This document shows positions 1 to 64,000 of a stretch of DNA of 64,000 nucleotides, piece by piece. Below the pieces are notes generated by a model, which saw nothing but the letters and a program-made list of their open reading frames with translations, was not told the origin of the DNA and searched no databases. A program made the translations under genes and the position numbers. The stretch comes from Natrinema salifodinae (GTDB taxonomy: Archaea > Halobacteriota > Halobacteria > Halobacteriales > Natrialbaceae): contig NZ_FOIS01000002.1 in NCBI RefSeq assembly GCF_900110455.1, forward strand, positions 1-64,000, written 5' to 3'. Every line of letters starts with the position of its first letter. The first letter of the stretch is position 1.

Positions 1-1
1 C

Positions 2-412
2 GAGAACGTCGAATTCCGTCTCGGTGAGATAGAACACTTGCCCGTCAGCGACGAGACGATCGACGTCATCATCTCGAATTGCGTCCTCAATCTCTCGCCC
101 GACAAACAGCAGGTGTTCGAGGAGGCGTATCGCGTGCTCTGTCCTGGCGGCAGAGTGGCCATTTCGGACGTCGTACTGACCGCGGCACTTCCCGACGAAT
201 TGCGGGCCGATCTCGACTCGATCGCGGAGTGTGTCGGCGGCGCGTCGCGGATCGACGAGGTGGAAACGCTTCTCGACCAGGCGGGTTTTCAGGATATCCA
301 GATCGAACCCATCGACGAAACCCGCGACTTCATTCGGGAGTGGGGAGATGACCGAGACTTAGACGATGTCCTCGTCTCAGCGAGGATTACCGGAGCCAAA
401 CCGAGCGGATAG
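2..412 (+). CDS. arsM: Arsenite S-adenosylmethyltransferase, C-terminal part (cut by window edge)
   Basis: The reading frame is open to the left edge, so the true start lies outside the window. The visible 136 residues carry the late Rossmann-fold part of a class I SAM methyltransferase. The stretches VEFRLGEIEHLPV and DVIISNCVLNLSPDK, followed by VLCPGGRVAISDVV, are the typical ArsM signature. ArsM transfers methyl groups from SAM to As(III) in the cytoplasm, giving methylated arsenicals. The substrate-binding cysteines upstream cannot be checked. A short in-frame TTG at 38 is probably internal, because the motif before it is conserved. No other ars gene is visible downstream. Confidence in the family is high; in the arsenic substrate, moderate. 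Confidence 0.85.
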   Translation, partial: ENVEFRLGEIEHLPVSDETIDVIISNCVLNLSPDKQQVFEEAYRVLCPGGRVAISDVVLTAALPDELRADLDSIAECVGGASRIDEVETLLDQAGFQDIQIEPIDETRDFIREWGDDRDLDDVLVSARITGAKPSG

Positions 413-724
413 ATCCGGTTCGCTACGTTCATCGGTCGAATTTTCGATCGGCGTCGCCGTTCGGTCTAGCCTGCTTCGAACGGACTTATCAGTGGGTTCC
501 TCGATCGTTTCCGCGTCCCACGCACATCCCCGACAGTCCTGGCCGATCGCGCAGTTATTCGGACCGTCATTCCGTCGCCGTCACGCCTGCTTTGGGGGAC
601 CGAACGCGACGCGGCTGTAGACGGTTCGACTCGCATCGCGATCCCCGGGCGCGCGGTTGGCGGCCGATCGCTTGCCGGCCGCGACGCGAATCTATTTCAG
701 CCACCGCCGACCAAAGACGAGCCA
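413..724. other. Intergenic region upstream of menB
   Basis: About 310 bases between the arsM end and menB. No reading frame with haloarchaeal protein character was found; ORFs here are arginine/serine-rich shadows. The right end holds the menB promoter. Confidence 0.6.
688..698 (+). promoter_or_regulatory. Putative TATA box of menB
   Basis: AT-rich element CTATTTC at 692-698 in a GC-rich background, 27-33 nt before the menB ATG. This spacing fits a leaderless haloarchaeal transcript starting at or near the ATG. Confidence 0.45.
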
Positions 725-1615
725 ATGGTTTCGGAACTGTTCGATCCCGAGCGCTGGGAGCCGTTCGAACTGAACGACGACTTCCGCGATATCACCTACC
801 ACCGGGCGGTCGACTCCGGGACGGTGCGGATTGCCTTCGACCGGCCGGACGTCCGCAACGCCTTCCGTCCGGGAACCGTCGACGAGTTGTACGACGCCTT
901 GGACCACGCCAAGCGCCAGACCGACGTGGGCTGTATCTTGCTGACCGGCAACGGGCCGTCGCCGAAGGACGGCGGCTGGGCGTTCTGTTCGGGCGGCGAC
1001 CAGACGATCCGCGGCGAGGACGGCTATCAGTACGAGGGCGACGAGGAGCGGGCGTCCGAACAGGGTCGGCTCCACATTCTCGAGGTCCAGCGGCTGATCC
1101 GCCACATTCCGAAGGTCGTCGTCTGCGTCGTCCCGGGGTGGGCCGTCGGCGGCGGCCACTCCCTGCACGTCGTCTGCGACCTCACGCTCGCGAGCGAGGA
1201 GCACGCGAAGTTCCTCCAGACCGACCCCGACGTGGCCAGCTACGACGCCGGCTTCGGCTCGGCGTACCTGGCCAAACAGATCGGCCAGAAGAAGGCCCGG
1301 GAGGTGTTCTTCCTCGGGAAGACCTACGACGCCGAGGAGGCCGCGGAGATGGGAATGGTCAACGAGGTCGTCCCTCACGAAGACCTCGAGGAGACCGCCC
1401 TCGAGTGGGGTGAGCGGATCAACGCCAAGAGCCCGACGGCGATGCGGATGCTCAAGTACGCGTTCAACATGACCGACGACGGCCTGGTCGGCCAGCAAGT
1501 CTTCGCCGGCGAGGCAACCCGGCTGGGGTACATGACCGACGAAGCCGAGGAAGGCCGGGACGCCTTCGTCGAGGGCCGCGAACCGGACTTTGACGACTTC
1601 CCGTGGCACTACTGA
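725..1615 (+). CDS. menB: 1,4-dihydroxy-2-naphthoyl-CoA synthase MenB
   Basis: Crotonase-fold enzyme of 296 residues that closes the second ring of the naphthoquinone from o-succinylbenzoyl-CoA in menaquinone synthesis. Visible features are the oxyanion-hole segments AFCSGGDQ (about residues 86-92) and GWAVGGGHSLHVVCDL (138-152), and the MenB-specific segment QTDPDVASYDAGFG (165-178). Asp167 sits where bicarbonate-dependent MenB enzymes have Gly, so this looks like the bicarbonate-independent type. The ATG at 725 has a TATA-like element at leaderless spacing. menA, menC and menE follow on the same strand. Length and motifs are normal; the call is secure. Confidence 0.95.
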   Translation: MVSELFDPERWEPFELNDDFRDITYHRAVDSGTVRIAFDRPDVRNAFRPGTVDELYDALDHAKRQTDVGCILLTGNGPSPKDGGWAFCSGGDQTIRGEDGYQYEGDEERASEQGRLHILEVQRLIRHIPKVVVCVVPGWAVGGGHSLHVVCDLTLASEEHAKFLQTDPDVASYDAGFGSAYLAKQIGQKKAREVFFLGKTYDAEEAAEMGMVNEVVPHEDLEETALEWGERINAKSPTAMRMLKYAFNMTDDGLVGQQVFAGEATRLGYMTDEAEEGRDAFVEGREPDFDDFPWHY

Positions 1616-1642
1616 TCGCGGCGGTACTCGAGTGACCCGACT

Positions 1643-2944
1643 ATGAACCGACGAACGTTCCTCCGACGGACGGCGCCGCTTTCGCTCCCGGCCGCGGCCG
1701 GCCTGGCGGGCTGTGCGGCGCCGGGGACCGAACCCGGAACTGACGGTGACGGCGAAGAGTCCGGGTCCGACGAGGGCGGCGAAGACATCACGGGGACCGC
1801 GCCGATCCCGATGCTCGACGACCCGCCGGACGCGGTGTACCTGCCGGGCCACCGGAAATCGATGCGGCTACTCGAGCCGGTCGCGGCCGGCGAATACATG
1901 CTGACGCCGATGCTCTCGTATCCGCATCCGTTCTGGGTCGTCACCGGAACCGATCGCCAGCTCGAGGAACTCGACGTCGGTCGCGGCGTGCACCTAATGC
2001 TCACCGTCTGGGATCCGGACACGGAGCGCGCGCTTCCCGTCGATATCAGCCCGCACGTGACGATCGAGCGGGCGGACACCGGCGACGAAGTCGCGTCGCG
2101 GTCGCTGTGGCCCATGCTCTCCCAGGAGATGGGGTTTCACTTCGGAGACAACGTCTCCCTGCCGGCCGACGGGAGCTACGCCGTCCGCGTCGCGCTGCCG
2201 CCGGTGCCGATCCGTCGGACCGGCGCATTCGCGGGGCGGTTCACCGAGCGCGCGACCGCGACGTTCGAGTTCACCTACGACCAGGCCTTCCGCGACGAGA
2301 TCGTCGACGGCATCGACCTGTTAGCCCGGGACCGCTGGGGCGATCGGGGTGCGCTCGAACCGATGCCTCATCGAAACGGGACGGCGGCCGACGGTTCGGA
2401 GAACGGGCACGGCGGGCACGACGACGTCCCGTACTCCGCGCTGCCGCCGGCCGACGAGTATCCCGGTACCAGGCTCGTCGATCCGAACGCAGATGCCGAC
2501 GCGACCGACGAGGACGGCCGCCTGCCGCGCAGCGGCGACGCGGTCGTCGTCGCGACGCTGTTCGAAGCGGGCTCGCGTCTGGTGGCTGGTGACGACAGTG
2601 GCGACGCTGGCGATGGTACCGACGGCAGTGACGACGCTGACGATAGCGACGACGGCCGCTACCTCCTCGTCTCGCCGCGGACGCCGTACAACCGCGTGCC
2701 GCTCTCGAACACGTCGCTGCGCGCCGTCGTCGAGCGCGACGGCGAGGCGGTCGCCGATCGGATGCTTCAGGCCACGCTGGACGACGAGTACGGCCTCCAT
2801 TACGGCCGGACGCTCGCCGACGTTCGCTCGGGCGATTCGGTGCGGATCGTCGTCGAGTCGCCGCCGCAGACGGCCCGCCACCAGGGCTACGAGACGGCGT
2901 TTTTCGAGATGGAATCGGTCGAATTAGCGGTGCCCGGGGACTGA
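1643..2944 (+). CDS. Tat-exported lipoprotein, iron-transport (P19/Tp34-like) family
   Basis: 433 residues. The N-terminus MNRRTFLRRT plus a hydrophobic stretch ending in GLAGC (Cys24) is a twin-arginine signal with lipobox, so the protein should be lipid-anchored outside the membrane. A low-complexity acidic linker (about 30-50) precedes a domain with SYPHPFWVVTG and SQEMGFHFGDNVSLP, which resembles periplasmic Fe2+/Cu2+-binding P19/Tp34 proteins; the C-terminal part appears to repeat the beta-sandwich. A second Asp/Ser/Gly-rich linker lies around residues 315-335. It sits 27 nt after menB and before menA on the same strand, although it has no obvious role in menaquinone synthesis. The metal is inferred, not shown. 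Confidence 0.7.
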   Translation: MNRRTFLRRTAPLSLPAAAGLAGCAAPGTEPGTDGDGEESGSDEGGEDITGTAPIPMLDDPPDAVYLPGHRKSMRLLEPVAAGEYMLTPMLSYPHPFWVVTGTDRQLEELDVGRGVHLMLTVWDPDTERALPVDISPHVTIERADTGDEVASRSLWPMLSQEMGFHFGDNVSLPADGSYAVRVALPPVPIRRTGAFAGRFTERATATFEFTYDQAFRDEIVDGIDLLARDRWGDRGALEPMPHRNGTAADGSENGHGGHDDVPYSALPPADEYPGTRLVDPNADADATDEDGRLPRSGDAVVVATLFEAGSRLVAGDDSGDAGDGTDGSDDADDSDDGRYLLVSPRTPYNRVPLSNTSLRAVVERDGEAVADRMLQATLDDEYGLHYGRTLADVRSGDSVRIVVESPPQTARHQGYETAFFEMESVELAVPGD

Positions 2945-3012
2945 CGCGGCGGTCGGCGGGCGGCGAGTCGCAATGCCAACGTTGACACTCTCTCGAGTGG
3001 GACACTCGACCC

Positions 3013-3960
3013 ATGAGTACGGCCGAGGTCGAAATCTCACGGACGAAGGCGTGGCTGATGGCGGCCCGCCCGCAGACCTTGCCCGCGGCCGCGGCCCCGG
3101 TGATCGTAGGGACGGGACTCGCGGCCCACGAGGGCGTTTTCGCGCCGCTGCCGGCGTTTTTTGCCTTCGTCGGAGCGGCACTGATCCAGATCGGAACGAA
3201 CTTCGCGAACGACTACTACGACGCGGTCAACGGCGCCGACACCGAGGACCGCGAGGGATTCACGCGCGTCACGCAGTCCGGGCTCATCTCCCCCGAGAAA
3301 GTCAAGCTCGCGACCGTCGTGACGTTCGGCCTGGCGATCCTCTCGGGAACCTACCTCGTCTACGTCGGCGGGCTCCCCATCCTCGTCGTCGGGCTGGTGA
3401 GTGTCCTCTGTGGCTGGGCGTACACCGGCGGCCCCTACCCGCTGGGTTATCACGGCCTGGGCGACCTGTTCGTCTTCGTCTTCTTCGGACTCGTCGCCGT
3501 GACGGGGACCTACTACGTTCAGGCAGCGGACGTCCTCGCGGCGCCGCTGACGACGACGATCCCCGACGGGACGGTCACGCTCGAGGCCGTCGCCGCGAGC
3601 CTCCCCGTGGCCGGCATCTCGACGGCCATCATCATCGTGAACAACGTCCGCGACTTGGAGACCGACGCCGCGACCGGCAAGCGCACCCTCGCCGTTCGGC
3701 TCGGCTACCGGTGGAGCCGCGTCGAGTACGTCGCCGCGCTCGCGCTGGCGTACCTCGTCCCGCCCTGGCTCTGGCTCGGCGAGACGGGCTTCGGCCCCGG
3801 CGTCCTGCTGCCGCTGGTCACGCTCCCCTACGCCGTCGTAATCGCCCGAACGGTGTGTACGCGAACGGACGGCGAGGCGCTCAACCCCGCGCTCGAGGGG
3901 ACCGGCAAGCTGCTCGCGGCGTACGCGATCTGTTTCGCCGGGGGTCTGGTGGTGCTATGA
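3013..3960 (+). CDS. menA: 1,4-dihydroxy-2-naphthoate polyprenyltransferase MenA
   Basis: Integral membrane UbiA-family prenyltransferase of 315 residues that attaches the polyprenyl tail to dihydroxynaphthoate. The first Asp-rich motif is in [17 protein letters not shown] (about residues 64-80) and the second in [18 protein letters not shown] (about 213-230), both loops that bind the Mg2+-diphosphate. Eight to nine hydrophobic segments are evident. The start [20 protein letters not shown] is typical of the family. The stop codon overlaps the menC start as ATGA, so the two are translationally coupled. Confidence 0.94.
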
Positions 3961-5054
3961 GCGCGCACGAGGACCTCTCCCTCGAGTACCGATCGTTCTC
4001 GCTCGACCTCGAGGAACCATTCGAGACGGCCGACGGGACGATCGACACCCGGGACGGCTTCCTCGTTCGCCTGGTCGACCAGGCGGACGACGGAGACGCC
4101 GCCGACCCCGGCGACGAACCGCCCGTCGGCTACGGCGAGGCGACGCCGCTGCCCGGCTGGACGGAATCGAAAGCGGACTGCGAGCGAGCGCTCGACCGCG
4201 CCCGGGAGGCGCTCCGGGAGGGCGGACCGAGCGAGGCGCTCGAGGCCGTCGACCGGCAGGTCGCGGCCAGGCACGCGCTCTCGCTGGCGCTGGCGGACCT
4301 GCAGGCGACACGGAAGGCGACGCCGTTGTACCGCTATCTCAGCCAGGGGCCGATGGTCGGCCGGGTGCCGGTCAACGCGACGATCGGCGACGGGTCGCCG
4401 GACGAGACCGTCGCCGAAGCGCGCCGCGCGGTCGAGCGCGGCTTCGACTGCTGCAAGCTGAAGGTGGGGCTCCGCAGCGTCGAGGAGGACGTCGAGCGCG
4501 TCCGCCGCGCTCGCGAGGTCGTGGGCGATGCGGTCGAACTCCGGGCGGACGCCAACGAGGGCTGGACCTACGAGGAGGCCGAATCGGCGCTGGACGGGTT
4601 CGCGGACCACGGCGTCTCGATCCTCGAACAACCCCTCCCCGCGGGTGCCCTCGAGGGCCACGCGGACCTCCGAGAGCGCAGCCGCGGCGTCTCGATCGCG
4701 CTCGACGAGGGCCTGCTCGAGCACGGCGTCGACGCGATCTGCGAGGCCGGCGCGGCTGACGTCGTCGTCCTGAAACCGATGGCGCTGGGCGGGGTCGACG
4801 TGGCGCGCAAGGTCGCCGCCTGGTTGACCGAACTCGATATCACGCCGCTGGTGACGACCACCATCGACGGAGTCGTCGCGCGGACGGGCGCGGTCCACCT
4901 CGCGGCGGCGATCCCCGACATCCCCGCCTGCGGGCTCGCGACGGGCGAACTGCTCGCGGAGGACCTCGGCCAGGATCCCGTCTTACTCGAGAAGGGGTCG
5001 GCGGTCGTTCCCCAGGCGAAAGGCCTCGGCGTCGATGGGGTGTGGCGGCGATGA
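3957..5054 (+). CDS. menC: o-succinylbenzoate synthase MenC
   Basis: Enolase-superfamily dehydratase, 365 residues, making o-succinylbenzoate from SHCHC. Catalytic features are visible: the KxK base in CCKLKVGL, the metal ligands in ELRADANEGW, SILEQPLP and ALDEG, and the second lysine in VVLKPMALGG. The open frame extends upstream into menA, but the ATG at 3957 overlapping the menA stop (ATGA) gives the expected N-terminus. The stop overlaps the menE start in the same way. Confidence 0.93.
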   Translation: MSAHEDLSLEYRSFSLDLEEPFETADGTIDTRDGFLVRLVDQADDGDAADPGDEPPVGYGEATPLPGWTESKADCERALDRAREALREGGPSEALEAVDRQVAARHALSLALADLQATRKATPLYRYLSQGPMVGRVPVNATIGDGSPDETVAEARRAVERGFDCCKLKVGLRSVEEDVERVRRAREVVGDAVELRADANEGWTYEEAESALDGFADHGVSILEQPLPAGALEGHADLRERSRGVSIALDEGLLEHGVDAICEAGAADVVVLKPMALGGVDVARKVAAWLTELDITPLVTTTIDGVVARTGAVHLAAAIPDIPACGLATGELLAEDLGQDPVLLEKGSAVVPQAKGLGVDGVWRR

Positions 5055-6694
5055 TCGGCGACCCGGTCGACTGGCCGACGCGGGACCTGGTCGCCCACCG
5101 CGCGGCGACCACGCCCCAGCGGACGGCGCTGATCGACGTCGAGACGGACGCGAACTGGACGTTCCGCGAGTTCGACCGCCGCGTCGACCGCGCGGCGGTG
5201 GGTCTCCGGTCCGTCCTCGACCGCGACGGGGACGAGGGGGGAGACGGCACCGAACGGCTCGGCGTGCTCATGGACACCAGGCCGGCCTTCGCGACGCTCT
5301 TCTTCGCGGCGATGCGGACCGGGACGACCGTGGTCCCGCTGAACGTCCGCGAGACGGCGGGCGAACTCGCGGGAAAGGTCGATCGGACCGGTCTCGGGGC
5401 GATCGTCTGCGAGCGGGCGACCGAGGAAGCCGCGCTCGCGATTACGTCCGAGACCGACGATGGGGGGACCGACGTTGACGTTTACTCGGTGGACGACCCG
5501 GAAGTCGATCGGATACGGTCCCTGATCCCGCCTCGGGGGAGCACTGACGTGGATGCCGATCGCGACCGCGAGTCTCGGTCGGTCGATCCGGTTCCGCTCG
5601 ACCGCGATGACGAACAGCTGCTCATGTTCACCTCTGGCACGTCCGGCCGCCCGAAGGCCGTCCGCCTGACGGTCGGCAACCTGGTCGCGAGCGCGACCGC
5701 CTCCGCGTTCCGGCTGGGGGTCACTCCCGACGACCGGTGGCTATGCTGTCTCCCGATGTATCACATGGGCGGCCTGGCGCCCGTCTTCCGCTCGGCGCTG
5801 TACGGGACGCCGGTCGTGATCCAGCGCGAGTTCGACGCGGACGCGACGACCCGCGTGCTCGCCGATTACGACGTGACCGGGGTCTCGCTGGTTCCGACGA
5901 TGTGCAAGCGGCTGCTCGACGCCGGCTGGGAGCCGACCGACGCCCTGCGGTTCGTCCTGCTCGGCGGCGCGCCCGCCACGGACGAGTTGCTCGCGCGTTG
6001 TCGCGACCGAGGCGTGCCGGTCCACCCGACCTACGGGATGACCGAGACGGCGTCCCAGATCGCGACGGCGACGCCGGGCGAGACCGCGACCCACGAGGGA
6101 ACCGTGGGTCAGCCGCTGCTCTTTACCGACGTGACCGTCGTCGGCGAGGACGACAATCCGGTCGATCCGGGCGAGCAGGGCGAACTCGTCGTCTCGGGGC
6201 CGACGGTGACGCCCGGCTACCTCGACCGAGACGCGACCGAGGCGGCGTTCGGCGAGCGCGGACTCTACACCGGCGACGTCGGCTACCGCGACGACGACGG
6301 CCGGCTGTGGGTCCTCAATCGCCGCAGCGACCGCATCGTTACCGGCGGCGAGAACGTCGACCCGGGCGAAGTGCGCGCGATTCTCCGGTCGCACCCCCGC
6401 GTCGCGGACGCCGCGGTCGTCGGCCTCGCGGACACGGAATGGGGCGAGCGGGTCGCGGCGCTCGTCGAGCGCGACTCGCCGGCCGGCTCGGGTTCGGACG
6501 GCGACGGGGGCCACGAGTCCCTCAACCTCGACTCGCTGCTCGCTCACTGCGATGCCCGTCTCGCCGGCTTCAAGCGGCCGAAGACGATCGGCGTCGCCGA
6601 TTCGCTCCCCCGGACCGCGTCGGGCACGATCGACCGCGAGGCGGTTCGGGAACGGCTTCGCCAGGCGGGGACGGACGCGACCGAGGTGACGTGA
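5051..6694 (+). CDS. menE: o-succinylbenzoate-CoA ligase MenE (atypical A10 motif)
   Basis: Acyl-adenylate-forming ligase, about 547 residues, activating o-succinylbenzoate to its CoA ester for MenB. Motifs in order: [18 protein letters not shown] (phosphate loop), [29 protein letters not shown] and [18 protein letters not shown]. The C-terminal A10 motif reads [10 protein letters not shown], with Thr526 in place of the near-universal catalytic lysine of PRTxxGKxxR. The ATG at 5051 forms an ATGA overlap with menC and is preferred to a GTG at 5042. The menaquinone context supports MenE despite the missing lysine. Confidence 0.9.
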
Positions 6695-6794
6695 CGCCGG
6701 GCGCGCCCGCCGACGCTGATCGGCATTGACGGCGTTTCTCGTCGCCGGTTCCGCTTGAATCGGAGTTAAGACGCTGGCTCTCCTAGTGGGCCCC

Positions 6795-7631
6795 GTGTGT
6801 ACGCTCACCCTCGCCTGGCGAGTCTTCGACGACGCGCCGGTCGCGGTCGCCGCGAACCGGGACGAAGCGTTCGGGCGGGAGTCGGTGCCGCCCGCCGTCT
6901 ATCGCGACGAGCCGCTGGCGGTCGCCCCGCGGGACGCCGAGGCCGGCGGCACCTGGATCGGCTACAACGAGCACGGCGTCTTCGTCGGCATCACGAACAA
7001 GTGGACCGACGCCGACCTCGCCGGCGAGCGCTCGCGGGGGCTGCTCGTCGCCGACGCCCTCGCGGCCCGCTCGGCCGCGGAAGCCCGGTCGATCGTCGAG
7101 GACGCGACCGCAAACGCCGAGTACGACGGCTTCTATCTCGTCGTCGCCGACGCCGACCAGGCCGTCTGCTATCGGTGGGACGGCTCGCTCTCGGCGACTG
7201 AGTTCGAGCCGGGTGTCCACGTCGTCGTCAACGTCGCGGTCGACGACGAGGTCGACGCGCCGTCGATCCGAACCGACGCGGGACGCGACCAGGCGGCGAA
7301 CGCGCGGGCGGTTCGGGAGGTGCTCGCAGCCGGCCCGAACGAGACGGCCGCGGAGTGGCTCGAGCGAGCGGGCGCGGTCTTAGGCGACCACGAGTACGGC
7401 GTCTGTATCCACCGAGACGGATTCGGAACCCGATCGTCGTCGCTGATCGCCCTCGGACCCGAGACCGCGAGCTACGAATTCGCGCCGGGGCCACCCTGTC
7501 GGACGAGCTACCGGCCCGTCGATATCGCCGCCGACATCGGTAGCGACCGCGATATCGACAGCACCGCGGACGGCATGGAAGTCGAGGACGACCGAGGAGT
7601 CGGCGGCGTTGACGGGGAAGGGCACATTTAA
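6795..7631 (+). CDS. NRDE (TANGO2-like) family protein
   Basis: About 278 residues, starting MCTLTLAWR and containing the eponymous AVAANRDEAFGRE motif (about residues 18-30), then GGTWIGYNEHGVFVGITN. The family is related to Ntn hydrolases and has an invariant Cys at position 2. That is the reason for choosing the GTG at 6795 over the in-frame GTG nine bases upstream. The C-terminus is acidic and variable. The molecular role in archaea is unknown; the eukaryotic homologue TANGO2 is linked to heme/lipid metabolism. It follows menE after a gap of about 100 bases and may have its own promoter. Confidence 0.85.
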   Translation: MCTLTLAWRVFDDAPVAVAANRDEAFGRESVPPAVYRDEPLAVAPRDAEAGGTWIGYNEHGVFVGITNKWTDADLAGERSRGLLVADALAARSAAEARSIVEDATANAEYDGFYLVVADADQAVCYRWDGSLSATEFEPGVHVVVNVAVDDEVDAPSIRTDAGRDQAANARAVREVLAAGPNETAAEWLERAGAVLGDHEYGVCIHRDGFGTRSSSLIALGPETASYEFAPGPPCRTSYRPVDIAADIGSDRDIDSTADGMEVEDDRGVGGVDGEGHI

Positions 7632-7703
7632 GCGGCTCGCCCCCCGTCGTATGGACATGGACGCACTCCTGCCTGTAGCGACGCGCACGGAGAGGTGGTC
7701 GCC

Positions 7704-8054
7704 GTGAGCGTGTCTGCGGCCGAAGCCGAACTCACCGAGGACGAGCGAGCAGGTCTCGAACTCGTCCGCGAGACCGGCGGCATCCACCAGAGCGACTTCT
7801 GGAAGGAACTCGGCGTCTCCTCACGCAAGGGCAGCCGGATCGTCGAATCGCTCGTCGAGAAGGACCTGGTCGACCGGGAGGAAACGGTCTACGACGGGCA
7901 CAACACCTACTACATCGCGCCGACCGCCCGCGATCTGGATTTCACGCTCCTGATGGCCGGCGACATGCTCTCGCCGTTTATCGGCGAGGAAGAGGTCGAT
8001 CCCAACAGCGACGCCTTCTCGCAGTGGATCATGAACCTCGCGTACGAGGAGTAA
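7704..8054 (+). CDS. Winged-helix (HTH) transcriptional regulator
   Basis: About 116 residues. The segment LTEDERAGLELVRETGGIHQSDFWKELGVSSRKGSRIVESLVEKDLVDREE is a helix-turn-helix plus wing of the MarR/IclR-like type; the rest is an acidic tail ending LAYEE. The ligand and targets are not visible. The start is uncertain: GTG 7704 gives MSVSAAEAELTEDE, and GTG 7695 adds three residues. It lies 72 bases after the NRDE gene and may be co-transcribed with it. Confidence 0.78.
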   Translation: MSVSAAEAELTEDERAGLELVRETGGIHQSDFWKELGVSSRKGSRIVESLVEKDLVDREETVYDGHNTYYIAPTARDLDFTLLMAGDMLSPFIGEEEVDPNSDAFSQWIMNLAYEE

Positions 8055-8416
8055 CGATCCGGCGCCGTCGACCGACGCGAGAGCGTGGCGACGGCCGCTG
8101 GACGATGGCCTGGTCGATCGGATCGACCGATCGGACGAGTTCGAGACCGAGACCGAGAATCAGAGACCGTATTTTGATTTTTGCCTACCGAATCGACGAC
8201 GCTACTCGTCGCGGTCGAGCGCTTCGATGAATCGCCGGTGCACTTCGCGCACAGCCCGTCCCGCGTCCGGCTCCGGCCGGTGACGGCCTGCAGTTCGAAC
8301 CGGCCATTCCGTGGAGCCGGAGCAAGGTCTAGCAGGGTTCCGTCGTCGGACTAGTAGCGACCGATCCCTGACCGATCGGCCCGTCGATCGCGACGGGATC
8401 GGCGTCGAGCCGCCGA
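8055..8416. other. Intergenic region, possible remnant of a minus-strand gene
   Basis: About 360 bases between two convergent genes. The minus strand from about 8340 down to a TAG at 8203-8205 reads as a plausible protein end (GRAVREVHRRFIEALDRDE), but no good start codon lies upstream and nothing longer is recognisable. An AT-rich patch sits at 8170-8185. A GTTCGAAC at about 8294 resembles a tRNA T-loop, but no stems form around it. Confidence 0.4.
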
Positions 8417-9691
8417 TCAGGCGAGCGCGCTTGCGGCCCGGATCAGCCGCGCTTCGCTGAAGGCGGGACCGACGAGCTGGAGTCCGACGGGGAGCCCGTC
8501 GGTCTCGCCCGCCGGGACCGAGATCGCGGGCAGGTCCGCGAGGTTGACGGGAACGGTGTTCGCGTCGGCCAGGTACATCTGGAGCGGATCGTCCAGGCTC
8601 TCGCCGAGTTCGAACGGCGGGACCGGCATCGTGGGGCTGGCGAGCACGTCGGCCTCCGAGAGGGCCTCGTCGAAGTCCTGCTTAACCCACGCTCGGGCGT
8701 CTTGGGCCTTCTTGTAGTACTTGTCGTGGTACCCCGCCGAGAGCGCGTACGTCCCCAGCAGGATACGGCGCTTGACCTCGTCGCCGAAGCCTTCCTCGCG
8801 GGTCTTCGCGAACGTCTCGTTCCAGTTCCCCTCGGCGTCGCTCGAGTGGCCGTAGCGGACGCCGTCGAACCGCGCGAGGTTCGAGGAGGCCTCCGACATC
8901 GCGATCACGTAGTAGGCTTCGACGGCGTGCTCGACGGAGGGCAGGGAGACCTCGTGGTACTCTGCGCCCCGGTCCTCGAGGTCGGCGATGGCGTCCCAGA
9001 AGGTCTCGACGACGCCCTCGTCGGCGCCGTCGAGCAGTTCCGTTGGCACCCCGATCGAGAGGCCGTCGACGTCCCCGGTCGCGGCGTCGACGTAGCTCGC
9101 GTCGTCCTCGCGCGGCACCTCACGTGTCGTCGCGTCGCGCTCGTCGCTCCCGGCGATCACGTCGAGCAACTGCGCGGCGTCCTCGACGGTCTCGCCGAAG
9201 GGACCGATCTGCTCTAAGCTGTTCGCGTAGGCGACCAGGCCGTACCGGGAGACCAGGCCGTAGGTGGGCTTGATGCCGACGACGCCGCAGAAGGCGGCGG
9301 GACAGCGGACCGAGCCGCCGGTGTCCGAGCCGAGCGCGACGTCGGCCTCGCCGGCGGCGACCGCGGCCGCCGAACCGCCCGAGGAGCCGCCCGGAACGCG
9401 ACCGGGCGCAGCGGGGTTGTCCACCGAGCCGAAGTGGGAGGTCTCGTTGGTCGTTCCCATCCCGAACTCGTCCATGTTGGCCTTGCCGACGATGGTCGCG
9501 CCGGCCTCCTTGAGGCGGGAGACGACCGTCGCGTCGTACGGCGGGACGTAGTCCTCGAGCATCGCCGAGCCGCAGGTCGTCCGGACGCCCGCGGTCGAGA
9601 TGTTGTCCTTGACGGCGACGGTCGTGCCGGCCAGCGGCCCGTCGTCGGCGCCCTCGATCCGCTCCTCGGTGATGAAGATGTTCTCCGACAT
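8417..9691 (-). CDS. gatA: Asp-tRNA(Asn)/Glu-tRNA(Gln) amidotransferase subunit A
   Basis: Amidase-signature protein of 424 residues that releases ammonia from glutamine for the GatCAB complex, which corrects Glu-tRNA(Gln) and/or Asp-tRNA(Asn). The Ser-cisSer-Lys triad is visible: Lys28 in TVAVKDN, the serine pair in GGSSGGSAAAVAAG (103-104), and the nucleophile Ser127 in GSDTGGSVRCPAAFCG. It starts two bases after the stop of gatC, so the two form one operon. gatB is not in the window. The family and function are secure. Confidence 0.95.
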   Translation of the reverse strand: MSENIFITEERIEGADDGPLAGTTVAVKDNISTAGVRTTCGSAMLEDYVPPYDATVVSRLKEAGATIVGKANMDEFGMGTTNETSHFGSVDNPAAPGRVPGGSSGGSAAAVAAGEADVALGSDTGGSVRCPAAFCGVVGIKPTYGLVSRYGLVAYANSLEQIGPFGETVEDAAQLLDVIAGSDERDATTREVPREDDASYVDAATGDVDGLSIGVPTELLDGADEGVVETFWDAIADLEDRGAEYHEVSLPSVEHAVEAYYVIAMSEASSNLARFDGVRYGHSSDAEGNWNETFAKTREEGFGDEVKRRILLGTYALSAGYHDKYYKKAQDARAWVKQDFDEALSEADVLASPTMPVPPFELGESLDDPLQMYLADANTVPVNLADLPAISVPAGETDGLPVGLQLVGPAFSEARLIRAASALA

Positions 9692-9693
9692 GG

Positions 9694-9972
9694 TTACGAG
9701 ACGTTCGGGCCTTTGAAGTAGCCGTCCTCGGTCTCCGACGCGTTCCGGAGCGCCTCCTCGCTTTCGAGCGAGGGGCGTTCCTCGTCGGGGCGCATCACGT
9801 TCGCGAGGTCGGCGTCGCGGTCGACTTCCGGCACCTCGTCTAGGGTCTCGAAGTACTCGAGGATGTCCGCGAACTGCTCGGTGAACCGGTCGACCTCGTC
9901 GTCCGCGAGGTCGACGCGAGCGAGCTCCGCGACGTGGCGGACCTCCTCAGGATTGACGGCGTCGTCGCTCAT
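9694..9972 (-). CDS. gatC: Asp-tRNA(Asn)/Glu-tRNA(Gln) amidotransferase subunit C
   Basis: 92-residue GatC, which wraps around GatA and bridges it to GatB. The typical VRHVAELARVDLADDEVDRFTEQFADILEYFE helix and the DEERPSLESEEALRNA tail are present. The open frame runs further upstream, but the ATG at 9970-9972 (MSDDAVNPEEV) gives the family length. It is the first gene of the gatCA operon. Confidence 0.93.
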   Translation of the reverse strand: MSDDAVNPEEVRHVAELARVDLADDEVDRFTEQFADILEYFETLDEVPEVDRDADLANVMRPDEERPSLESEEALRNASETEDGYFKGPNVS

Positions 9973-10178
9973 ACGTGTCCGCACCGGCCTGCAGGGAGTA
10001 AGGGTTTCGATACGCCCGGCGCGGCGGCCTGAACGCTCGCCGAACCGCCGGGAGCCCGCCAAATCAGTTGCACAACGTGATATTGACGATTTCTAATACG
10101 TTATTAGCGAACCGATCGGAACGACGCAACCGGGATAACCGACCTATACTCAAGACCGATCCCGTCGCGCGTCCCGGT

Positions 10179-10304
10179 ATGCACTGCGACAACTGCGACG
10201 CCGACGAGGTCGCGTACACGCTGACGACCTACGTCGAACCGGACGATCAGGAGGACGTCGAACTGCACTTCTGTTCGACCGACTGCCTCCGCGTCTGGAC
10301 GTGA
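10179..10304 (+). CDS. Small zinc-finger-like protein
   Basis: 41 residues: MHCDNCDADEVAYTLTTY, then an acidic loop and ELHFCSTDCLRVWT. Cys3/Cys6 and the later CxxxC pair (with a His just before it) could hold one zinc ion. Small acidic zinc proteins of this type are frequent in haloarchaea and of unknown function. The frame is open upstream to 10068, but the upstream residues are not haloarchaeal in character. An AT-rich block (about 10080-10105) could hold the promoter. Confidence 0.65.
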   Translation: MHCDNCDADEVAYTLTTYVEPDDQEDVELHFCSTDCLRVWT

Positions 10305-10465
10305 CGGCGGGGATCGCTGCGCTCGACCGATCGACGAGCCAGCGACGCGTCTCCGACCGTCGTCTCCGTCGGACCAGGCGAGGTCCTCGGCGATCCGCGA
10401 GACGCGAGTCACCGTCCCTCGCTACCCCCAACCGATATGACCGCTCGCGGTGCAGGTCGCAGTAA

Positions 10466-11407
10466 ATGAGTTCGACGCCGCGAGCGAGCGCGACGGCGGA
10501 CGCCCTCGAGGCCGCCGTTCCGCGATCGGTCGATGCGACCGCGACTCGCCGCACCGTCGACGGCGTCGAGCTACACGTCGTCGCCGCCGGCGACGACTCG
10601 GCCCCGCTTGTCGTTCTCCTCCACGGGTTCCCCGAGTTCTGGTACGGCTGGCGGACTCAGATCGGGCCGCTCGTCGAGGCCGGCTACCGGGTGCTCGTCC
10701 CCGACCAGCGCGGCTACAACCTGAGCGAGAAGCCCGCGGGCGTGCGACCCTACCGGACTCGCGAACTCTCCCGGGACGTCGCCGCCCTGATCGCGACCGA
10801 GGGCCGGGACCGGGCGCACGTCGTCGGCCACGACTGGGGCGGCCTGGTCGCCTGGGACCTCGCGCGCCGCCATCCGGCGGTCGTCGATCGGCTCGCGATT
10901 ATCAACGCGCCGCATCCGACCGCGTACCGCCGGCAGCTGCTCGCGAACCCCGAGCAACTGCGCCGGAGCTGGTACGCCGCCGGCTTTCAGCTCCCGTGGC
11001 TTCCCGAACGCATCTGCCGGTACGACGACTACCGGCTGCTCGAACGCGCGCTTCGCGGAACTGCCGCGCCGGGAACGTTCAGCGACGACGATCTGGCGCG
11101 CTACCGTCGCGCCTGGGATCGAGCGGGCGCGCTCACCGGCATGCTCAACTGGTACCGCGCAGCGGCGCGGTATCCGCCGCGGCCGTCGACCGAACGGGTC
11201 GACGCGCCGACGCTCGTCGTCTGGGGTGCGGACGACGTCGCGCTCGTCTCCTCGCTGGCAGTCGACAGCGCGCAGTTCTGTCGCGATTCGCGCGTCGAGG
11301 TGCTGCCCGAAACGAGCCACTGGGTTCCTCACGAGAAACCGGCCCGCCTGGCGACCCTGCTGCGCGAGCACTTCGGGTCGCCGGACGCCGGTCGGGCACG
11401 AGGATAG
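10466..11407 (+). CDS. Alpha/beta hydrolase, epoxide hydrolase/haloalkane dehalogenase-like
   Basis: 313 residues. The oxyanion motif HGFPEFWYGW (53-62) and the nucleophile elbow GHDWGG (Asp123) identify the epoxide-hydrolase branch of the alpha/beta hydrolases, where Asp rather than Ser attacks the substrate. The acid VVWGADDVALV and the base ETSHWVPHEKP follow, with a cap domain between (about 155-235). A cytoplasmic soluble enzyme; the natural substrate cannot be told from sequence. It stands alone between a zinc protein and an HTH regulator on the same strand, with its own upstream gap. Confidence 0.85.
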   Translation: MSSTPRASATADALEAAVPRSVDATATRRTVDGVELHVVAAGDDSAPLVVLLHGFPEFWYGWRTQIGPLVEAGYRVLVPDQRGYNLSEKPAGVRPYRTRELSRDVAALIATEGRDRAHVVGHDWGGLVAWDLARRHPAVVDRLAIINAPHPTAYRRQLLANPEQLRRSWYAAGFQLPWLPERICRYDDYRLLERALRGTAAPGTFSDDDLARYRRAWDRAGALTGMLNWYRAAARYPPRPSTERVDAPTLVVWGADDVALVSSLAVDSAQFCRDSRVEVLPETSHWVPHEKPARLATLLREHFGSPDAGRARG

Positions 11408-11569
11408 TCGGTAGCGCGTCACGCCGTCCGGTGACGGTCGCGTCTTCGTCGTCGGTTCGATCGCCCAGTCCGCTGCTTCGACCACCGGCACCGCTCCAGG
11501 GTCGCGATCGCTCGGACGGGCGTTCGAACGTGTTCGCAGCTAGTGGGATTCCCACGCGGCTGGAATCGA

Positions 11570-11583
11570 ACGAATATATTCGT
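11570..11583. promoter_or_regulatory. Perfect 14-bp palindrome upstream of the HTH regulator
   Basis: ACGAATATATTCGT is its own reverse complement, with arms ACGAA/TTCGT around TATA. It lies 37 nt before the ATG at 11621. A second ACGAA-N5-TTCGT site abuts the start codon, suggesting paired operators. Confidence 0.6.
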
Positions 11584-11605
11584 AGGCACCGGGATATAGA
11601 TCCGG

Positions 11606-11620
11606 ACGAAACACGTTCGT
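11606..11620. promoter_or_regulatory. Second ACGAA-N5-TTCGT inverted repeat, abutting the start codon
   Basis: Same arms as the palindrome at 11570-11583 with a five-base spacer, ending at the base just before the ATG. The centres are about 36 bp apart, between three and four helical turns. Likely a second operator copy, possibly for autoregulation. Confidence 0.5.
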
Positions 11621-12295
11621 ATGGCTCACGCGACCCTCACTATCACCCTGCCCGAGGAGGTCTGGATCCAGCAGCTATCGACCGACTACCCCGAGTCCAC
11701 CTTCCAGGTCCTCGCGGCCGTCCCCGGTTCCGAGACCGGCTTCGCCCTCGTTCGGGTCACCGGCGCGTCGGTCCCCGACGCGATCGAGGACATGGACGAT
11801 CACCCGCAGCTCACCGAACTCACGCTCGCCCAGTGGGCGGACAACGAGGCGACGGTCCACTTCGAGACCACGGCCCCACTCCTGCTGTTCTCCGCCCGCG
11901 AATCCGGGCTGCCGATCGAGTTGCCGATCGAAATCCGAGATGGCCAGGCGACGATCGAGGTCACCGGCTCCCGCGAGCGCCTGGCCGAACTGGCCGATCA
12001 GCTCGAGCACTTCGGGTTCCAGTACCGGATCGAGCACGTCCGCGAGCGACTCCACGAGAGCCAACTGCTCTCGGAGCGCCAGCTCGAGGTGGTCGCCGCC
12101 GCGGTTGAGCAGGGGTATTACGACACCCCGCGTCGCTGTTCGCTGACCGAGCTGGCCGACCACCTCGACATCGCCAAATCGACCTGCAGCGAGACGCTCC
12201 ACCGAGCCGAAGAGGCCATCATCAAGCGGTTCGTCGACGACCTGCCTGGCGTCGCCGGAGACGGGAGTCTCGAAGATCAGCTCGCGAGTACGTGA
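11621..12295 (+). CDS. Bacterio-opsin activator-type HTH transcriptional regulator
   Basis: 224 residues. The N-terminal ~150 residues form an alpha/beta sensor-like domain found in haloarchaeal BAT relatives (MAHATLTITLPEEVWIQQLS). The C-terminus LSERQLEVVAAAVEQGYYD followed by CSLTELADHLDIAKSTCSETLHRAEEAIIKRF is the HTH_10 domain. A cytoplasmic DNA-binding protein; its target is unknown. The promoter carries two copies of an ACGAA/TTCGT inverted repeat, one directly at the ATG, which points to autoregulation. The FeS/NrfD operon begins about 390 bases downstream. Confidence 0.88.
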   Translation: MAHATLTITLPEEVWIQQLSTDYPESTFQVLAAVPGSETGFALVRVTGASVPDAIEDMDDHPQLTELTLAQWADNEATVHFETTAPLLLFSARESGLPIELPIEIRDGQATIEVTGSRERLAELADQLEHFGFQYRIEHVRERLHESQLLSERQLEVVAAAVEQGYYDTPRRCSLTELADHLDIAKSTCSETLHRAEEAIIKRFVDDLPGVAGDGSLEDQLAST

Positions 12296-12682
12296 GCAGC
12301 CTCGGTTCGCTGTGGCATGGGCTATTTGGAAGTCCCGACCGCCGAAACCACGAAATCGGTACTGTTACTTGGCTCGAGCAGACGAGCCGATCTGTGTCAT
12401 TGATACTCATTCTCTCGGCTGAAATACGGCGCTCAGTCTCCGTCTGACTCTCGGAGAGTACGGCGTTCGTGTTCGTGAGTAGACAGGGTCGTTCGATCCC
12501 TCTTCGAAATATATCACCGAACAAGTTCGGGTCGATTCTCACAGGCTGGAAATCGGGTTTACATTTCATCCGAGTTGGGTTGCGAGACGGGGAATGAGGA
12601 TCACAAATGAACGATTTCAAGTGCATGCCGTCGAGTACCTCCGGCATGACACCAGTGTCATATTCAGAGGTGTTCTGATCTA
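12296..12682. other. AT-richer intergenic region before the FeS/NrfD operon
   Basis: About 390 bases, visibly less GC-rich than its surroundings. A minus-strand ORF covers it, but its protein is basic and cysteine/serine-rich, unlike haloarchaeal proteins. The right end holds inverted repeats and a TATA-like element for the downstream operon. Confidence 0.5.
12625..12660. promoter_or_regulatory. Two adjoining inverted repeats upstream of the FeS/NrfD operon
   Basis: CATGCCG (12625-12631) pairs perfectly with CGGCATG (12643-12649) over an 11-base spacer; GACAC-CA-GTGTC follows at 12649-12660, sharing one base. A TATA-like CATATTC lies just downstream, about 20 nt before the ATG at 12683, so these are placed as upstream operator sites. 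Confidence 0.5.
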
Positions 12683-14313
12683 ATGAGCACGGACGATGAA
12701 TCATTCCACCCGCTCGGGGACGAGTGGGAAGACGAACTCGAGACGATGCTCGACGATACCGAGTACGACAGCCAGCTCGGTATGGACATGGCCCGTGACG
12801 CGATGCGCGTCACCAAGGGCGAACTCTCCGAGGCCAAATTCCACGAGAAGTATCACGAGGACGTGATGGAGGAGTTCGGCGAGGACGAGCGCCCGACCAA
12901 GGAAGCCTACGAGGCTGCCAAGGAAGAGACCAAGGGCACCGTCTCCCGGATGCTCAGCAAGTTCGACGGCGACGGCGAGGAGACCCGTCGCGAGACGATG
13001 AAGAAGATGGGCGTCGGTGCGGCGGCCGTCGGGGTCGGTGCCTTCGGCGACGCCGTCGACGGTCCTCAGAGCCTCGCCGAAGAAGAAGGCCCGCACAGCG
13101 AATCTCAGGAGGTCCATGAGCGAGACGTCCAGTGGGGGATGACGATCGACCTCGAGCGGTGTGACGGCTGTCTCTCCTGTATGACCGCCTGTACTGAGGA
13201 GAACGACCTCGATCAGGGTGTCAACTGGATGTACGTCATGGCCTTCGAGGACGAACTCACCTCCTCCCCGTCCCCGGAGCCCACCGTGGAGGGCGGGAAC
13301 AGCGACTTCAACATGCTCGTCCGGCCGTGCCAGCACTGTACGGACGCCCCCTGTGAGAAGGTCTGTCCGACCACGGCCCGTCACACCCGCGACAAGGACG
13401 GCCTGGTGCTGACCGACTACGACGTCTGTATCGGCTGCCGGTACTGCCAGGTCGCCTGTCCCTACGGCGTCAACTACTTCCAGTGGGACGAGCCCGACAC
13501 GTCCTACGACCAGATCGCGGATAATCAGAACGTCGACGACTCCGACGAAGTCACGCACGCCGAGTACGACCACGGCGAGCGCTGGGTCGACAGTCGCTCC
13601 CCCCGCGGCACGATGAGCAAGTGTACGATGTGCCCGTCCCACCAGGACGGCAACCGCGGCGACGACATGCGCGGGACGACCGCCTGCGAGGAGGCCTGCC
13701 CGCCGAACGCGATCCAGTTCGGGAACGTCAAGGACGAGAAGAGCGACGCCAGCCAGCACCGCGAACACCCGATCAAGAGCCGGGCCGTCATCGACGTCGA
13801 ACGCGACGTGCCCTCGGTCGACACGATCGACGAGAACCTCAGCGAGGACGACGACCTCGCGTCCGCGACCGAGGCCGTCGAGGACCTCGACACCGAGCTC
13901 GTCAGTATCATGAAGGCGATCGAGATCGCCAGCCAGGACACCGAAACCGATCCGGGCGAGGAGGAGAACAACACGATTCTCCAGAAGCAGGAGACGATCC
14001 TCGAGTCCCTCGAGGCGCTCGAACAGTACGTCGACCTCGAGAGCGAGGACGTCCTCACCGAACTGCGACTCGGCTCCGGCGAAGCCGAGGACGCTCAGGT
14101 CCGGCTCCAGCAGTTCGCCGGCAACCCGAGCGCGAAGTTCAAGCTGCTCGAGGACATCGGCACGCACCCGAACATCACGTACCTCGGTCAGGAACCCGGT
14201 CCGGAAGCCGAGCAGGTCGACGGGCCGACGAAGTACGAGGACGTCGGGCTGACTGACAAGCGTCAGGATGTCCTCGACGAGGGAACGGTCGGTCACGTTG
14301 ACGGTGTCTCACT

Positions 14314-14317
<4 letters not shown>
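12683..14317 (+). CDS. Four-cluster [4Fe-4S] electron-transfer protein (DmsB/PsrB/NrfC family)
   Basis: 544 residues. Four cysteine groups typical of the iron-sulfur subunit of molybdopterin oxidoreductases begin at residue 160: CDGCLSCMTAC, CQHCTDAPCEKVC, CIGCRYCQVAC, and CTMC with a later CEEAC. Before them is a roughly 100-residue acidic helical extension followed by TRRETMKKMGVGAAAVGVGA (101-120), which looks like an internal twin-arginine signal or anchor. The C-terminal ~200 residues are acidic and helical without a recognised domain. The stop overlaps the NrfD start (ATGA). It probably passes electrons between the quinone pool (via NrfD) and an unidentified partner; no catalytic subunit is encoded nearby. 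Confidence 0.88.
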
Positions 14318-15725
<1,408 letters not shown>

Positions 15726-15729
<4 letters not shown>

Positions 15730-16040
15730 ACACAGCAATCGCAACTCTCCCGTCGAAAGTCCTGTACCACGGCTACGACGGCACCGCCGGCTTCACCGGC
15801 TTCGCCAACGAGGGGACCTGGATCATCTTCGCCGTCATCCTTGTCCCGGTCTACATCATGCTCGCGGCCTGGTTCCTCGGTGAACCCCGCGACACGAAGA
15901 CCGGACTGCTCGGCGTGAGCTACCTGGTCGGTCTGACGACGACGATGTGGGTCTCGATGCTGGTCCTGACGGTACTGATCGGCCTCCTCTTCTACGGCGG
16001 CGCGCCGGAGCCGTTCAGCAGCGTCGGCCCGCCGTCGTAA
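15726..16040 (+). CDS. Small membrane subunit associated with the FeS/NrfD complex
   Basis: 104 residues with two clear transmembrane helices (about 30-50 and 70-90): WIIFAVILVPVYIMLAAWFL and TMWVSMLVLTVLIGLLFYGG. The N-terminus is short, and the loop between contains EPRDTKTG. Not recognised as a named family. Its start overlaps the NrfD stop by ATGA, so it is very likely a third subunit. It is too small to carry haem or catalytic residues that I can see. Confidence 0.8.
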
Positions 16041-16226
16041 CGTCGTCCGTATCGCATCCGAACACGAGTACCGCGGTTTCATTTTTCGCAGCCGAAATCC
16101 GACACAGCCACGGCCGGCGTCTCGCAGATGCGTCCGCCGGCAGCCGGAGTCCGTGCCGCCTGTCGAGTCCCGAACCATCACACGTATCCCGTTCCGCACC
16201 CTTCCTACGGCTAGCACATCGCCACT

Positions 16227-17318
16227 ATGAGCATCACTGAACACGAACTCGAAATCAAACTCGAGGAGGTCGAAGACCCGGACATCGGCGAGGATATCGT
16301 TTCGCTGGGCCTGGTCAACAACGTCTCCATCGACGACGAGACCGCCCGGATCTCGCTGGCCTTCAACGCGCCCTACGCCCCCTCCGAGATGGAGATCGGC
16401 AATCAGGTCCGCGACGTCATCGAAGACGCCGGCCTCGAGGCCGACCTGCGCGCACACGTCGACGAGGAACACGGTTTCGACGACGAGGTCCTCCCGCGGG
16501 TTCGCAACGTCATCGCCGTCTCATCGGGGAAGGGTGGGGTCGGCAAGACGACGGTCGCGGCTAACCTCGCGGCCGGCCTCGAGAAACGCGGTGCGATGGT
16601 CGGCCTGCTCGACGCGGACATTCACGGGCCGAACATCCCCCGTATCCTGCCGGTCGAGAGCGACCCCGGCGTCACGCCCAACGAGGAGATCGTCCCGCCG
16701 CGGTCGGACGGCGTTCGGGTCATCAGCATGGGCCTCATGATGGAGGAGGAAGACGACCCCGCGATCCTCCGCGGCCCGATGGTCAACAAGTTCATGATGA
16801 AGTTCCTGGAGGGCGTCGAGTGGGGCCGCCTGGACTACCTCATCGTCGACCTGCCGCCGGGGACCGGCGACGCGACGCTGAACCTGCTGCAGTCGATGCC
16901 CGTCACGGGCTCGGTCGTCGTCACGACGCCCCAGGAAATGGCCTTAGACGACACCCGCAAGGGGATCCAGATGTTCAACAAGCACGACACCCCGGTGCTG
17001 GGCGTCGTCGAGAACATGAGTTCGTTCATCTGTCCGTCCTGTGGCGACCAGCACGGCCTGTTCGGCACCGGCGGCGCGGAGACCATCGTCGACAAGTACG
17101 ACGTCCCGCTGCTGGGCCAGATCCCGATCCACCCCGACTTCGGGGCCGACGGCAGCGAGGGGGCGCTCGTCAAGGACGACGACAGCGAGGTCCAGAGCCA
17201 CCTCGAGGACCTGGTCGGCGAGGTCGCCAACCGGATCGGCGAGGCCAACCGCCGGACGGTCGCGGACAACGTCGAGCACGAGCCAGCGAACAAGCTGCCG
17301 ACCGAGACGGAAGACTGA
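16227..17318 (+). CDS. mrp: Mrp/NBP35-family Fe-S cluster carrier ATPase
   Basis: 363 residues. An N-terminal DUF59/MIP18-like domain (about 1-75) is followed by a P-loop ATPase with SSGKGGVGKTTVAANLAAGL (99-118), DADIHGPNIPRIL, VDLPPGTGDATLN and the cluster-binding pair FICPSCGD. These proteins carry [4Fe-4S] clusters to apo-proteins in the cytoplasm. It follows the four-cluster protein operon by about 190 bases, so a role in maturing that complex is reasonable, though Mrp is a general factor. The N-terminal ATG at 16227 gives the usual start. Confidence 0.93.
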   Translation: MSITEHELEIKLEEVEDPDIGEDIVSLGLVNNVSIDDETARISLAFNAPYAPSEMEIGNQVRDVIEDAGLEADLRAHVDEEHGFDDEVLPRVRNVIAVSSGKGGVGKTTVAANLAAGLEKRGAMVGLLDADIHGPNIPRILPVESDPGVTPNEEIVPPRSDGVRVISMGLMMEEEDDPAILRGPMVNKFMMKFLEGVEWGRLDYLIVDLPPGTGDATLNLLQSMPVTGSVVVTTPQEMALDDTRKGIQMFNKHDTPVLGVVENMSSFICPSCGDQHGLFGTGGAETIVDKYDVPLLGQIPIHPDFGADGSEGALVKDDDSEVQSHLEDLVGEVANRIGEANRRTVADNVEHEPANKLPTETED

Positions 17319-17409
17319 GTCGGGTCCCGCTCGCGCAGTCCGCTTCTCTTCTGCTCCTTTCCTCTCCGTCCCCCTGTCGTTATGGTGCCGTCCGTCCAAC
17401 CGTCAGTTC

Positions 17410-17736
17410 ATGCTCGATCGATACGCCGATTCGATCGCCGATCTCGAACCGGACGACGGCGACGTCGAAACCGCGGAACTGGTCGTCACCGACGACGTCC
17501 TCGTGAAGGCGTTCGCGCTCGGCCCGGGCGCCGAACTCGAGCCCCACGAGCACGCCGACAGCACGAACGTCTTCCACGTGCTCGAGGGAACGGTGACCGT
17601 GATCCAGGGCGAGGAGAGCGAGGCAATCGAAGCGCCAGGCGTCGTTCATCACGAGCGCGGCGTCGACCACGGCGCGAGAAACGAGACCGACGAGACGGTG
17701 GTGTTCACGGCGAGCCTCTGTCCGCTGCCGTCCTAA
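17410..17736 (+). CDS. Cupin-domain protein
   Basis: 108 residues forming a single cupin barrel: metal-binding motif 1 is PGAELEPHEHADSTNVFHVLEG (His residues and Glu) and motif 2 is GVVHHERGVDHGARNETDE. A cytoplasmic metal-binding protein of unknown substrate. The open frame extends far upstream through mrp in another frame; the ATG at 17410 gives a natural N-terminus (MLDRYADSIADLEPD). Convergent with the asparagine-synthetase-like gene. Confidence 0.85.
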   Translation: MLDRYADSIADLEPDDGDVETAELVVTDDVLVKAFALGPGAELEPHEHADSTNVFHVLEGTVTVIQGEESEAIEAPGVVHHERGVDHGARNETDETVVFTASLCPLPS

Positions 17737-17752
17737 CCGGCGAGGACGCGAG

Positions 17753-18934
17753 TTATTCTCCGTCCGCGTCGGCCCCGACCGGCTCGGGAGCGTCCCCGTC
17801 CGCGAGCAGCGACGCGACGTACTTGCCGACGTGGTCGTCCATCCGTCGCTTGTAGCCCGCCTGGCGAGCGAGCCGATCGAGTTCGCGAGCGACCAGACTG
17901 CCGTACTGGACCGCCTTCTTGTCCCGGTGGGCGACCTCGTCTGGCAGATACCAGGCCGCCACCTGCCGGAAGCCGCGCTTTCGCCGCTCCTCGTCGGCCA
18001 GAAGCTCGTCGGGCAGGCGCAGCGCTGCCTCGACCACGGCGTCGTGGAGGAACGGCGCGACCGGCGCCAGGCCGGTCGCCTCGATCGTCAGGACGTCCCG
18101 CGGGAGCTGGTCGGGGAGGCTTCGGATCTGCTCGCGGACGGCGCCGCGGACCGTCTCGGCGTCGACGCGGTGATCGAGCCGGACGACCTTCTCGTAGCCG
18201 CCGAACAGTTCGTCCGCGCCCTGGCCGACCGCGAGCGCGTCGAACCCGTCGGCGGCAACGCGCTCGCCGACGAGAGACAGCGGCAGCGCGATCTGGACGT
18301 CCATCGCGTTTGTCCGGCCGGTCGCCCGCGCGACCTCGGGAACGGCGCGTTCGAGATCTACCGGTTCGAGTTCGATGACCGTGAGGTCGCGGCCCATCGC
18401 GTCGGCGGCCGTTCGTGCGGCCTCGACGTCGTGGCTGTCCGGGAAGCCGACGACGTACAGCGGCGCGTCGAGCAGTTCGGCGACCAGCGCCGAGTCGACG
18501 CCGCCGGAGAAGGCGACGGCGATCTCGCGGTCGTCCCGCTGGGCGGCCTCGGTCGCCGTCCGGATCGCGTCGTCGAGGGCTTCGAGCGCGGCATCCCGAT
18601 CCGCGGGGTCGGGATCAGGGAGCGTCCAGCGGGACGCCTGGCCGGCCACCGGATCGTCGACGGGCGCGACAGTCCCCGCCGGAAAGAGCGTCGGCTCCTC
18701 GAGCGCGGTCGGCTCGAACGACCAGGTCGGCTCGTCGGGGTCGGAATCGGTCTCGGCCCCCGATTCGACGAACAGGGGCACCCGCCCGAGCACGTCGCGA
18801 ACGAGTCGGCCGTCGACCGCGCCCGCGAACCCGGTCGTTCCCGGCAGCGGTTCGCCGGTATCGAGGGCGTCGCGGACGGTCGTCGGCTCGGCGCCGCGGA
18901 GCGCGGCGTCCGCGTCTGTGTCCGTATCAGTCAT
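17753..18934 (-). CDS. Asparagine-synthetase-like ATP pyrophosphatase with truncated glutaminase domain
   Basis: 393 residues. The PP-loop IAVAFSGGVDSALVAELL (SGGVDS 143-148) and AVGQGADELFGGYEKV identify the synthetase domain of AsnB-type enzymes, which adenylates a carboxylate with ATP. The N-terminal ~100 residues keep only the tail of the glutaminase fold (LVRDVLGRVPLFVE, FPAGT). The N-terminal Cys nucleophile and the Gln site are missing, so ammonia would have to come from elsewhere. The ATG at 18932-18934 overlaps the PHP gene stop, so the two are coupled. True asparagine synthesis is not assured; another amidation or adenylation substrate is possible. Confidence 0.85.
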   Translation of the reverse strand: MTDTDTDADAALRGAEPTTVRDALDTGEPLPGTTGFAGAVDGRLVRDVLGRVPLFVESGAETDSDPDEPTWSFEPTALEEPTLFPAGTVAPVDDPVAGQASRWTLPDPDPADRDAALEALDDAIRTATEAAQRDDREIAVAFSGGVDSALVAELLDAPLYVVGFPDSHDVEAARTAADAMGRDLTVIELEPVDLERAVPEVARATGRTNAMDVQIALPLSLVGERVAADGFDALAVGQGADELFGGYEKVVRLDHRVDAETVRGAVREQIRSLPDQLPRDVLTIEATGLAPVAPFLHDAVVEAALRLPDELLADEERRKRGFRQVAAWYLPDEVAHRDKKAVQYGSLVARELDRLARQAGYKRRMDDHVGKYVASLLADGDAPEPVGADADGE

Positions 18935-19614
18935 CGGAATAGTTTCAGAACGTGGCCCACTCGGCGCGTGACGCCGCCGGCGAACTGCTGAATGCTGATG
19001 TGCCACGGCGTCCGTTTCCCTTCGACGGTCGTCTTCCCCTCCGCGATGGCCGCGAGGATTGCGTCGGCCGATCGTTCCTCGGCGTCGACGCGGGTGACCG
19101 CCTGGCCGACCATCTCGCTGATGTGGGCGTCGCTGCCGGCGGTCATCGGCAGGTCTCGCGAGCGGGCGTAGCGCTCGGCCTGGCGGTTGGCTCGGCCGGT
19201 GAACAGCCGAGAGTTGTAGACCTCGATCGCGTCGCCCAGCGCGAGTTGCTCGCGGGAGATGCGGGCCATCACGCCGTGGCGAGACTCCTGGAAGGGGTGG
19301 GGGATCACCGCCAGGCCGCCCTGGTCGTGGATCGCTTCGATGGTCGACTCGTAGGAGAGCCCTGGCGGGACGGCCTCCTCGAGACCGAAACCCAGGATGT
19401 GGCCGGCCTTGCTCGAGATCTCCATACCGGGGATCCCGACGAGACCGTAGTCGGCGGCGCGCTCGGCGGCCGCCAGGCTCGCGTCGATCTCGTCGTGGTC
19501 CGTGACCGCGATCGCGTCGAGGCCGACGGCTTCGGCCTGCTCGAGGATGAGATCGACAGGGTCGCGACCGTCGTAGGACAGCGACGAGTGCGTGTGAAGT
19601 TCGACCGACAGCAC
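18931..19614 (-). CDS. PHP-domain metal-dependent phosphoesterase
   Basis: About 227 residues from the GTG at 19612-19614 (LSVELHTHSSLSYDG). An ATG at 19639-19641 would add nine non-conserved residues, and a TATA-like TTTTGATC lies about 29 nt before the GTG, fitting a leaderless start. PHP metal ligands are all visible: HTHSSLSYDG, VTDHDEID, VIPHPFQESRHG and TAGSDAH. Such proteins hydrolyse phosphoesters (3',5'-nucleotides, histidinol phosphate) with a trinuclear metal site; the substrate here is unknown. It is translationally coupled to the asparagine-synthetase-like gene, which suggests a shared pathway. Confidence 0.88.
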   Translation of the reverse strand: MLSVELHTHSSLSYDGRDPVDLILEQAEAVGLDAIAVTDHDEIDASLAAAERAADYGLVGIPGMEISSKAGHILGFGLEEAVPPGLSYESTIEAIHDQGGLAVIPHPFQESRHGVMARISREQLALGDAIEVYNSRLFTGRANRQAERYARSRDLPMTAGSDAHISEMVGQAVTRVDAEERSADAILAAIAEGKTTVEGKRTPWHISIQQFAGGVTRRVGHVLKLFR

Positions 19615-19885
19615 GAATGGTTGTTTTTCGCGATTGATCAAAAGCGCCCCGATAAGCGGACGCCGTCGAACTCCCCGATGCTGGACGATGCTGGGCCGAA
19701 CGAGGGCGATATCGGCGGCCGTTGCCGCGAGCCGACCGCAGCGACCGCGCCATTACGTTGCGCGGGAGTTCGGAGCGATCGACGACGAACCGCACGGATC
19801 GCTGCAACGACGACCTGCCGCCGAATCAATACACGAACGTGCATATGGAAACCCATTTACCGACCGACTTTCATCACTTAGATGA

Positions 19886-22057
19886 ATGAGTCTTGCCGAT
19901 TCGGACCGCGAACTGGTCGTCGCCGAGTTAGACCGGGAGCCGACTCGGGCAGAGGCGGCGCTGTTCGAGAACCTCTGGAGCGAGCACTGCGCGTACCGCT
20001 CCTCGCGACCCCTGCTGTCGGCGTTCGACAGCGAGGGCGAGGGGGTCGTCATCGGGCCGGGTGACGACGCGGCGGTCGTCGCGCTGCCGGGCGAAGACGA
20101 GAGTGGTGATGGCGACGGTGAGAACGCGACCTACGTTACGCTGGGCATCGAGAGCCACAACCATCCGTCCTACGTGGATCCGTTCGATGGCGCCGCGACG
20201 GGCGTCGGCGGCATCGTCCGCGACACCCTCTCGATGGGCGCCTACCCGATCGCGCTGGCCGACTCGCTGTACTTCGGCGAGTTCGACCGCGAGCACTCCA
20301 AGTACCTCTTCGAGGGCGTCGTCGAGGGGATCAGCCACTACGGCAACTGCATCGGCGTCCCGACGGTCGCCGGCAGCGTCGATTTCCACCCCGACTACGA
20401 GGGGAATCCGCTGGTCAACGTCGCCTGCGTCGGCCTGACCGACGAGGAGCGCCTGGTCACTGCCGAGGCTCAGGAGCCGGGAAACAAGCTCGTCCTGGTC
20501 GGGAACGCCACCGGCCGCGACGGGCTCGGCGGGGCCTCCTTCGCCAGCGAGGACCTGGCGGAGGACGCCGAGACCGAGGACCGACCCGCGGTTCAGGTCG
20601 GCGACCCCTACGCGGAGAAGTTGCTGATCGAGGCCAACGAACAGCTCGTCGACGAGGGCTTGATCGAATCGGCCCGCGACCTCGGTGCCGCCGGCCTCGG
20701 CGGCGCCTCGAGCGAGCTGGTCGCCAAGGGCGGGCTCGGCGCCGAGATCGAACTCGAGCGGGTCCACCAGCGCGAGCCGAACATGTCGGCACTCGAGATC
20801 CTGCTCGCGGAGTCCCAGGAGCGGATGTGCTACGAGGTCGAGCCCGAGAACGTCGACCGCGTGTGCGAGATCGCCGAGCGGTTCGATCTCGGCTGCTCGG
20901 TCATCGGCGAGATCACCGAGGGCAACTACGTCGCCACCTTCGAGGGCGAGACGGTCGTCGACGTTGACGCCGAATTCCTCGGCGAGGGCGCGCCGATGAA
21001 CGATCTCCCGTCTGACGACCCCGAACAGCCCGAGACCGAGCTCCCCGAGGTCGACCTCGCGGAGGCCGTCGAGACCGTCGTCGCCAGCCCCAACACCGCC
21101 TCGAAGCGGTGGGTCTACCGCCAGTACGACCACGAGGTCGGCGTGCGCACGAGCGTCGGCCCGGGCGACGACGCGGCGATCATCGCAGTCCGGGAAGCCG
21201 ACCAGGGGCTCGCGATCTCGTCCGGCGCCGCGCCGAACTGGACCGACGCCGCGCCCTACGAGGGCGCCCGTGCGGTCGCGCTCGAGAACGCGACGAATAT
21301 CGCGGCCAAGGGCGCGACGCCGCTTGCCGCCGTCGACTGCCTCAACGGCGGCAACCCGGAGAAGCCGGACGTCTACGGCGGCTTTACCGGAATCGTCGAC
21401 GGCCTGGCCGAGATGTGCGAGACGCTGTCGACGCCGGTCGTCGGCGGGAACGTCTCGCTGTACAACGACTCCGTCGCCGGCCCGATCCCGCCGACGCCGA
21501 CCCTGGCGATGATCGGCGCGAAAGAGGGCTACGACGCGCCGCCGCTGTCGGTCGAGTCCGAAAGCGAGAGCGAGCTGGTCCTCGTCGGCGACCTCGGCCT
21601 CGAGCGCGGCGAGTGCCGCCTCGGCGGCTCCGAGTACCTCGCCCAATTCGACGGCAGCGACCGGTTCCCGGCCCTGCCCGACGAACCCGCGGCCCTGATC
21701 GAGGCCCTCGCCGCGGTCGCGGACGACGACGCGACGCTGGCCGTCCACGACGTCAGCCACGGCGGCCTGGCCGTCGCGCTCGCCGAGATGGTCACGGACG
21801 AGGCCGGCCTCGACGTATCGCTGCCCGGCGACGACCCCACGGGCGAGCTGTTCCACGAACAGCCTGGCCGCGCGCTGATCCAGACCGAGTCGGTCGACGC
21901 GGTCCGAGAGGCGTTCGACGGCGTCGCACCGGTTTACGAACTGGGGTCGGCGACGGGTGACGGCGCCCTCGCGATCGACGTCGGCGACGAGACGATCGCG
22001 ACGGATGCGGCCGAGATCGGCGACCTGCGCGAGACGATCGAGCGCGAACTCGAGTAA
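19886..22057 (+). CDS. purL: Phosphoribosylformylglycinamidine synthase subunit PurL
   Basis: 723 residues, the small-type PurL that works with PurS and PurQ in the fourth step of purine synthesis. Features: [17 protein letters not shown] near the N-terminus, [23 protein letters not shown] (catalytic His and ATP site), and the internal repeat of the PurM fold, GNVSLYND and [16 protein letters not shown]. The ATG at 19886 is chosen over a different-frame ATG four bases earlier. purQ and purS are not in the window; purM lies far downstream. Confidence 0.96.
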
Positions 22058-22251
22058 CCGCTCCCGCCCCTGCCCCCGGCCGCGGTCCGGTTCCGTTTCG
22101 AGACACGTTCACTGTCGCGATCGATCGGCAGCGGATCGACCGTCGGCGATCCGAAATCCGAATTCGGCACGCGATTCCCGTTCGATTCTCCGGTATCTTG
22201 ATATGCGCCGGGGACGATTTGACCGACGAACCGATAGTCCCAGAGCCCCCG

Positions 22252-22839
22252 ATGCCCACCGATACTCCGTCCGTCCTGATCGTCGAAGACGAACCCGACC
22301 TCGCGAGCCTGTACGCCACCTGGATCGGCGACGAGTACGACGTCGAGACGGCTCACGACGGCTCCGAGGCGTTAGACGCCATCGACGAGACGACCGACGT
22401 CGTTCTCCTCGACCGACGGATGCCGGGGCTCTCCGGCGACACCGTCCTCGACGCTATCCGTGACCGATCGCTCGACTGCCGGGTCGCGATGGTGACGGCG
22501 GTCGAACCCGACTTCGACATCGTCGAACTGGGCTTCGACGACTACCTCGTCAAACCCGTCTCGAAGGACGAACTGGCCGAGACCATCGACCAACTGTTGC
22601 TCCGGTCGACGTACGACGAGCAGCTTCAGGAGTTCTTCGCGCTCGCCTCGAAGAAGGCGCTGCTCGACGAGCAAAAGACCGAGGCCGAACGCAAAGCCAG
22701 CCAGGAGTACGCCGAACTCGAGGACCGCCTGGCCGTCCTCCGCGTCACGGTCGACGATACGATGCGAGAGCTGCTGGATCAGGGCGGATACCGGCAGCTC
22801 TGTCGGGATATCGTGCGCGAATCCGTGGCCCAGGAGTAG
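22252..22839 (+). CDS. HalX-domain response regulator
   Basis: 195 residues. The receiver domain spans about 6-115: acidic pair IVEDEPD, phosphorylatable Asp in VVLLDRRMPGLSG, and Lys in DDYLVKPVSKDEL. The C-terminal coiled helix with KKALLDEQKTEAERKASQEYAELEDRL is the haloarchaeal HalX output domain, whose mode of action is unknown. The ATG at 22252 (MPTDTPSVLIVEDE) is preferred over upstream starts. A PAS/GAF kinase-like gene lies convergent 56 bases away, but it looks catalytically dead. Confidence 0.92.
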   Translation: MPTDTPSVLIVEDEPDLASLYATWIGDEYDVETAHDGSEALDAIDETTDVVLLDRRMPGLSGDTVLDAIRDRSLDCRVAMVTAVEPDFDIVELGFDDYLVKPVSKDELAETIDQLLLRSTYDEQLQEFFALASKKALLDEQKTEAERKASQEYAELEDRLAVLRVTVDDTMRELLDQGGYRQLCRDIVRESVAQE

Positions 22840-22895
22840 CGGGTAGCGACCGGCCGGCCCGCTGCCGCGGACCGGCTCGGGTCGGTGGTAGCTGC

Positions 22896-24812
22896 TTATT
22901 CGATGCGCTGTTCGAGCGTCGTGATATCCCGGATCTCGATCCGCGTCCCGCCGTTTTGCCCGTTGGTGACGGTACACGTCCAGTCGTGGGCCTCGGCGAT
23001 GGCTCGGACGAGCGCGAGGCCGAGCCCGTCGATCGCGGTGTCGTCGTCGGCGGTCGGGTCGAGCACCCGGTCGTGTGCGGTCGGCGGGATCTCCGCGGCG
23101 TCGTCGAGCACGAAGAAGCCGCGGCTGCCGCGGTCGTCGAAGCCGACCAGGCCGATCTGGATCGTCACGTCGCCATCGGCGCCGGCGCGGGCGACGGCGC
23201 TGTCGAAGGCCGTCTCGAGGAGGTGGACGAACCGGTCGGGGTCGGCTCGAAGCGCAGCTGCGGCGTCGACGACGACGGCGTCCTCGTCGAGGCGGGAGTC
23301 GCGGACCGCGTCCTCGACGGCCGATTCGAGGCGGAGCCGGCTGCGCGGGCCGACGGCGGTGGCGTTGCGGGCGAACTCGCGGACGTCGTCGACGAGCCGT
23401 TCGGCCCGGTCGAGGGTCGTCTCGACGGCGTCTTCCGCGAGCGGGAACTCCCACTCATCGGTCTCGATCCCGGCTCCGGCTTCGGTTTCGGTTCTTCCCT
23501 CGGCCCCGGTCCCGTCGGCAGCGAGCGCGTCGGCGACGGCCTCGAGTTGGCGTTGCAGATCGTTCGAGAGAACCTCGGCGACGGCCTCGAGGCGCTCGGT
23601 CTGGCGTTCGAGTTCGGCCGTCCGGTCTCTGAGAACGCGCTCTCGCTGGGCGCGATCGAGGGCGGCGCGCGTGTTCTCGACGAGCGTCGAGAGGAGTTCG
23701 ACGTCGGTCTCGTCGAACTGGTCGGGTTCGAGCGAGCCGGTCATGAGCACGCCGTGGGTCCCGATCGGCGCGATGATCTCCGAGCGGATCGGCGTGTCGG
23801 GGTTGTAGAGGTCGTCGACGGTCGCGAGGTCGTCGAACCGCTCGACCTCGCCGGCTTCGAAGACGTCCCAGACGAGCCCCTCGCCGGGGTTGAACCGTGG
23901 AAGGCCGCCGAACTCGTCGTAAGCGCCGGCGGTGCCGGCGATCGGCTCGAGGTAGCCGTGTTCCTCCTCGAGCAGCCAGACACCGCTGATCGGGAGTTCG
24001 AGCAGGTCGCTACCCGAGTGGACGGCGATCGCACAGATCTCCTCGGGATCGTCGGACTCCAACAGCCACCTGGTGATCTCGTGCAGCGACGTGACGACGC
24101 GCTCGTACTCGTGGCGGTCGGTGACGTCGCGGACGACGGCGGCGACGGTCGCGGTGTTGTCTTCGACGGGCACGAACCGGAACTCGCCCATCCGATCGTC
24201 GCCGTCCGGACCGGTGTAGGGCAACTCGAGTTGGCGACGATCGGCGTTGCCGACGTCGACGTCGGTAATCGCCCGGCCGATCGCGACGGCGTCCTCGTCG
24301 GCGATTCCCGCCTGGTCGGTCAGCGTTTCGACGTGTTCGCCGACGAGCGCGGTCCGGTCGGCGCCGAGGACCGCCTCGGTGGCCCCGTTGACCGTGACGA
24401 TCTCTCGGTTCCGATCGAGCGTGACGACGGCGTCCCGGATCGCCTCGACGACCGCGGCGTGTTGGGCCAGGGTGGTCTCCTGGGCCTTCCGCTCGCTGAC
24501 GTCGCGCATGTAGACCGACAGACCTGATTCCGAGGGATAAGCTTTCGCCTCGAACCAGGTCTCCAGATGCGTGTGGTAGATTTCGAACGAGACCGGGACC
24601 TGTTCGTCCATCGCGCGGTGAAAGCCCTCGGGGAACTGCGTCTCGACGGTCTGGGGGAACTCGTCCCACATGACCCGGCCGATCAGCTCCTCACGGGAGC
24701 GTTTCAGCAGCGTCTCGGCCCGTTCGTTGAGGTAGGTGAACCGAAAGCCCGTATCGAGGGCGAAGAAGGCGTCGGTGACGCGGTCGACGATCGGGACCGA
24801 TCGCGTCGTCAC
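22896..24812 (-). CDS. PAS-PAS-GAF sensor with degenerate histidine-kinase domain
   Basis: 638 residues: PAS (about 8-110), PAS (115-235), GAF (240-385), coiled coil (388-412), then a histidine-kinase-like region. The H-box, normally SHDLRNPL, reads LSNDLQRQL, with Asn417 at the phospho-acceptor His position. The N-box Asn is replaced in ETAFDSAV (532-539), the G1 box DDGxGI is DDAAEI (570-575), and the G2 box has become IDGLGLAL. The fold is preserved but kinase activity is unlikely. There are no transmembrane segments, so it should be a cytosolic sensor or scaffold. Convergent with a HalX regulator. Confidence 0.88.
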   Translation of the reverse strand: MTTRSVPIVDRVTDAFFALDTGFRFTYLNERAETLLKRSREELIGRVMWDEFPQTVETQFPEGFHRAMDEQVPVSFEIYHTHLETWFEAKAYPSESGLSVYMRDVSERKAQETTLAQHAAVVEAIRDAVVTLDRNREIVTVNGATEAVLGADRTALVGEHVETLTDQAGIADEDAVAIGRAITDVDVGNADRRQLELPYTGPDGDDRMGEFRFVPVEDNTATVAAVVRDVTDRHEYERVVTSLHEITRWLLESDDPEEICAIAVHSGSDLLELPISGVWLLEEEHGYLEPIAGTAGAYDEFGGLPRFNPGEGLVWDVFEAGEVERFDDLATVDDLYNPDTPIRSEIIAPIGTHGVLMTGSLEPDQFDETDVELLSTLVENTRAALDRAQRERVLRDRTAELERQTERLEAVAEVLSNDLQRQLEAVADALAADGTGAEGRTETEAGAGIETDEWEFPLAEDAVETTLDRAERLVDDVREFARNATAVGPRSRLRLESAVEDAVRDSRLDEDAVVVDAAAALRADPDRFVHLLETAFDSAVARAGADGDVTIQIGLVGFDDRGSRGFFVLDDAAEIPPTAHDRVLDPTADDDTAIDGLGLALVRAIAEAHDWTCTVTNGQNGGTRIEIRDITTLEQRIE

Positions 24813-25224
24813 GGCTTGCCACCCCCGCGCTCGCTCTCGTCCGGCGGGCCTGGCTCCCCCTCGTCGAGACAGACCTCGCTCACAACCGTTGGATACATCG
24901 ACAGGCAGTCACGACATAATTCGTGAACGTCCTATTTCAGTGTCGTGGCCGAACGACGGCGTGCGCTCCAGTCTCACGACGCAGCCGACTTACCGCGCGA
25001 CCGCCGTCGGGCGGCGCTTCGCCCGGGAACACGGATCCGTTCGTGGCCGCCGTCACGACGACCGTGACGTCGCTGATGACCCGGTGAGGACGCGCAACCG
25101 GCATCACGGGCCGAGCCGATCGCGAGTCGGTTCCCGGTTTCGGGTGCGAGAGACACTCACGCCGGAGTGGGCCGGTGATTCAGGCAGGCAGCTTATTACG
25201 TCCGACTGGGTAGGGACCGTCGCT
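24813..25224. other. Intergenic region between divergent sensor and membrane-protein genes
   Basis: About 410 bases. ORFs crossing it encode Arg/Ser-rich shadow proteins. It contains an AT-rich inverted repeat at 24909-24926 and should hold promoters for both flanking genes. No gene recognised. Confidence 0.5.
24909..24926. promoter_or_regulatory. TCACGA-N6-TCGTGA inverted repeat
   Basis: Perfect 6-bp arms around CATAAT, about 97 nt upstream of the sensor-like gene on the minus strand. The AT core reads ATTATG on that strand and could be a TATA element within an operator. Confidence 0.4.
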
Positions 25225-25434
25225 ATGACTGGGTTCGTCGGCCGACTTTCGGTACTGGGTGGTATCGCGACCGTCATCGCGGTGGGGATCATTCTCCTTG
25301 CGGGCGGCTTCGTCGAGTTCGGACTGAACGACGGGTGGCGATCCGGGGTCGTCCCCGGCCTCGCGCTCTTCCTCCTCTCCGGCCTGATCGCGGCCTGGTA
25401 CGAATCGGGCGACCGCGACGAGAAGTCGTCCTGA
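25225..25434 (+). CDS. Small membrane protein, two transmembrane helices
   Basis: 69 residues: MTGFVGRLSVLGGIATVIAV begins the first helix (about 8-30) and VVPGLALFLLSGLIAAWY forms the second (42-60), with a charged tail ending DRDEKSS. No known family recognised. The frame is open upstream to 24736, but only the part from the ATG at 25225 has protein-like composition. Confidence 0.65.
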   Translation: MTGFVGRLSVLGGIATVIAVGIILLAGGFVEFGLNDGWRSGVVPGLALFLLSGLIAAWYESGDRDEKSS

Positions 25435-25489
25435 GCGAACGCCGGGTTTCTCTTCGCGTCGCGACGTTTTCGCCGACGGCCCCGCTACC

Positions 25490-26767
25490 TCAGAACCGAT
25501 CCCCGAGATAGACGTCCGTCTCCGGAAACAGCGCTGCGAGCCTGTCGCGCGTCCTGCTCGACGCCACCTCGAGCCGGCCCGTCCGCTCGAGTGCGTCCGC
25601 CGACCGAGCGCCGACGGCGAGTTGCGAAAGCGCCGCGATATCGAACGTGGCGTCGGGCTCGTGGTCCGCGTCATCGCGTTCGCAGTCGACCTGCCCGTCG
25701 GCGACCGTGAGCCGAAACGTTCCGTCGTTCCAGTCGACCAGCGGGTCCGTGACGGCGATCACCAGGCTCGCGTCGGAGACCTCGCGATTCTCATCCCCGT
25801 CGGGCACGGAGAGTGCGGACAGCGCGTCGGCCACGTCGACGAGTCGAACCATCGGCCCGTTCGCGACGCCGGTCTCGATCTCGTCCGGCTCCCGCGTGAC
25901 CTCCCGAAGCGGAACGTCCTCGGGAACTCGGAGTCGGACCCGCTGAACCTGCGATTCGTGGCGGTAGCAGAACGACAGCAGCGCCAGGAAGGCCCCGTGG
26001 TCGACGAACGCGAGTTCGGAGACCGACAGCGTTCGGTCGCCCGGTTCCCCGTCGATTGTGTAAACGAGATACCCCTGGACCTGCCCGTCGCGCTCGTAGG
26101 CGTAAACGAAGGGGTCGCGCTCGTGACCGGCGAACACCCGGTGGCGCCACCACTCCTCGTCGCGCTCGATCGCCAGGCCGTACCGCTCGGCGTGGGCGTC
26201 GTAGACCGGTTCGAGGGCCTCGTACTCGTCGGCCGCAAGTCGGCGGAACGATCCTGCGCCCGCGGCCGGGTCGGCGGCCTCGGTCGCGAACGCGAGATCG
26301 GCCGGCTCGCACTCGTGGGTCACGATCTCGTTGCTCGTCTCCCAGCCGTACTGCCGGTAGAACCGGTACCGGAACGGCCACAGGACCGAGAACCGGATGC
26401 CGCGGTCGCGGTACTCGGCGAGCGACCGGGCGAGCAACTGGCGGACGTGGCCGTGCCGGCGGTACTCGGGCGGCGTCGCGACCGACGCCAGGCCGGCGGT
26501 CGGCTGGGAGTCGCCGCGGACGCGAGTCGAGAGCCAGTAGTGGCGGCAGACGCAGCGCGGTCTCCCGTCTCCGCTGGCGTTACCGCCACCGTTCTCGACG
26601 GCGGCCGCGTCGGATTCGTACAGCCCGCGACGCGCGCCGAGGGACGCTCGCGGCGTCTCGTGTTCGTCGGGATCGTACGCCGGGATTCCCGATTCGGGAC
26701 TGAACGCGTAGCTGCGGTACTCGTGGAAGACGTCCCGTTCGTCGGGGATGGGACGATAGTCGACCAT
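25490..26767 (-). CDS. Eis-like GNAT N-acetyltransferase with SCP2-type C-terminal domain
   Basis: 425 residues. The N-terminal GNAT domain contains GLASVATPPEYRRHGHVRQLL (acetyl-CoA loop R/Q-x-x-G-x-G/A-like), a second GNAT-like domain lies in the middle, and the C-terminal ~100 residues (VTDPLVDWNDGTFRLTVADG) resemble the sterol-carrier-like domain of Eis proteins. Eis enzymes acetylate amines, including aminoglycosides in mycobacteria; the archaeal substrate is unknown. Start MVDYRPIPDERDVFHEYRS. A single gene with divergent or separate neighbours. Confidence 0.85.
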   Translation of the reverse strand: MVDYRPIPDERDVFHEYRSYAFSPESGIPAYDPDEHETPRASLGARRGLYESDAAAVENGGGNASGDGRPRCVCRHYWLSTRVRGDSQPTAGLASVATPPEYRRHGHVRQLLARSLAEYRDRGIRFSVLWPFRYRFYRQYGWETSNEIVTHECEPADLAFATEAADPAAGAGSFRRLAADEYEALEPVYDAHAERYGLAIERDEEWWRHRVFAGHERDPFVYAYERDGQVQGYLVYTIDGEPGDRTLSVSELAFVDHGAFLALLSFCYRHESQVQRVRLRVPEDVPLREVTREPDEIETGVANGPMVRLVDVADALSALSVPDGDENREVSDASLVIAVTDPLVDWNDGTFRLTVADGQVDCERDDADHEPDATFDIAALSQLAVGARSADALERTGRLEVASSRTRDRLAALFPETDVYLGDRF

Positions 26768-26899
26768 GCGAACGAGAGGGCGAGCGACCGGGAAAACTGT
26801 TCGTGATCGCGAGACGCCGGGCCAGCGGCTCGAAACGGATACCGCAGCGCAGGCGCTTCCGCGCTCAATAGCGAGGCGATACGCGAAATACAGCTACTG

Positions 26900-26966
26900 T
26901 CAAATAATTATCAGGTCTGCCATTGGTTCTTCTGTAAATCCCTCGAACAGAACACAAGGTGGCAGA
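26900..26966 (+). promoter_or_regulatory. Promoter and Shine-Dalgarno of the low-GC membrane gene
   Basis: TATA-like AAATAATTATC at about 26903-26913 and an AGGTGG Shine-Dalgarno (about 26957-26962) just before the ATG at 26967. Unlike many neighbours, this gene appears to have a 5' leader. Confidence 0.45.
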
Positions 26967-27401
26967 ATGAGTTTGGTATCTTCACTGAGTGAGCAATCGA
27001 TTCGACCATACGCGTTCCTCTATCCGCTCGGAGGGTGGATCGTCATGGCAGTTGTCGCCATCCTGAACGGCGGATTCCGAGAAGTAGTCCTTATTCCACG
27101 CGTCGGCGAATACGTTGGTCACATCGTCAGCACCGCGCTATTGGTCGTTGCGATCCTCACCATTTCGTTCGTCTATTTCTCTGAAACGTCGATCGAGTAC
27201 GCCCGAGCGGAGTTGGGACTCATTGGCATCCTCTGGACGGTGTTGACGGTCGGATTCGAGTTCGGAGTCGGGTACGTCGAAGGAACACCTGTTTCGACGA
27301 CGATAGGGCAATATAACGTACTAGCCGGACGTGTATGGATCGCCGTTCCGATCACGTTGCTTTTCGCACCGCTCTTGTTCGGCTGGTACCTCTCGGTCTG
27401 A
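26967..27401 (+). CDS. Uncharacterised four-helix membrane protein with atypical base composition
   Basis: 144 residues with four hydrophobic segments: AFLYPLGGWIVMAVVAIL, IVSTALLVVAILTISFVYF, LGLIGILWTVLTVGFEFGVG and VWIAVPITLLFAPLLFGWYL. Codon use is visibly less GC-biased than in flanking genes and the protein is not acidic, suggesting transfer from a non-halophile. The ATG at 26967 follows a Shine-Dalgarno-like AGGTGG. I do not recognise the family; function unknown. Confidence 0.7.
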   Translation: MSLVSSLSEQSIRPYAFLYPLGGWIVMAVVAILNGGFREVVLIPRVGEYVGHIVSTALLVVAILTISFVYFSETSIEYARAELGLIGILWTVLTVGFEFGVGYVEGTPVSTTIGQYNVLAGRVWIAVPITLLFAPLLFGWYLSV

Positions 27402-27439
27402 CGACCGACTGCGCACCGTGCTGATCAGAGCATGGCGGA

Positions 27440-28597
27440 TCAGGCCTGGTCGCGGACGAACGCCTCGATCCGGTTCATCGCTTCCCGGAGGTCCTCGAGC
27501 CCGGTCGCGTAGGAGATCCGCAGGTGGCCCTCGCCGCCCGCGCCGAAGACGTCGCCGGGGACGACGGCGACGCCCTGTTCGCGGAGCGCCTGCTGGGCGA
27601 ACTCCTCGGCGGTGAATCCGTCGGGTACCTCGGGGAAGCAGTAGAACGCGCCCTTGGCCTCGAAGACGTCCATGCCGATCTCTCGGAACCGCGAGAGGAC
27701 GAACCGGCGGCGCCGATCGTACTGGTCGACCATCTCCCGGACGTCGTTCTCGCAGGAATCTAAGGCCTCGAGCGCGGCGTACTGGGCTGTCGTCGGCGCC
27801 GAGAGCATCGTGTACTGATGGATCTTGTTCATCGCGCCGATGGCGTCGGCGGGGCCAAGCGCGTATCCCAGCCGGAGGCCGGTCATCGCGTGGGCCTTCG
27901 AGAACCCGTTGAAGACGATGGTGCGCTCGCGCATCCCCTCGAAGCTCGCGATCGAGGTATGCTCACCGTCGTAGGTGAGTTCGGCGTAGATCTCGTCCGA
28001 GAGAACCGTCAGGTCGTTCTCGCGGGCGAACTCGGCGATCGGTTCGAGGTCCGATTCGGTCATGATCGCCCCCGTCGGGTTGTTAGGGTAACAGAGGACG
28101 AGCAGGTCTGCGTCGGCCGCGCCGGCCGCCTCGAGGCCCTCGACGGTGAGCCGGAAGTCGTCTTCCTCGGTCGTCGGCACGGGCAGCACCTCGCCGCCGG
28201 CGAAGATCACGCCAGGCTCGTAAGAGATGTACGAGGGCTGGGCGATCGCGACCGTGTCGCCGGGATCGACGAACGCCCGGAAGGCCAGGTCGACGGCCTC
28301 GCTCGCGCCGGCGGTGACGAGGATCTCCTCGTCGGGATCGTAGCCGAGATCGAACCGGTCGGCGACGTAGTCGGCGATCGCCTCGCGGAGCTCGCGCGTG
28401 CCCCGGTTGGCGGTGTAGGAGGTCTTGCCCTGTTCGAGGGAGGTGATCGCGGCGTCGCGGGCCGCCCACGGCGTCGCGAAGTCCGGCTCCCCGACGCCCA
28501 GCGAGATGACTTCGTCGCGCTCCTCGGCGATCTCGAAGAACCGGCGGATGCCCGACGGCGGGACCGCCTTGACGCGATCTGACAGTTCGAAGGTCAT
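27440..28597 (-). CDS. PLP-dependent class I/II aminotransferase
   Basis: 385 residues, fold type I aminotransferase of the aspartate-aminotransferase group. Seen: GVGEPDFATP (34-43), YPNNPTGAIM (170-179), VLSDEIYAELTY and the PLP lysine Lys234 in FNGFSKAHAMTGLRLGYA, with the phosphate-binding Arg nearby. It converts an amino acid/2-oxo acid pair; substrate specificity cannot be told. It begins two bases after the stop of an Lrp-type regulator, so the two form an operon and the regulator probably senses its amino acid. Confidence 0.92.
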   Translation of the reverse strand: MTFELSDRVKAVPPSGIRRFFEIAEERDEVISLGVGEPDFATPWAARDAAITSLEQGKTSYTANRGTRELREAIADYVADRFDLGYDPDEEILVTAGASEAVDLAFRAFVDPGDTVAIAQPSYISYEPGVIFAGGEVLPVPTTEEDDFRLTVEGLEAAGAADADLLVLCYPNNPTGAIMTESDLEPIAEFARENDLTVLSDEIYAELTYDGEHTSIASFEGMRERTIVFNGFSKAHAMTGLRLGYALGPADAIGAMNKIHQYTMLSAPTTAQYAALEALDSCENDVREMVDQYDRRRRFVLSRFREIGMDVFEAKGAFYCFPEVPDGFTAEEFAQQALREQGVAVVPGDVFGAGGEGHLRISYATGLEDLREAMNRIEAFVRDQA

Positions 28598-28599
28598 GG

Positions 28600-29085
28600 T
28601 TACGGTGAGAACGAGAGCCGGTCGTCGTCCTCGCCGTCGCCGAGCTCGATCCCGTTCTCCTTGTAGGAGGTCATCACGTAGTGGGTGACCGTCTGGGTAA
28701 TCTCGGGGACGGGCGCGACCTTCTCGCTGATGAATTGGGAGACCTCGCGGATGGAATCGCCCTCGACCTCCATGTCGAAGTCGTAGTCGCCGCTGACCAG
28801 GCGCAGCGCTTTGACCTGCGGGAACCGTGCGAGGCGCTCTGCGATGTCGGCGTAGCCCGTCTCGCGGTCGAGGCGGACGTTCAACTCGACCTCGGCGCGG
28901 ACGCGTTCGTCCTCGAGCTTGTCCCAGTCGACGACCGCCTGGTAGCCGCGGACGACGCCCGCCGCCTCGAGTTCCTCGATTGCCGCCTCGACCTCGTCTT
29001 CCTCGAGGTCAGTCATTCGCGCGATGTCGGCCGCGGAGTACCGCGCGTTCTCACGAAGCAACTCGAGCACCTCGCGTTCGCTCAT
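28600..29085 (-). CDS. Lrp/AsnC-family transcriptional regulator
   Basis: 161 residues. An N-terminal HTH (MSEREVLELLRENARYSAADIARMTDLEEDEVEAAIEELE would be its span) is followed by the RAM-like ligand-binding domain (RAEVELNVRLDRETGYADIA, ALRLVSGDYDFDMEVEGDS). Proteins of this type bind amino acids and control their metabolism. The ATG at 29083-29085 is the family start; the frame extends upstream without protein character. Co-transcribed with the downstream aminotransferase. Confidence 0.9.
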   Translation of the reverse strand: MSEREVLELLRENARYSAADIARMTDLEEDEVEAAIEELEAAGVVRGYQAVVDWDKLEDERVRAEVELNVRLDRETGYADIAERLARFPQVKALRLVSGDYDFDMEVEGDSIREVSQFISEKVAPVPEITQTVTHYVMTSYKENGIELGDGEDDDRLSFSP

Positions 29086-29194
29086 ACGGCTTGGATGCGC
29101 GAGCGTGTGTAAAGTTCTAACGTTGTTCGTCCGCCGATCGCAGGGACGGCGACGCCGGGTGCGAGCCGACGATCCGCGGAGCATCGATGGCCGG

Positions 29195-29821
29195 TTACCG
29201 GTAGTTCTTGAACAACAGCGCCCGCACGTCGTCTTTCGTCTGGACCTGCTCGACCGAGCCGTCGGGGAGTTCGACCGCGTACCGGTAGTCCGCCGAGTCC
29301 GACTCCTCCCACTTGTCGTCGTGGGTCTCGAGCAGGCTCATCATCTCGTCTAGCATGTCGTCGTCGTCGGCCGACCCGTCGCCGTCTCCGCCATCGTCGG
29401 CGCCGTCTTCCCCGTCCTCGGTTTCGTCGTCGGCCGTCGTATCCGTCTCATCCGTCTCGTCCTCGTCGTCCCCGTCGTCGGCGGCCGTTCCGTCCGGTTC
29501 GTGATCGACGTCGGCGTCCCCCTCGTCGATGACCTCGTCGGCCGTCGTGGCCTGGTCTTCGACGTAGGAGAGCGCTTCGAGGTCGTGGGGATCGTCCTCG
29601 CCGTCGATCGCGGCCCCCACCGAGGCGGCGACGTCGTCGGTCGCCGAGGAGTCGAACTCGTCGGGGTCGAGTTCGATATCGCCGTCGGCATTGTCGATGA
29701 GATACTGGACGGCGTCTCGTTCGCGGACGAAACCGTACTTGCCGACGACCGATTCGGAGATCTCCTCGCGGAGGTGTTGGATGAAGGCGTACTGTTCGTC
29801 GGTAACCTTGAGCGTCTGCAT
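29195..29821 (-). CDS. Uncharacterised acidic haloarchaeal protein
   Basis: 208 residues in three parts: a helical N-terminal module (MQTLKVTDEQYAFIQHLREE to about 50), an extremely Asp/Glu/Thr-rich low-complexity linker (about 95-155), and a C-terminal module with DKWEESDSADYRYAVELPDG and VQTKDDVRALLFKNYR. No signal peptide or membrane helix. Not recognised as a known family; the end modules may bind partners through the flexible linker. Start chosen at the first ATG of the frame. Confidence 0.7.
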   Translation of the reverse strand: MQTLKVTDEQYAFIQHLREEISESVVGKYGFVRERDAVQYLIDNADGDIELDPDEFDSSATDDVAASVGAAIDGEDDPHDLEALSYVEDQATTADEVIDEGDADVDHEPDGTAADDGDDEDETDETDTTADDETEDGEDGADDGGDGDGSADDDDMLDEMMSLLETHDDKWEESDSADYRYAVELPDGSVEQVQTKDDVRALLFKNYR

Positions 29822-29994
29822 ACCCCGTCGATGCGGCTACGAGTACAAATAGGTAGGTCGTCATCCGTCGCTCTCGCGGGCCGAGTCGCACTCGGACGCG
29901 CTCGCCTGGCCGCTGTCGTCCACTGCGTCCCGGCTACCATTTTCGGTCCGGTACGAGCGGGATCATTAAGAACAAACGAAACGAACGGTCTCGT

Positions 29995-30570
29995 ATGGTC
30001 CTACAAGAGTCCGACTCCGAACTCGCGGCGGGCGACACCGCGCCCGACTTCGAACTGCCCGGCGTCGACGGGGAGACGTACGCGCTCGACTCGTTCGCCG
30101 ACGCCGAGGCGCTGTTGCTCGTGTTCACGTGCAACCACTGTCCGTACGCCCAGGCGAAGTTCGACCTGCTGAACGACCTGTCCGACGAGTACGACGACGT
30201 CGCGGTCGTCGGGATCAACTCGAACGACGCCGAGGAGTACCCCGAGGATTCCGTCGAGAAGATGCGAGAATTCGTCGACGACGGGAGAGTCTCTTACGAC
30301 GCGTACCTCCGGGACGAGAGTCAGGACGTCGCCCGGGAGTACGGTGCGGTCTGCACGCCGGACCCGTTCCTCTTCGAACGGAACGACGGAGACGAGGACG
30401 GCGCGTTCCGCCTGGTCTACCACGGCCGACTCGACGACGCCCTGAACCCCGACGACGAGCCGACTCGGTACCAGATCCGCGAAGCGATCGAGGCCGTCCT
30501 GGCGGGCGAGGAGGTCGACCTCGAGTGGCAGCCGTCACAGGGCTGTTCGATCAAGTGGAAGGACGACTGA
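29995..30570 (+). CDS. Thioredoxin-like/peroxiredoxin-like protein
   Basis: 191 residues. GDTAPDFELPGVDGETYALDSF is the AhpC/TSA-type N-terminus and LVFTCNHCPYAQAKFDLLN holds a CxxC redox pair in the thioredoxin position; GAVCTPDPFLFERN follows, with a cis-Pro-like region. The end QGCSIKWK carries another Cys. Proteins of this group are usually annotated as thioredoxin-family; the partner is unknown. Cytoplasmic, no signal. The start MVLQESDSELAAGD fits the family. Confidence 0.87.
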   Translation: MVLQESDSELAAGDTAPDFELPGVDGETYALDSFADAEALLLVFTCNHCPYAQAKFDLLNDLSDEYDDVAVVGINSNDAEEYPEDSVEKMREFVDDGRVSYDAYLRDESQDVAREYGAVCTPDPFLFERNDGDEDGAFRLVYHGRLDDALNPDDEPTRYQIREAIEAVLAGEEVDLEWQPSQGCSIKWKDD

Positions 30571-30700
30571 GCTGCTGAAGCGGCCGCAATCACTGATTCT
30601 CGGGCGACCTCGTACCGCGCAGTTGTGGACGGGTACTGAGCGGATACCGGCGTCGGTCGGCCCCAGACTTTAGTCGCGGGCGGGTGTGGGAGTCGCCGGT

Positions 30701-31495
30701 ATGCCTGCGAACCACGACCCGCGCGGCAACGCGCTCCGGGAGTCGCTCGAGAACGACGAAGTCGCGCTCGGCGTTCTCGACAGCACCTACAATCCGACCG
30801 TCGTCGAACTCTACGCGGCGCTCGGCGTGGACTTCGTCTGGATCGATCTCGAGCACGGCGGGCCGAGCCCGCGGGACGCGGAGCGACTAGAGGAACTGCT
30901 GCGCGCCGTCGACGGCACCGAGACCGAGTTGCTGGTCCGCGTTCCCGACACCGATCCGTCGCTCGTTCGGAAGGTCCTCGACGCCGGCGTCCGAAACGTC
31001 TTTCTCCCGCGAGTCGGCAGCGCCGCGGAACTCGAGCGGGCGGTCCGGGCCGGTCGGTTCGAGTACGACGGCGAACCCGGTCAGCGCGGCCTGGCGAACC
31101 CGCGCGCGAGCCGGTGGGGACTCACCGACGACTACGAGACGACCGAAGACGAGTCGATCGTCGTCGGCGTGACCGTCGAAACCCGTGAGGCGCTCGACGA
31201 TCTGGACGAGATCCTCGACGTGCCGGAACTGGGCTTCGTCTTCATCGGTCCGCTGGACCTCTCGGTGTCTCTGGGCCATCCGGGTGAACTCGACCATCCC
31301 GATGTCGAGGAGGCCGTCGAGACGATCCGCTCGGCGGCCGTCGACGCGGGTGTCCCCGTGGGCGGGCTCGGCTTCGGCATGGACGACGTCAACGAGAAGG
31401 CCCAACACGGCTATCAGCTCCTGAATATCGGGACCACGACCGGTGCGCTACAGTCCGCGGTCTCCGACTGGCTGGCGAAGTACGAGGGCGAGTAA
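30701..31495 (+). CDS. HpcH/HpaI-family aldolase/citrate lyase-type protein
   Basis: 264 residues, TIM-barrel class II pyruvate aldolase family. Seen: VDFVWIDLEHGGPSP (metal-binding Glu and base), LVRVPDTDPSLVRKVLDAGV, NVFLPRVGSAAELERAVRAG and VFIGPLDLSVSLGHPG. Such enzymes cleave 4-hydroxy-2-oxo acids to pyruvate plus an aldehyde. The ATG at 30701 (MPANHDPRGN) is preferred to a GTG five codons earlier. No pathway neighbours are present, so the sugar or aromatic acid substrate is unknown. Confidence 0.88.
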   Translation: MPANHDPRGNALRESLENDEVALGVLDSTYNPTVVELYAALGVDFVWIDLEHGGPSPRDAERLEELLRAVDGTETELLVRVPDTDPSLVRKVLDAGVRNVFLPRVGSAAELERAVRAGRFEYDGEPGQRGLANPRASRWGLTDDYETTEDESIVVGVTVETREALDDLDEILDVPELGFVFIGPLDLSVSLGHPGELDHPDVEEAVETIRSAAVDAGVPVGGLGFGMDDVNEKAQHGYQLLNIGTTTGALQSAVSDWLAKYEGE

Positions 31496-31638
31496 CCCGT
31501 CCGGACGCCGACCGGGATTCGAGATCGGACTCGGATACGCCACGATGAGGTTCCGAAAAGCGACGCCAGGCGCCGGGTCAGTTGAACATGCCGGGTCGGT
31601 GCTCAACTATGCGGGCTCGGTATATCACCGACGCCGCA

Positions 31639-32799
31639 ATGGTTCGTCTCCCTTCGATCGTCCTGTCGCTCCAGTCCCCGCTGCGCCCGGATCCGATCCT
31701 GCGCCTTCAGGAGCTGTACTTCTCCTCGTTCGAGACGCAAGTGTTCGCGACGCTGTTCTTGATCGCCCTCCTCCCGCTCGGCGCCGAGGTCGCCTCGCAC
31801 GTTCGGACGAGGGTGCGCCGTCGGTACGGGCGACAGCTCGCCGAGGCGAGCTCCGTCCTCGTGCTCGCGGCCGTCGTCGTCGCGGACGTCTACGCGTTCA
31901 GCGTCGTCTGGCACGTGACGTACATGCTCCGGTACACGCTCGACGTGATGCTGATCGACCGGTGGCTGGCCGCCCGTCAGCTCGTCAGCGCCGCGGTGGC
32001 TGTCACCGCCTACCTCGCGATCCGGTTCGTCAACCGGTCGATCGACAAGCTCGCTCAGACGGACGCGATCACGAAACACCAGAGCGAGGTCGCGTACCAC
32101 GTCACCGACATCTGTATCGTCGGCTTCGCCGGGACGATCCTACTCTCGCTCTGGGGAATCGACCTCACCAACATCTTCATCGGCGCCGGCGCGATCACGG
32201 CGGTCGTCGCGCTGACGGCCCGCGAGACGCTGGCGGCCATGCTCGCCGGCTTCATCCTGCTGTTCTCCCGGCCGTTCTACGTTGGCGACTGGATCGCGAT
32301 CGATGAGACCACCGGCATCGTCACCGACGTCACGATCTTCACCACCAAGATTCAGACGTTCGGCGACCGACACGTCCTCGTCCCGAACGATCAGGTGACC
32401 AGCAGCCCGCTGATCAACTACTCGCGGAACGACCAGCTCCGCGTCGACGTCGAAGTCGGCGTCGGCTACGACACGGACCTCGAACACGCCCGCGCCGTCG
32501 TCGCGGACGCCGTCGCTGATCTCGAAGAGATCAAGAACGCGCCCAACCCGCAGGTCGTCGCGACCCGGTTCGACGACTCGGCGATCACGCTCGAGTGTCG
32601 CGTCTGGATCGGCGACCCAACGATGCGTCGCAAGCTGGACGCGCAGACGGCCGTGATCGAAGCCATCGTGGACGCGTTCGATCGCGAGGGGATCGAGATT
32701 CCCTACCCGCAGCGCGTCCACGCCGCCCGCGACGATCCGGGATTTCGGGTTCGATCCGCAACCCCGGAGGAGACGGAGCTCGGAACGGCTACTGATTGA
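31639..32799 (+). CDS. MscS-type mechanosensitive channel
   Basis: 386 residues from the ATG at 31639; earlier in-frame ATGs lie upstream of a TATA-like element at about 31618. Three to four N-terminal transmembrane helices precede the pore-lining helix (FIGAGAITAVVALTARETLAAML) and the beta-rich cytoplasmic vestibule (FYVGDWIAIDETTGIVTDVTIF, TFGDRHVLVPNDQVTSSPLINYSR). Opens on hypo-osmotic shock to release solutes, which is relevant for a salt-in organism. A single gene. Confidence 0.9.
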   Translation: MVRLPSIVLSLQSPLRPDPILRLQELYFSSFETQVFATLFLIALLPLGAEVASHVRTRVRRRYGRQLAEASSVLVLAAVVVADVYAFSVVWHVTYMLRYTLDVMLIDRWLAARQLVSAAVAVTAYLAIRFVNRSIDKLAQTDAITKHQSEVAYHVTDICIVGFAGTILLSLWGIDLTNIFIGAGAITAVVALTARETLAAMLAGFILLFSRPFYVGDWIAIDETTGIVTDVTIFTTKIQTFGDRHVLVPNDQVTSSPLINYSRNDQLRVDVEVGVGYDTDLEHARAVVADAVADLEEIKNAPNPQVVATRFDDSAITLECRVWIGDPTMRRKLDAQTAVIEAIVDAFDREGIEIPYPQRVHAARDDPGFRVRSATPEETELGTATD

Positions 32800-32815
32800 G
32801 AGCGGAAGAGAACAG

Positions 32816-32824
32816 AGAAAAACG
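32816..32824 (-). terminator. T-run after the old yellow enzyme gene
   Basis: Read on the minus strand this is TTTTTCTC, about 90 nt after the stop at 32914. Archaeal termination often uses such T-tracts. Weak evidence. Confidence 0.3.
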
Positions 32825-32913
32825 AGCGCACCCGCGACGGCGGCCGAGACGACTATCCGTCCGACCGCCGTCGGCCGTTCGACGGTGTCTCTCCGACCGC
32901 GGTGTCCGACCGC

Positions 32914-34038
32914 TTACCGCCGGACCGCGCGCCGGTACTGCACCGGCCACTGCTTCGCCGCTTCCGCCGGATCGCGTTCGAGTTCGTCGGCGGCGTGAAG
33001 CCCGAAGTACGGATCGCGCAGGAACTCCCGCCCGACCAGCACCAGGTCGGTCCGGCCGTTGCGGACCAACGCGTCGGCCTGTTCGGGCTCGGTGACGCCC
33101 CCGACGGCTCCGACGGCGACGTCGGCGCCCTCACGGACCCGCTCGGCCAGGGGCACCTGGAAGTTCGGCCCGCCCGGAATCGCCTCGTCGGGGTGGAGCC
33201 CGCCGGAGCTGACGTCGACCAGGTCGACCCCCAGCTCGGCGAGGTCGTCGGCCAGGCGGACCGACTGCTCGATATCCCACGATTCGGGCTCGCGGTCGTC
33301 GAGCCAGTCGGTGCCGGAGATGCGGACGAAGACCGGCTTGTCCTCGGGCCAAACGTCGCGGACTGCTCGAACGACTTCGCGGACCAGGCGCGTGCGGTTC
33401 TCGAAGCTGCCCCCGTAGTCGTCCTCGCGGCGATTCGTGACCGGCGAGAGGAACTCGTGGAGCAGGTAGCCGTGGGCCGCGTGGATCTCGGCGATCTCGA
33501 AGCCGGCGTCGAGCGAGCGTTCGGCGGCGGCGCGGTAGGCGTCGATCACGCCCTGGATGTCGTCCTGATCGGCCTTCCGCATCGCGGGGCGGTCGCCCTC
33601 GAACGGCGGGTAGGCGTCGGGCGACGGCGAGAGGACTTCCCAGCCCGTCGCACCGTCGGGATCGGTCTCGTCGGGCCCGATCGGAACGTTCCCGTCCCAC
33701 GGGCGGGTCTTGCTGGCCTTGTGGCCCGCGTGGGCGAGCTGGATCGCCGGGACGCCACCCTGATCGCGGACGAACTCGGTGATCGGCTCGAGCGCGGCCG
33801 CGTGCTCGTCGCTCCAGATCCCAAGGTCGTGGGGGGTAATTCGGCCGGCTGGCTCGACGGCGGTCGCCTCGGTCATGACGATGCCGGCGCCGCCGACGGC
33901 CCGGCTGCCGAGGTGGACGCGGTGCCACTCGGTCGGCAGGCCGTCGTCCTCGCAGGTGTACTGGCACATCGGCGAGACGGCGATTCGGTTCGGCGCCTCC
34001 ACGTCGCGCAACGACAACGGAGCGAGCGCGTCTGTCAT
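32914..34038 (-). CDS. Old yellow enzyme family NADH:flavin oxidoreductase (YqjM-like)
   Basis: 374-residue TIM-barrel flavoprotein. SPMCQYTCEDDGLPTEWH at the N-terminus holds Cys25, the FMN-modulating cysteine of class III (YqjM-type) enzymes. QLAHAGHKAS and EIHAAHGYLLHEFLSP carry the substrate-binding His residues and proton-donor loop, and NRREDDYGGSFENRTRLV binds FMN. Reduces activated C=C bonds using NAD(P)H. Physiological substrate unknown. Divergent from the btpA-like gene. Confidence 0.93.
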   Translation of the reverse strand: MTDALAPLSLRDVEAPNRIAVSPMCQYTCEDDGLPTEWHRVHLGSRAVGGAGIVMTEATAVEPAGRITPHDLGIWSDEHAAALEPITEFVRDQGGVPAIQLAHAGHKASKTRPWDGNVPIGPDETDPDGATGWEVLSPSPDAYPPFEGDRPAMRKADQDDIQGVIDAYRAAAERSLDAGFEIAEIHAAHGYLLHEFLSPVTNRREDDYGGSFENRTRLVREVVRAVRDVWPEDKPVFVRISGTDWLDDREPESWDIEQSVRLADDLAELGVDLVDVSSGGLHPDEAIPGGPNFQVPLAERVREGADVAVGAVGGVTEPEQADALVRNGRTDLVLVGREFLRDPYFGLHAADELERDPAEAAKQWPVQYRRAVRR

Positions 34039-34176
34039 CGCCCGCCCGTAGCCGTGGCGGAAGGAAAACGCCCGTGGACGGGGAGGGCATTGCCGCCTAG
34101 TACGCCGCTGTATAGCAGGTCACGCCCGTGATCCGGTCCCACGACCACTTATTTCAGTCCCGAACCGAGTACCGGT

Positions 34177-35028
34177 ATGACCGCGACCCCGTCCGTTCCG
34201 GACCTGTTCGACGCCGACCGCCCCGTCCTCGGCATGGTGCACCTCCCGCCGCTGCCCGGCGCACCCGACTTCGGCGACGGAGAAGCGGACGACCGCCAGG
34301 CCGTTCGCACTCGCGCGCTCGAGGACGCGCGCCGACTCGAAGCCGGCGGCGTCGACGGCATCGTCGTCGAGAACTTCGGCGACGCGCCGTTCTACCCCGA
34401 GGACGTGCCGAAACACGTCGTCGCGGAACTGACCGCCGTCGCGACGAGCCTGACCGACGCCGTCGACGTGCCGGTCGGGGTCAACGTGCTCCGCAACGAC
34501 GCCGAAGCGGCGCTGTCGATCGCCGCGGCCGCCGACGCCGATTTCGTCCGCGTCAACGTCCACGTCGGTACCGCCGCCACCGATCAGGGCGTCATCGAAG
34601 GCCGGGCTCACGAGACGCTCCGCCTCCGGGATCGGCTCGACGCCGCCGTCGCGATCCTCGCGGACGTCCACGTCAAGCACGCCAGGCCGATCGGCGAGCG
34701 GGACATCGAACGCGCCGCCCTCGAGACGGTCGAGCGGGGCAAGGCGGACGGCGTGATCGTCTCCGGGTCGGGAACCGGTGCCGAAACGCGGGTGGCGGAT
34801 ATCGAACGTGTCGCCGACGTGCTGGCCGACCCCGACGGCGAGCGCGCGTCGGTGTTCGTCGGTAGCGGCGTGACGACCGAGACGGTCGGCGACTGCTTCG
34901 CCGCGGGCGCGGACGGCGTCATCGTCGGCACCGCGCTCAAGCGCGGCGGCGAGACGACCGCTCCCGTCTCCGAGGAGCGCGTCGCGGACCTCGTGGACGC
35001 GGCGCGGGCGGCGGACGCGAGCGATTGA
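34177..35028 (+). CDS. BtpA/SgcQ-family TIM-barrel protein
   Basis: 283 residues with VLGMVHLPPLPGAPDF at the start and VDGIVVENFGDAPFY following, the hallmark of the BtpA/SgcQ family; the later VIVSGSGTGAETRVADIERV and VFVGSGVTTETV form the phosphate-binding end of the barrel. BtpA was named for photosystem I accumulation in cyanobacteria; SgcQ is a presumed sugar-metabolism protein. In archaea the reaction is unknown. Convergent with the TctA-like transporter gene 12 bases away. Confidence 0.88.
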   Translation: MTATPSVPDLFDADRPVLGMVHLPPLPGAPDFGDGEADDRQAVRTRALEDARRLEAGGVDGIVVENFGDAPFYPEDVPKHVVAELTAVATSLTDAVDVPVGVNVLRNDAEAALSIAAAADADFVRVNVHVGTAATDQGVIEGRAHETLRLRDRLDAAVAILADVHVKHARPIGERDIERAALETVERGKADGVIVSGSGTGAETRVADIERVADVLADPDGERASVFVGSGVTTETVGDCFAAGADGVIVGTALKRGGETTAPVSEERVADLVDAARAADASD

Positions 35029-35039
35029 CAGTCAGTCGG

Positions 35040-36311
35040 TCAGAGCCCGAGCATCAGGGGGCCGATCAGGACCCCCATCAGATGGACGCGGCGGGCTCGC
35101 AGCCGGACTGGAACCATCCCGACCGCGGCCGCCGCGACGAAGATCGCGATCCCGATCGGGCCGGTGAACAGATACGAGAGCACGAGTAACAGGACCAGAA
35201 CCGCGACCGATACCTTCCAGTACGCGAGCCGACCGATCAGGTCCAGATAGGCGTCCCCGACGGCGATGACGAGCGCGAAGCCGACCAGGCCGGCGAGGAC
35301 GACGGCCGCGAGCAGAACCGGGAGTGCAAGCGGCGCGCTCGTGCGCTCGAAGGCCACCAGCACGCCGGTCCGCGGCTGGCCGATGGCAGCCAGCGCGAAG
35401 AGTGCGAAAATGGTGTTCGCGGTGTCGACGCCGCTGGTCGCGACGATATAGCCCCGGTCGCTGGCGCCCTCCGGCACGACGATCAGCACCGCGACGGCGG
35501 CGATGGCCGCCGTGATGCCGGGGACGTACCCGACGATGGCACCCGCGAGCGCGCCGGCGACCGCCGTGGCGCCGACGACGCGCCGCGAGACGTTGATCGT
35601 CCCGTTGGCCTGGCGGGGGAGTCCGCCCCCGCGGATCGCGTCGAGCAACACCGGCGCGCCGAACAGCCCCGCGAAGAGGGGTGCGAGGGTGCCGCCAGCC
35701 GCGAGCGGCGCATCCGGCGAGAGGTCCAACGTGAGCGCGCCGAGGCCGGCGGCGAGCGCGAACGAGAGCAGGCCGCCGACCCGACCGCGTCGGGAGCGTT
35801 CCGTTGCGATCATCGTCACTGCGACCGCCGCGAGGACGAGCGACAGGTGCGCCCGGAGCGTCGGGTAGACGGTCGTGACGGCCCGGGTCACCGGCACGGC
35901 GAGGGGCACCGCGGCGAGCACGGCGAGGAGGCTGCCAACCGCGGAGAGCCGGATCGCCTCGTAGCCGCGGCCGGCGAGCACCAGGCGGTGGCCCGGAAGT
36001 GCGGTGACGGCCATCTCGGCGTCGGGGACGCCCAGCGCCATCGCGGGGACAGCGTTGCAGAAGGTGTGGACGACGCCGGCGGCGAGCATCGCGCAGCCGA
36101 CGAACAGCGGCGGCCCGGGAACCGACGGTGCGAGCCCTGCTAGCAGGAGCGCGAAGTTGTTGGCGTGTAGCCCCGGCACGAGCCCGCTGCAGGTCCCCAG
36201 CAGCGCGCCGGCGAGCACCCAGGCGAGGAGCCGCAGGGACAGCGCCGGGTCAGCGACGAGTTCGACTGCCTCGACTGGAGCGGCGGCCATCGGCTCGCCT
36301 GGCCGCGGCAT
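35040..36311 (-). CDS. TctA-like (tripartite tricarboxylate transporter permease family) membrane protein
   Basis: 423 residues, about ten to twelve hydrophobic helices. The motif GTCSGLVPGLHANNFALLLAGL near the N-terminus and its counterpart IVGYVPGITAAIAAVAVLIV in the second half reflect the internal duplication of TctA-type permeases. No periplasmic solute-binding protein or TctB subunit is encoded nearby, so it may work alone, as in the archaeal single-component branch. Start: ATG 36311, or ATG 36290 (MAAAPVEAVELVAD). Confidence 0.8.
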   Translation of the reverse strand: MPRPGEPMAAAPVEAVELVADPALSLRLLAWVLAGALLGTCSGLVPGLHANNFALLLAGLAPSVPGPPLFVGCAMLAAGVVHTFCNAVPAMALGVPDAEMAVTALPGHRLVLAGRGYEAIRLSAVGSLLAVLAAVPLAVPVTRAVTTVYPTLRAHLSLVLAAVAVTMIATERSRRGRVGGLLSFALAAGLGALTLDLSPDAPLAAGGTLAPLFAGLFGAPVLLDAIRGGGLPRQANGTINVSRRVVGATAVAGALAGAIVGYVPGITAAIAAVAVLIVVPEGASDRGYIVATSGVDTANTIFALFALAAIGQPRTGVLVAFERTSAPLALPVLLAAVVLAGLVGFALVIAVGDAYLDLIGRLAYWKVSVAVLVLLLVLSYLFTGPIGIAIFVAAAAVGMVPVRLRARRVHLMGVLIGPLMLGL

Positions 36312-36408
36312 GGGTTATAGACTCTCGGCTCGGTGTTGCAGCGGTCGAACGGAGACTGGACACGACCTGTGAAGGCGGTAGTGTCGCCACTCATCGGGAA
36401 GCGTTGAG

Positions 36409-36416
36409 AAAAATTC
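36409..36416 (-). terminator. T-run terminator of the L1-L10-L12 operon
   Basis: On the minus strand AATTTTTCTC occurs about 50 nt after the rpl12 stop. A T-tract downstream of a strong ribosomal operon is the expected archaeal terminator. Confidence 0.45.
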
Positions 36417-36462
36417 GGGATTCGAAACTCGTCGGAACCGAACCGACGTGAGTGGACGGGAC

Positions 36463-36810
36463 TTATCCGAAGAGCTCGCCGAGGCCCTCGCCGCTGGCCT
36501 CTTCGTCTTCGTCGTCGTCCTCGTCTTCGTCCGTCGTGTCCGGCACGTCGCTGGTCTCTTCGGCCTCTTCCTCTTCGGCTGCGGCTTCGCCGCCAGCAGC
36601 AGCGCCACCCGCGGCGGCTCCGCCGGCGGGGACGGCAGCGGCCTCGGAGACAGCCTCGTCGATGTCAACGTCCTCGAGCGCGGCGACGAGCGCCTTCACG
36701 CGGGACTCTTCGACGTCGACGCCGGCGGCGTCGAGCACGTCGGTGAGGTTGTCTTCGTTGATCTCTTCGCCCGATTCGTTCAGGATGAGTGCAGCGTAAA
36801 CGTATTCCAT
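36463..36810 (-). CDS. rpl12: Ribosomal protein L12 (P1), archaeal stalk
   Basis: 115 residues. [20 protein letters not shown] is the canonical archaeal L12/P1 N-terminal dimerisation region; an Ala/Gly hinge (about 60-75), an acidic linker and the C-terminal GEGLGELFG follow. The tail recruits translation factors. It is the last gene of L1-L10-L12; a GGAGGAC Shine-Dalgarno lies 6-12 bases before the ATG, in the 26-base gap after L10. Confidence 0.96.
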
Positions 36811-36836
36811 TGTAATGTCCTCCGTTGATCAGTTGG

Positions 36837-37880
36837 TTAGCCGAACATTTCGCCGAGCCCTTCCGCGCCGCCATCGCCGTCGTCTTCGTCGTCATCGTCG
36901 GTGTCGGCGTCCTCGGCTTCGGTCTCGGCAGCGTCCTGTTCGTCAGCCGATTCGTCTTCGTCCTCGGCACCCGCCGATTCGGCGGGCGCCGCGACGTCCT
37001 GCAGTTCCTCAGGCAGAGCCTCCTCGTCGTCGATCTGGGCCGCGAGCGCACGCAGCTGTGCGTCGGCCTTGCTGACGAGGTCCGGCATCAGATCTTCGTC
37101 CTCGATCGCGGCCTGCAGGCCGAGGCTCTTGGCCTCGCCCGTGGCCTTGGCGATGAGCGTCGGGGCCGTCGTCGCGGTCGGGAAGCTCGCGTTGACCGAG
37201 AGGTTCCGTGCGCGAGCGGCGGCCGCCTGGACGTCGCTCTGGTAGGCCTCGACGTCGATGTCGAGGTCCTCCGGGCCGAAGAGCACGCCGTCGGCGACGA
37301 CAGCGCGCAGGTCGAGACCGACCTCCTTCGGCTCGATACCCAGTTCGTTGAGGACGTTCGCCAGATCCGCAGAGACTTCCTCGCCGGCCTCTAAGACCGT
37401 CGAGTCCTCCATAACCTGGATCGAACCGTCCTCGATCCGTGCGTTCGCGCCGATGCTCTGGAGTTCGCCGACGAACGGCCCCGGATCGACACCGGTGTCC
37501 CCTTCGGGGATGACGATGTCGTTCGGCGCCACTTCGCCTTCGTTGATCGGCGCAGGCGTCTTCGACGCCTCGAGCTCCTTGTACAGCGAGAAGGGGTTCT
37601 CGTCGGTCGCGACGAGTCCCACCTGCCCCTCGATGTGGTCGACGAGGTCGCCGAGTCCGGCGTCCTCTAAGGCACGGACCTGCAGCGTATTGCGGCTGAC
37701 GCGCAACACGGCGGTACCGTGCAGGTCACGACGCATGTCCTGGAGCTGTTTCGAGGGAATGCCGGCGATGCCGACGACGCCGACGCTCTCGTACTCGTCG
37801 ATGAGGTGTTCGAGCTCGTCGACCTCCTCTTTCTTCCACTGGGGAAGGTTTTCGGTCTTGCGTTCAGCCTGTGCGCTCAT
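36837..37880 (-). CDS. rpl10: Ribosomal protein L10 (P0), stalk base
   Basis: 347 residues. The N-terminus [20 protein letters not shown] and [20 protein letters not shown] form the rRNA-binding domain. The helical spine that carries L12 dimers follows, and the protein ends in an acidic tail and GLGEMFG, like L12. It starts one base after the L1 stop, with a GGAGGTGG Shine-Dalgarno inside the end of the L1 gene, so its translation is coupled. Confidence 0.96.
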
Positions 37881-37881
37881 A

Positions 37882-38514
37882 TTAGGCCACCTCCACGGAG
37901 GGCCCCATCGTCGTCTTCACGTAGACGATGTCGATGTTCTGGGGTCCCTTCTCGAGGTCGGCGTGCAGACGACGCAGGATGACGTCGATGTTGTCGGCGA
38001 TGTTCTCGGCATCCATGTCCTCGGCGCCGACGAGCGTATGGAAGGTCCGTCGGTCGCGGGAGCGAAGCTGCACGGTGTTTTTCAGTCGGTTGACGGTCTC
38101 GACGACGTCCTCGTCCGGCGAGAGCGGGTCCGGCATCTTCCCCCGGGGACCGAGAATGGTACCCAGGTGCCGGGCGATATCTTGCATCATCGCCTCTTCG
38201 GCGATGAAGAAGTCCGTCTCGTCGGCCATATCCTTGGCTTCGTCATCGTCCAGATCGGCCACGTCGTCTTCCGAGAGGACCTCGTCCGCGACCTCTTCGG
38301 CGCGGACTGCGGTCTCGCCCTCGGCGATGACGACGATTCGCGTCTCCTGGCCGGTTCCGGACGGCAGGACGACGGACTCGTCAACACGGTTCGACGGTTC
38401 GTTTAGGTCGAGGTCGCGCAGATTAATCGCGAGGTCCACCGTCTCGGTAAAGTTCCGGTTCGGTGACTCCTCGAGTGCGCGAGCTACTGCGGTTTCAATA
38501 TCCGAATCTGCCAT
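37882..38514 (-). CDS. rpl1: Ribosomal protein L1
   Basis: 210 residues. [38 protein letters not shown] and the conserved [14 protein letters not shown] loop are diagnostic; the end TMGPSVEVA is the usual archaeal finish. L1 forms the mobile L1 stalk and represses its own operon by binding its mRNA. Upstream there is a leader with a strong GGAGGTGA Shine-Dalgarno immediately before the ATG and a TATA-like element about 65 nt upstream. Confidence 0.96.
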
Positions 38515-38590
38515 CGTTCACCTCCGTAGTACGCAGGACTGCTCCTACGGGTCAGTGAAACAGGCGATGCCTGTCTCTTTTGAACCAAAT
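38515..38590 (-). promoter_or_regulatory. Leader and promoter of the L1-L10-L12 operon
   Basis: On the minus strand: a TATA-like TTCAAAAG (about 38576-38583), then a leader of roughly 40-60 nt containing the inverted repeat ACAGGC/GCCTGT (stem-loop near the 5' end), then GGAGGTGA just before the ATG. In other haloarchaea this leader holds an L1-binding site mimicking 23S rRNA; that role here is inferred. Confidence 0.55.
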
Positions 38591-38803
38591 GCCATGGCGA
38601 ACTTAAACCCGTCGAACTGGCGCGCACCTCCCCGTTCGCGACCGGCCTCGACGTGCTGCACGCGGACATCAGTTCCGGCCGTTCACGGTCCCAGTACGGT
38701 CGCATTCGAGCCGCTGAAACCACTGCGAGCGATCGATCCGAGATCCCGCTCACAGTCATGGCAACCGAAAATTCTATTATACGGACTTGTGTACTCCCGT
38801 CCC

Positions 38804-39409
38804 ATGTGGCCATTAGACTTATATGCTATAATCGGGCCGGCGGTCCTCGAATCAGTCACCACGCTCGACGTCGGGGGGACGCTCGACGCGTACCGATCGC
38901 TCGAACCGCTGCTCCGGCTTGGCGGCCAGTTCGCCGGCACCGCCCTCGTCGCGCTGATCGTACTCGGACTGCTCCAGCGGTCCGCCCCCCACTCGGTGAC
39001 GAAAGCCCGCCGCAGTCCCGTCATCTCGCTGTGTATCGGACTGCCTGGCCTGGCCATCGTCGGCGGCCTGGCGAGTACGGGATACCTTATCATCGATACG
39101 GGCGTCGGGGCGTTCTTCGGGGTGCCGCTGGTCATTCTCGGCGCGTCCGTACTCCCGGTGGTGACGGCGCTCGGGTTCGTCGCGATCGGTCGCACCGTCG
39201 CCGCGCGGCTCGGCGTCGACCGGCTGTGGGTCGGCATCCTCGTCGGCGCCCTCTGCAGCGGACTCGCCGGCCTCTCGCTCCCGACGACCGTCGTACTGGC
39301 CGGCCTGGCCGGCGCGCTCGGCCTGGGTGCGAGCGTCCGCGTTCTGTTCGGCGGCGTTGGTGCTGCGCGCCCGGACGAGCGTACCGTCCCGCCCGCGAAC
39401 AAGATCTAA
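38804..39409 (+). CDS. Uncharacterised multi-span membrane protein between L1 and L11
   Basis: 201 residues with five to six hydrophobic helices, for example LGGQFAGTALVALIVLGLLQ, GLPGLAIVGGLASTGYLII, FFGVPLVILGASVLPVVTAL and a Gly/Ala-rich pair near the end. The TATA-like TATTATAC (38775-38782) 22-29 nt before the ATG fits a leaderless start there (MWPLDLYAIIGP). It is oriented opposite to the ribosomal genes on both sides. Function unknown; family not recognised. Confidence 0.75.
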   Translation: MWPLDLYAIIGPAVLESVTTLDVGGTLDAYRSLEPLLRLGGQFAGTALVALIVLGLLQRSAPHSVTKARRSPVISLCIGLPGLAIVGGLASTGYLIIDTGVGAFFGVPLVILGASVLPVVTALGFVAIGRTVAARLGVDRLWVGILVGALCSGLAGLSLPTTVVLAGLAGALGLGASVRVLFGGVGAARPDERTVPPANKI

Positions 39410-39601
39410 TCCGGTCGCTTCGAGCTGTCCTGCGCGTCGAACGATCGCCCTGTTCGTTCTCGGCGACGTGTGCCCCTCGGTCGCGTTCGATCGAGAAATC
39501 GATGGGGCCTGTACGCACGTGCGTTAGAATGAAGGTACAAGACACGTACAAAGTACGCGAAGATTTAGCTACGCAGAGATTCGTCTGTGACGGGACGAAC
39601 G

Positions 39602-39614
39602 GAAAACCGAAAAC
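39602..39614 (-). terminator. T-rich tract after L11
   Basis: Minus strand reads GTTTTCGGTTTTCC within 30 nt of the rpl11 stop; two T4 runs, compatible with an archaeal terminator. Confidence 0.35.
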
Positions 39615-39628
39615 TCGGATCGGCTCGG

Positions 39629-40108
39629 TTACGCTTCAGCGAGGACGTCGTCGTACTCGCCGTCGTCGACGCGCTCCTTGAACTCGCGGGCGTCGTTGCC
39701 CTCGATGGTGACGCCCATCGAGGCGCAGGTGCCGACGACTTCCTTCGCGGCGTTTTTCACGTCGTAAGCGAGCAGGTCGGGGTGTTTCTGCTCGGCGATC
39801 TGTCTGACCTGATCGACGGAGAGGTCCGCGACGAAGTCCTCCTGGGGTTCGCCGCTGCCGGTGTCGAAGCCGGCCTCGTCCTTGATGAGTTCGGCCGTCG
39901 GCGGGACACCGACGTCGATCTCGAAGGAGCCGTCGTCCTCGTAGTCGACGGTGACGGGGACTTCGGTCCCGTCGAACGCCTCGGTCTGATCGTTGATCTC
40001 TTGGACGACCGCCTGCACGTCGACGGGCGTCGGTCCGAGCTCGGGACCGAGCGGCGGGCCGGGATCGGCCTGGCCACCCGGAACGAGCACTTCGATGGTT
40101 CCAGCCAT
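39629..40108 (-). CDS. rpl11: Ribosomal protein L11
   Basis: 159 residues from the ATG at 40106-40108 (MAGTIEVLVPGGQADPGPPL), the canonical archaeal start; an ATG three codons upstream is less likely. The proline-rich N-terminal domain that contacts elongation factors and the 23S-rRNA-binding C-terminal domain (VVGTCASMGVTIEG) are both present. In many archaea L11 directly precedes L1; here a membrane gene on the other strand separates them. Confidence 0.95.
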   Translation of the reverse strand: MAGTIEVLVPGGQADPGPPLGPELGPTPVDVQAVVQEINDQTEAFDGTEVPVTVDYEDDGSFEIDVGVPPTAELIKDEAGFDTGSGEPQEDFVADLSVDQVRQIAEQKHPDLLAYDVKNAAKEVVGTCASMGVTIEGNDAREFKERVDDGEYDDVLAEA

Positions 40109-40207
40109 ACCCGTCACAACCCGTGCGCGAGTTTTAAGGATTGCTTTTTCGGGCAGTCTTCGTCTGTGACCATCTGACGTGCTACTTACTTTCGTGATCG
40201 AGGTCGA

Positions 40208-40510
40208 TCACTCGACGCTTTCCGCTCGCCACTCGGCGAACGAGTCGAGGACGTCGCTCTCGTCGAAGCGCTCGATACAGGGAACGTCGTAGGGATGGAC
40301 CTCTCGCACGCGTGTGACGAGGTCGTCGTACGCCTCGTCGGTGGTCTTCGCGAGCAGGACCTCCTCGTCGTCGTGGTGGATCTCGCCGTCCCAGCGGTAG
40401 GTCGAGGTCGTCGCGAGCCGGTTGACGCAGGCGGCGAGTCGCTCCTCGACCAAGCGGTCAGCGAGCTCGTCGGCCGCTTCGGGCGGAGCCGTAATGTAGA
40501 CGGTCGGCAT
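40208..40510 (-). CDS. cutA: CutA1 divalent-cation tolerance protein
   Basis: 100 residues, the standard CutA1 length. MPTVYITAPPEAADELADRL, RLAACVNRL, YRWDGEIHHDDEEVLLAKT and EVHPYDVPCIERF are family signatures. CutA1 is a very stable ferredoxin-fold trimer resembling PII; its role in metal tolerance is disputed. A single gene. Confidence 0.94.
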   Translation of the reverse strand: MPTVYITAPPEAADELADRLVEERLAACVNRLATTSTYRWDGEIHHDDEEVLLAKTTDEAYDDLVTRVREVHPYDVPCIERFDESDVLDSFAEWRAESVE

Positions 40511-40628
40511 ACCTGCGGCTACGACCGAGTCGAGGAAAAGCGCACCGTCACGGTTCGAGTTCGGGCTCCGCCTCGGCTCGGCGGCCGCCCGCGACGGCGC
40601 AACGACGCGACGGGAGAAGCGGAGACGA

Positions 40629-40820
40629 TCAGCTATCGGGGCCGTCGACCGGATTGAACGTGCCGTTGATGTCCCACTCGTGGATGCAGTGCGGGTTGCC
40701 GACTCGCTTTTCGCCGTCCTCGCGGGCGATCTGCCAGGCCTCGAGGTCGTCGTCCCACGCTTCCGCTCGGTCGCACTCCTCGCAAACTCTCGCGGTCGGT
40801 TTTCGTACCTGTGCGCTCAT
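40629..40820 (-). CDS. Small haloarchaeal protein with CxxC
   Basis: 63 residues starting MSAQVRKPTARVCEECDRAE; one CxxC (14-17) and a later PHCIHEWDINGTFNPV. The Cys/His arrangement could bind one zinc. The C-terminal HEWDING segment looks conserved in kind, but I cannot name the family. The ATG at 40818-40820 is chosen over one two codons upstream. Divergent from the giant coiled-coil gene. Confidence 0.68.
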   Translation of the reverse strand: MSAQVRKPTARVCEECDRAEAWDDDLEAWQIAREDGEKRVGNPHCIHEWDINGTFNPVDGPDS

Positions 40821-40972
40821 TACCACACCGTGCGAACTCGACGCATATAACGGTATTCGTGTGCGGCAAGTGCTGCCCGCCGGTGACAGGTTCCGATCGG
40901 GGTTCCGGACTCGTTTTCACATCTGGTACTCGCGGGCGAAGTTCCAAGAGGGTGGCTTCGGTTGCCGGGGGC

Positions 40973-43900
40973 ATGCACTACGGTCTCGACATCGGACCGG
41001 AAGCGGTTCGGGCCGCCACCGACGCGGACGACGACCCGGCGATCGAGTCGCTCCCGCCAGTCGTGGCACCGGTCGACGACGCCGCGCTCGACGCGGCGGA
41101 CCTCTCGGGGGAGGGACGAACCGTCAACGGGGATGGAACGACGTACGCGGTCGGCGCGGACGCGAGAGCGGTCGCCGAGGTGAGCGACGAGGAGACGGCG
41201 TCGCTGTTCGAAAACGGCATCCTCCACGAGGACACGACGGCGTACGCCGCGCCGGCACTGGACGCGCTCATCGACGATATCGTCGACGATGCGACCGCCG
41301 AACGACTCTGCTACACGACGCCAGGCGCGCTCGTCGACGCGGCGGTGCCGACCGACGCGCACCGCGAGGCCGTCGAATCGGTCCTGGCCGACCGCGGGAT
41401 CGACGCGACGCCGATTAGCACCGGCTTCGCCGTCGTCTACGACCAACTCGCCGACGATAACTACACCGGGCTCGGGATCCGCCTCGGCGCGCAGACGAGC
41501 AGCGTCGCGCTCGCGTACTACGGCGTCCCGGCGATGGCCGTCTCGATCGCGAAGGGCCGCGATTGGGTCATCGAGCGCGCGGCCGGGGACACCGGTTACG
41601 CGCCCGAGCAGGTCGCCGGCGTGCTCGATGACTTCGTGCTCGATCCCGACGCGGCGGCAGGCGGCGTCGAGAGCGCGCTTGCACAGGCCTACGACGACCT
41701 GGTAGCCGAACTGATCGACGCGATCCGGACGGCGGCCGACGAGAGCGACGTCCAGCAGGGCCTGGCGGTCCCGATCGCGATCGCAGGCGCAGGTGCGATC
41801 GAGGGCGTCGAGTATCTGGTCGGCGGGCGGTTCGACGCCGCGGCCCTGCCGTTCTCGGTCCGGGGCGTGCGGCTCGCGGCCGATCCCGCCGAGAGCGCGG
41901 CCAGGGGTGCGCTCGCCGCGGCGCGGGACGACGTCGACGCCTACGAGGAGGTCATCTGGTCCGAGTCCGGCTCCGAGTCCGCGTTCGACTCCGACGGCGG
42001 CGGCAGCGCCGGCGATCGGAACCAGGCCGCGGCTGCCAATGCAGCCGCCGGGCTCGAGCGGACCGAACTCTCGTTCGACGACGCGACGGCCGAGGCGGCG
42101 GCCGATCGCGCCGACGACGCCATCGACCAGCTGTTCGACCGGCTCGCGAACCGCGACGAGGAGATCGAGGCCGTCCGCGAGGACCTCGAGCAGCTGTTCG
42201 ACGACCTCGAGTACGTCGAGGAGCGGACGGCCGCGGCCGAATCCGTCGACGCACTCGACGATCGCCTCGAGTCGGTCGCGGACGACCTGGCCGACCTCGA
42301 AGCCGAGAGCGAGACCCACGCGAGCGACGAGGCGGTCGACGCGCTCGACGATGACGTCGAGGCCCTTTCGGACGCGTTCGCGGAACTCGAGGCCGACGTC
42401 GACAACCTCGACGACGCACTCGAAGCGATCGAGACCACCGCGGCCGACGAACGAGCCGCCATCGACGAGCGCGTCGCCGGCCTGGCGACCGATCTCGACG
42501 CCGTCACCGAACGAGCGGACGCGGTCGACGAGCGGCTCGACGCCGTTCGAACCGCCCTCGACGAGTTCGAGGCGACCGCCGCGACCGAAGCGGCACTCGA
42601 GGAGGTGGACGAAACCGTCGCGGGCCTGATCGGCGAATGCGAGGCCCTCGAGGCGGACATCGAGCGGATCGAACCGCGCGTCGACGGGCTCGCCGGTCGG
42701 TTGGAAGAACTGAACACCCGGATCGACGGCGTCTCGGGCCGGCTCGAGGAGCGATCCGAACGGACCGACGCGCGGTTCGAGGACGTCGAGGAAGCGCTCG
42801 ACGAGGAGATCCGCGCCGTCGGCGACGACGTCGCGGCCGTCGACGACGCCGTCACGGCGGTCCGCGAGACGGTCGACGACCGCGCCGCGGCGCTCGAGTC
42901 CCGCCTCGACACCCTTCGGGACGGACTCGACGACCTCGACGCCGCGACGGCCGACGGTGAGCGCGTCGAGACGCTGGCGGACGACCTCGGAGCGCTCGAA
43001 TCGGCGCTCGAGGGGCTCGAGGAAACGGCAGCGGACGAGCAGCGCCTCGATTCCGTCGCGGACGACCAGGCGACCATCGAAACGACGCTCGGCGACCTCG
43101 ACGACGCGGTCGCCGAACTGTCGGACCGGTTGGACGGCCTCGCGGACCGCGCGGCAGACGCCGCAACGGTCGACGCGCTCGCGAGCGATCTCGAGGCGGT
43201 CGACGGCGACGTGGCCGCGCTCGAATCGGAATTGGAGGCGCTCGACGATGCGTTCGACCAGCGACTCGACGAAACGGTCGCCGATATCGAATCCCGGATC
43301 GACGAGGGGACGGACGCGCTCGAGGCGGAGGTCGCCGCGCTCGAGACGACGATCGAACGGCTCGAGGACAAGACGGTCGACACCGACGAGTTCGCAACGG
43401 TGCGCGAATCGCTCGAGGACACCCGCGAGGGGGTCGATGCGGTGGATTCGGAGGTCGACGACGTCGCGATGGACGTCGCGGCCGTCGCGGACCGGGTGGA
43501 CGGCGTCGAGACCGACCTCGCGGACCGGATCGACGACGTTCGCACGGCGATCGACGACCAGGTCGGCGAGGTTCGGACCGACGTCGACGAGCGGATCAAC
43601 GGCGTCCGAACGGACCTCGACGAGGAAGTCGGCGACGTTCGGACGGATGTCGACGCCCGAATCGATGACGTCCGGACGGCACTCGACGACGCTGCCGCGG
43701 AACTCGAGGCCGAGATCGAGCGCGAAACCGACTCGCTCGCCGACTCCCTTACCGATCTGGCCGATCGCGTCGACGACACCGAGCGACGAGTGGACGACCA
43801 GGCCGACCGCGTCGACGAGACCGCGGGAACGCTCGCGGCTGTCGAAACCACGGTCGAAGACGTCAGCAGCGACCTCGAGGCGCTCGCGGACCGGGTCGAC

Positions 43901-44362
43901 GACCTCGACGACGCGGCGAGTACCGAGACCGTCGCCGCGATCGAGGACGACGTCGCGGCCGTCAACGATCGCCTCGAGTCGCTTCGCGCAGCCCACGACG
44001 ATTTGGTCGGGACCGTCGAGTCGGTCCCCGACGAATCGACCGTCGAGTCGCTCGACGATCGCCTTGCGGCGGTCAGCGAGCGGCTCTCGGACGTCGAAGG
44101 TCAGCTCGAAACGGTCGATGAGCGGTTCGGCGGGGACGAGGAATGGGTCGCGGAAATCGACGCGCTCCGGACCGAACTCGAAGCCGTTCGCGCCGACGCG
44201 ACGACCGCATCCGCCCTCCCGTCCGCGGCCGTCGCCGGCGGCGGCGGTGCGGGTATCGTCGCCGGCGGCGTCACCGCGCTGGCCGGCGAGGCGATGATCG
44301 GCGCCGGCGCGGCCGTCGCCGGCCTGGTCCTGCTCGCCGTCGCGGTGTCGCTCGCCGAGTAG
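40973..44362 (+). CDS. Giant actin/MreB-fold-like protein with long coiled coil and C-terminal membrane anchor
   Basis: 1129 residues. The first ~325 look like an actin/Hsp70-superfamily ATPase: MHYGLDIGPEAVRAA (phosphate-1, Asp6), STGFAVVYDQLADD (149-162, connect-1-like), GLGIRLGAQTSSVALAYYG (166-184, phosphate-2), and VPIAIAGAGAIEGVEYL (267-282, adenosine motif). Arg170 stands where phosphate-2 usually has Asp. After a Ser/Gly/Ala linker (330-365) come about 700 residues of acidic heptad coiled coil, including five 11-residue repeats (856-910). The last ~45 residues are Gly/Ala-rich and hydrophobic, likely membrane-inserted. The ATG at 40973 is chosen because the actin-like fold begins there; the frame is open upstream. 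A cytoskeletal or chromosome/membrane tether role is inferred. Confidence 0.78.
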   Translation: MHYGLDIGPEAVRAATDADDDPAIESLPPVVAPVDDAALDAADLSGEGRTVNGDGTTYAVGADARAVAEVSDEETASLFENGILHEDTTAYAAPALDALIDDIVDDATAERLCYTTPGALVDAAVPTDAHREAVESVLADRGIDATPISTGFAVVYDQLADDNYTGLGIRLGAQTSSVALAYYGVPAMAVSIAKGRDWVIERAAGDTGYAPEQVAGVLDDFVLDPDAAAGGVESALAQAYDDLVAELIDAIRTAADESDVQQGLAVPIAIAGAGAIEGVEYLVGGRFDAAALPFSVRGVRLAADPAESAARGALAAARDDVDAYEEVIWSESGSESAFDSDGGGSAGDRNQAAAANAAAGLERTELSFDDATAEAAADRADDAIDQLFDRLANRDEEIEAVREDLEQLFDDLEYVEERTAAAESVDALDDRLESVADDLADLEAESETHASDEAVDALDDDVEALSDAFAELEADVDNLDDALEAIETTAADERAAIDERVAGLATDLDAVTERADAVDERLDAVRTALDEFEATAATEAALEEVDETVAGLIGECEALEADIERIEPRVDGLAGRLEELNTRIDGVSGRLEERSERTDARFEDVEEALDEEIRAVGDDVAAVDDAVTAVRETVDDRAAALESRLDTLRDGLDDLDAATADGERVETLADDLGALESALEGLEETAADEQRLDSVADDQATIETTLGDLDDAVAELSDRLDGLADRAADAATVDALASDLEAVDGDVAALESELEALDDAFDQRLDETVADIESRIDEGTDALEAEVAALETTIERLEDKTVDTDEFATVRESLEDTREGVDAVDSEVDDVAMDVAAVADRVDGVETDLADRIDDVRTAIDDQVGEVRTDVDERINGVRTDLDEEVGDVRTDVDARIDDVRTALDDAAAELEAEIERETDSLADSLTDLADRVDDTERRVDDQADRVDETAGTLAAVETTVEDVSSDLEALADRVDDLDDAASTETVAAIEDDVAAVNDRLESLRAAHDDLVGTVESVPDESTVESLDDRLAAVSERLSDVEGQLETVDERFGGDEEWVAEIDALRTELEAVRADATTASALPSAAVAGGGGAGIVAGGVTALAGEAMIGAGAAVAGLVLLAVAVSLAE
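43538..43702 (+). repeat. Five tandem 33-bp (11-residue) repeats
   Basis: Each unit encodes VRT-x-hydrophobic-D-x-x-hydrophobic-x-x (for example VRTDVDERING, VRTDLDEEVGD, VRTDVDARIDD); the fifth unit is degenerate. Eleven-residue periodicity indicates a hendecad, near-straight coiled coil embedded in heptads. Confidence 0.85.
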
Positions 44363-44456
44363 TCGGGGCCGAACGCCACTATTTCCGGAGAAAGGACGGG
44401 AACGCGGACCGGTGGCACCGCTCGACGGCGGCGACAGGGTCCGACGCGATCCGCGA

Positions 44457-44588
44457 CTAGTCCCGAACCAACTCGACGTTTCGCATCTCGCCCCCGCACT
44501 GCCGGCAGGTACTGACGAGCGCGCCGCTGACCGTCTCCCGCCGGCCACACTGGACGCACTCGTACTCGCGACGGTCGTCGTCTGCCAT
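44457..44588 (-). CDS. Tiny zinc-ribbon (rubrerythrin-like domain) protein
   Basis: 43 residues: MADDDRREYECVQCGRRETV, then STCRQCGGEMRNVELVRD. Two CxxC pairs separated by 13 residues form a complete zinc ribbon. Very small proteins of this kind are abundant in haloarchaea; function unknown. The ATG lies at 44586-44588 and an AT-rich stretch upstream (about 44589-44625) can hold its promoter. Convergent with the giant coiled-coil gene. Confidence 0.8.
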   Translation of the reverse strand: MADDDRREYECVQCGRRETVSGALVSTCRQCGGEMRNVELVRD

Positions 44589-44648
44589 GTGTTAGCACAC
44601 GAATCTCATCGTGTTAACTCTTTCCTCGGTAAATCGCGATCGCCGGCC

Positions 44649-45875
44649 CTAATCACGGTCGAGCAGCCAGAGCATGCATCCGAGCAGCGACGCCCCGGCA
44701 ATCGTCGTCGCCAGGAGCCAGAACGCGGCCCTGAAGCCGACGGTCTCCGAGAGCGCGCCGACGATCGCCGGCGCGATCGCGCCGGCGGCCATCAACAGCG
44801 TCCGCACGACGCCCAGGCCGCCGCCGGCGACGTCGTCCGGAATGGCCGCCATCAGGTACGCGCCCCTAACTGGCCGGAACCCGTGCGCTCCGATGCCGAC
44901 CGTGACGAGGAGCCCGCCCAGCAGGATCGGATTACCCGTTCCGGTCAGCGAGACGAACGCGACCAGGCCAACCGACGCGAGCCCGAGGGTAGTGACGATC
45001 AGCGGCAGCCGCCCCACCCGATCGCTCAGGTTCCCGGTTACCAGTTGCACCAGGCTCGCGAGGAAGAGCGCGCTGTAGAGCAGGCTCGCGGTCGCCGTGG
45101 TAAGCCCGGCTTCGGTCGTGAGGTATCGCGGCGCGAACGCAACCAGTCCGTTGTAGGTAAACGAGAACAGCACCGTCACGAGGGCGAACGCCGAGAACCG
45201 CCAGTCGCGGAAGAGCGCGGCGTACTGCGCGACATCGGTGTCCCGCTCGTTCGCGGTCGCCTCCTCGCCGACGGAATCGTCGGACACCCGCTCGGGGACC
45301 CGGACTCGAAACGTCACTGCGAGCGCCAGGCCGACCAGGCCGGCGACCAGAAAGAGCAGCCGCCAGCTCGCGACCGGCCCGAGGGACAGCGAGGCGACGG
45401 CGACGACGGCGGGAGGCGCGACGACGCCGCTGAAGGCGCCGAACGTGTCCAGAACGCCGAGCGCGCGCCCCGTTCGCGAGGGATACGCGCGGGCGAGGAG
45501 TCGAACGGCGACGGTCTTGTGCACGCCGGTGCCGGCGCCCAACACGAGCATCGCGCCGACGAGGACGAGAAAGGACGAGTCGACCACCAGCGCGAGCGAG
45601 GCGGCGGTCGCGACGAGCACGCCCGCGGTGATGACCGTCACGGATCCGAGCCGGTCCGCGAGCACGCCCGAGGGGAACTGCATGGCCGCGTAGACGAGCA
45701 TGAGCCCGGAGAAGGCGGTCCCGAGGACGGCGTCCGAGACCCCGTAGCTCGCCTCGAACGCGTCGAACAGCGGCGGAAAGGCGTAGCGAAGGAACTTCGC
45801 CAGAAACCAGATCGCGGCCGTCAGGACGAGCGCGTCGTATCCCGCGAATCGCCCGGCCGCTCGTCGAACCGTCAT
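44649..45875 (-). CDS. Major facilitator superfamily transporter
   Basis: 408 residues, twelve hydrophobic helices. The MFS loop 2-3 motif is GVLADRLGSVTVITAG and the equivalent in the second half is GNLSDRVGRLPLIVTT. Probably a proton- or sodium-coupled exporter or importer; the substrate is not evident and no specific subfamily was recognised. Divergent from the downstream methyltransferase with about 100 bases between. Confidence 0.9.
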   Translation of the reverse strand: MTVRRAAGRFAGYDALVLTAAIWFLAKFLRYAFPPLFDAFEASYGVSDAVLGTAFSGLMLVYAAMQFPSGVLADRLGSVTVITAGVLVATAASLALVVDSSFLVLVGAMLVLGAGTGVHKTVAVRLLARAYPSRTGRALGVLDTFGAFSGVVAPPAVVAVASLSLGPVASWRLLFLVAGLVGLALAVTFRVRVPERVSDDSVGEEATANERDTDVAQYAALFRDWRFSAFALVTVLFSFTYNGLVAFAPRYLTTEAGLTTATASLLYSALFLASLVQLVTGNLSDRVGRLPLIVTTLGLASVGLVAFVSLTGTGNPILLGGLLVTVGIGAHGFRPVRGAYLMAAIPDDVAGGGLGVVRTLLMAAGAIAPAIVGALSETVGFRAAFWLLATTIAGASLLGCMLWLLDRD

Positions 45876-45974
45876 GCGTTCTTACCGGGAGTACGCGAGC
45901 GGAGGACCGAGAGTCCTCCGGTCGCGGTCCAAATCGAACGCAACGCGGAAGGCCTGGCGACGCGGAGCGACCGT

Positions 45975-46565
45975 ATGGGCTATCACACGTACCCGGTCGA
46001 GCGAGCGGACGCCCTCGAGGATCCCGGTCGCTACCGGTACTGTTCCCGCGAGGAACTGCTCACGATGCTCGATCCCACGGACGACGATCGCGTGGCCGAT
46101 CTCGGCTCCGGCACGGGGTTCTACGCTGACGACGTCGCGCCGTTCGTCGACACGCTCTACGCCGTCGACGTCCAGCAGGCGATGCACGACCGCTATCGCG
46201 AGAAGGGCACCCCCGACGCCGTCGAGTTCATCACGGCCGAAGTCTCGTCGCTCCCCTTCGACGACGATCACCTCGACGGCGCCTACTCGACGATGACCCA
46301 TCACGAGTACGCGGCACCGGTGAACGGGACTGACGCTGACGCCGATGCTGGCGACGGCGCGCTCGCCGAACTCGCGCGAGTGCTCCGGCCCGGCGCTCGC
46401 CTGGTCACGGTCGACTGGTCGGCCGACGGCAGCGGGGAGTCCGGCCCGCCGCTGGCGGAACGGTACGATCTCGACGAGGCGACAGCCCAACTGGAGGCCG
46501 CCGGATTCGAGATCGAGACCGCCAGCGACCGACCGGAGACGATCGCGATCGTCGCGACCCGATGA
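45975..46565 (+). CDS. Class I SAM-dependent methyltransferase
   Basis: 196 residues. The SAM-binding motif is VADLGSGTGFYADDVAPF; YAVDVQQAMHDRYR and ELARVLRPGARLVTVDW complete motifs II-III. Closest in style to small UbiE/Methyltransf_11 proteins; substrate unknown. The ATG at 45975 (MGYHTYPVERADAL) is chosen; the frame is open far upstream as the shadow of the transporter. Confidence 0.87.
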   Translation: MGYHTYPVERADALEDPGRYRYCSREELLTMLDPTDDDRVADLGSGTGFYADDVAPFVDTLYAVDVQQAMHDRYREKGTPDAVEFITAEVSSLPFDDDHLDGAYSTMTHHEYAAPVNGTDADADAGDGALAELARVLRPGARLVTVDWSADGSGESGPPLAERYDLDEATAQLEAAGFEIETASDRPETIAIVATR

Positions 46566-46725
46566 CGGCGGACCGAACGGGCGGACGATAAATCACTCAA
46601 ATTCGGCCGATCACGGCGTCGCCGCCTGCCCGCACTCCGAACACCGTGACTGCGGGTACCGGGAGACGGCCGACGGCCTCGACGGCAGTCCGGGATGTGA
46701 CGGATCAGCCGGGCGCGCTCGCTGC

Positions 46726-47196
46726 TCAGTCGAAGTCGGGCAGGTCCTCCGGCGGTTCGTACTCCGCCTCCCAGTCGACGTACTCCTCCTTGAGCGTGAC
46801 CGAGACGATCTGGCCGAACTCTGTCAGCTCGGCGTTGATCGAGGAGACCGTCCCCCAGGTGTCGAGGTCGGGGTGGTACTCCCGGGCCTGCCAATCCTCG
46901 GGGATACCGGGCGCGTGATAGCCGACGCGGTCGGCGAAGTCGTCCCAGAAGAAATCGAAGCCGGCGAAGAGATCGAGGTCGCGGGCGATTCCGTACTCGC
47001 GCTCCTCGAGATCGGTGTCCGCGCGCCACTCGTCGAACGCTTCCTCCCAGGCGCCCTCCTCGAGGAACGCCTGGAGCTCCTCGCGCCGGTAGTCGATCTC
47101 CTCGGTCCCGTCAGCGCTGATGGTCGCGTCCTCGTACTCGTTGGGATCGACGAACTCCAACTCCGGCGGCTCGGGGGGGTCGACCTCGAGTGTCAT
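46726..47196 (-). CDS. Uncharacterised acidic protein, paralogue of the one at 48658
   Basis: 156 residues. MTLEVDPPEPPELEF opens the protein; the core REELQAFLEEGAWEEAFDEW and DFFWDDFADRVGYHAPGIPE is clearly shared with the protein at 48658-49107. No membrane segment, cysteine or catalytic motif is evident; soluble cytoplasmic. Family not recognised. It lies just downstream of an M20 deacylase gene on the same strand. Confidence 0.75.
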   Translation of the reverse strand: MTLEVDPPEPPELEFVDPNEYEDATISADGTEEIDYRREELQAFLEEGAWEEAFDEWRADTDLEEREYGIARDLDLFAGFDFFWDDFADRVGYHAPGIPEDWQAREYHPDLDTWGTVSSINAELTEFGQIVSVTLKEEYVDWEAEYEPPEDLPDFD

Positions 47197-47306
47197 GGGC
47201 GGACGTAGGGCGGGTCACCGGATAAGAATTCCCACCTTTCGGTCGCGATCACGGCCGCGGTTGCGGTCGTCGTCGCCCGCTCGGGACGGCGGCGCCCGAT
47301 TCGGAC

Positions 47307-48593
47307 TCAGCCGTCGCGTCGCCGCTCGAGTTCGCGTTCGAGTTCGAACGGCAGCCGCGCGTACGCGAACGCGTTCTGGCGGAGTTTGTCGACGGTCGTG
47401 TACTCGTCGATCGCGTGAGCCGTTCCAGTGCCGGTCGCGAACTCGACGGTCGGAACGCCGGCCTCCCGGAACACCTGGGCGTCGCCGCTGCCCGTTGCGA
47501 ACCGGCGGTAGACCGGCGTCGGGAGGACGTCGTCGGCGACCGCGGTCGTCGCGCGGACGATCGGCGACTCGGGGTCCGTGTACGACCCCTCGGTCCACCT
47601 GACGTTCGTGAGCGTCGCGGCGGCCCGATCGTCGAGACAGTCGCGGATCCGCGAGACGATCGCCTCGGGATCGACCGACGGCAACACGCGGATGTCGAGT
47701 TGCGCCGTGGCGCTCGGGGGAACGGTATTGACGGCGTCACCGCCGGCTAATGTCCCGAGGTTGACGGTCGGCGAGTGAAACAGGTCCACCGCCGCGTTCT
47801 CGTTGAGATAGTGCGAGTAGTACTCGACGCTCTCGGCGAGGATCGCGTCGTCGATCCCCTCGGTTGGGACGTCGAACCCGTGAAGCCGGCGTCGGCACGT
47901 CTCGACGACCTCGTAGAGGCGATCGATCGCGTTCTCGCCGAGCATCGGCCGCGACCCGTGGGCGGCGCGGCCCTCGTACTCGATCGAGGGCCAGATGTAC
48001 CCCCGGTCGCCGACCGCGATCGAGTTGACGTCGCGCCGGCCGGTCGCCTCGCCGATGACGCAGGCGTCGGGGTCCAGTCGGTCGCTCTTTAACCGCGCGG
48101 TCAGTCCCACGTCGCCGCCGACTTCCTCGTCGCTTACGAAGGCGAACTGCAGCGTCACCGGCGGCACGGTGTCGGTGCGAGCGTACGCGCGAGCGACCTG
48201 GACCATCGCGCCGATGGCCCCTTTCATGTCCGTCGTGCCCCTGCCATACAGCCGGTCGCCGACGACGTCGCCAAGCGGATCGTAGTCCCACTCCGCGGCG
48301 TCGAACGGGACCGTATCGACGTGGCCGTTGTACATGAGCGTGAAGTCGCTGGCGCCCGGCAGCGTCGCGACGACGTTCGGTTTCATCGGATCGACGGCAA
48401 ACCGCTCGCAGTCGAGGCCGAGCGATTCGAACTCGTCGGTGAGCCGCTCGATCAGTTCCCGCGTGTTGCCCGGCGGATTCCGGGTGTCCGCGGCGACGAT
48501 CCGCCTGGTGGTCTCGAGTAGCTCGCGGGTGTTGTCCGCCAGATACGTTCGTACGGAGCCGACGGCGCCGCGCTCGTCGTCCATACCGGTCAT
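47307..48593 (-). CDS. M20-family deacylase/peptidase (ArgE/DapE-like)
   Basis: 428 residues. Zinc ligands and catalytic residues are visible: MYNGHVDTVPF (His, Asp), LYGRGTTDMKGAIGAM, FVSDEEVGGDVG (catalytic Glu pair), VIGEATGRRDVN and AHAIDEYT at the end; a dimerisation domain lies between. Hydrolyses N-acyl amino acids or small peptides (acetylornithine, succinyl-diaminopimelate and similar). Exact substrate unknown. Start MTGMDDERG, or the second Met. Flanked by two paralogous acidic proteins on the same strand. Confidence 0.9.
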   Translation of the reverse strand: MTGMDDERGAVGSVRTYLADNTRELLETTRRIVAADTRNPPGNTRELIERLTDEFESLGLDCERFAVDPMKPNVVATLPGASDFTLMYNGHVDTVPFDAAEWDYDPLGDVVGDRLYGRGTTDMKGAIGAMVQVARAYARTDTVPPVTLQFAFVSDEEVGGDVGLTARLKSDRLDPDACVIGEATGRRDVNSIAVGDRGYIWPSIEYEGRAAHGSRPMLGENAIDRLYEVVETCRRRLHGFDVPTEGIDDAILAESVEYYSHYLNENAAVDLFHSPTVNLGTLAGGDAVNTVPPSATAQLDIRVLPSVDPEAIVSRIRDCLDDRAAATLTNVRWTEGSYTDPESPIVRATTAVADDVLPTPVYRRFATGSGDAQVFREAGVPTVEFATGTGTAHAIDEYTTVDKLRQNAFAYARLPFELERELERRRDG

Positions 48594-48657
48594 ATCGGTC
48601 GTTGATCGGCTAAAATCTCAGGCTCGATTTCAATTTCCATCTGTGAATCGAGTTATG

Positions 48658-49107
48658 TTACCCCCAGTCGTAGCCGAACTCCTCGGCGTCGCGGTGGATA
48701 TAATCGGTCTCGAGCGCTTCGCTCACCATTCGCGCGAGGTCGTCTAGCTCCTCCTCGATGTCCTCGATATCGTCCGCGTCGAGGTCGTCGTGCGTTTCCG
48801 GCAACTCCGCCGGAACCGCCGGCGCGCGGTAGCCGACGTCCGCCGCGGCCGGGTTCCAGTAAAAGTCGAGTTCGTCGAGCAGCCCCAGCTCGCGGACGGC
48901 CCGGAATTCGTCCTCGGTCAGGTAGGTGTGTGCGGCCCATTCGTCGAAGACGTCCTCCCAGGCGCCCGCTGCCAGGAAGTCGGCCAGCTCCTCCCGGCGC
49001 GTGTCGTCACCCGTCCGCTCGTCCGGTTCGTCGACGGCGTCGTAGTCGCCCGGATCCTGCGGGCCGCTGAGCGTCGGCGGATCGGGAATCTCGACATCGA
49101 GCGTCAT
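48658..49107 (-). CDS. Uncharacterised acidic protein, paralogue of the one at 46726
   Basis: 149 residues, MTLDVEIPDPPTLSG at the start. The core REELADFLAAGAWEDVFDEW and LDFYWNPAAADVGYRAPAVP aligns along its whole length with the neighbour at 46726-47196. The end DAEEFGYDWG differs. Soluble, no recognised domain. The pair brackets an M20 deacylase gene, pointing to an old local duplication or a shared function. Confidence 0.75.
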   Translation of the reverse strand: MTLDVEIPDPPTLSGPQDPGDYDAVDEPDERTGDDTRREELADFLAAGAWEDVFDEWAAHTYLTEDEFRAVRELGLLDELDFYWNPAAADVGYRAPAVPAELPETHDDLDADDIEDIEEELDDLARMVSEALETDYIHRDAEEFGYDWG

Positions 49108-49238
49108 ACCCGAACGTTCGCCCGGCGGCGGTATGGGCGTTTGCCCGGCAGGAGACCGGGTCGGGCCGTCGCCGGCGCGCGTCGATACGGCCTGGTTCGG
49201 GTCGATCCGTCCGATTCCCGCCTTTGAACGCGTCCCCT

Positions 49239-49250
49239 ATAGTTATTTCA
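49239..49250 (+). promoter_or_regulatory. TATA box of the SHOCT-protein gene
   Basis: TATAGTTATTTC, 22-33 nt before the ATG at 49272; supports a leaderless start there rather than upstream. Confidence 0.5.
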
Positions 49251-49271
49251 ACCGCGATACAACCACCATGT

Positions 49272-49718
49272 ATGGCCAGCGGGAGCGACGGCGGTCGGGA
49301 GTACTCCCTCGTCGAGCTGTTCGCTATCAAGTTCGTCCTGGCCGACGTACTGATCATCGCGGTCTTGCTGCTGTCCGGACCGCTGTACGCCATCCTGCTA
49401 ACCGCCCTGCTCGTGCTCGGCGGCCTCCTCCTGTGGTATCTGGTTGAACGAGCCGGCACCGGGCCGTCCAACGCCGTCGATGCCGACCGGTCCGTCGAAC
49501 GGCCGGCCGACTACGGCCAGGCGGGCGCGGGGTCCACCTCCGATTTCGAGTCCGATCCCGATCCCGACCCCGTGACGATCCTTCAGGAACGGTACGCTGC
49601 CGGCGAGCTCACCGAGACCGAGTTCGAGGCGAAGCTAGACCGACTGCTCGAGGCCGACGAGCGCGCCGAGGCGGCGGGCGTCGAGACGGAGTCGCTGTCG
49701 CTCGAACGGACCGACTGA
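49272..49718 (+). CDS. SHOCT-domain membrane protein
   Basis: 148 residues. Two close transmembrane helices (about 15-55: FAIKFVLADVLIIAVLLLSG, LYAILLTALLVLGGLLLWYL), an acidic linker, then the short C-terminal SHOCT motif TILQERYAAGELTETEFEAKL. SHOCT helices are thought to mediate oligomerisation. Function unknown. The ATG at 49272 has a TATA box at leaderless spacing; an upstream in-frame ATG at 49224 lies before it. Confidence 0.82.
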   Translation: MASGSDGGREYSLVELFAIKFVLADVLIIAVLLLSGPLYAILLTALLVLGGLLLWYLVERAGTGPSNAVDADRSVERPADYGQAGAGSTSDFESDPDPDPVTILQERYAAGELTETEFEAKLDRLLEADERAEAAGVETESLSLERTD

Positions 49719-49776
49719 AACCGACCACCGACCGCCATCCCAACACTCAATCGCCGGCCCATCGTAGCGCCGCGTA

Positions 49777-50556
49777 ATGACCGACTACGAGGCAGCGATC
49801 CTCGACGTCGACGGGACGATCGTCCGGGGCGAGGAACTGCTCCCCGGCGCCACCGACGGCCTGCGCGCACTCGACGCGGCCGGCTGTTCGCGATTACTCT
49901 TCTCGAACAACCCGACGCGGGGAAGCGACCACTACCGCGAGAAGCTCGCACCCCACGGGATCGACGTCGATCCGGAGACCGTTCTCACGTCCGCGACCGT
50001 CTCGGCGGCGTACCTGACGTCGACCCATCCCGGCGAACGGGTCTACCTCGTCGGCGGCGAACGCCTCGAATCGATCCTCGAGGAGGCGGCCGTCGAGTTG
50101 ACGACAGACCCCGACGCGGCCGAGGTCGTGCTGGGATCCTTCGACGAGAATTTCTCGTACAGCGCGCTCCGGTCGGCCCTGCGGGCGCTCGACGGCGACG
50201 TTCCCTTCTACGGTACCGATCCGGACGCGACGATTCCGGTCGACGGCGGCGAGATTCCCGGTTCGGGCGCGATCCTCGCCGCGATGGCGGCCGTCGCCGG
50301 CCACGAGCCCGACGCTATCCTGGGCAAGCCCTCCTCGGTCGCGGCCACGGCAACCATGGATCGCTTAGACGCCGATCCGACGCAGACGCTGGTCGTCGGC
50401 GATCGGCTCGACACCGATATCGCGCTCGGGAACCAGGCCGGCATGGAAACGGCGCTGGTGCTCACCGGCGTCACCGAGCGGGCGGACCTGGCGGCGGCAG
50501 ACGTCGAACCGGATCACGTCCTCGAGTCGCTGGCCGCGGTCGAGACGCTCCTGTAA
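49777..50556 (+). CDS. HAD-superfamily IIA phosphatase (NagD-like)
   Basis: 259 residues. ILDVDGTIVRGEELLPG (Asp10, Asp12) is motif I, LLFSNNPTRG motif II, ILGKPSS motif III and VVGDRLDTDIALGNQAGMET motif IV; the C2A cap is in the middle. Dephosphorylates sugar phosphates, phosphoglycolate or nucleotides; the true substrate is unknown. A single gene 58 bases after the SHOCT gene, possibly co-transcribed. Confidence 0.92.
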   Translation: MTDYEAAILDVDGTIVRGEELLPGATDGLRALDAAGCSRLLFSNNPTRGSDHYREKLAPHGIDVDPETVLTSATVSAAYLTSTHPGERVYLVGGERLESILEEAAVELTTDPDAAEVVLGSFDENFSYSALRSALRALDGDVPFYGTDPDATIPVDGGEIPGSGAILAAMAAVAGHEPDAILGKPSSVAATATMDRLDADPTQTLVVGDRLDTDIALGNQAGMETALVLTGVTERADLAAADVEPDHVLESLAAVETLL

Positions 50557-50642
50557 CGGGAGTCGGTACGACGGGTTCTTTACTCGGTGTTAGAATCGTA
50601 CGTGAATCGCCGAATTCGGCACTTATCACCCGCGAGAGCGGT

Positions 50643-51434
50643 CTATATGATCGCGGTCACGATGACGAACGTTCCGGCTGCGCCGGCGAGGATCCCGACC
50701 GCACGTGCCAACCGTTCGCCCCACGCAACCGTCCGTTCGAGCGAGATCGCCACCGCGATGAGCGCCATCCAGACGAGGTTCATCGAGCCCACGATCACCA
50801 TGAACGCGAACAGCGCCCAGCAGCATCCCACGCAGAAGATGCTGAACTGCCAACTCATCCGAACCGCACCGCGAACCCCCGGCCGGTGGTGACCCAGAAG
50901 GAACCCGAGCGGCGACCGGCAATACCGCAGACACCGGTATTTGTACGGGGACAGCTGATAGCCCGACAGGAGCAGCAGCGTCCCGCCCAGCAAGAACCCG
51001 CCGTAGGCGTCCGCGAGGCCGGCGATCGGCACCAGGGCGTTGACAGCAAGCGGGACGAGTCCGGTCAGCGTCCAGACGAGCGCGTACGTCCCGATAAACG
51101 CGCCGAGTCGCGCCGCTTTCCCTGCGGCCGTCGCTCCCTCGAGCGTCTCGGCGTACAGCCGGAAGAGCGGGACCGACGACGGATACATCATGGCGATCAT
51201 CATCGCGCCCCACATGGCCAGGTAAAGACCGATACCCGTCGCCCCGTTCGAGAGCGCCATCGCCTCCGGCACCCCCGGATCGGACAGTTGCGTGTCCATC
51301 CCGCCACCAGACATCGGAAGCCAGCCACCGATGACCGCCGCCCACGCGAGCAACACGATCCCGTACGTGACGAGCGCGACGATCGGGATACGCCGGCGGA
51401 TAATTCGGTCCCGGAACGAGTCGGCTATCCCCAT
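50643..51434 (-). CDS. DUF2182 membrane protein (predicted metal-binding)
   Basis: 263 residues with about seven transmembrane helices. MWGAMMIAMMYPSSVPLFRL is the signature methionine-rich helix; YRCLRYCRSPLGFLLGHH and FCVGCCWALFAFMVIVGSMN carry the conserved Cys and His residues thought to bind a metal. The DUF1326 gene lies immediately upstream on the same strand, and the two families are commonly neighbours in bacteria. Transport or modification of a metal is inferred only. Confidence 0.88.
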   Translation of the reverse strand: MGIADSFRDRIIRRRIPIVALVTYGIVLLAWAAVIGGWLPMSGGGMDTQLSDPGVPEAMALSNGATGIGLYLAMWGAMMIAMMYPSSVPLFRLYAETLEGATAAGKAARLGAFIGTYALVWTLTGLVPLAVNALVPIAGLADAYGGFLLGGTLLLLSGYQLSPYKYRCLRYCRSPLGFLLGHHRPGVRGAVRMSWQFSIFCVGCCWALFAFMVIVGSMNLVWMALIAVAISLERTVAWGERLARAVGILAGAAGTFVIVTAII

Positions 51435-51466
51435 ACGTGATCAGCTGGATTGCCGCCCCTCCGTCG

Positions 51467-52078
51467 TCAGGCGTTCGCCAGTTCGAAGTCGCCGAGGTAG
51501 GCGTTATTCCCCGAAACGTCCCACGCAAACTCGTCGTCGTAGGAGACGGTGGCCGTCGTCGACTTCCCGGTCTGCACCTCGTGGTCGTTCGTCAATGGGT
51601 GGGGCGAGATCGTACCGACCTCCTCGTTGAACCCGACTGCGCCGCTCGCATCCATTTCGATGACGTCCCCGATCTCGACGGCGAACTCCGACCCGTCCCG
51701 CGAGAAGGAGATCGGAACGACCGCGACGTCGGCGGATCTGACGTGCGTGTCGGCGACGGGCGCCCAGATCCCGCCGGCGCGACCGAAGTAGATGTCCTCG
51801 ATGGCCTCTCGCTGCTCGTCGTCGGCCGTCTCGTCGACGAGCAACACGACGTCCCACTCCGTCTCGGGGTCGAACATGACGCCCTCGTCGGTGGAGATGA
51901 GCATGCCGACGTCCAGTCCGCTCAGGTCGACGTCGCCGTAGATCCCCTCCTCGATGTGCCACGCCAGCGAGACGGTACAGACGTCGTCGTCCGGCGGTTC
52001 CAGCCACACGCACTGGCACGCGACGTCGCAGTTACAGGCTTCGACGTAGTCCCCCTTGATGGTCCATTCTCGAGTCAT
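51467..52078 (-). CDS. DUF1326 protein
   Basis: 203 residues. The N-terminal YVEACNCDVACQCVW (Cys15, 17, 21, 23) is the characteristic cysteine cluster; DVCTVSLAWHIEEGIYGDVDLSG and WAPVADTHVRSADVAVVPI follow the family pattern. No signal peptide, so cytoplasmic; the cysteines could bind a metal. It precedes the DUF2182 membrane protein by 32 bases and should be in the same operon. Confidence 0.9.
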   Translation of the reverse strand: MTREWTIKGDYVEACNCDVACQCVWLEPPDDDVCTVSLAWHIEEGIYGDVDLSGLDVGMLISTDEGVMFDPETEWDVVLLVDETADDEQREAIEDIYFGRAGGIWAPVADTHVRSADVAVVPISFSRDGSEFAVEIGDVIEMDASGAVGFNEEVGTISPHPLTNDHEVQTGKSTTATVSYDDEFAWDVSGNNAYLGDFELANA

Positions 52079-52350
52079 TAGTGGACAACCGTGTGGTATG
52101 ACAACGCGTGTCTCGATAAAGCTATCCGGTGGTATTCACTACGCCGCCTTGCCAGACGATGGCGAGTTCAGCAGTCAGCGCGACCATCATCCGAACATAC
52201 GCATCGCGAATTTCCGACTAGTGCTGCGGAAGAAACCGTGTCACATCTCCTGATAATGCCCTGTTAGGTGAGAAACCGCAATCGCGCATCCGATCTCATC
52301 GCCTGCGTTCCGGAGATATGCTTATCAGTTACTATCACAACGTACGGCAT

Positions 52351-52590
52351 ATGAGAGAACGAGTGAAACAGGCGTTGCTGCGTGCGCGGTACGCAGCGAT
52401 CGGTGCGGCAGTTGGGGCGGCGATCGGCGGCGCGTTCAGTCGAAACGGCGCGAGTACCGGCGGCGCGATCGGCGGGCTCGTCGGCGCGACTATCGCCGAC
52501 ACGCGCGGAACCGTCGATACGCTGCTCGAAGATGCGAGAGCGACAGAACTCGGCAGTCCATTCTCGGACGAGGACCGAGGTCAGAACTGA
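52351..52590 (+). CDS. Small glycine-zipper protein
   Basis: 79 residues. A basic N-terminus (MRERVKQALLRARY) is followed by AAIGAAVGAAIGGAFSR and TGGAIGGLVGATIAD, two glycine-zipper helices that could insert in a membrane as a hairpin, then an acidic tail. The TATA-like element CTTATCAG (about 52321-52328) supports the ATG at 52351. Function unknown. Confidence 0.65.
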   Translation: MRERVKQALLRARYAAIGAAVGAAIGGAFSRNGASTGGAIGGLVGATIADTRGTVDTLLEDARATELGSPFSDEDRGQN

Positions 52591-52740
52591 GTCTCCGCGT
52601 CGAACACTGTTTTTCCGGTCCGTGACGCCGATTCCGATCGGCGGAGACGTCGAACTTGATCCGCGAACCGAATTGTCTCGGTTCGAGTGAGTTGACCAGG
52701 CGGCGCCCGGTTCCATCCGGAGAGACGCGTGATAGCCGGG

Positions 52741-53193
52741 TCAGTGGCCGCCGTTTCCGTTCCGCCCGTCCAGCGCAGCCTGGCGGAGCCGCTCGCCCTC
52801 GTCGGTGCTGACGGTCAGTTCGGGGACCGCGGTCGGTTGCTTGTCCTCGTCGATCGCAACGTAGACGAAGTACGATTCGGTGGTCCGCTCGCGCTCGCGG
52901 GTCTGGAGGTTCTCGCGCTCGGTGACCAGGCGGACCTTCACGCTCGAGGTGCCGGCGTCGTAGACGTAGGCGGTGATGTAGGCCGTGTCGCCGACGGGGA
53001 TCGGCCGTTCGAAGTTCATCTGGTTGACGTGGGCGGTAACGCACATCTCGCCGGCAAAGCGTATGGCCGACATCGCGCCCACCTCGTCCATCCACTTCAT
53101 GACGTTGCCGCCGTGGGCGACGTCGAGCATGTTGGCGTGGTTCGGCTGTACCATCTCCCGATTTTCCACGACCGTCTCGATGAGATCCGTCAT
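52741..53193 (-). CDS. Hotdog-fold acyl-CoA thioesterase
   Basis: 150 residues. NHANMLDVAHGGNVMKWMDEVGAMSAIRFAG carries the catalytic Asn/Asp-type residues of BACH/YciA-like thioesterases; VNFERPIPVGDTAYITAYV-type and SSVKVRLVTERENL strands complete the fold. Cleaves acyl-CoA to free acid and CoA; chain-length preference unknown. The ATG at 53191-53193 (MTDLIETVVENRE) is the natural start. Confidence 0.9.
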   Translation of the reverse strand: MTDLIETVVENREMVQPNHANMLDVAHGGNVMKWMDEVGAMSAIRFAGEMCVTAHVNQMNFERPIPVGDTAYITAYVYDAGTSSVKVRLVTERENLQTRERERTTESYFVYVAIDEDKQPTAVPELTVSTDEGERLRQAALDGRNGNGGH

Positions 53194-53368
53194 TGCCCGA
53201 CGTTTCCCGACGCCGGCAATCAGTCTTGCCTTCACCGCGTCCCGGGGCGGCCCCGCGTTCCGCGACGGCGGTCGCTACCCGTCCGCTCGGCCACCAGACC
53301 GCGATCGGACGTTCGCACCCATTGCGAACTCCGATACTGGTAAAAGTCGCCGTCGAGTTGATCCGGTA

Positions 53369-55138
53369 ATGAGCGATGCAGGCGAGGCCGACGTGCCGGA
53401 GCCGCCCGAACCGCCCGACCGCGAGCGCGGTTCCGTCCAGGTTCTCGGGACGGCACACGTCTCGCAAGCGAGCGTCGACGAAGTCCGCGAAACGGTCGAA
53501 GAGGAAGATCCCGACGTCGTCGCCGTCGAGTTAGACGAAGGACGCTACAATCAGATGCAGGGCGGGACGCCCGACGACATCGAGGCGGAGGACCTCCTCT
53601 CCGGGAACACGGTCTTCCAGTTTCTCGCCTACTGGATGCTGTCGTACGTCCAGTCGCGGCTGGGCGAGCAGTTCGACATCGAGCCAGGCGCCGACATGCG
53701 CGCCGGCATCGAGGCCGCCGAGGCCAACGGCAGCGGCGTCGCCTTAGTCGACCGCGACATTCAGGTGACGATCCAGCGGTTCTGGAGTCGCCTCTCGTTC
53801 ACCGAGAAGTTGAAGATGGTCGGCGGGCTCGCGCTCGGGGTGACCGATCCCCGGACGATCGGGCTCACCTTCGGCGCCGTCGCCGGCGTCCTGCTGGGGC
53901 TGCTGACCACCGCGTTCATCGCACCGATGCTCGGCGTCGGGGATATCCTCCAGCTGGGCGTCACCGATCCGACGACGCTGCAGTACGTCGGCGGCGCCGC
54001 CATCGGCGCGCTCGCCGGCGCGTTCGTCGGCCTGGTCGCCTTCCCCTCGTTCGACGGCGCCGCGCGACGGACCGGTGGCGCCCTCTCGGGCTTCTCGATA
54101 CGCGTCCTGGCCGGCCTGGTCCTCGGGATCGGCGGCTGTCTCGCGCTGGTGGTGACCGGCACCTTCGTCGGACCCCTCTCGGCGTCGACCGCCGAGAGCG
54201 CCGGCGTCTACGCGATCCGCGGAGCGGCCGGAATGCTGGCCGGACTCGGCGTCGGTGTCGCGATCGGGGCCGTCCTCGGGATCGTCCTCGACGCCGCCGG
54301 CGCGGACGTCGAGGAGGTCGACGAGATCGACATCGAGGAGCTGACCGACGGCGACGTCGTCACCGCCATGATGGAGGAGTTCCGTCAGTTCAGCCCCCAG
54401 GGAGCGAACGCCCTGATCGACGAGCGTGACGCCTACATCGCGCACAACCTCCACCAGCTTCGCGAGCAGGGGTACGACGTCCTCGCCGTCGTCGGCGCCG
54501 GCCACCGGGCCGGGATCGAACGGCATCTCGAGAACCCCAAGGCGATCCCGGCGATGGAATCGCTGTCCGGAACCGCCTCTGGCCGGCGGTTCTCGCCGCT
54601 GAAGCTCGTCGGCTACCTGGTCACCGTCGGCTTCCTCGCCTTCTTCTTCCTGCTGATCATGGCAGGGGTTCGGAACACGTTCCTGCTGAAGCTGTTCGGC
54701 GCCTGGTTCCTGTTCAACGGGCTGTTCGCGTTCGGCTTGGCCCGCCTGGCCGGCGCGCGCTGGCTCAGCGCGGGCGTCGGCGGCGCGGTCGCCTGGCTGA
54801 CCAGCATCAACCCGCTGCTGGCGCCGGGGTGGTTCACGGGTTACGTCGAGCTCAAGTACCGGCCGGTCAACGTCCGGGACATCCAGACGCTAAACGAGAT
54901 CGTCGACGACACCGAGCGGCCGATCGAAGAGGCGCTGTCGGCGATGTTCGACGTGCCGCTGTTCCGCCTGATCATGATCGTCGCGCTCACGAACATCGGG
55001 AGCATCATCGCGACGTTCCTGTTCCCGTTCGTAATCTTGCCGTGGCTGGCGCCCGAGATCGGCGGCGTCGATGCGCTGATGGGTGAACTGATCCGCGGCG
55101 CCGAGAACAGTCTGGAGCTGCTCCGGAGGTTCCTCTGA
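53369..55138 (+). CDS. TraB/PrgY-family membrane protein
   Basis: 589 residues. VQVLGTAHVSQASVDEVRETV and VVAVELDEGRYNQMQGG (about 23-65) are the TraB/GumN-type motif pair; DVLAVVGAGHRAGIERHL near the middle holds the third motif. The domain is interrupted by a Gly/Ala-rich membrane insert with several helices (about 150-300), and the C-terminal third has another four to five helices. TraB-like proteins are suspected metalloproteases or pheromone inhibitors; the archaeal role is unknown. The ATG at 53369 is chosen. The stop overlaps the next gene by one base (TGATG). Confidence 0.85.
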   Translation: MSDAGEADVPEPPEPPDRERGSVQVLGTAHVSQASVDEVRETVEEEDPDVVAVELDEGRYNQMQGGTPDDIEAEDLLSGNTVFQFLAYWMLSYVQSRLGEQFDIEPGADMRAGIEAAEANGSGVALVDRDIQVTIQRFWSRLSFTEKLKMVGGLALGVTDPRTIGLTFGAVAGVLLGLLTTAFIAPMLGVGDILQLGVTDPTTLQYVGGAAIGALAGAFVGLVAFPSFDGAARRTGGALSGFSIRVLAGLVLGIGGCLALVVTGTFVGPLSASTAESAGVYAIRGAAGMLAGLGVGVAIGAVLGIVLDAAGADVEEVDEIDIEELTDGDVVTAMMEEFRQFSPQGANALIDERDAYIAHNLHQLREQGYDVLAVVGAGHRAGIERHLENPKAIPAMESLSGTASGRRFSPLKLVGYLVTVGFLAFFFLLIMAGVRNTFLLKLFGAWFLFNGLFAFGLARLAGARWLSAGVGGAVAWLTSINPLLAPGWFTGYVELKYRPVNVRDIQTLNEIVDDTERPIEEALSAMFDVPLFRLIMIVALTNIGSIIATFLFPFVILPWLAPEIGGVDALMGELIRGAENSLELLRRFL

Positions 55139-55767
55139 TGAGTTATCGCGCTCGGCAGCGTTCCGACCCCGAACTGAGTTTCAGCGATCAGGAGCTGCGC
55201 GACCTCGCGGTCGCCTGGCTCACGCTCAGCATCGCCTTCGCGCTGCTGTTCGCGCCGATTCACCTGGGCGGCAGTCTCGGGTCGTTCGTCGTCATGGTCG
55301 GCCTGAGTCTGGTCACCGTCGGCGTCGCCTTCCTGCTGCACGAGATCGCCCACAAGGTCGTCGCCATCGAGCACGGCCAGGTGGCCGAGTTCCGGGCCGA
55401 CTACCAGATGCTGTTTCTGGCGATCATGGGCGCGCTCGTCGGCTTCCTCTTCGCCGCTCCCGGGGCCGTCTACCACCGCGGCCAGGTGACCCAGCGGGAG
55501 AACGGCCTGATCGCGCTGGCGGGGCCGGTGACGAACCTCCTGCTTGCCCTGCTCTTTCTCCCGCTGATGATCCTCCCCGAGCCGCTCGGGACGATCGGGC
55601 AGATGGGGGTCTGGATCAACCTCTTCCTGGCTGCGTTCAACATGATCCCCTTCGGGCCGCTCGACGGAAAATCGGTCCTGCGGTGGCACAAGGGGATCTT
55701 CGCGCTAATCTTCGTTCCGAGCGCGGCCCTGGCCGCGTTCGTGGTCTTCCGCGTCGGGATGTTCTGA
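55138..55767 (+). CDS. M50-family (site-2 protease-like) membrane metalloprotease
   Basis: 209 residues, five to six transmembrane helices. FLLHEIAHKVVAIEHGQ has the HExxH zinc site inside a helix, and NMIPFGPLDGKSVLRWHKG supplies the third ligand Asp (N-x-x-P-x-G-P-x-D-G type). Such proteases cut substrates within the membrane. Start ATG overlaps the TraB-like stop (TGATG), so the two are coupled and may act together. Confidence 0.9.
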   Translation: MSYRARQRSDPELSFSDQELRDLAVAWLTLSIAFALLFAPIHLGGSLGSFVVMVGLSLVTVGVAFLLHEIAHKVVAIEHGQVAEFRADYQMLFLAIMGALVGFLFAAPGAVYHRGQVTQRENGLIALAGPVTNLLLALLFLPLMILPEPLGTIGQMGVWINLFLAAFNMIPFGPLDGKSVLRWHKGIFALIFVPSAALAAFVVFRVGMF

Positions 55768-55836
55768 CGCTCCGGTTCTCGCTACCGGTCGCGCCGGACC
55801 GGTGACCTTTTGCTCGCCCCGAGAGGTCGTTCGGGT

Positions 55837-56829
55837 ATGACCACGGACGACGAGGGGACCGATACGGAGCGACTCACCTACGCCGAGACCGGCGTCGACA
55901 TCGACGCCAGCGAGGACGCGACCGCCGCCCTGCTCGCAGCCTTCGGCAGCGACCTGCGGACCGAGTACGCCGGCCTGGTCGACATCGGCGACCGATACCT
56001 CGCCCTGGCGACCGACGGCGTCGGCACCAAACTGCTGGTCGCGGAGTCGATCGAGGACTTCTCGACGATCGGTATCGACTGCATCGCGATGAACGTCAAC
56101 GACCTGGTCGCCGCGGGCGTCGAACCCGTCGCATTCGTCGACTACCTCGCGATCGACGAGCCCGACGAGACCCTGACTAACGAGATCGGCGAGGGCCTGG
56201 CCGTCGGCCTCGACGAGGCGGACCTGACGATGCTCGGCGGTGAGACGGCGGTCATGCCTGACGTCGTGAAAGGATTCGACCTGGCGGGCACCTGCGCGGG
56301 CCTGGCGGCGAAAGACGACCTGTTCGCGGGCGAGGCGCAGGTCGGCGACGCGCTCGTCGGCTTCCCCTCGAACGGGATCCACTCGAACGGACTGACGCTG
56401 GCCCGCGAGGCCGTCACGCGCGACCACGAGTACACCGACGAGTTCCCGCCGACTCCCGAGCGGACGATCGGCGAGGAACTACTGCGGCCGACCCGGATCT
56501 ACACGGACCTGCTCGAACCGATGCGCGAACACGGCGTCCGCGCCGCGGCCCACGTCACCGGCGGCGGCTGGACGAACCTGCTGCGGATGGGCGAGTTCGA
56601 GTACGTGATCGACGACCCGCTCCCGGCTCAGCCGGTCTTCGAGTTCGTCCAGGAGGAGGGGAACGTGACCGACGAGGAGATGCACCGGACGTTCAACATG
56701 GGCACCGGCTTCGTCGTCGCGCTGCCGGAAGACCAGGCCGACGACCTCGCCGCCGAAACGGACGGCCGGATCATCGGGCGCGTCGAGGACGGCAGTTCGG
56801 TCGAAATTCGCGGCCTCTCGCTGTCCTGA
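55837..56829 (+). CDS. purM: Phosphoribosylformylglycinamidine cyclo-ligase PurM
   Basis: 330 residues. LTYAETGVDIDASEDATAAL, LALATDGVGTKLLVAES, GIDCIAMNVNDLVAAGVEPV, GGETAVMPDVV and SNGIHSNGLTL are PurM signatures; ATP-dependent ring closure to aminoimidazole ribotide, the step after PurL. The ATG at 55837 (MTTDDEGTDTE) gives the family start. It follows the M50 gene by about 70 bases with a TATA-like CCTTTTG between, so it may have its own promoter. Confidence 0.95.
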   Translation: MTTDDEGTDTERLTYAETGVDIDASEDATAALLAAFGSDLRTEYAGLVDIGDRYLALATDGVGTKLLVAESIEDFSTIGIDCIAMNVNDLVAAGVEPVAFVDYLAIDEPDETLTNEIGEGLAVGLDEADLTMLGGETAVMPDVVKGFDLAGTCAGLAAKDDLFAGEAQVGDALVGFPSNGIHSNGLTLAREAVTRDHEYTDEFPPTPERTIGEELLRPTRIYTDLLEPMREHGVRAAAHVTGGGWTNLLRMGEFEYVIDDPLPAQPVFEFVQEEGNVTDEEMHRTFNMGTGFVVALPEDQADDLAAETDGRIIGRVEDGSSVEIRGLSLS

Positions 56830-56897
56830 GGGCGCGGACCGGGAGCTGCATCGGTCTAGATCGACAAAAGTTCGGCGAGCGGGGTAGCGCCGGTGAT

Positions 56898-57341
56898 TCA
56901 GGCTCGCGTCGCGGCCCGCTCGGGCGTGTCGGCCCTGTTGTTGGCGTACGCGTTGTAGGCCGAGAGCGCGGCGATGACCAGACCGGAGAGCGCGGTCCCG
57001 GTCGCGAGCGTGCTGCTTCCCATCTCGATGACGGCCGGGGAAACGAGCAACCACAGCCCGAGCAGGACGGTCAACGAGGCGACGCCGACGCTCGCCAGGC
57101 GGTCCCGCGACAGTCGGACGAAGTTGTACCCGGCGAGCAGGAAGACGCCTGTCCCGACGAGCGTATCGTTCCAAATGGCTGCCTCCGTGGCGTCGAAGAT
57201 GAACGGCGAGGCGACGACGTAGAGCCCGACCAGCGCGGCGAGGGCGCTCACCCACTGCATCACGTCGGTGTTGAGGGTATTGCGGGCGCGGTCGGCGGTG
57301 GCGGTGCGGTTCGGGTCCGTGTCCGTCGGTGTATTACTCAT
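56898..57341 (-). CDS. SPW-repeat membrane protein
   Basis: 147 residues, four transmembrane helices. Two repeats each contain the SPW-type motif: VGLYVVASPFIFD and LGLWLLVSPAVIEM. A hydrophilic N-terminus of 25 residues precedes them. Function unknown; common in haloarchaea. Confidence 0.87.
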   Translation of the reverse strand: MSNTPTDTDPNRTATADRARNTLNTDVMQWVSALAALVGLYVVASPFIFDATEAAIWNDTLVGTGVFLLAGYNFVRLSRDRLASVGVASLTVLLGLWLLVSPAVIEMGSSTLATGTALSGLVIAALSAYNAYANNRADTPERAATRA

Positions 57342-57515
57342 GGTGACTTCACGTGCGGTAACCGTCAGACGGAGAAAGCGGTAGTGCCTGCACTCGTCTG
57401 GCCGATCAGGCCCAGATTCGTCCTATCTCTGTCGTCACGTTCCCGTTTCCGATCGGCGCCGCGATTCGCTCCGCGTCGACGCGGCGCCCGATGGTCCGCG
57501 GTCCGTCCTCAGCGA

Positions 57516-58055
57516 TTACCGTTCCGACTCGCTCGCGTCGGTCAGTTCGGACTGCTCGGCCGCGCCGGTCGCCGCTCGGATCGCGTCGTACTCCTCGTCG
57601 CTGTAGGCGATGAACCGCACGTCCTCGAGGGAATCCGGCTCGTAGCCCTCGATCTCCTCGCCGATGATCCCGGCGCCGTCCGCGACGTCGAAGCCGGCGA
57701 CCCCGCAGCCGAGCGCGGGAAGCACGAGGGACTTACAGCCGAGTTCGTCTGCCTTTTCAAGTGCGTTGCGGGTTGCGTCGCGGATGCTCTCGGCGGTCGC
57801 CTGGCCGTCCCCGTAATGTGGCATCGCGGCGGCGTGGATGACGTACTCGGCGTTTAAGTCGTAAGCGTCGGTAACAGCGACTTCGCCGAGGTCGATCGGC
57901 CCCTTCTCCGCGGCCTCCTCGTTGATTTTGTCGCCGGCGCCGCGGCGGAGCGCACCCGCGACGCCTGACCCCATCTCGAGGCTCGTGCCGGCTGCGTTGA
58001 CGAGCGCATCGGCGGACTGTGCGGCGATGTCGCCCTGGACGACGACGTACTCCAT
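57516..58055 (-). CDS. Macrodomain protein (ADP-ribose-binding)
   Basis: 179 residues. VVQGDIAAQSADALVNAAGTSLEMGSGVAGALRRGAG is the adenine and ribose-binding part of a macrodomain (start MEY), with LPALGCGVAGFD as the phosphate loop. Binds or hydrolyses ADP-ribose derivatives, for example O-acetyl-ADP-ribose or ADP-ribosyl-protein. The ATG at 58053-58055 is the natural start; the frame is open further upstream. Confidence 0.92.
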   Translation of the reverse strand: MEYVVVQGDIAAQSADALVNAAGTSLEMGSGVAGALRRGAGDKINEEAAEKGPIDLGEVAVTDAYDLNAEYVIHAAAMPHYGDGQATAESIRDATRNALEKADELGCKSLVLPALGCGVAGFDVADGAGIIGEEIEGYEPDSLEDVRFIAYSDEEYDAIRAATGAAEQSELTDASESER

Positions 58056-58165
58056 ACGCGATGGTTCCGGATCGAAGCCAATGAAGGTGATCGTGGTAAT
58101 CTCGATTACCGGCGACCGGGACCGGGCTGGAATCGAATCGAGACGAGCGTCGGTCGGTCCGCTCG

Positions 58166-58489
58166 TCAGTCGGTTCGAATCCAATCGTCCCGCGCCGGCC
58201 TGGTCGCGATATCGGCGGTGGCGATCCCGTAGAACTTCTCGCGGCCAACCGGGGTCCGAAGCCGCAGGGCGCAGGTGTAGTCGGTCACCTCGAACGCGGT
58301 CACCGTGCGGGGTGACCGCTGGTGGGCAAACCGAAAGAGCCGGTCGGCCTCCGCTTCGGCGGTGATGCGGTTGCCGAGCGGCCAACTCAGCGACTCGAGG
58401 CGACCGCAGTCGACGTCGACCAGGTGAGCGATCAGGTCTCGACCCCGCAGACCCATTGCTCCCTGTGACCGGTCCTCGTGTGAACTCAT
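58166..58489 (-). CDS. Uncharacterised haloarchaeal protein
   Basis: 107 residues: MSSHEDRSQGAMGLRGRDLI at the start, then a compact domain with TVTAFEVTDYTCALRLRTPV and EKFYGIATADIATRPA. No cysteine cluster, signal or membrane helix; looks like a small alpha/beta domain. Not recognised. The ATG at 58487-58489 is preferred because upstream sequence loses protein character. Confidence 0.65.
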   Translation of the reverse strand: MSSHEDRSQGAMGLRGRDLIAHLVDVDCGRLESLSWPLGNRITAEAEADRLFRFAHQRSPRTVTAFEVTDYTCALRLRTPVGREKFYGIATADIATRPARDDWIRTD

Positions 58490-58691
58490 ATGACGGACGA
58501 TTCTTCCCATCCCGAAAAAAGATGCTATTTCCGCGTGACTGGTTTTTGCACGATATTCGGTATACCGTTGTACGTCAGAAGACGGCGTTTCGGGAGCTAT
58601 TACGGCAGAAAATCGTCGGTTCGGACCGGCGGCTCGATCGTCGTCACCGGCTACCAGTTCGGCTCCCCGGAATCTTAGGTCGACCAAAACC

Positions 58692-58714
58692 TTTTTAGAT
58701 TTAGGCAAGCCTAA
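58692..58714 (+). promoter_or_regulatory. TATA box and iron-box-like palindrome
   Basis: TATA-like TTTTTAGA (58692-58699) followed by TTAGGC-AA-GCCTAA (58701-58714), a perfect inverted repeat resembling DtxR/IdeR/SirR iron-repressor sites. It lies between TATA and the ATG at 58724, the place for repression of a leaderless gene. Confidence 0.65.
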
Positions 58715-58723
58715 CTCAGCGTG

Positions 58724-58891
58724 ATGGACGTACCCGCCCGCAGGGAGGATCCCGAACTCGACGAGGAACTCGAGGAGCCGGCGGCGGTCGTGACGAGCCA
58801 CGAGACCCGCCCCGGAAAGATCGTGCTCACCGAACGCGACAACAGCGACGGCTGGATCGCGACCGACCTGACCGTCGACCTCGTACCCTGA
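58724..58891 (+). CDS. Small acidic protein with iron-box promoter
   Basis: 55 residues: MDVPARREDPELDEELEEPA, then VVTSHETRPGKIVLTERDNS and DGWIATDLTVDLVP. No cysteine or His cluster and no membrane helix. Likely one of the small conserved haloarchaeal proteins of unknown function. The promoter contains a perfect TTAGGC/GCCTAA palindrome between TATA and start, so iron or manganese repression is likely. The dps gene lies downstream on the other strand. Confidence 0.75.
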   Translation: MDVPARREDPELDEELEEPAAVVTSHETRPGKIVLTERDNSDGWIATDLTVDLVP

Positions 58892-59061
58892 ACTCGTCGC
58901 CGCTCGGGACCGTCGCCCGACGCTGACGCCGCTAACCGACCGGTATCGATCGCAAACGACCCTCTCTTCCGCCCTACTCCGTCGACGCTGCGAAAAAACT
59001 CGTCTCGGCTATTCTACCGTCGCGACGCGCCGTCGATCATGCTTCGATCTGCTGACCGCAC

Positions 59062-59607
59062 TCAGTGGGTCGCTTCTTCGAGGACCAGGGTGTCGTCCTC
59101 GAGGTAGTGCTCGAAGTGGTGGCCGTCTTCCTCGAGCGTGACGAGGATCTCACGCAGGATCTCGCTGGTCGCGGGGTCGCCGAGGTTCTCGGCGAGTTCG
59201 ATGCTGTCGCGCATCGATTCGATGATGTCGCCGTACATTTCGAGGTCGTTCTCGAACATCGTGCGGACGTCGTAGACGTCCTCACCCTCGAACTCGACGG
59301 TGGCCCGGTCCTCCTGGTTCGACGGTCCCGAGACCGGGACGCCGCCGAGTGCTTGGGCGCGCTCGGCGATGACGTCGGCGCCTTCCTCGACGTGCTCGTA
59401 GGCCTCTTCGATGAATTCGTGGAGCGGGAGGAACTCCGCGCCCTCGACGACCCAGTGGTGCTTCTTCAGCTGGTGGTAGAGGACGTACGAGTTGGCCAGC
59501 TCCGTGTTCAGCGCGTCGACGATCTGCTCGGCCTTCTCCTGTTCGAGCCGAAGCTCGTTCTCCTCGACGGTATCGGCCGACTGCCGGACGGTCTTTTGAG
59601 TGCTCAT
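59062..59607 (-). CDS. dpsA: DpsA ferritin-like DNA-protection protein
   Basis: 181 residues. LYHQLKKHHWVVEGAEFLPL and HEFIEEAYEHVEEGADVIAE hold the Dps ferroxidase ligands (about His51, His63, Glu67). The C-terminus DGHHFEHYLEDDTLV matches the halobacterial DpsA type, which stores iron in a 12-subunit shell and protects against peroxide. A TATA-like TTTAAG lies about 30 nt before the ATG; an imperfect iron-box-like repeat lies further upstream (59664-59678). Confidence 0.94.
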   Translation of the reverse strand: MSTQKTVRQSADTVEENELRLEQEKAEQIVDALNTELANSYVLYHQLKKHHWVVEGAEFLPLHEFIEEAYEHVEEGADVIAERAQALGGVPVSGPSNQEDRATVEFEGEDVYDVRTMFENDLEMYGDIIESMRDSIELAENLGDPATSEILREILVTLEEDGHHFEHYLEDDTLVLEEATH

Positions 59608-59649
59608 CCTACTCCGAGGTACGCGCGCATTCCACTTAAAGCTTCTCCA

Positions 59650-59662
59650 TGAGTAAACATTT
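59650..59662. repeat. 13-bp direct repeat, copy 1
   Basis: TGAGTAAACATTT, 43-55 nt before the dpsA start. An identical copy lies at 59775-59787 upstream of the divergent aldehyde dehydrogenase. Confidence 0.7.
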
Positions 59663-59663
59663 C

Positions 59664-59678
59664 TTTGGCATACCTAAA
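59664..59678. promoter_or_regulatory. Imperfect iron-box-like inverted repeat upstream of dpsA
   Basis: TTTGGCATACCTAAA; its complement TTTAGGTATGCCAAA shows arms TTTAGG/CCaAAA with one mismatch. Situated 57-71 nt before the dpsA ATG, upstream of its TATA-like element, which would fit activation rather than steric repression. Confidence 0.45.
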
Positions 59679-59774
59679 AATTCGTTTTTGGATTATGGGT
59701 CTAGATTTCCGTCGTGAGCTCGAAGAACGTGTTTCCGAACGACACCGTCAAAACATCCGCTGTTTTTTCGAGCC

Positions 59775-59787
59775 TGAGTAAACATTT
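59775..59787. repeat. 13-bp direct repeat, copy 2
   Basis: TGAGTAAACATTT again, overlapping the likely TATA (AACATTTT) of the aldehyde dehydrogenase gene, whose ATG is at 59814. Confidence 0.7.
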
Positions 59788-59813
59788 TCAGTACGGAACC
59801 CCAAAGGGCGAGT

Positions 59814-61283
59814 ATGGCAACGAGAATCGCCCAGCGGCGGGAGCAACTCTACGTCGACGGCGAGTGGATCGAGACCGAAAACGCGCTATCGGTCTCGGAT
59901 CTCGCCGAAGGCGGGACCTTCGCACAGGTCGCCGCGGCGGGTCCGGACGAGGCACGGACCGCGCTCGCGGCCGCCCACGAGATCAAACCGGAACTGCGAG
60001 AGACGACGGTCGTCGAACGCGCGGAGTGGTGTGAGACGATCGCCGACGGACTGCGCGAGCGCGAGGAGGAACTCGCCGAGATCATCGTCCGCGAAGCCGG
60101 CAAGCCAATCTCGTCGGCCCGCGGCGAGGTCGGCCAGGCGGCCGAGCGCTTCGACCGCGCGGCCGAGGAAGCGCGCAACATCGTCAGCAAGGGCGAGTAC
60201 CGCGAGGGGTCGACCGCGGGCCACGAGGGCTGGCAGGCCATCGTCAAGCACGAGCCGATCGGCGCCGTCCTCTGTATCACGCCGTACAACTACCCCCTGG
60301 CGACGACGGCCCTGCAGGTCGCGCCGGCGCTCGCGGCGGGTAACAGCGTCCTGCTCAAGCCCGCCAGCAAGACACCCATCTCGGCGGCGATCCTCGCCGA
60401 CGTCATCGCCGACGTCGACGGCATCCCGGACGGCGCGTTCAACTTCGTCCCCGGCGACGCCAGCGAGATCGGCGACCTCATGTCCGGCGACGACCGCATC
60501 AACGCGATCGCGATGACCGGCTCCTCGGGCGCCGGCAAACACGTCGCCCGCCAGAGCGGCATGGTCAACCTGCACATGGAACTGGGCGGCAACGCCCCGG
60601 CGATCGTCTTCGACGACGCCGACCTCACCGACGTCGCGGGCAACTGCGCCAAGGGCTCGTTCAAGTACGCCGGCCAGCGTTGCTCGGCCGTCTCCCGCGT
60701 GCTCGCCCACGAATCGGTCCACGACGATCTGGTCGACCAGATCGACGCCCAGATGGACGCCTGGCAGGCCGGCGACCTCTTCGACGAGGACACCGCCTTC
60801 GGGCCGCTCATCAGCGAGGACCAGGCGGAGTGGGTCGCGGAACTGGTCGACGATGCCGTCGAGAAGGGTGCGGAGGTCGTCCGCGGTGGCGAGCGTCGCG
60901 CCCCGGAGGGCGTCCCCGAGGAACTGTCGAACCAGTTCTTCGAGCCGACGCTGCTGGCGAACGTTCCCCACGACGCTCGCATCGTCGACGAGGAGCAGTT
61001 CGGCCCGATCGCCGCCGTGACGACCTTCGAGGACGAGGACGAGGCTCTCGAGATCGCCAACAGTTCGGACCTCGCGCTCGACGCCGCAGTCTTCACCAGC
61101 GACTACAAGCGCGCGATGCGGATGGCCAACCGCGTCGACGCCGGCGCGGTCCGGATCAACGGCGCGCCGAGCCACGGCCTCGGCGACGTTCCCTTCGGCG
61201 GCAACAAGGACTCGGGAATCGGTCGCGAGGGGCTCGACGCCTCCATCCACGAGATGATGCGCGAGAAGAGCATCATCCTGTAA
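59814..61283 (+). CDS. NAD(P)-dependent aldehyde dehydrogenase (GapN/lactaldehyde-dehydrogenase-like)
   Basis: 489 residues. Catalytic residues are in place: Asn159 in ITPYNYPLA, Glu256 in NLHMELGGNAPAIV and nucleophile Cys290 in KYAGQRCSAVSR; the Rossmann motif is MTGSSGAGKHVA. The family in haloarchaea includes non-phosphorylating glyceraldehyde-3-phosphate dehydrogenases and lactaldehyde dehydrogenases, so the exact substrate is open. Divergent from dpsA; the promoter carries a 13-bp repeat shared with the dpsA upstream region. Confidence 0.9.
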   Translation: MATRIAQRREQLYVDGEWIETENALSVSDLAEGGTFAQVAAAGPDEARTALAAAHEIKPELRETTVVERAEWCETIADGLREREEELAEIIVREAGKPISSARGEVGQAAERFDRAAEEARNIVSKGEYREGSTAGHEGWQAIVKHEPIGAVLCITPYNYPLATTALQVAPALAAGNSVLLKPASKTPISAAILADVIADVDGIPDGAFNFVPGDASEIGDLMSGDDRINAIAMTGSSGAGKHVARQSGMVNLHMELGGNAPAIVFDDADLTDVAGNCAKGSFKYAGQRCSAVSRVLAHESVHDDLVDQIDAQMDAWQAGDLFDEDTAFGPLISEDQAEWVAELVDDAVEKGAEVVRGGERRAPEGVPEELSNQFFEPTLLANVPHDARIVDEEQFGPIAAVTTFEDEDEALEIANSSDLALDAAVFTSDYKRAMRMANRVDAGAVRINGAPSHGLGDVPFGGNKDSGIGREGLDASIHEMMREKSIIL

Positions 61284-61402
61284 TCGGCCGCACCGATTTT
61301 CCGCCCGCGGCTACCCGATCCGCGACCTCCGCCCCCGCTTCCTCTCCCGTCCCCGCTTTCGCTTCGCGCCGAGCGCGCTCGACGCCCGACACCGCTAGTC
61401 CT

Positions 61403-62542
61403 CTAGTCGAACGAGAACGGCTTGGTGGCGACGACCGCTTCAGCCCCGTCTCGAACGGCGACCACGGTGATCGTTCCCGTAGCACCCGCGTCGTAGTCGA
61501 ACGTCGTTGTCTGTCCGACGGCCGTGAGTTCGTCGGTGTTCCCGTTTCCATCGCGGATTTCGATCCGGTCCGCTCGGTCGCGTGAGACGTACGCCACCGT
61601 CACGGTCCGTGACGTCGAATCGACGTCGATGCTCACGCCTGCTTGCGGTGCCGCCGGCTGCGTGCCGCGTTCGGCGAACAGGTCTTGGAACTCGTAGTCC
61701 TCGGTCGGGATGGATCGCTCCGCGACGACGACGGCGCCGTCCGTTTCGACCGTCGCGTCGTCGACGGTCTCGCTCAGTTTGCGTTCGAACTCGGCCGTTC
61801 GATCGCTGCCGACGGCGGCGGTCGCCGAAAACACCGTCGTGTCCGCCCCGACCGTCCACGAGTACGCGATTCCGGTCCCGGCCGCGTCTTCACCCGGGGC
61901 GTCGTGTTCGCCCCACAAGAACGTCGCTTCGTCGGTGGTTTCGGCCAGGTCCGCGAAGCGATCAGCCGCGTCGACGCGGCGATCGGTCCCCTCGACGCCC
62001 GCGGACAGAACGGCATCGAGCTCCGCGCCGTCGTCCCCGCTTACGACGAGCGCGTCCGACGAAACGGCGACCGAGGCCGCGTCCCGTTCGAAACGCTCGA
62101 ACTCGCCGACCGCGGGCTCCGAGTCGTCGATCGCTCCTGGGTCGAACGAACCGGACAGGACGACGTTCCCGGCCGTCCCCTTTGACCCGAATCTGAGGAC
62201 GGCGTCCACGTCCGACTCATCGGCGCTCAACTGCGCGGCGAGCTCGCCGCTCATCCCGTCCGGGAGCGTCGGAATCGTCGCGGCGACCTCGGGGTCGAGA
62301 TCGTCCTCGTATCGTCGAACTGCGGCCAGGTCGCGGTAGTGAACCAGCAGTTCCGCGCTTCCTGACGCAGGGACCCAGCGTTCGAGGGGCGTCAGATCGC
62401 CGCCGCCGTCGTTCTGTTCGGTCGTCCCGTCGGATTCGTTTCGTGTCTCGTCGTCTCCGGACCCGCCGTCGAGGCATCCCGCGCCGAGCGCGGTGAGACC
62501 AGGCCCGGCCGCGAGCAGTTTCCTTCTCGAAACGTCTTTCAT
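61403..62542 (-). CDS. Tat-exported lipoprotein of unknown function
   Basis: 379 residues. MKDVSRRKLLAAGPGLTALGAGCLDGG is a twin-arginine signal with lipobox Cys; an acidic Gly/Asn/Glu linker (to about 50) follows. The mature part contains two beta-rich regions and, near the end, ISIDVDSTSRTVTVAYVSRD-like and TFDYDAGATGTITVVAVRDG, which resemble an Ig/beta-sandwich domain common in haloarchaeal surface proteins. Exposed outside the cell. Not recognised further. Confidence 0.8.
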   Translation of the reverse strand: MKDVSRRKLLAAGPGLTALGAGCLDGGSGDDETRNESDGTTEQNDGGGDLTPLERWVPASGSAELLVHYRDLAAVRRYEDDLDPEVAATIPTLPDGMSGELAAQLSADESDVDAVLRFGSKGTAGNVVLSGSFDPGAIDDSEPAVGEFERFERDAASVAVSSDALVVSGDDGAELDAVLSAGVEGTDRRVDAADRFADLAETTDEATFLWGEHDAPGEDAAGTGIAYSWTVGADTTVFSATAAVGSDRTAEFERKLSETVDDATVETDGAVVVAERSIPTEDYEFQDLFAERGTQPAAPQAGVSIDVDSTSRTVTVAYVSRDRADRIEIRDGNGNTDELTAVGQTTTFDYDAGATGTITVVAVRDGAEAVVATKPFSFD

Positions 62543-62713
62543 GATGATACGATCGGGTCGTAACTGCTACCGTATATAGCTATCCGGATTCGACCGAGCG
62601 AGTTCCCGGCGCGGCTCCCGTCACCGAACGCGCGAGCGCACGGCCGTGTTCGCGCCCGGCCACACCAGCGGCTCGTCGAAGGAACTACCGTCGTCGGCGG
62701 TAGACCCACGGAC

Positions 62714-63730
62714 ATGACACGCGACGTGCTCGTCGCCGGCGAAACGCTGATCGATTTCATTCCCGAACAGGCGGGCCCGCTCGAAGACGTCGCCGGGTTC
62801 GAGCGCCGGCCTGGCGGCGCCCCGGCGAACGTCGCCGTCGCGCTCGCGCGCCTCAAGCGGCCGCCGCTGTTCTGGACCCGCATCGGAGCCGATCCGTTCG
62901 GCCGCTATCTGGAACGGACGCTGGCCGACCACGGCCTGCCCGACCGTTTGATCGAACGCGACGACGGCGCGAAGACGACGCTCGCGTTCGTCACCCACGA
63001 CGAGACCGGCGACCGGGAGTTCACCTTCCACCGCGAGGGGACTGCGGACACGCGCCTCGAGCCTGGCCGAGTCGACGACGAGACGCTCGCGGACTGCGAG
63101 TGGGTCCACGCCGGCGGCGTGGCACTGGCCAGCGGCTCCTCCCGCGCGGCGACTCTGGACCTGCTCGAGCGGGCTGCGGGCGCGGGCTGTACGATCTCGT
63201 TCGATCCGAACTGGCGGCCCGAGCTGTGGCCCGACGAGGGGGCGTTCGCGAGCGTGGCGGCCGACGCGCTCGCCCACGTCGACGTCTGTTTCGCGACGGT
63301 TGACGAACTCGAACGCCTGGGTTTCGCGGGTGAGACGCCGACGGCAGTCGCGCAAGCGGCGATCGACGACGGGCCGATTCACACCGTCTTCGTGACTCGG
63401 GGGAGCGACGGTGCGGTCGCCGTCGCGGGGGAGGACGCCCCGTGGACCGCGGGATCGGTCGAGCATTCGGGCTTCGCGGTCGACGCCGTCGATGCGACGG
63501 GCGCCGGCGATGCCTTCGTCGCGGGTGGGATCGCGGCCCTCCGAGACGGCGGTGACGGCGGGAACGTCGGAGCCGGCGGAGCCGACGGAGACCGCGGGAT
63601 GCTCGAGGACGCGGTCGCGTTCGCGAACGCCGTCGCCGCGACCGCGACGTCTGGTCGAGGCGCGATGTCGGCGCTGCCGACCCGAGACGCGGTCGCTGCG
63701 CTGCTGGCGGAGCAACGGCGGTACGCATAA
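62714..63730 (+). CDS. PfkB-family carbohydrate kinase
   Basis: 338 residues. PGGAPANVAVALARL (about 35-50) is the first PfkB signature and VDATGAGDAFVAGGIAAL the second, with the catalytic Asp in GAGD. Closest in appearance to fructokinase/2-keto-3-deoxygluconate kinase; specificity not decided. A Gly-rich insert lies near residues 290-305. Tandem with the YihY/BrkB-like gene start. Confidence 0.92.
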   Translation: MTRDVLVAGETLIDFIPEQAGPLEDVAGFERRPGGAPANVAVALARLKRPPLFWTRIGADPFGRYLERTLADHGLPDRLIERDDGAKTTLAFVTHDETGDREFTFHREGTADTRLEPGRVDDETLADCEWVHAGGVALASGSSRAATLDLLERAAGAGCTISFDPNWRPELWPDEGAFASVAADALAHVDVCFATVDELERLGFAGETPTAVAQAAIDDGPIHTVFVTRGSDGAVAVAGEDAPWTAGSVEHSGFAVDAVDATGAGDAFVAGGIAALRDGGDGGNVGAGGADGDRGMLEDAVAFANAVAATATSGRGAMSALPTRDAVAALLAEQRRYA

Positions 63731-63798
63731 CCGGCAGCCATCGACGGCGCGTGGTTGCAAGCCCGGTCGCTATCCGCCACTCTAACGGACGAACGGAC

Positions 63799-64000
63799 AT
63801 GGGCCTCAACGTTCGCGGCGCGATCCCCTTCGCGCGGTCCGTCGTGGCGGGCATTCAGGAGAAAAACGTCACGTTCATGGCCGCCAGCATCGCTTACCAG
63901 GCGTTCATCTCGCTGATTCCGCTGCTCGTACTCGTCTTCTTCCTCGTCTCGTTCGTCGGGGACGAGGGACTCGCCACCCAGGTATCGTCGACGACCGAGG
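63799..64000 (+). CDS. YihY/BrkB-family membrane protein, N-terminal part (cut by window edge)
   Basis: 67 residues visible: MGLNVRGAIPFARSVVAGIQ, then FMAASIAYQAFISLIPLLVL and VFFLVSFVGDEGLA. The segment AASIAYQAFISLIPLL is the signature first helix of YihY/BrkB proteins, once mislabelled ribonuclease BN. Integral membrane protein of unknown function. The gene continues beyond the window. Confidence 0.85.
   Translation, partial: MGLNVRGAIPFARSVVAGIQEKNVTFMAASIAYQAFISLIPLLVLVFFLVSFVGDEGLATQVSSTTE

Follow-up and report, generated by a model that had tools for sequence, protein, structure and literature searches.

What is encoded by a haloarchaeal gene that begins like an actin, continues as a very long coiled coil and ends in a hydrophobic segment, and does it represent a new type of cytoskeletal protein? 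The gene in question lies on the forward strand (40973..44362) of the window, i.e. the whole 64,000-nucleotide stretch of Natrinema salifodinae DNA analysed here, and encodes a protein of 1129 aa. A first-pass annotation of this DNA had recognised actin-like motifs in the right order, a coiled coil and a Gly-rich hydrophobic end, and had suggested that this could be a new cytoskeletal type. The anatomy is confirmed, and it is stronger than had been supposed: the protein, like its orthologues, consists of a volactin-type actin domain, an acidic coiled-coil stalk and a putative hydrophobic anchor at the C-terminus. The actin domain itself is not a new type, because it belongs to the volactin family and is a paralogue of the canonical volactin of the same genome; the new part is a second, stalked and putatively anchored class of volactins, which we call the long form.

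The reading frame is open throughout its 1129 codons and stays open farther upstream, as far as a GTG at 40811. The orthologues start with the ATG that precedes the GLDIG motif, which is position 40973 in the window gene.

The N-terminal domain and its family

Residues 1-323 (40973..41941, forward strand) form the actin-like domain, of which residues 1-317 match the entire Pfam Volactin model PF25216 (model positions 1-321) with an E value of 7.9e-129 and a score of 430 bits, the cut-off of the model being 35 bits. The distant long forms score between 99.6 and 261 bits against the same model, i.e. all of them above the cut-off. An AlphaFold2 model of residues 1-345, built with 46 related sequences, shows the two-lobed actin fold that the first-pass annotation had expected (pLDDT 87.0, pTM 0.87); pLDDT values below 50 are confined to residues 325-345. 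A fold search with Foldseek returned MamK and BeeR as the top matches (E 1.1e-11), and a second structural aligner, covering model residues 1-325, gave Z-scores of 26.7 for MamK (291 residues), 25.5 for BeeR, about 25 for MreB, about 24 for actin and 23.8 for crenactin. The predicted actin fold of residues 1-323 is thus well supported. The domain is followed by a low-complexity linker (residues 324-375, 41942..42097, forward strand), the first part of which is predicted to be disordered (pLDDT about 33-55 at residues 321-345).

Two classes of volactin

The Natrinema salifodinae genome contains two volactin genes, the canonical one being located on another contig in an open frame of 364 aa, and a canonical short volactin accompanies the long form in the genomes checked. 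When 60 long and 71 short sequences are compared, a single branch separates the two sets, with a support of 1.0 in the FastTree phylogeny of all 131 sequences and 99.7/100 in an IQ-TREE phylogeny of a subset. There are consequently two classes of volactin, long and short, and although the trees contain no outgroup and are unrooted, we infer a single duplication at the base of the split. The long form is not a VolA orthologue by this tree, as it falls into a clade apart from all 71 short forms. Nor does it resemble canonical volactin in its motifs or its length: GTMN, NEG and GAGMT are not kept (the glutamate of NEG is missing in 60/60), and 1129 aa compare with about 340-375 aa, free of stalk and anchor, in the canonical protein.

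The two classes also differ in the pace of their evolution. Over the same 136 genome pairs the mean identity is 57.9% for the long-form heads as opposed to 96.8% for the short volactins, and the long and short domains of the same genome are 33.6% identical. In eight pairs of long forms dN/dS was 0.16-0.52 for the head, 0.26-0.65 for the stalk and 0.07-0.86 for the short tail, the stalk being the least constrained region in most of the pairs. The long form is under purifying selection.

The nucleotide site

The motifs of the nucleotide site had been read in the correct order by the first-pass annotation, but two of them have degenerated, and connect-1 lacks its glutamate. The phosphate-1 loop GLDIGP (residues 4-9, 40982..40999; this and the following motifs are on the forward strand) keeps Asp6 and Gly8, while Thr9 of volactin is replaced by Pro. 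In the connect-1 region TPISTGFAVVYDQ (residues 146-158, 41408..41446) the catalytic Glu of volactin and MamK has become Thr150, and in the phosphate-2-like loop GLGIRLGAQTSSV (residues 166-178, 41468..41506) GAGMT has become GAQTS. The adenosine-motif region PIAIAGAGAIEGVEYL (residues 267-282, 41771..41818) keeps Gly272 and Gly278. In short, the window protein has GPEA, STG and GAQTS where canonical volactin has GTMN, NEG and GAGMT.

The difference holds for the two classes as a whole. Asp6, Gly8, Thr9, Glu152, Gly174, Ala175, Gly176, Thr178, Gly275 and Gly276 are invariant in the canonical volactins (71/71), and in the HMMER alignment volactin Glu152 corresponds to MamK Glu143 and volactin Ser172 to MamK Asp161. 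The connect-1 position is Glu in 71/71 canonical volactins and in 0/60 long forms, which have K/R (40), T (11), P (3), S (3), Q (2) or A (1) instead. The phosphate-1 Asp6 is present in 59/60 long forms and the adenosine Gly is also retained. The combination typical of actin-like ATPases, a phosphate-1 Asp together with a connect-1 Glu or Gln, is therefore not a property of this class, in which only the two sequences with Gln have an accepted connect-1 residue. Further changes are more scattered: 26 of the 54 sequences from Natrialbaceae have Pro in place of Thr9, the phosphate-1 Gly or Asp is missing from some long forms, and the phosphate-2 GAG is mostly degraded. Since the phosphate-2 glycines persist in the proteins of family f7, the connect-1 glutamate was probably the first to go.

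In MamK, E143 is needed for ATP hydrolysis, and in MamK and other actins neither ATPase activity nor filament dynamics survives mutation of the conserved D161 or E143 (PMC5059902). Judging from the residues at this site, ATP hydrolysis by the long form is probably impaired, whereas nucleotide binding may persist, given that Asp6 and the adenosine Gly are kept. The loss of hydrolysis is not certain, because canonical volactin has Ser at the D161 equivalent (71/71) and is nevertheless dynamic in cells, dynamic filaments being known for HVO_2015 (PMC10869688); a single missing residue therefore need not halt filament dynamics.

One may ask whether the long form polymerises by itself. In that case the actin domains would assemble into a membrane-bound polymer, while the coils would bundle the filament or space it off the membrane, the whole forming a cortical scaffold. 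An intact predicted fold that is nearest to the filament formers MamK, BeeR and MreB speaks for this explanation, as does the retained phosphate-1 Asp, and the stabilised filaments of MamK D161A indicate that losing hydrolysis need not end polymerisation (PMC5059902). However, the connect-1 Glu is gone in every sequence, the phosphate-1 and phosphate-2 loops are degraded in many, down to the loss of the phosphate-1 Gly or Asp in some, and the fast divergence of the heads would be unusual for a self-polymerising core protein. On balance we regard autonomous polymerisation as unlikely, though deserving serious attention. This explanation is close to that of the first-pass annotation, which spoke of a membrane-tethered filament or scaffold. 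The anchor in that phrase is likely to be right, but a filament made of the long form is doubtful in view of the catalytic residue that the class no longer has.

Stalk and putative membrane anchor

The acidic coiled-coil stalk comprises residues 376-1070 (42098..44182, forward strand) and corresponds to the coil of about 700 residues noticed in the first-pass annotation. It contains only 2 prolines in 695 residues, about 34% D+E and 16.5% Ala, and helices were modelled for residues 1001-1079. Its hydrophobic residues recur with a 3.5-residue period at a strength of 1.155, as compared to 0.185 +/- 0.036 in 500 shuffled sequences (maximum 0.305), whereas the actin domain shows no such excess (0.186 vs 0.190 shuffled). 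The coil is not purely heptadic but mixed, hendecads (11/3 period) dominating in windows that start at about 838-882. As one continuous helix, with a rise of 0.15 nm per residue, the stalk would span about 100 nm.

A stalk of this size could suggest that the function resides in the coil, with the actin-like head being incidental, i.e. that the protein is of the SMC/Rad50 or intermediate-filament sort. Many generic SMC and Rad50 models match along the stalk, which is long and acidic in all members, but the scores, confined to the stalk, are far below the curated cut-offs (95 bits vs 567 for SMC_prok_B, 76 vs 700 for Rad50) and there is no ABC ATPase domain. Moreover, most pairs show less constraint on the stalk than on either end, and the stalk length varies between 170 and 858 residues while the fold of the head stays, which makes this explanation very improbable. 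Matches to coiled-coil families in Pfam and NCBIfam (baculovirus PEP, SMC, Rad50, SpiroCoCo) were rejected as compositional.

The last 52 residues consist of a Gly-rich segment, consensus AGGGGAGVVAGG (residues 1087-1104, 44231..44284, forward strand), and a hydrophobic helix that runs to the C-terminus. The former is conserved in the tail alignment, where Gly12, Ala16, Gly17, Val19, Gly21, Gly33 and Gly40 (alignment numbering) are invariant, and includes a short helix predicted with low confidence (1093-1104). The latter is a predicted transmembrane helix (residues 1107-1128, 44291..44356, forward strand), modelled confidently by AlphaFold2 (block pLDDT 83-91), with a hydropathy of 2.42 over 19 residues, a value that points to insertion into the membrane. 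A hydrophobic helix at or near the C-terminus is the mark of tail-anchored proteins, and the membrane anchor proposed earlier is accordingly likely.

Distribution, architecture and gene neighbourhood

How widespread is this architecture? The first-pass annotation knew of no haloarchaeal actin built in this way, and the published descriptions of volactin and salactin agree. In a survey of 391 good haloarchaeal genomes, in which the counts are lower bounds, long-form reading frames (649-1564 aa) occur in at least 75 of the 102 Natrialbaceae genomes among the matches listed, including Natrinema, Natronorubrum, Haloterrigena, Natrialba and Halopiger. About a quarter of the Natrialbaceae genomes are without one among the same matches, so the long form is dispensable. 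Beyond this family it is rare and patchy, occurring within the sample in at least three genomes of family f7 and at least two of f10, with a further case in a 77%-complete genome of family f3 (G402); a restriction to Natrialbaceae is thereby ruled out.

We read 47 long-form proteins from the four families (41 from Natrialbaceae, including the window protein, and 6 others), and all of them consist of the head, an acidic coiled coil and a hydrophobic C-terminus. Their stalks range fivefold, from 170 to 858 residues, so that the ends are conserved while the length of the spacer drifts. Head and tail also travel together, since a profile of the tail alone found 38 matches over 61 genomes, 35 of which are in long-form reading frames. 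The remaining three are a degraded remnant at the syntenic site beside an MFS gene in genome G368 and two marginal matches; other than these, no separate headless gene with the same tail was found in the 61 genomes, so that the tail is not seen there in an intact gene that lacks the N-terminal domain.

The patchy loss within Natrialbaceae, together with the G368 remnant and the clean absence of the gene between the MFS gene and pckA in genome G241, might be taken as a sign that the long form is a functionless, decaying or lineage-specific leftover paralogue. This idea is already disfavoured and seems hardly credible to us, as dN/dS is below 1 in all eight pairs for domain and stalk alike, the full architecture is maintained in 47 divergent proteins, and the clade is split from canonical volactin with full support.

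In Natrialbaceae the gene frequently lies in a syntenic block together with cutA-rpl11-rpl1-rpl10, pckA and the MFS gene. Long forms at unlinked loci have no neighbour in common with this block, and the neighbourhood, which is thus uninformative on function, was dropped as a guide. One genome (L088) has a PRC-barrel gene immediately downstream of the long form, and this could hint at a different role, that of an adaptor or sensor which, like FtsA, PilM or EutJ, would not work as a filament; a ligand-binding actin domain would then recruit a non-actin partner from the division, envelope or chromosome machinery to the membrane, and the stalk would act as a spacer. FtsA and PilM are indeed among the fold-search matches, the catalytic site is degenerate, and there is a weak match to an FtsA profile (7q6f, E 0.018), limited to a C-terminal part. 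On the other hand, no neighbour is conserved across unlinked loci, and the domain lies within the volactin family, whose studied member makes filaments. We think that such an adaptor is rather improbable.

A proposed role as membrane tether

Our preferred explanation, to which we would give nearly an even chance, is that the long form is a tail-anchored, probably hydrolysis-deficient volactin paralogue which tethers filaments of volactin, or of a related protein, to the membrane. The C-terminal helix would fix the protein to the cytoplasmic side of the membrane; the stalk, probably oligomeric, would let the actin domain sit as far as about 100 nm from it. There, the domain would bind the end or the side of dynamic actin-like filaments, the likeliest partner being the canonical volactin of the same cell. 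Without ATP hydrolysis of its own it could form a stable cap or anchor for the filaments, or nucleate them. In this way the long form would link cables of volactin to the membrane, much as FtsA does for its filament.

There are several points to be considered. In Haloferax, canonical volactin filaments contact the membrane via their tips and do not run along it (PMC10869688). Judging by its sequence, canonical volactin has no membrane anchor of its own; this, the tip attachment and the anatomy of head, long stiff spacer and tail are the reasons why the long form would suit a tether or cap. It cannot be a universal anchor, since Haloferax volactin is tip-anchored and we know of no long form there. 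That long form and canonical volactin occur together carries little weight, since almost all Natrialbaceae have the latter, and at only about 34% identity between the two domains within a genome it is uncertain whether they share filament contacts. Heteropolymers of the paralogous actins MamK and Mad28 have been reported (PMC12748827).

We speculate, with somewhat less than even confidence, that the long forms are an undescribed archaeal class of actin-related proteins, catalytically impaired paralogues with a coil and a membrane anchor that would act as built-in tethers or caps for actin cables. No coiled-coil or membrane-anchored volactin is described in the literature searched, which consisted mainly of open-access papers, and the fusion of an actin domain to a long coil and a membrane anchor is, to our knowledge, known in no other actin family. 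The long form is a clearly testable candidate for the membrane anchor of volactin in genera such as Natrinema. If the tether explanation is true, it would be an archaeal parallel to the eukaryotic actin-related proteins, in which a paralogue loses its activity and becomes a filament regulator, with the membrane link placed within the same chain. In addition, the fivefold range of stalk lengths between two conserved ends is a natural test of how important spacer length is in a cytoskeletal tether.

Comparison with known systems

It is instructive to compare the long form with other actin-like systems. The closest is volactin itself (VolA, HVO_2015, PF25216), known from Haloferax volcanii and other haloarchaea, which has the same domain of about 320 residues with the same order of motifs, is the sister clade in the unrooted trees, and is present as a canonical copy in the same genome. 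The differences are nevertheless considerable. Volactin has about 340-375 aa, a short acidic tail, neither stalk nor anchor, and invariant GTMN, NEG and GAGMT motifs, whereas the long form has about 800 additional residues, lacks the glutamate of NEG and evolves far faster. Salactin (VNG0153C) of Halobacterium salinarum is likewise a haloarchaeal actin homologue with an MreB/MamK-like fold, but its published description has a charged, disordered N-terminal tail and neither a coiled coil nor an anchor (PMC10746226).

MamK, BeeR and MreB have the solved folds nearest to the long-form head (Z 26.7, 25.5 and about 25, respectively), but MamK retains both catalytic residues, Glu143 and Asp161, while the long form is without the connect-1 Glu. 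None of the three is known to us with a fused coiled-coil stalk. FtsA and PilM are similar in another respect: both have the actin fold and act at the membrane, and neither is a classic ATPase polymer. FtsA has a C-terminal membrane-targeting helix and couples a filament to the membrane. Both proteins differ from the long form in that they have no long coiled-coil spacer, and a close sequence kinship is not evident, the FtsA profile match having an E value of 0.018. Finally, in deep-branching magnetotactic bacteria two actin paralogues, MamK and Mad28, organise intracellular structures together with coiled-coil Mad proteins (PMC12748827). In that system the coiled coils are separate proteins, whereas the long form joins the coil, the actin domain and the putative anchor in a single chain.

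Residues of the phosphate-1 motif of the nucleotide site are also gone in some of the long forms, namely those of the loci L087, L088 and L099, with GIALS, GLDFA and GLDFC at residues 4-10. This loss suggests that nucleotide handling may have been further lost in these lineages.

A remnant of the long-form gene is found in genome G368 (L197:8488-8580); it retains a short coil and the tail, lacks the actin domain and adjoins the MFS gene, i.e. it occupies the syntenic position of the long form. There are also volactin matches that are split into N-terminal and C-terminal pieces. The pieces overlap in a frameshift-like manner in G106 (G106:C4:12424-13352), and they are separated by about 9-11 kb in G356 (G356:C54:57721-67544) and G416 (G416:C1:2965807-2977969), where insertions are a possible cause. 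Additional, near-identical copies of the canonical short volactin are present elsewhere, on other contigs that are possibly plasmids, in G106, G211 and G269 (family f3, genus g33).

In most Natrialbaceae relatives a divergent pckA gene (ATP-type PEP carboxykinase) lies between cutA and the long-form gene; pckA is absent from the window, where 40510-40973 is the corresponding interval. Immediately 3' of the window's long-form gene, and convergent to it, is a gene for a 43-aa zinc-ribbon-like protein (44457-44588, minus strand) with two CxxC pairs (ECVQCG...STCRQCG), and antisense traces suggest that this protein may be conserved in relatives. In L088 the gene directly 3' of the long form encodes a PRC-barrel protein; haloarchaeal PRC-barrel proteins have roles in division.
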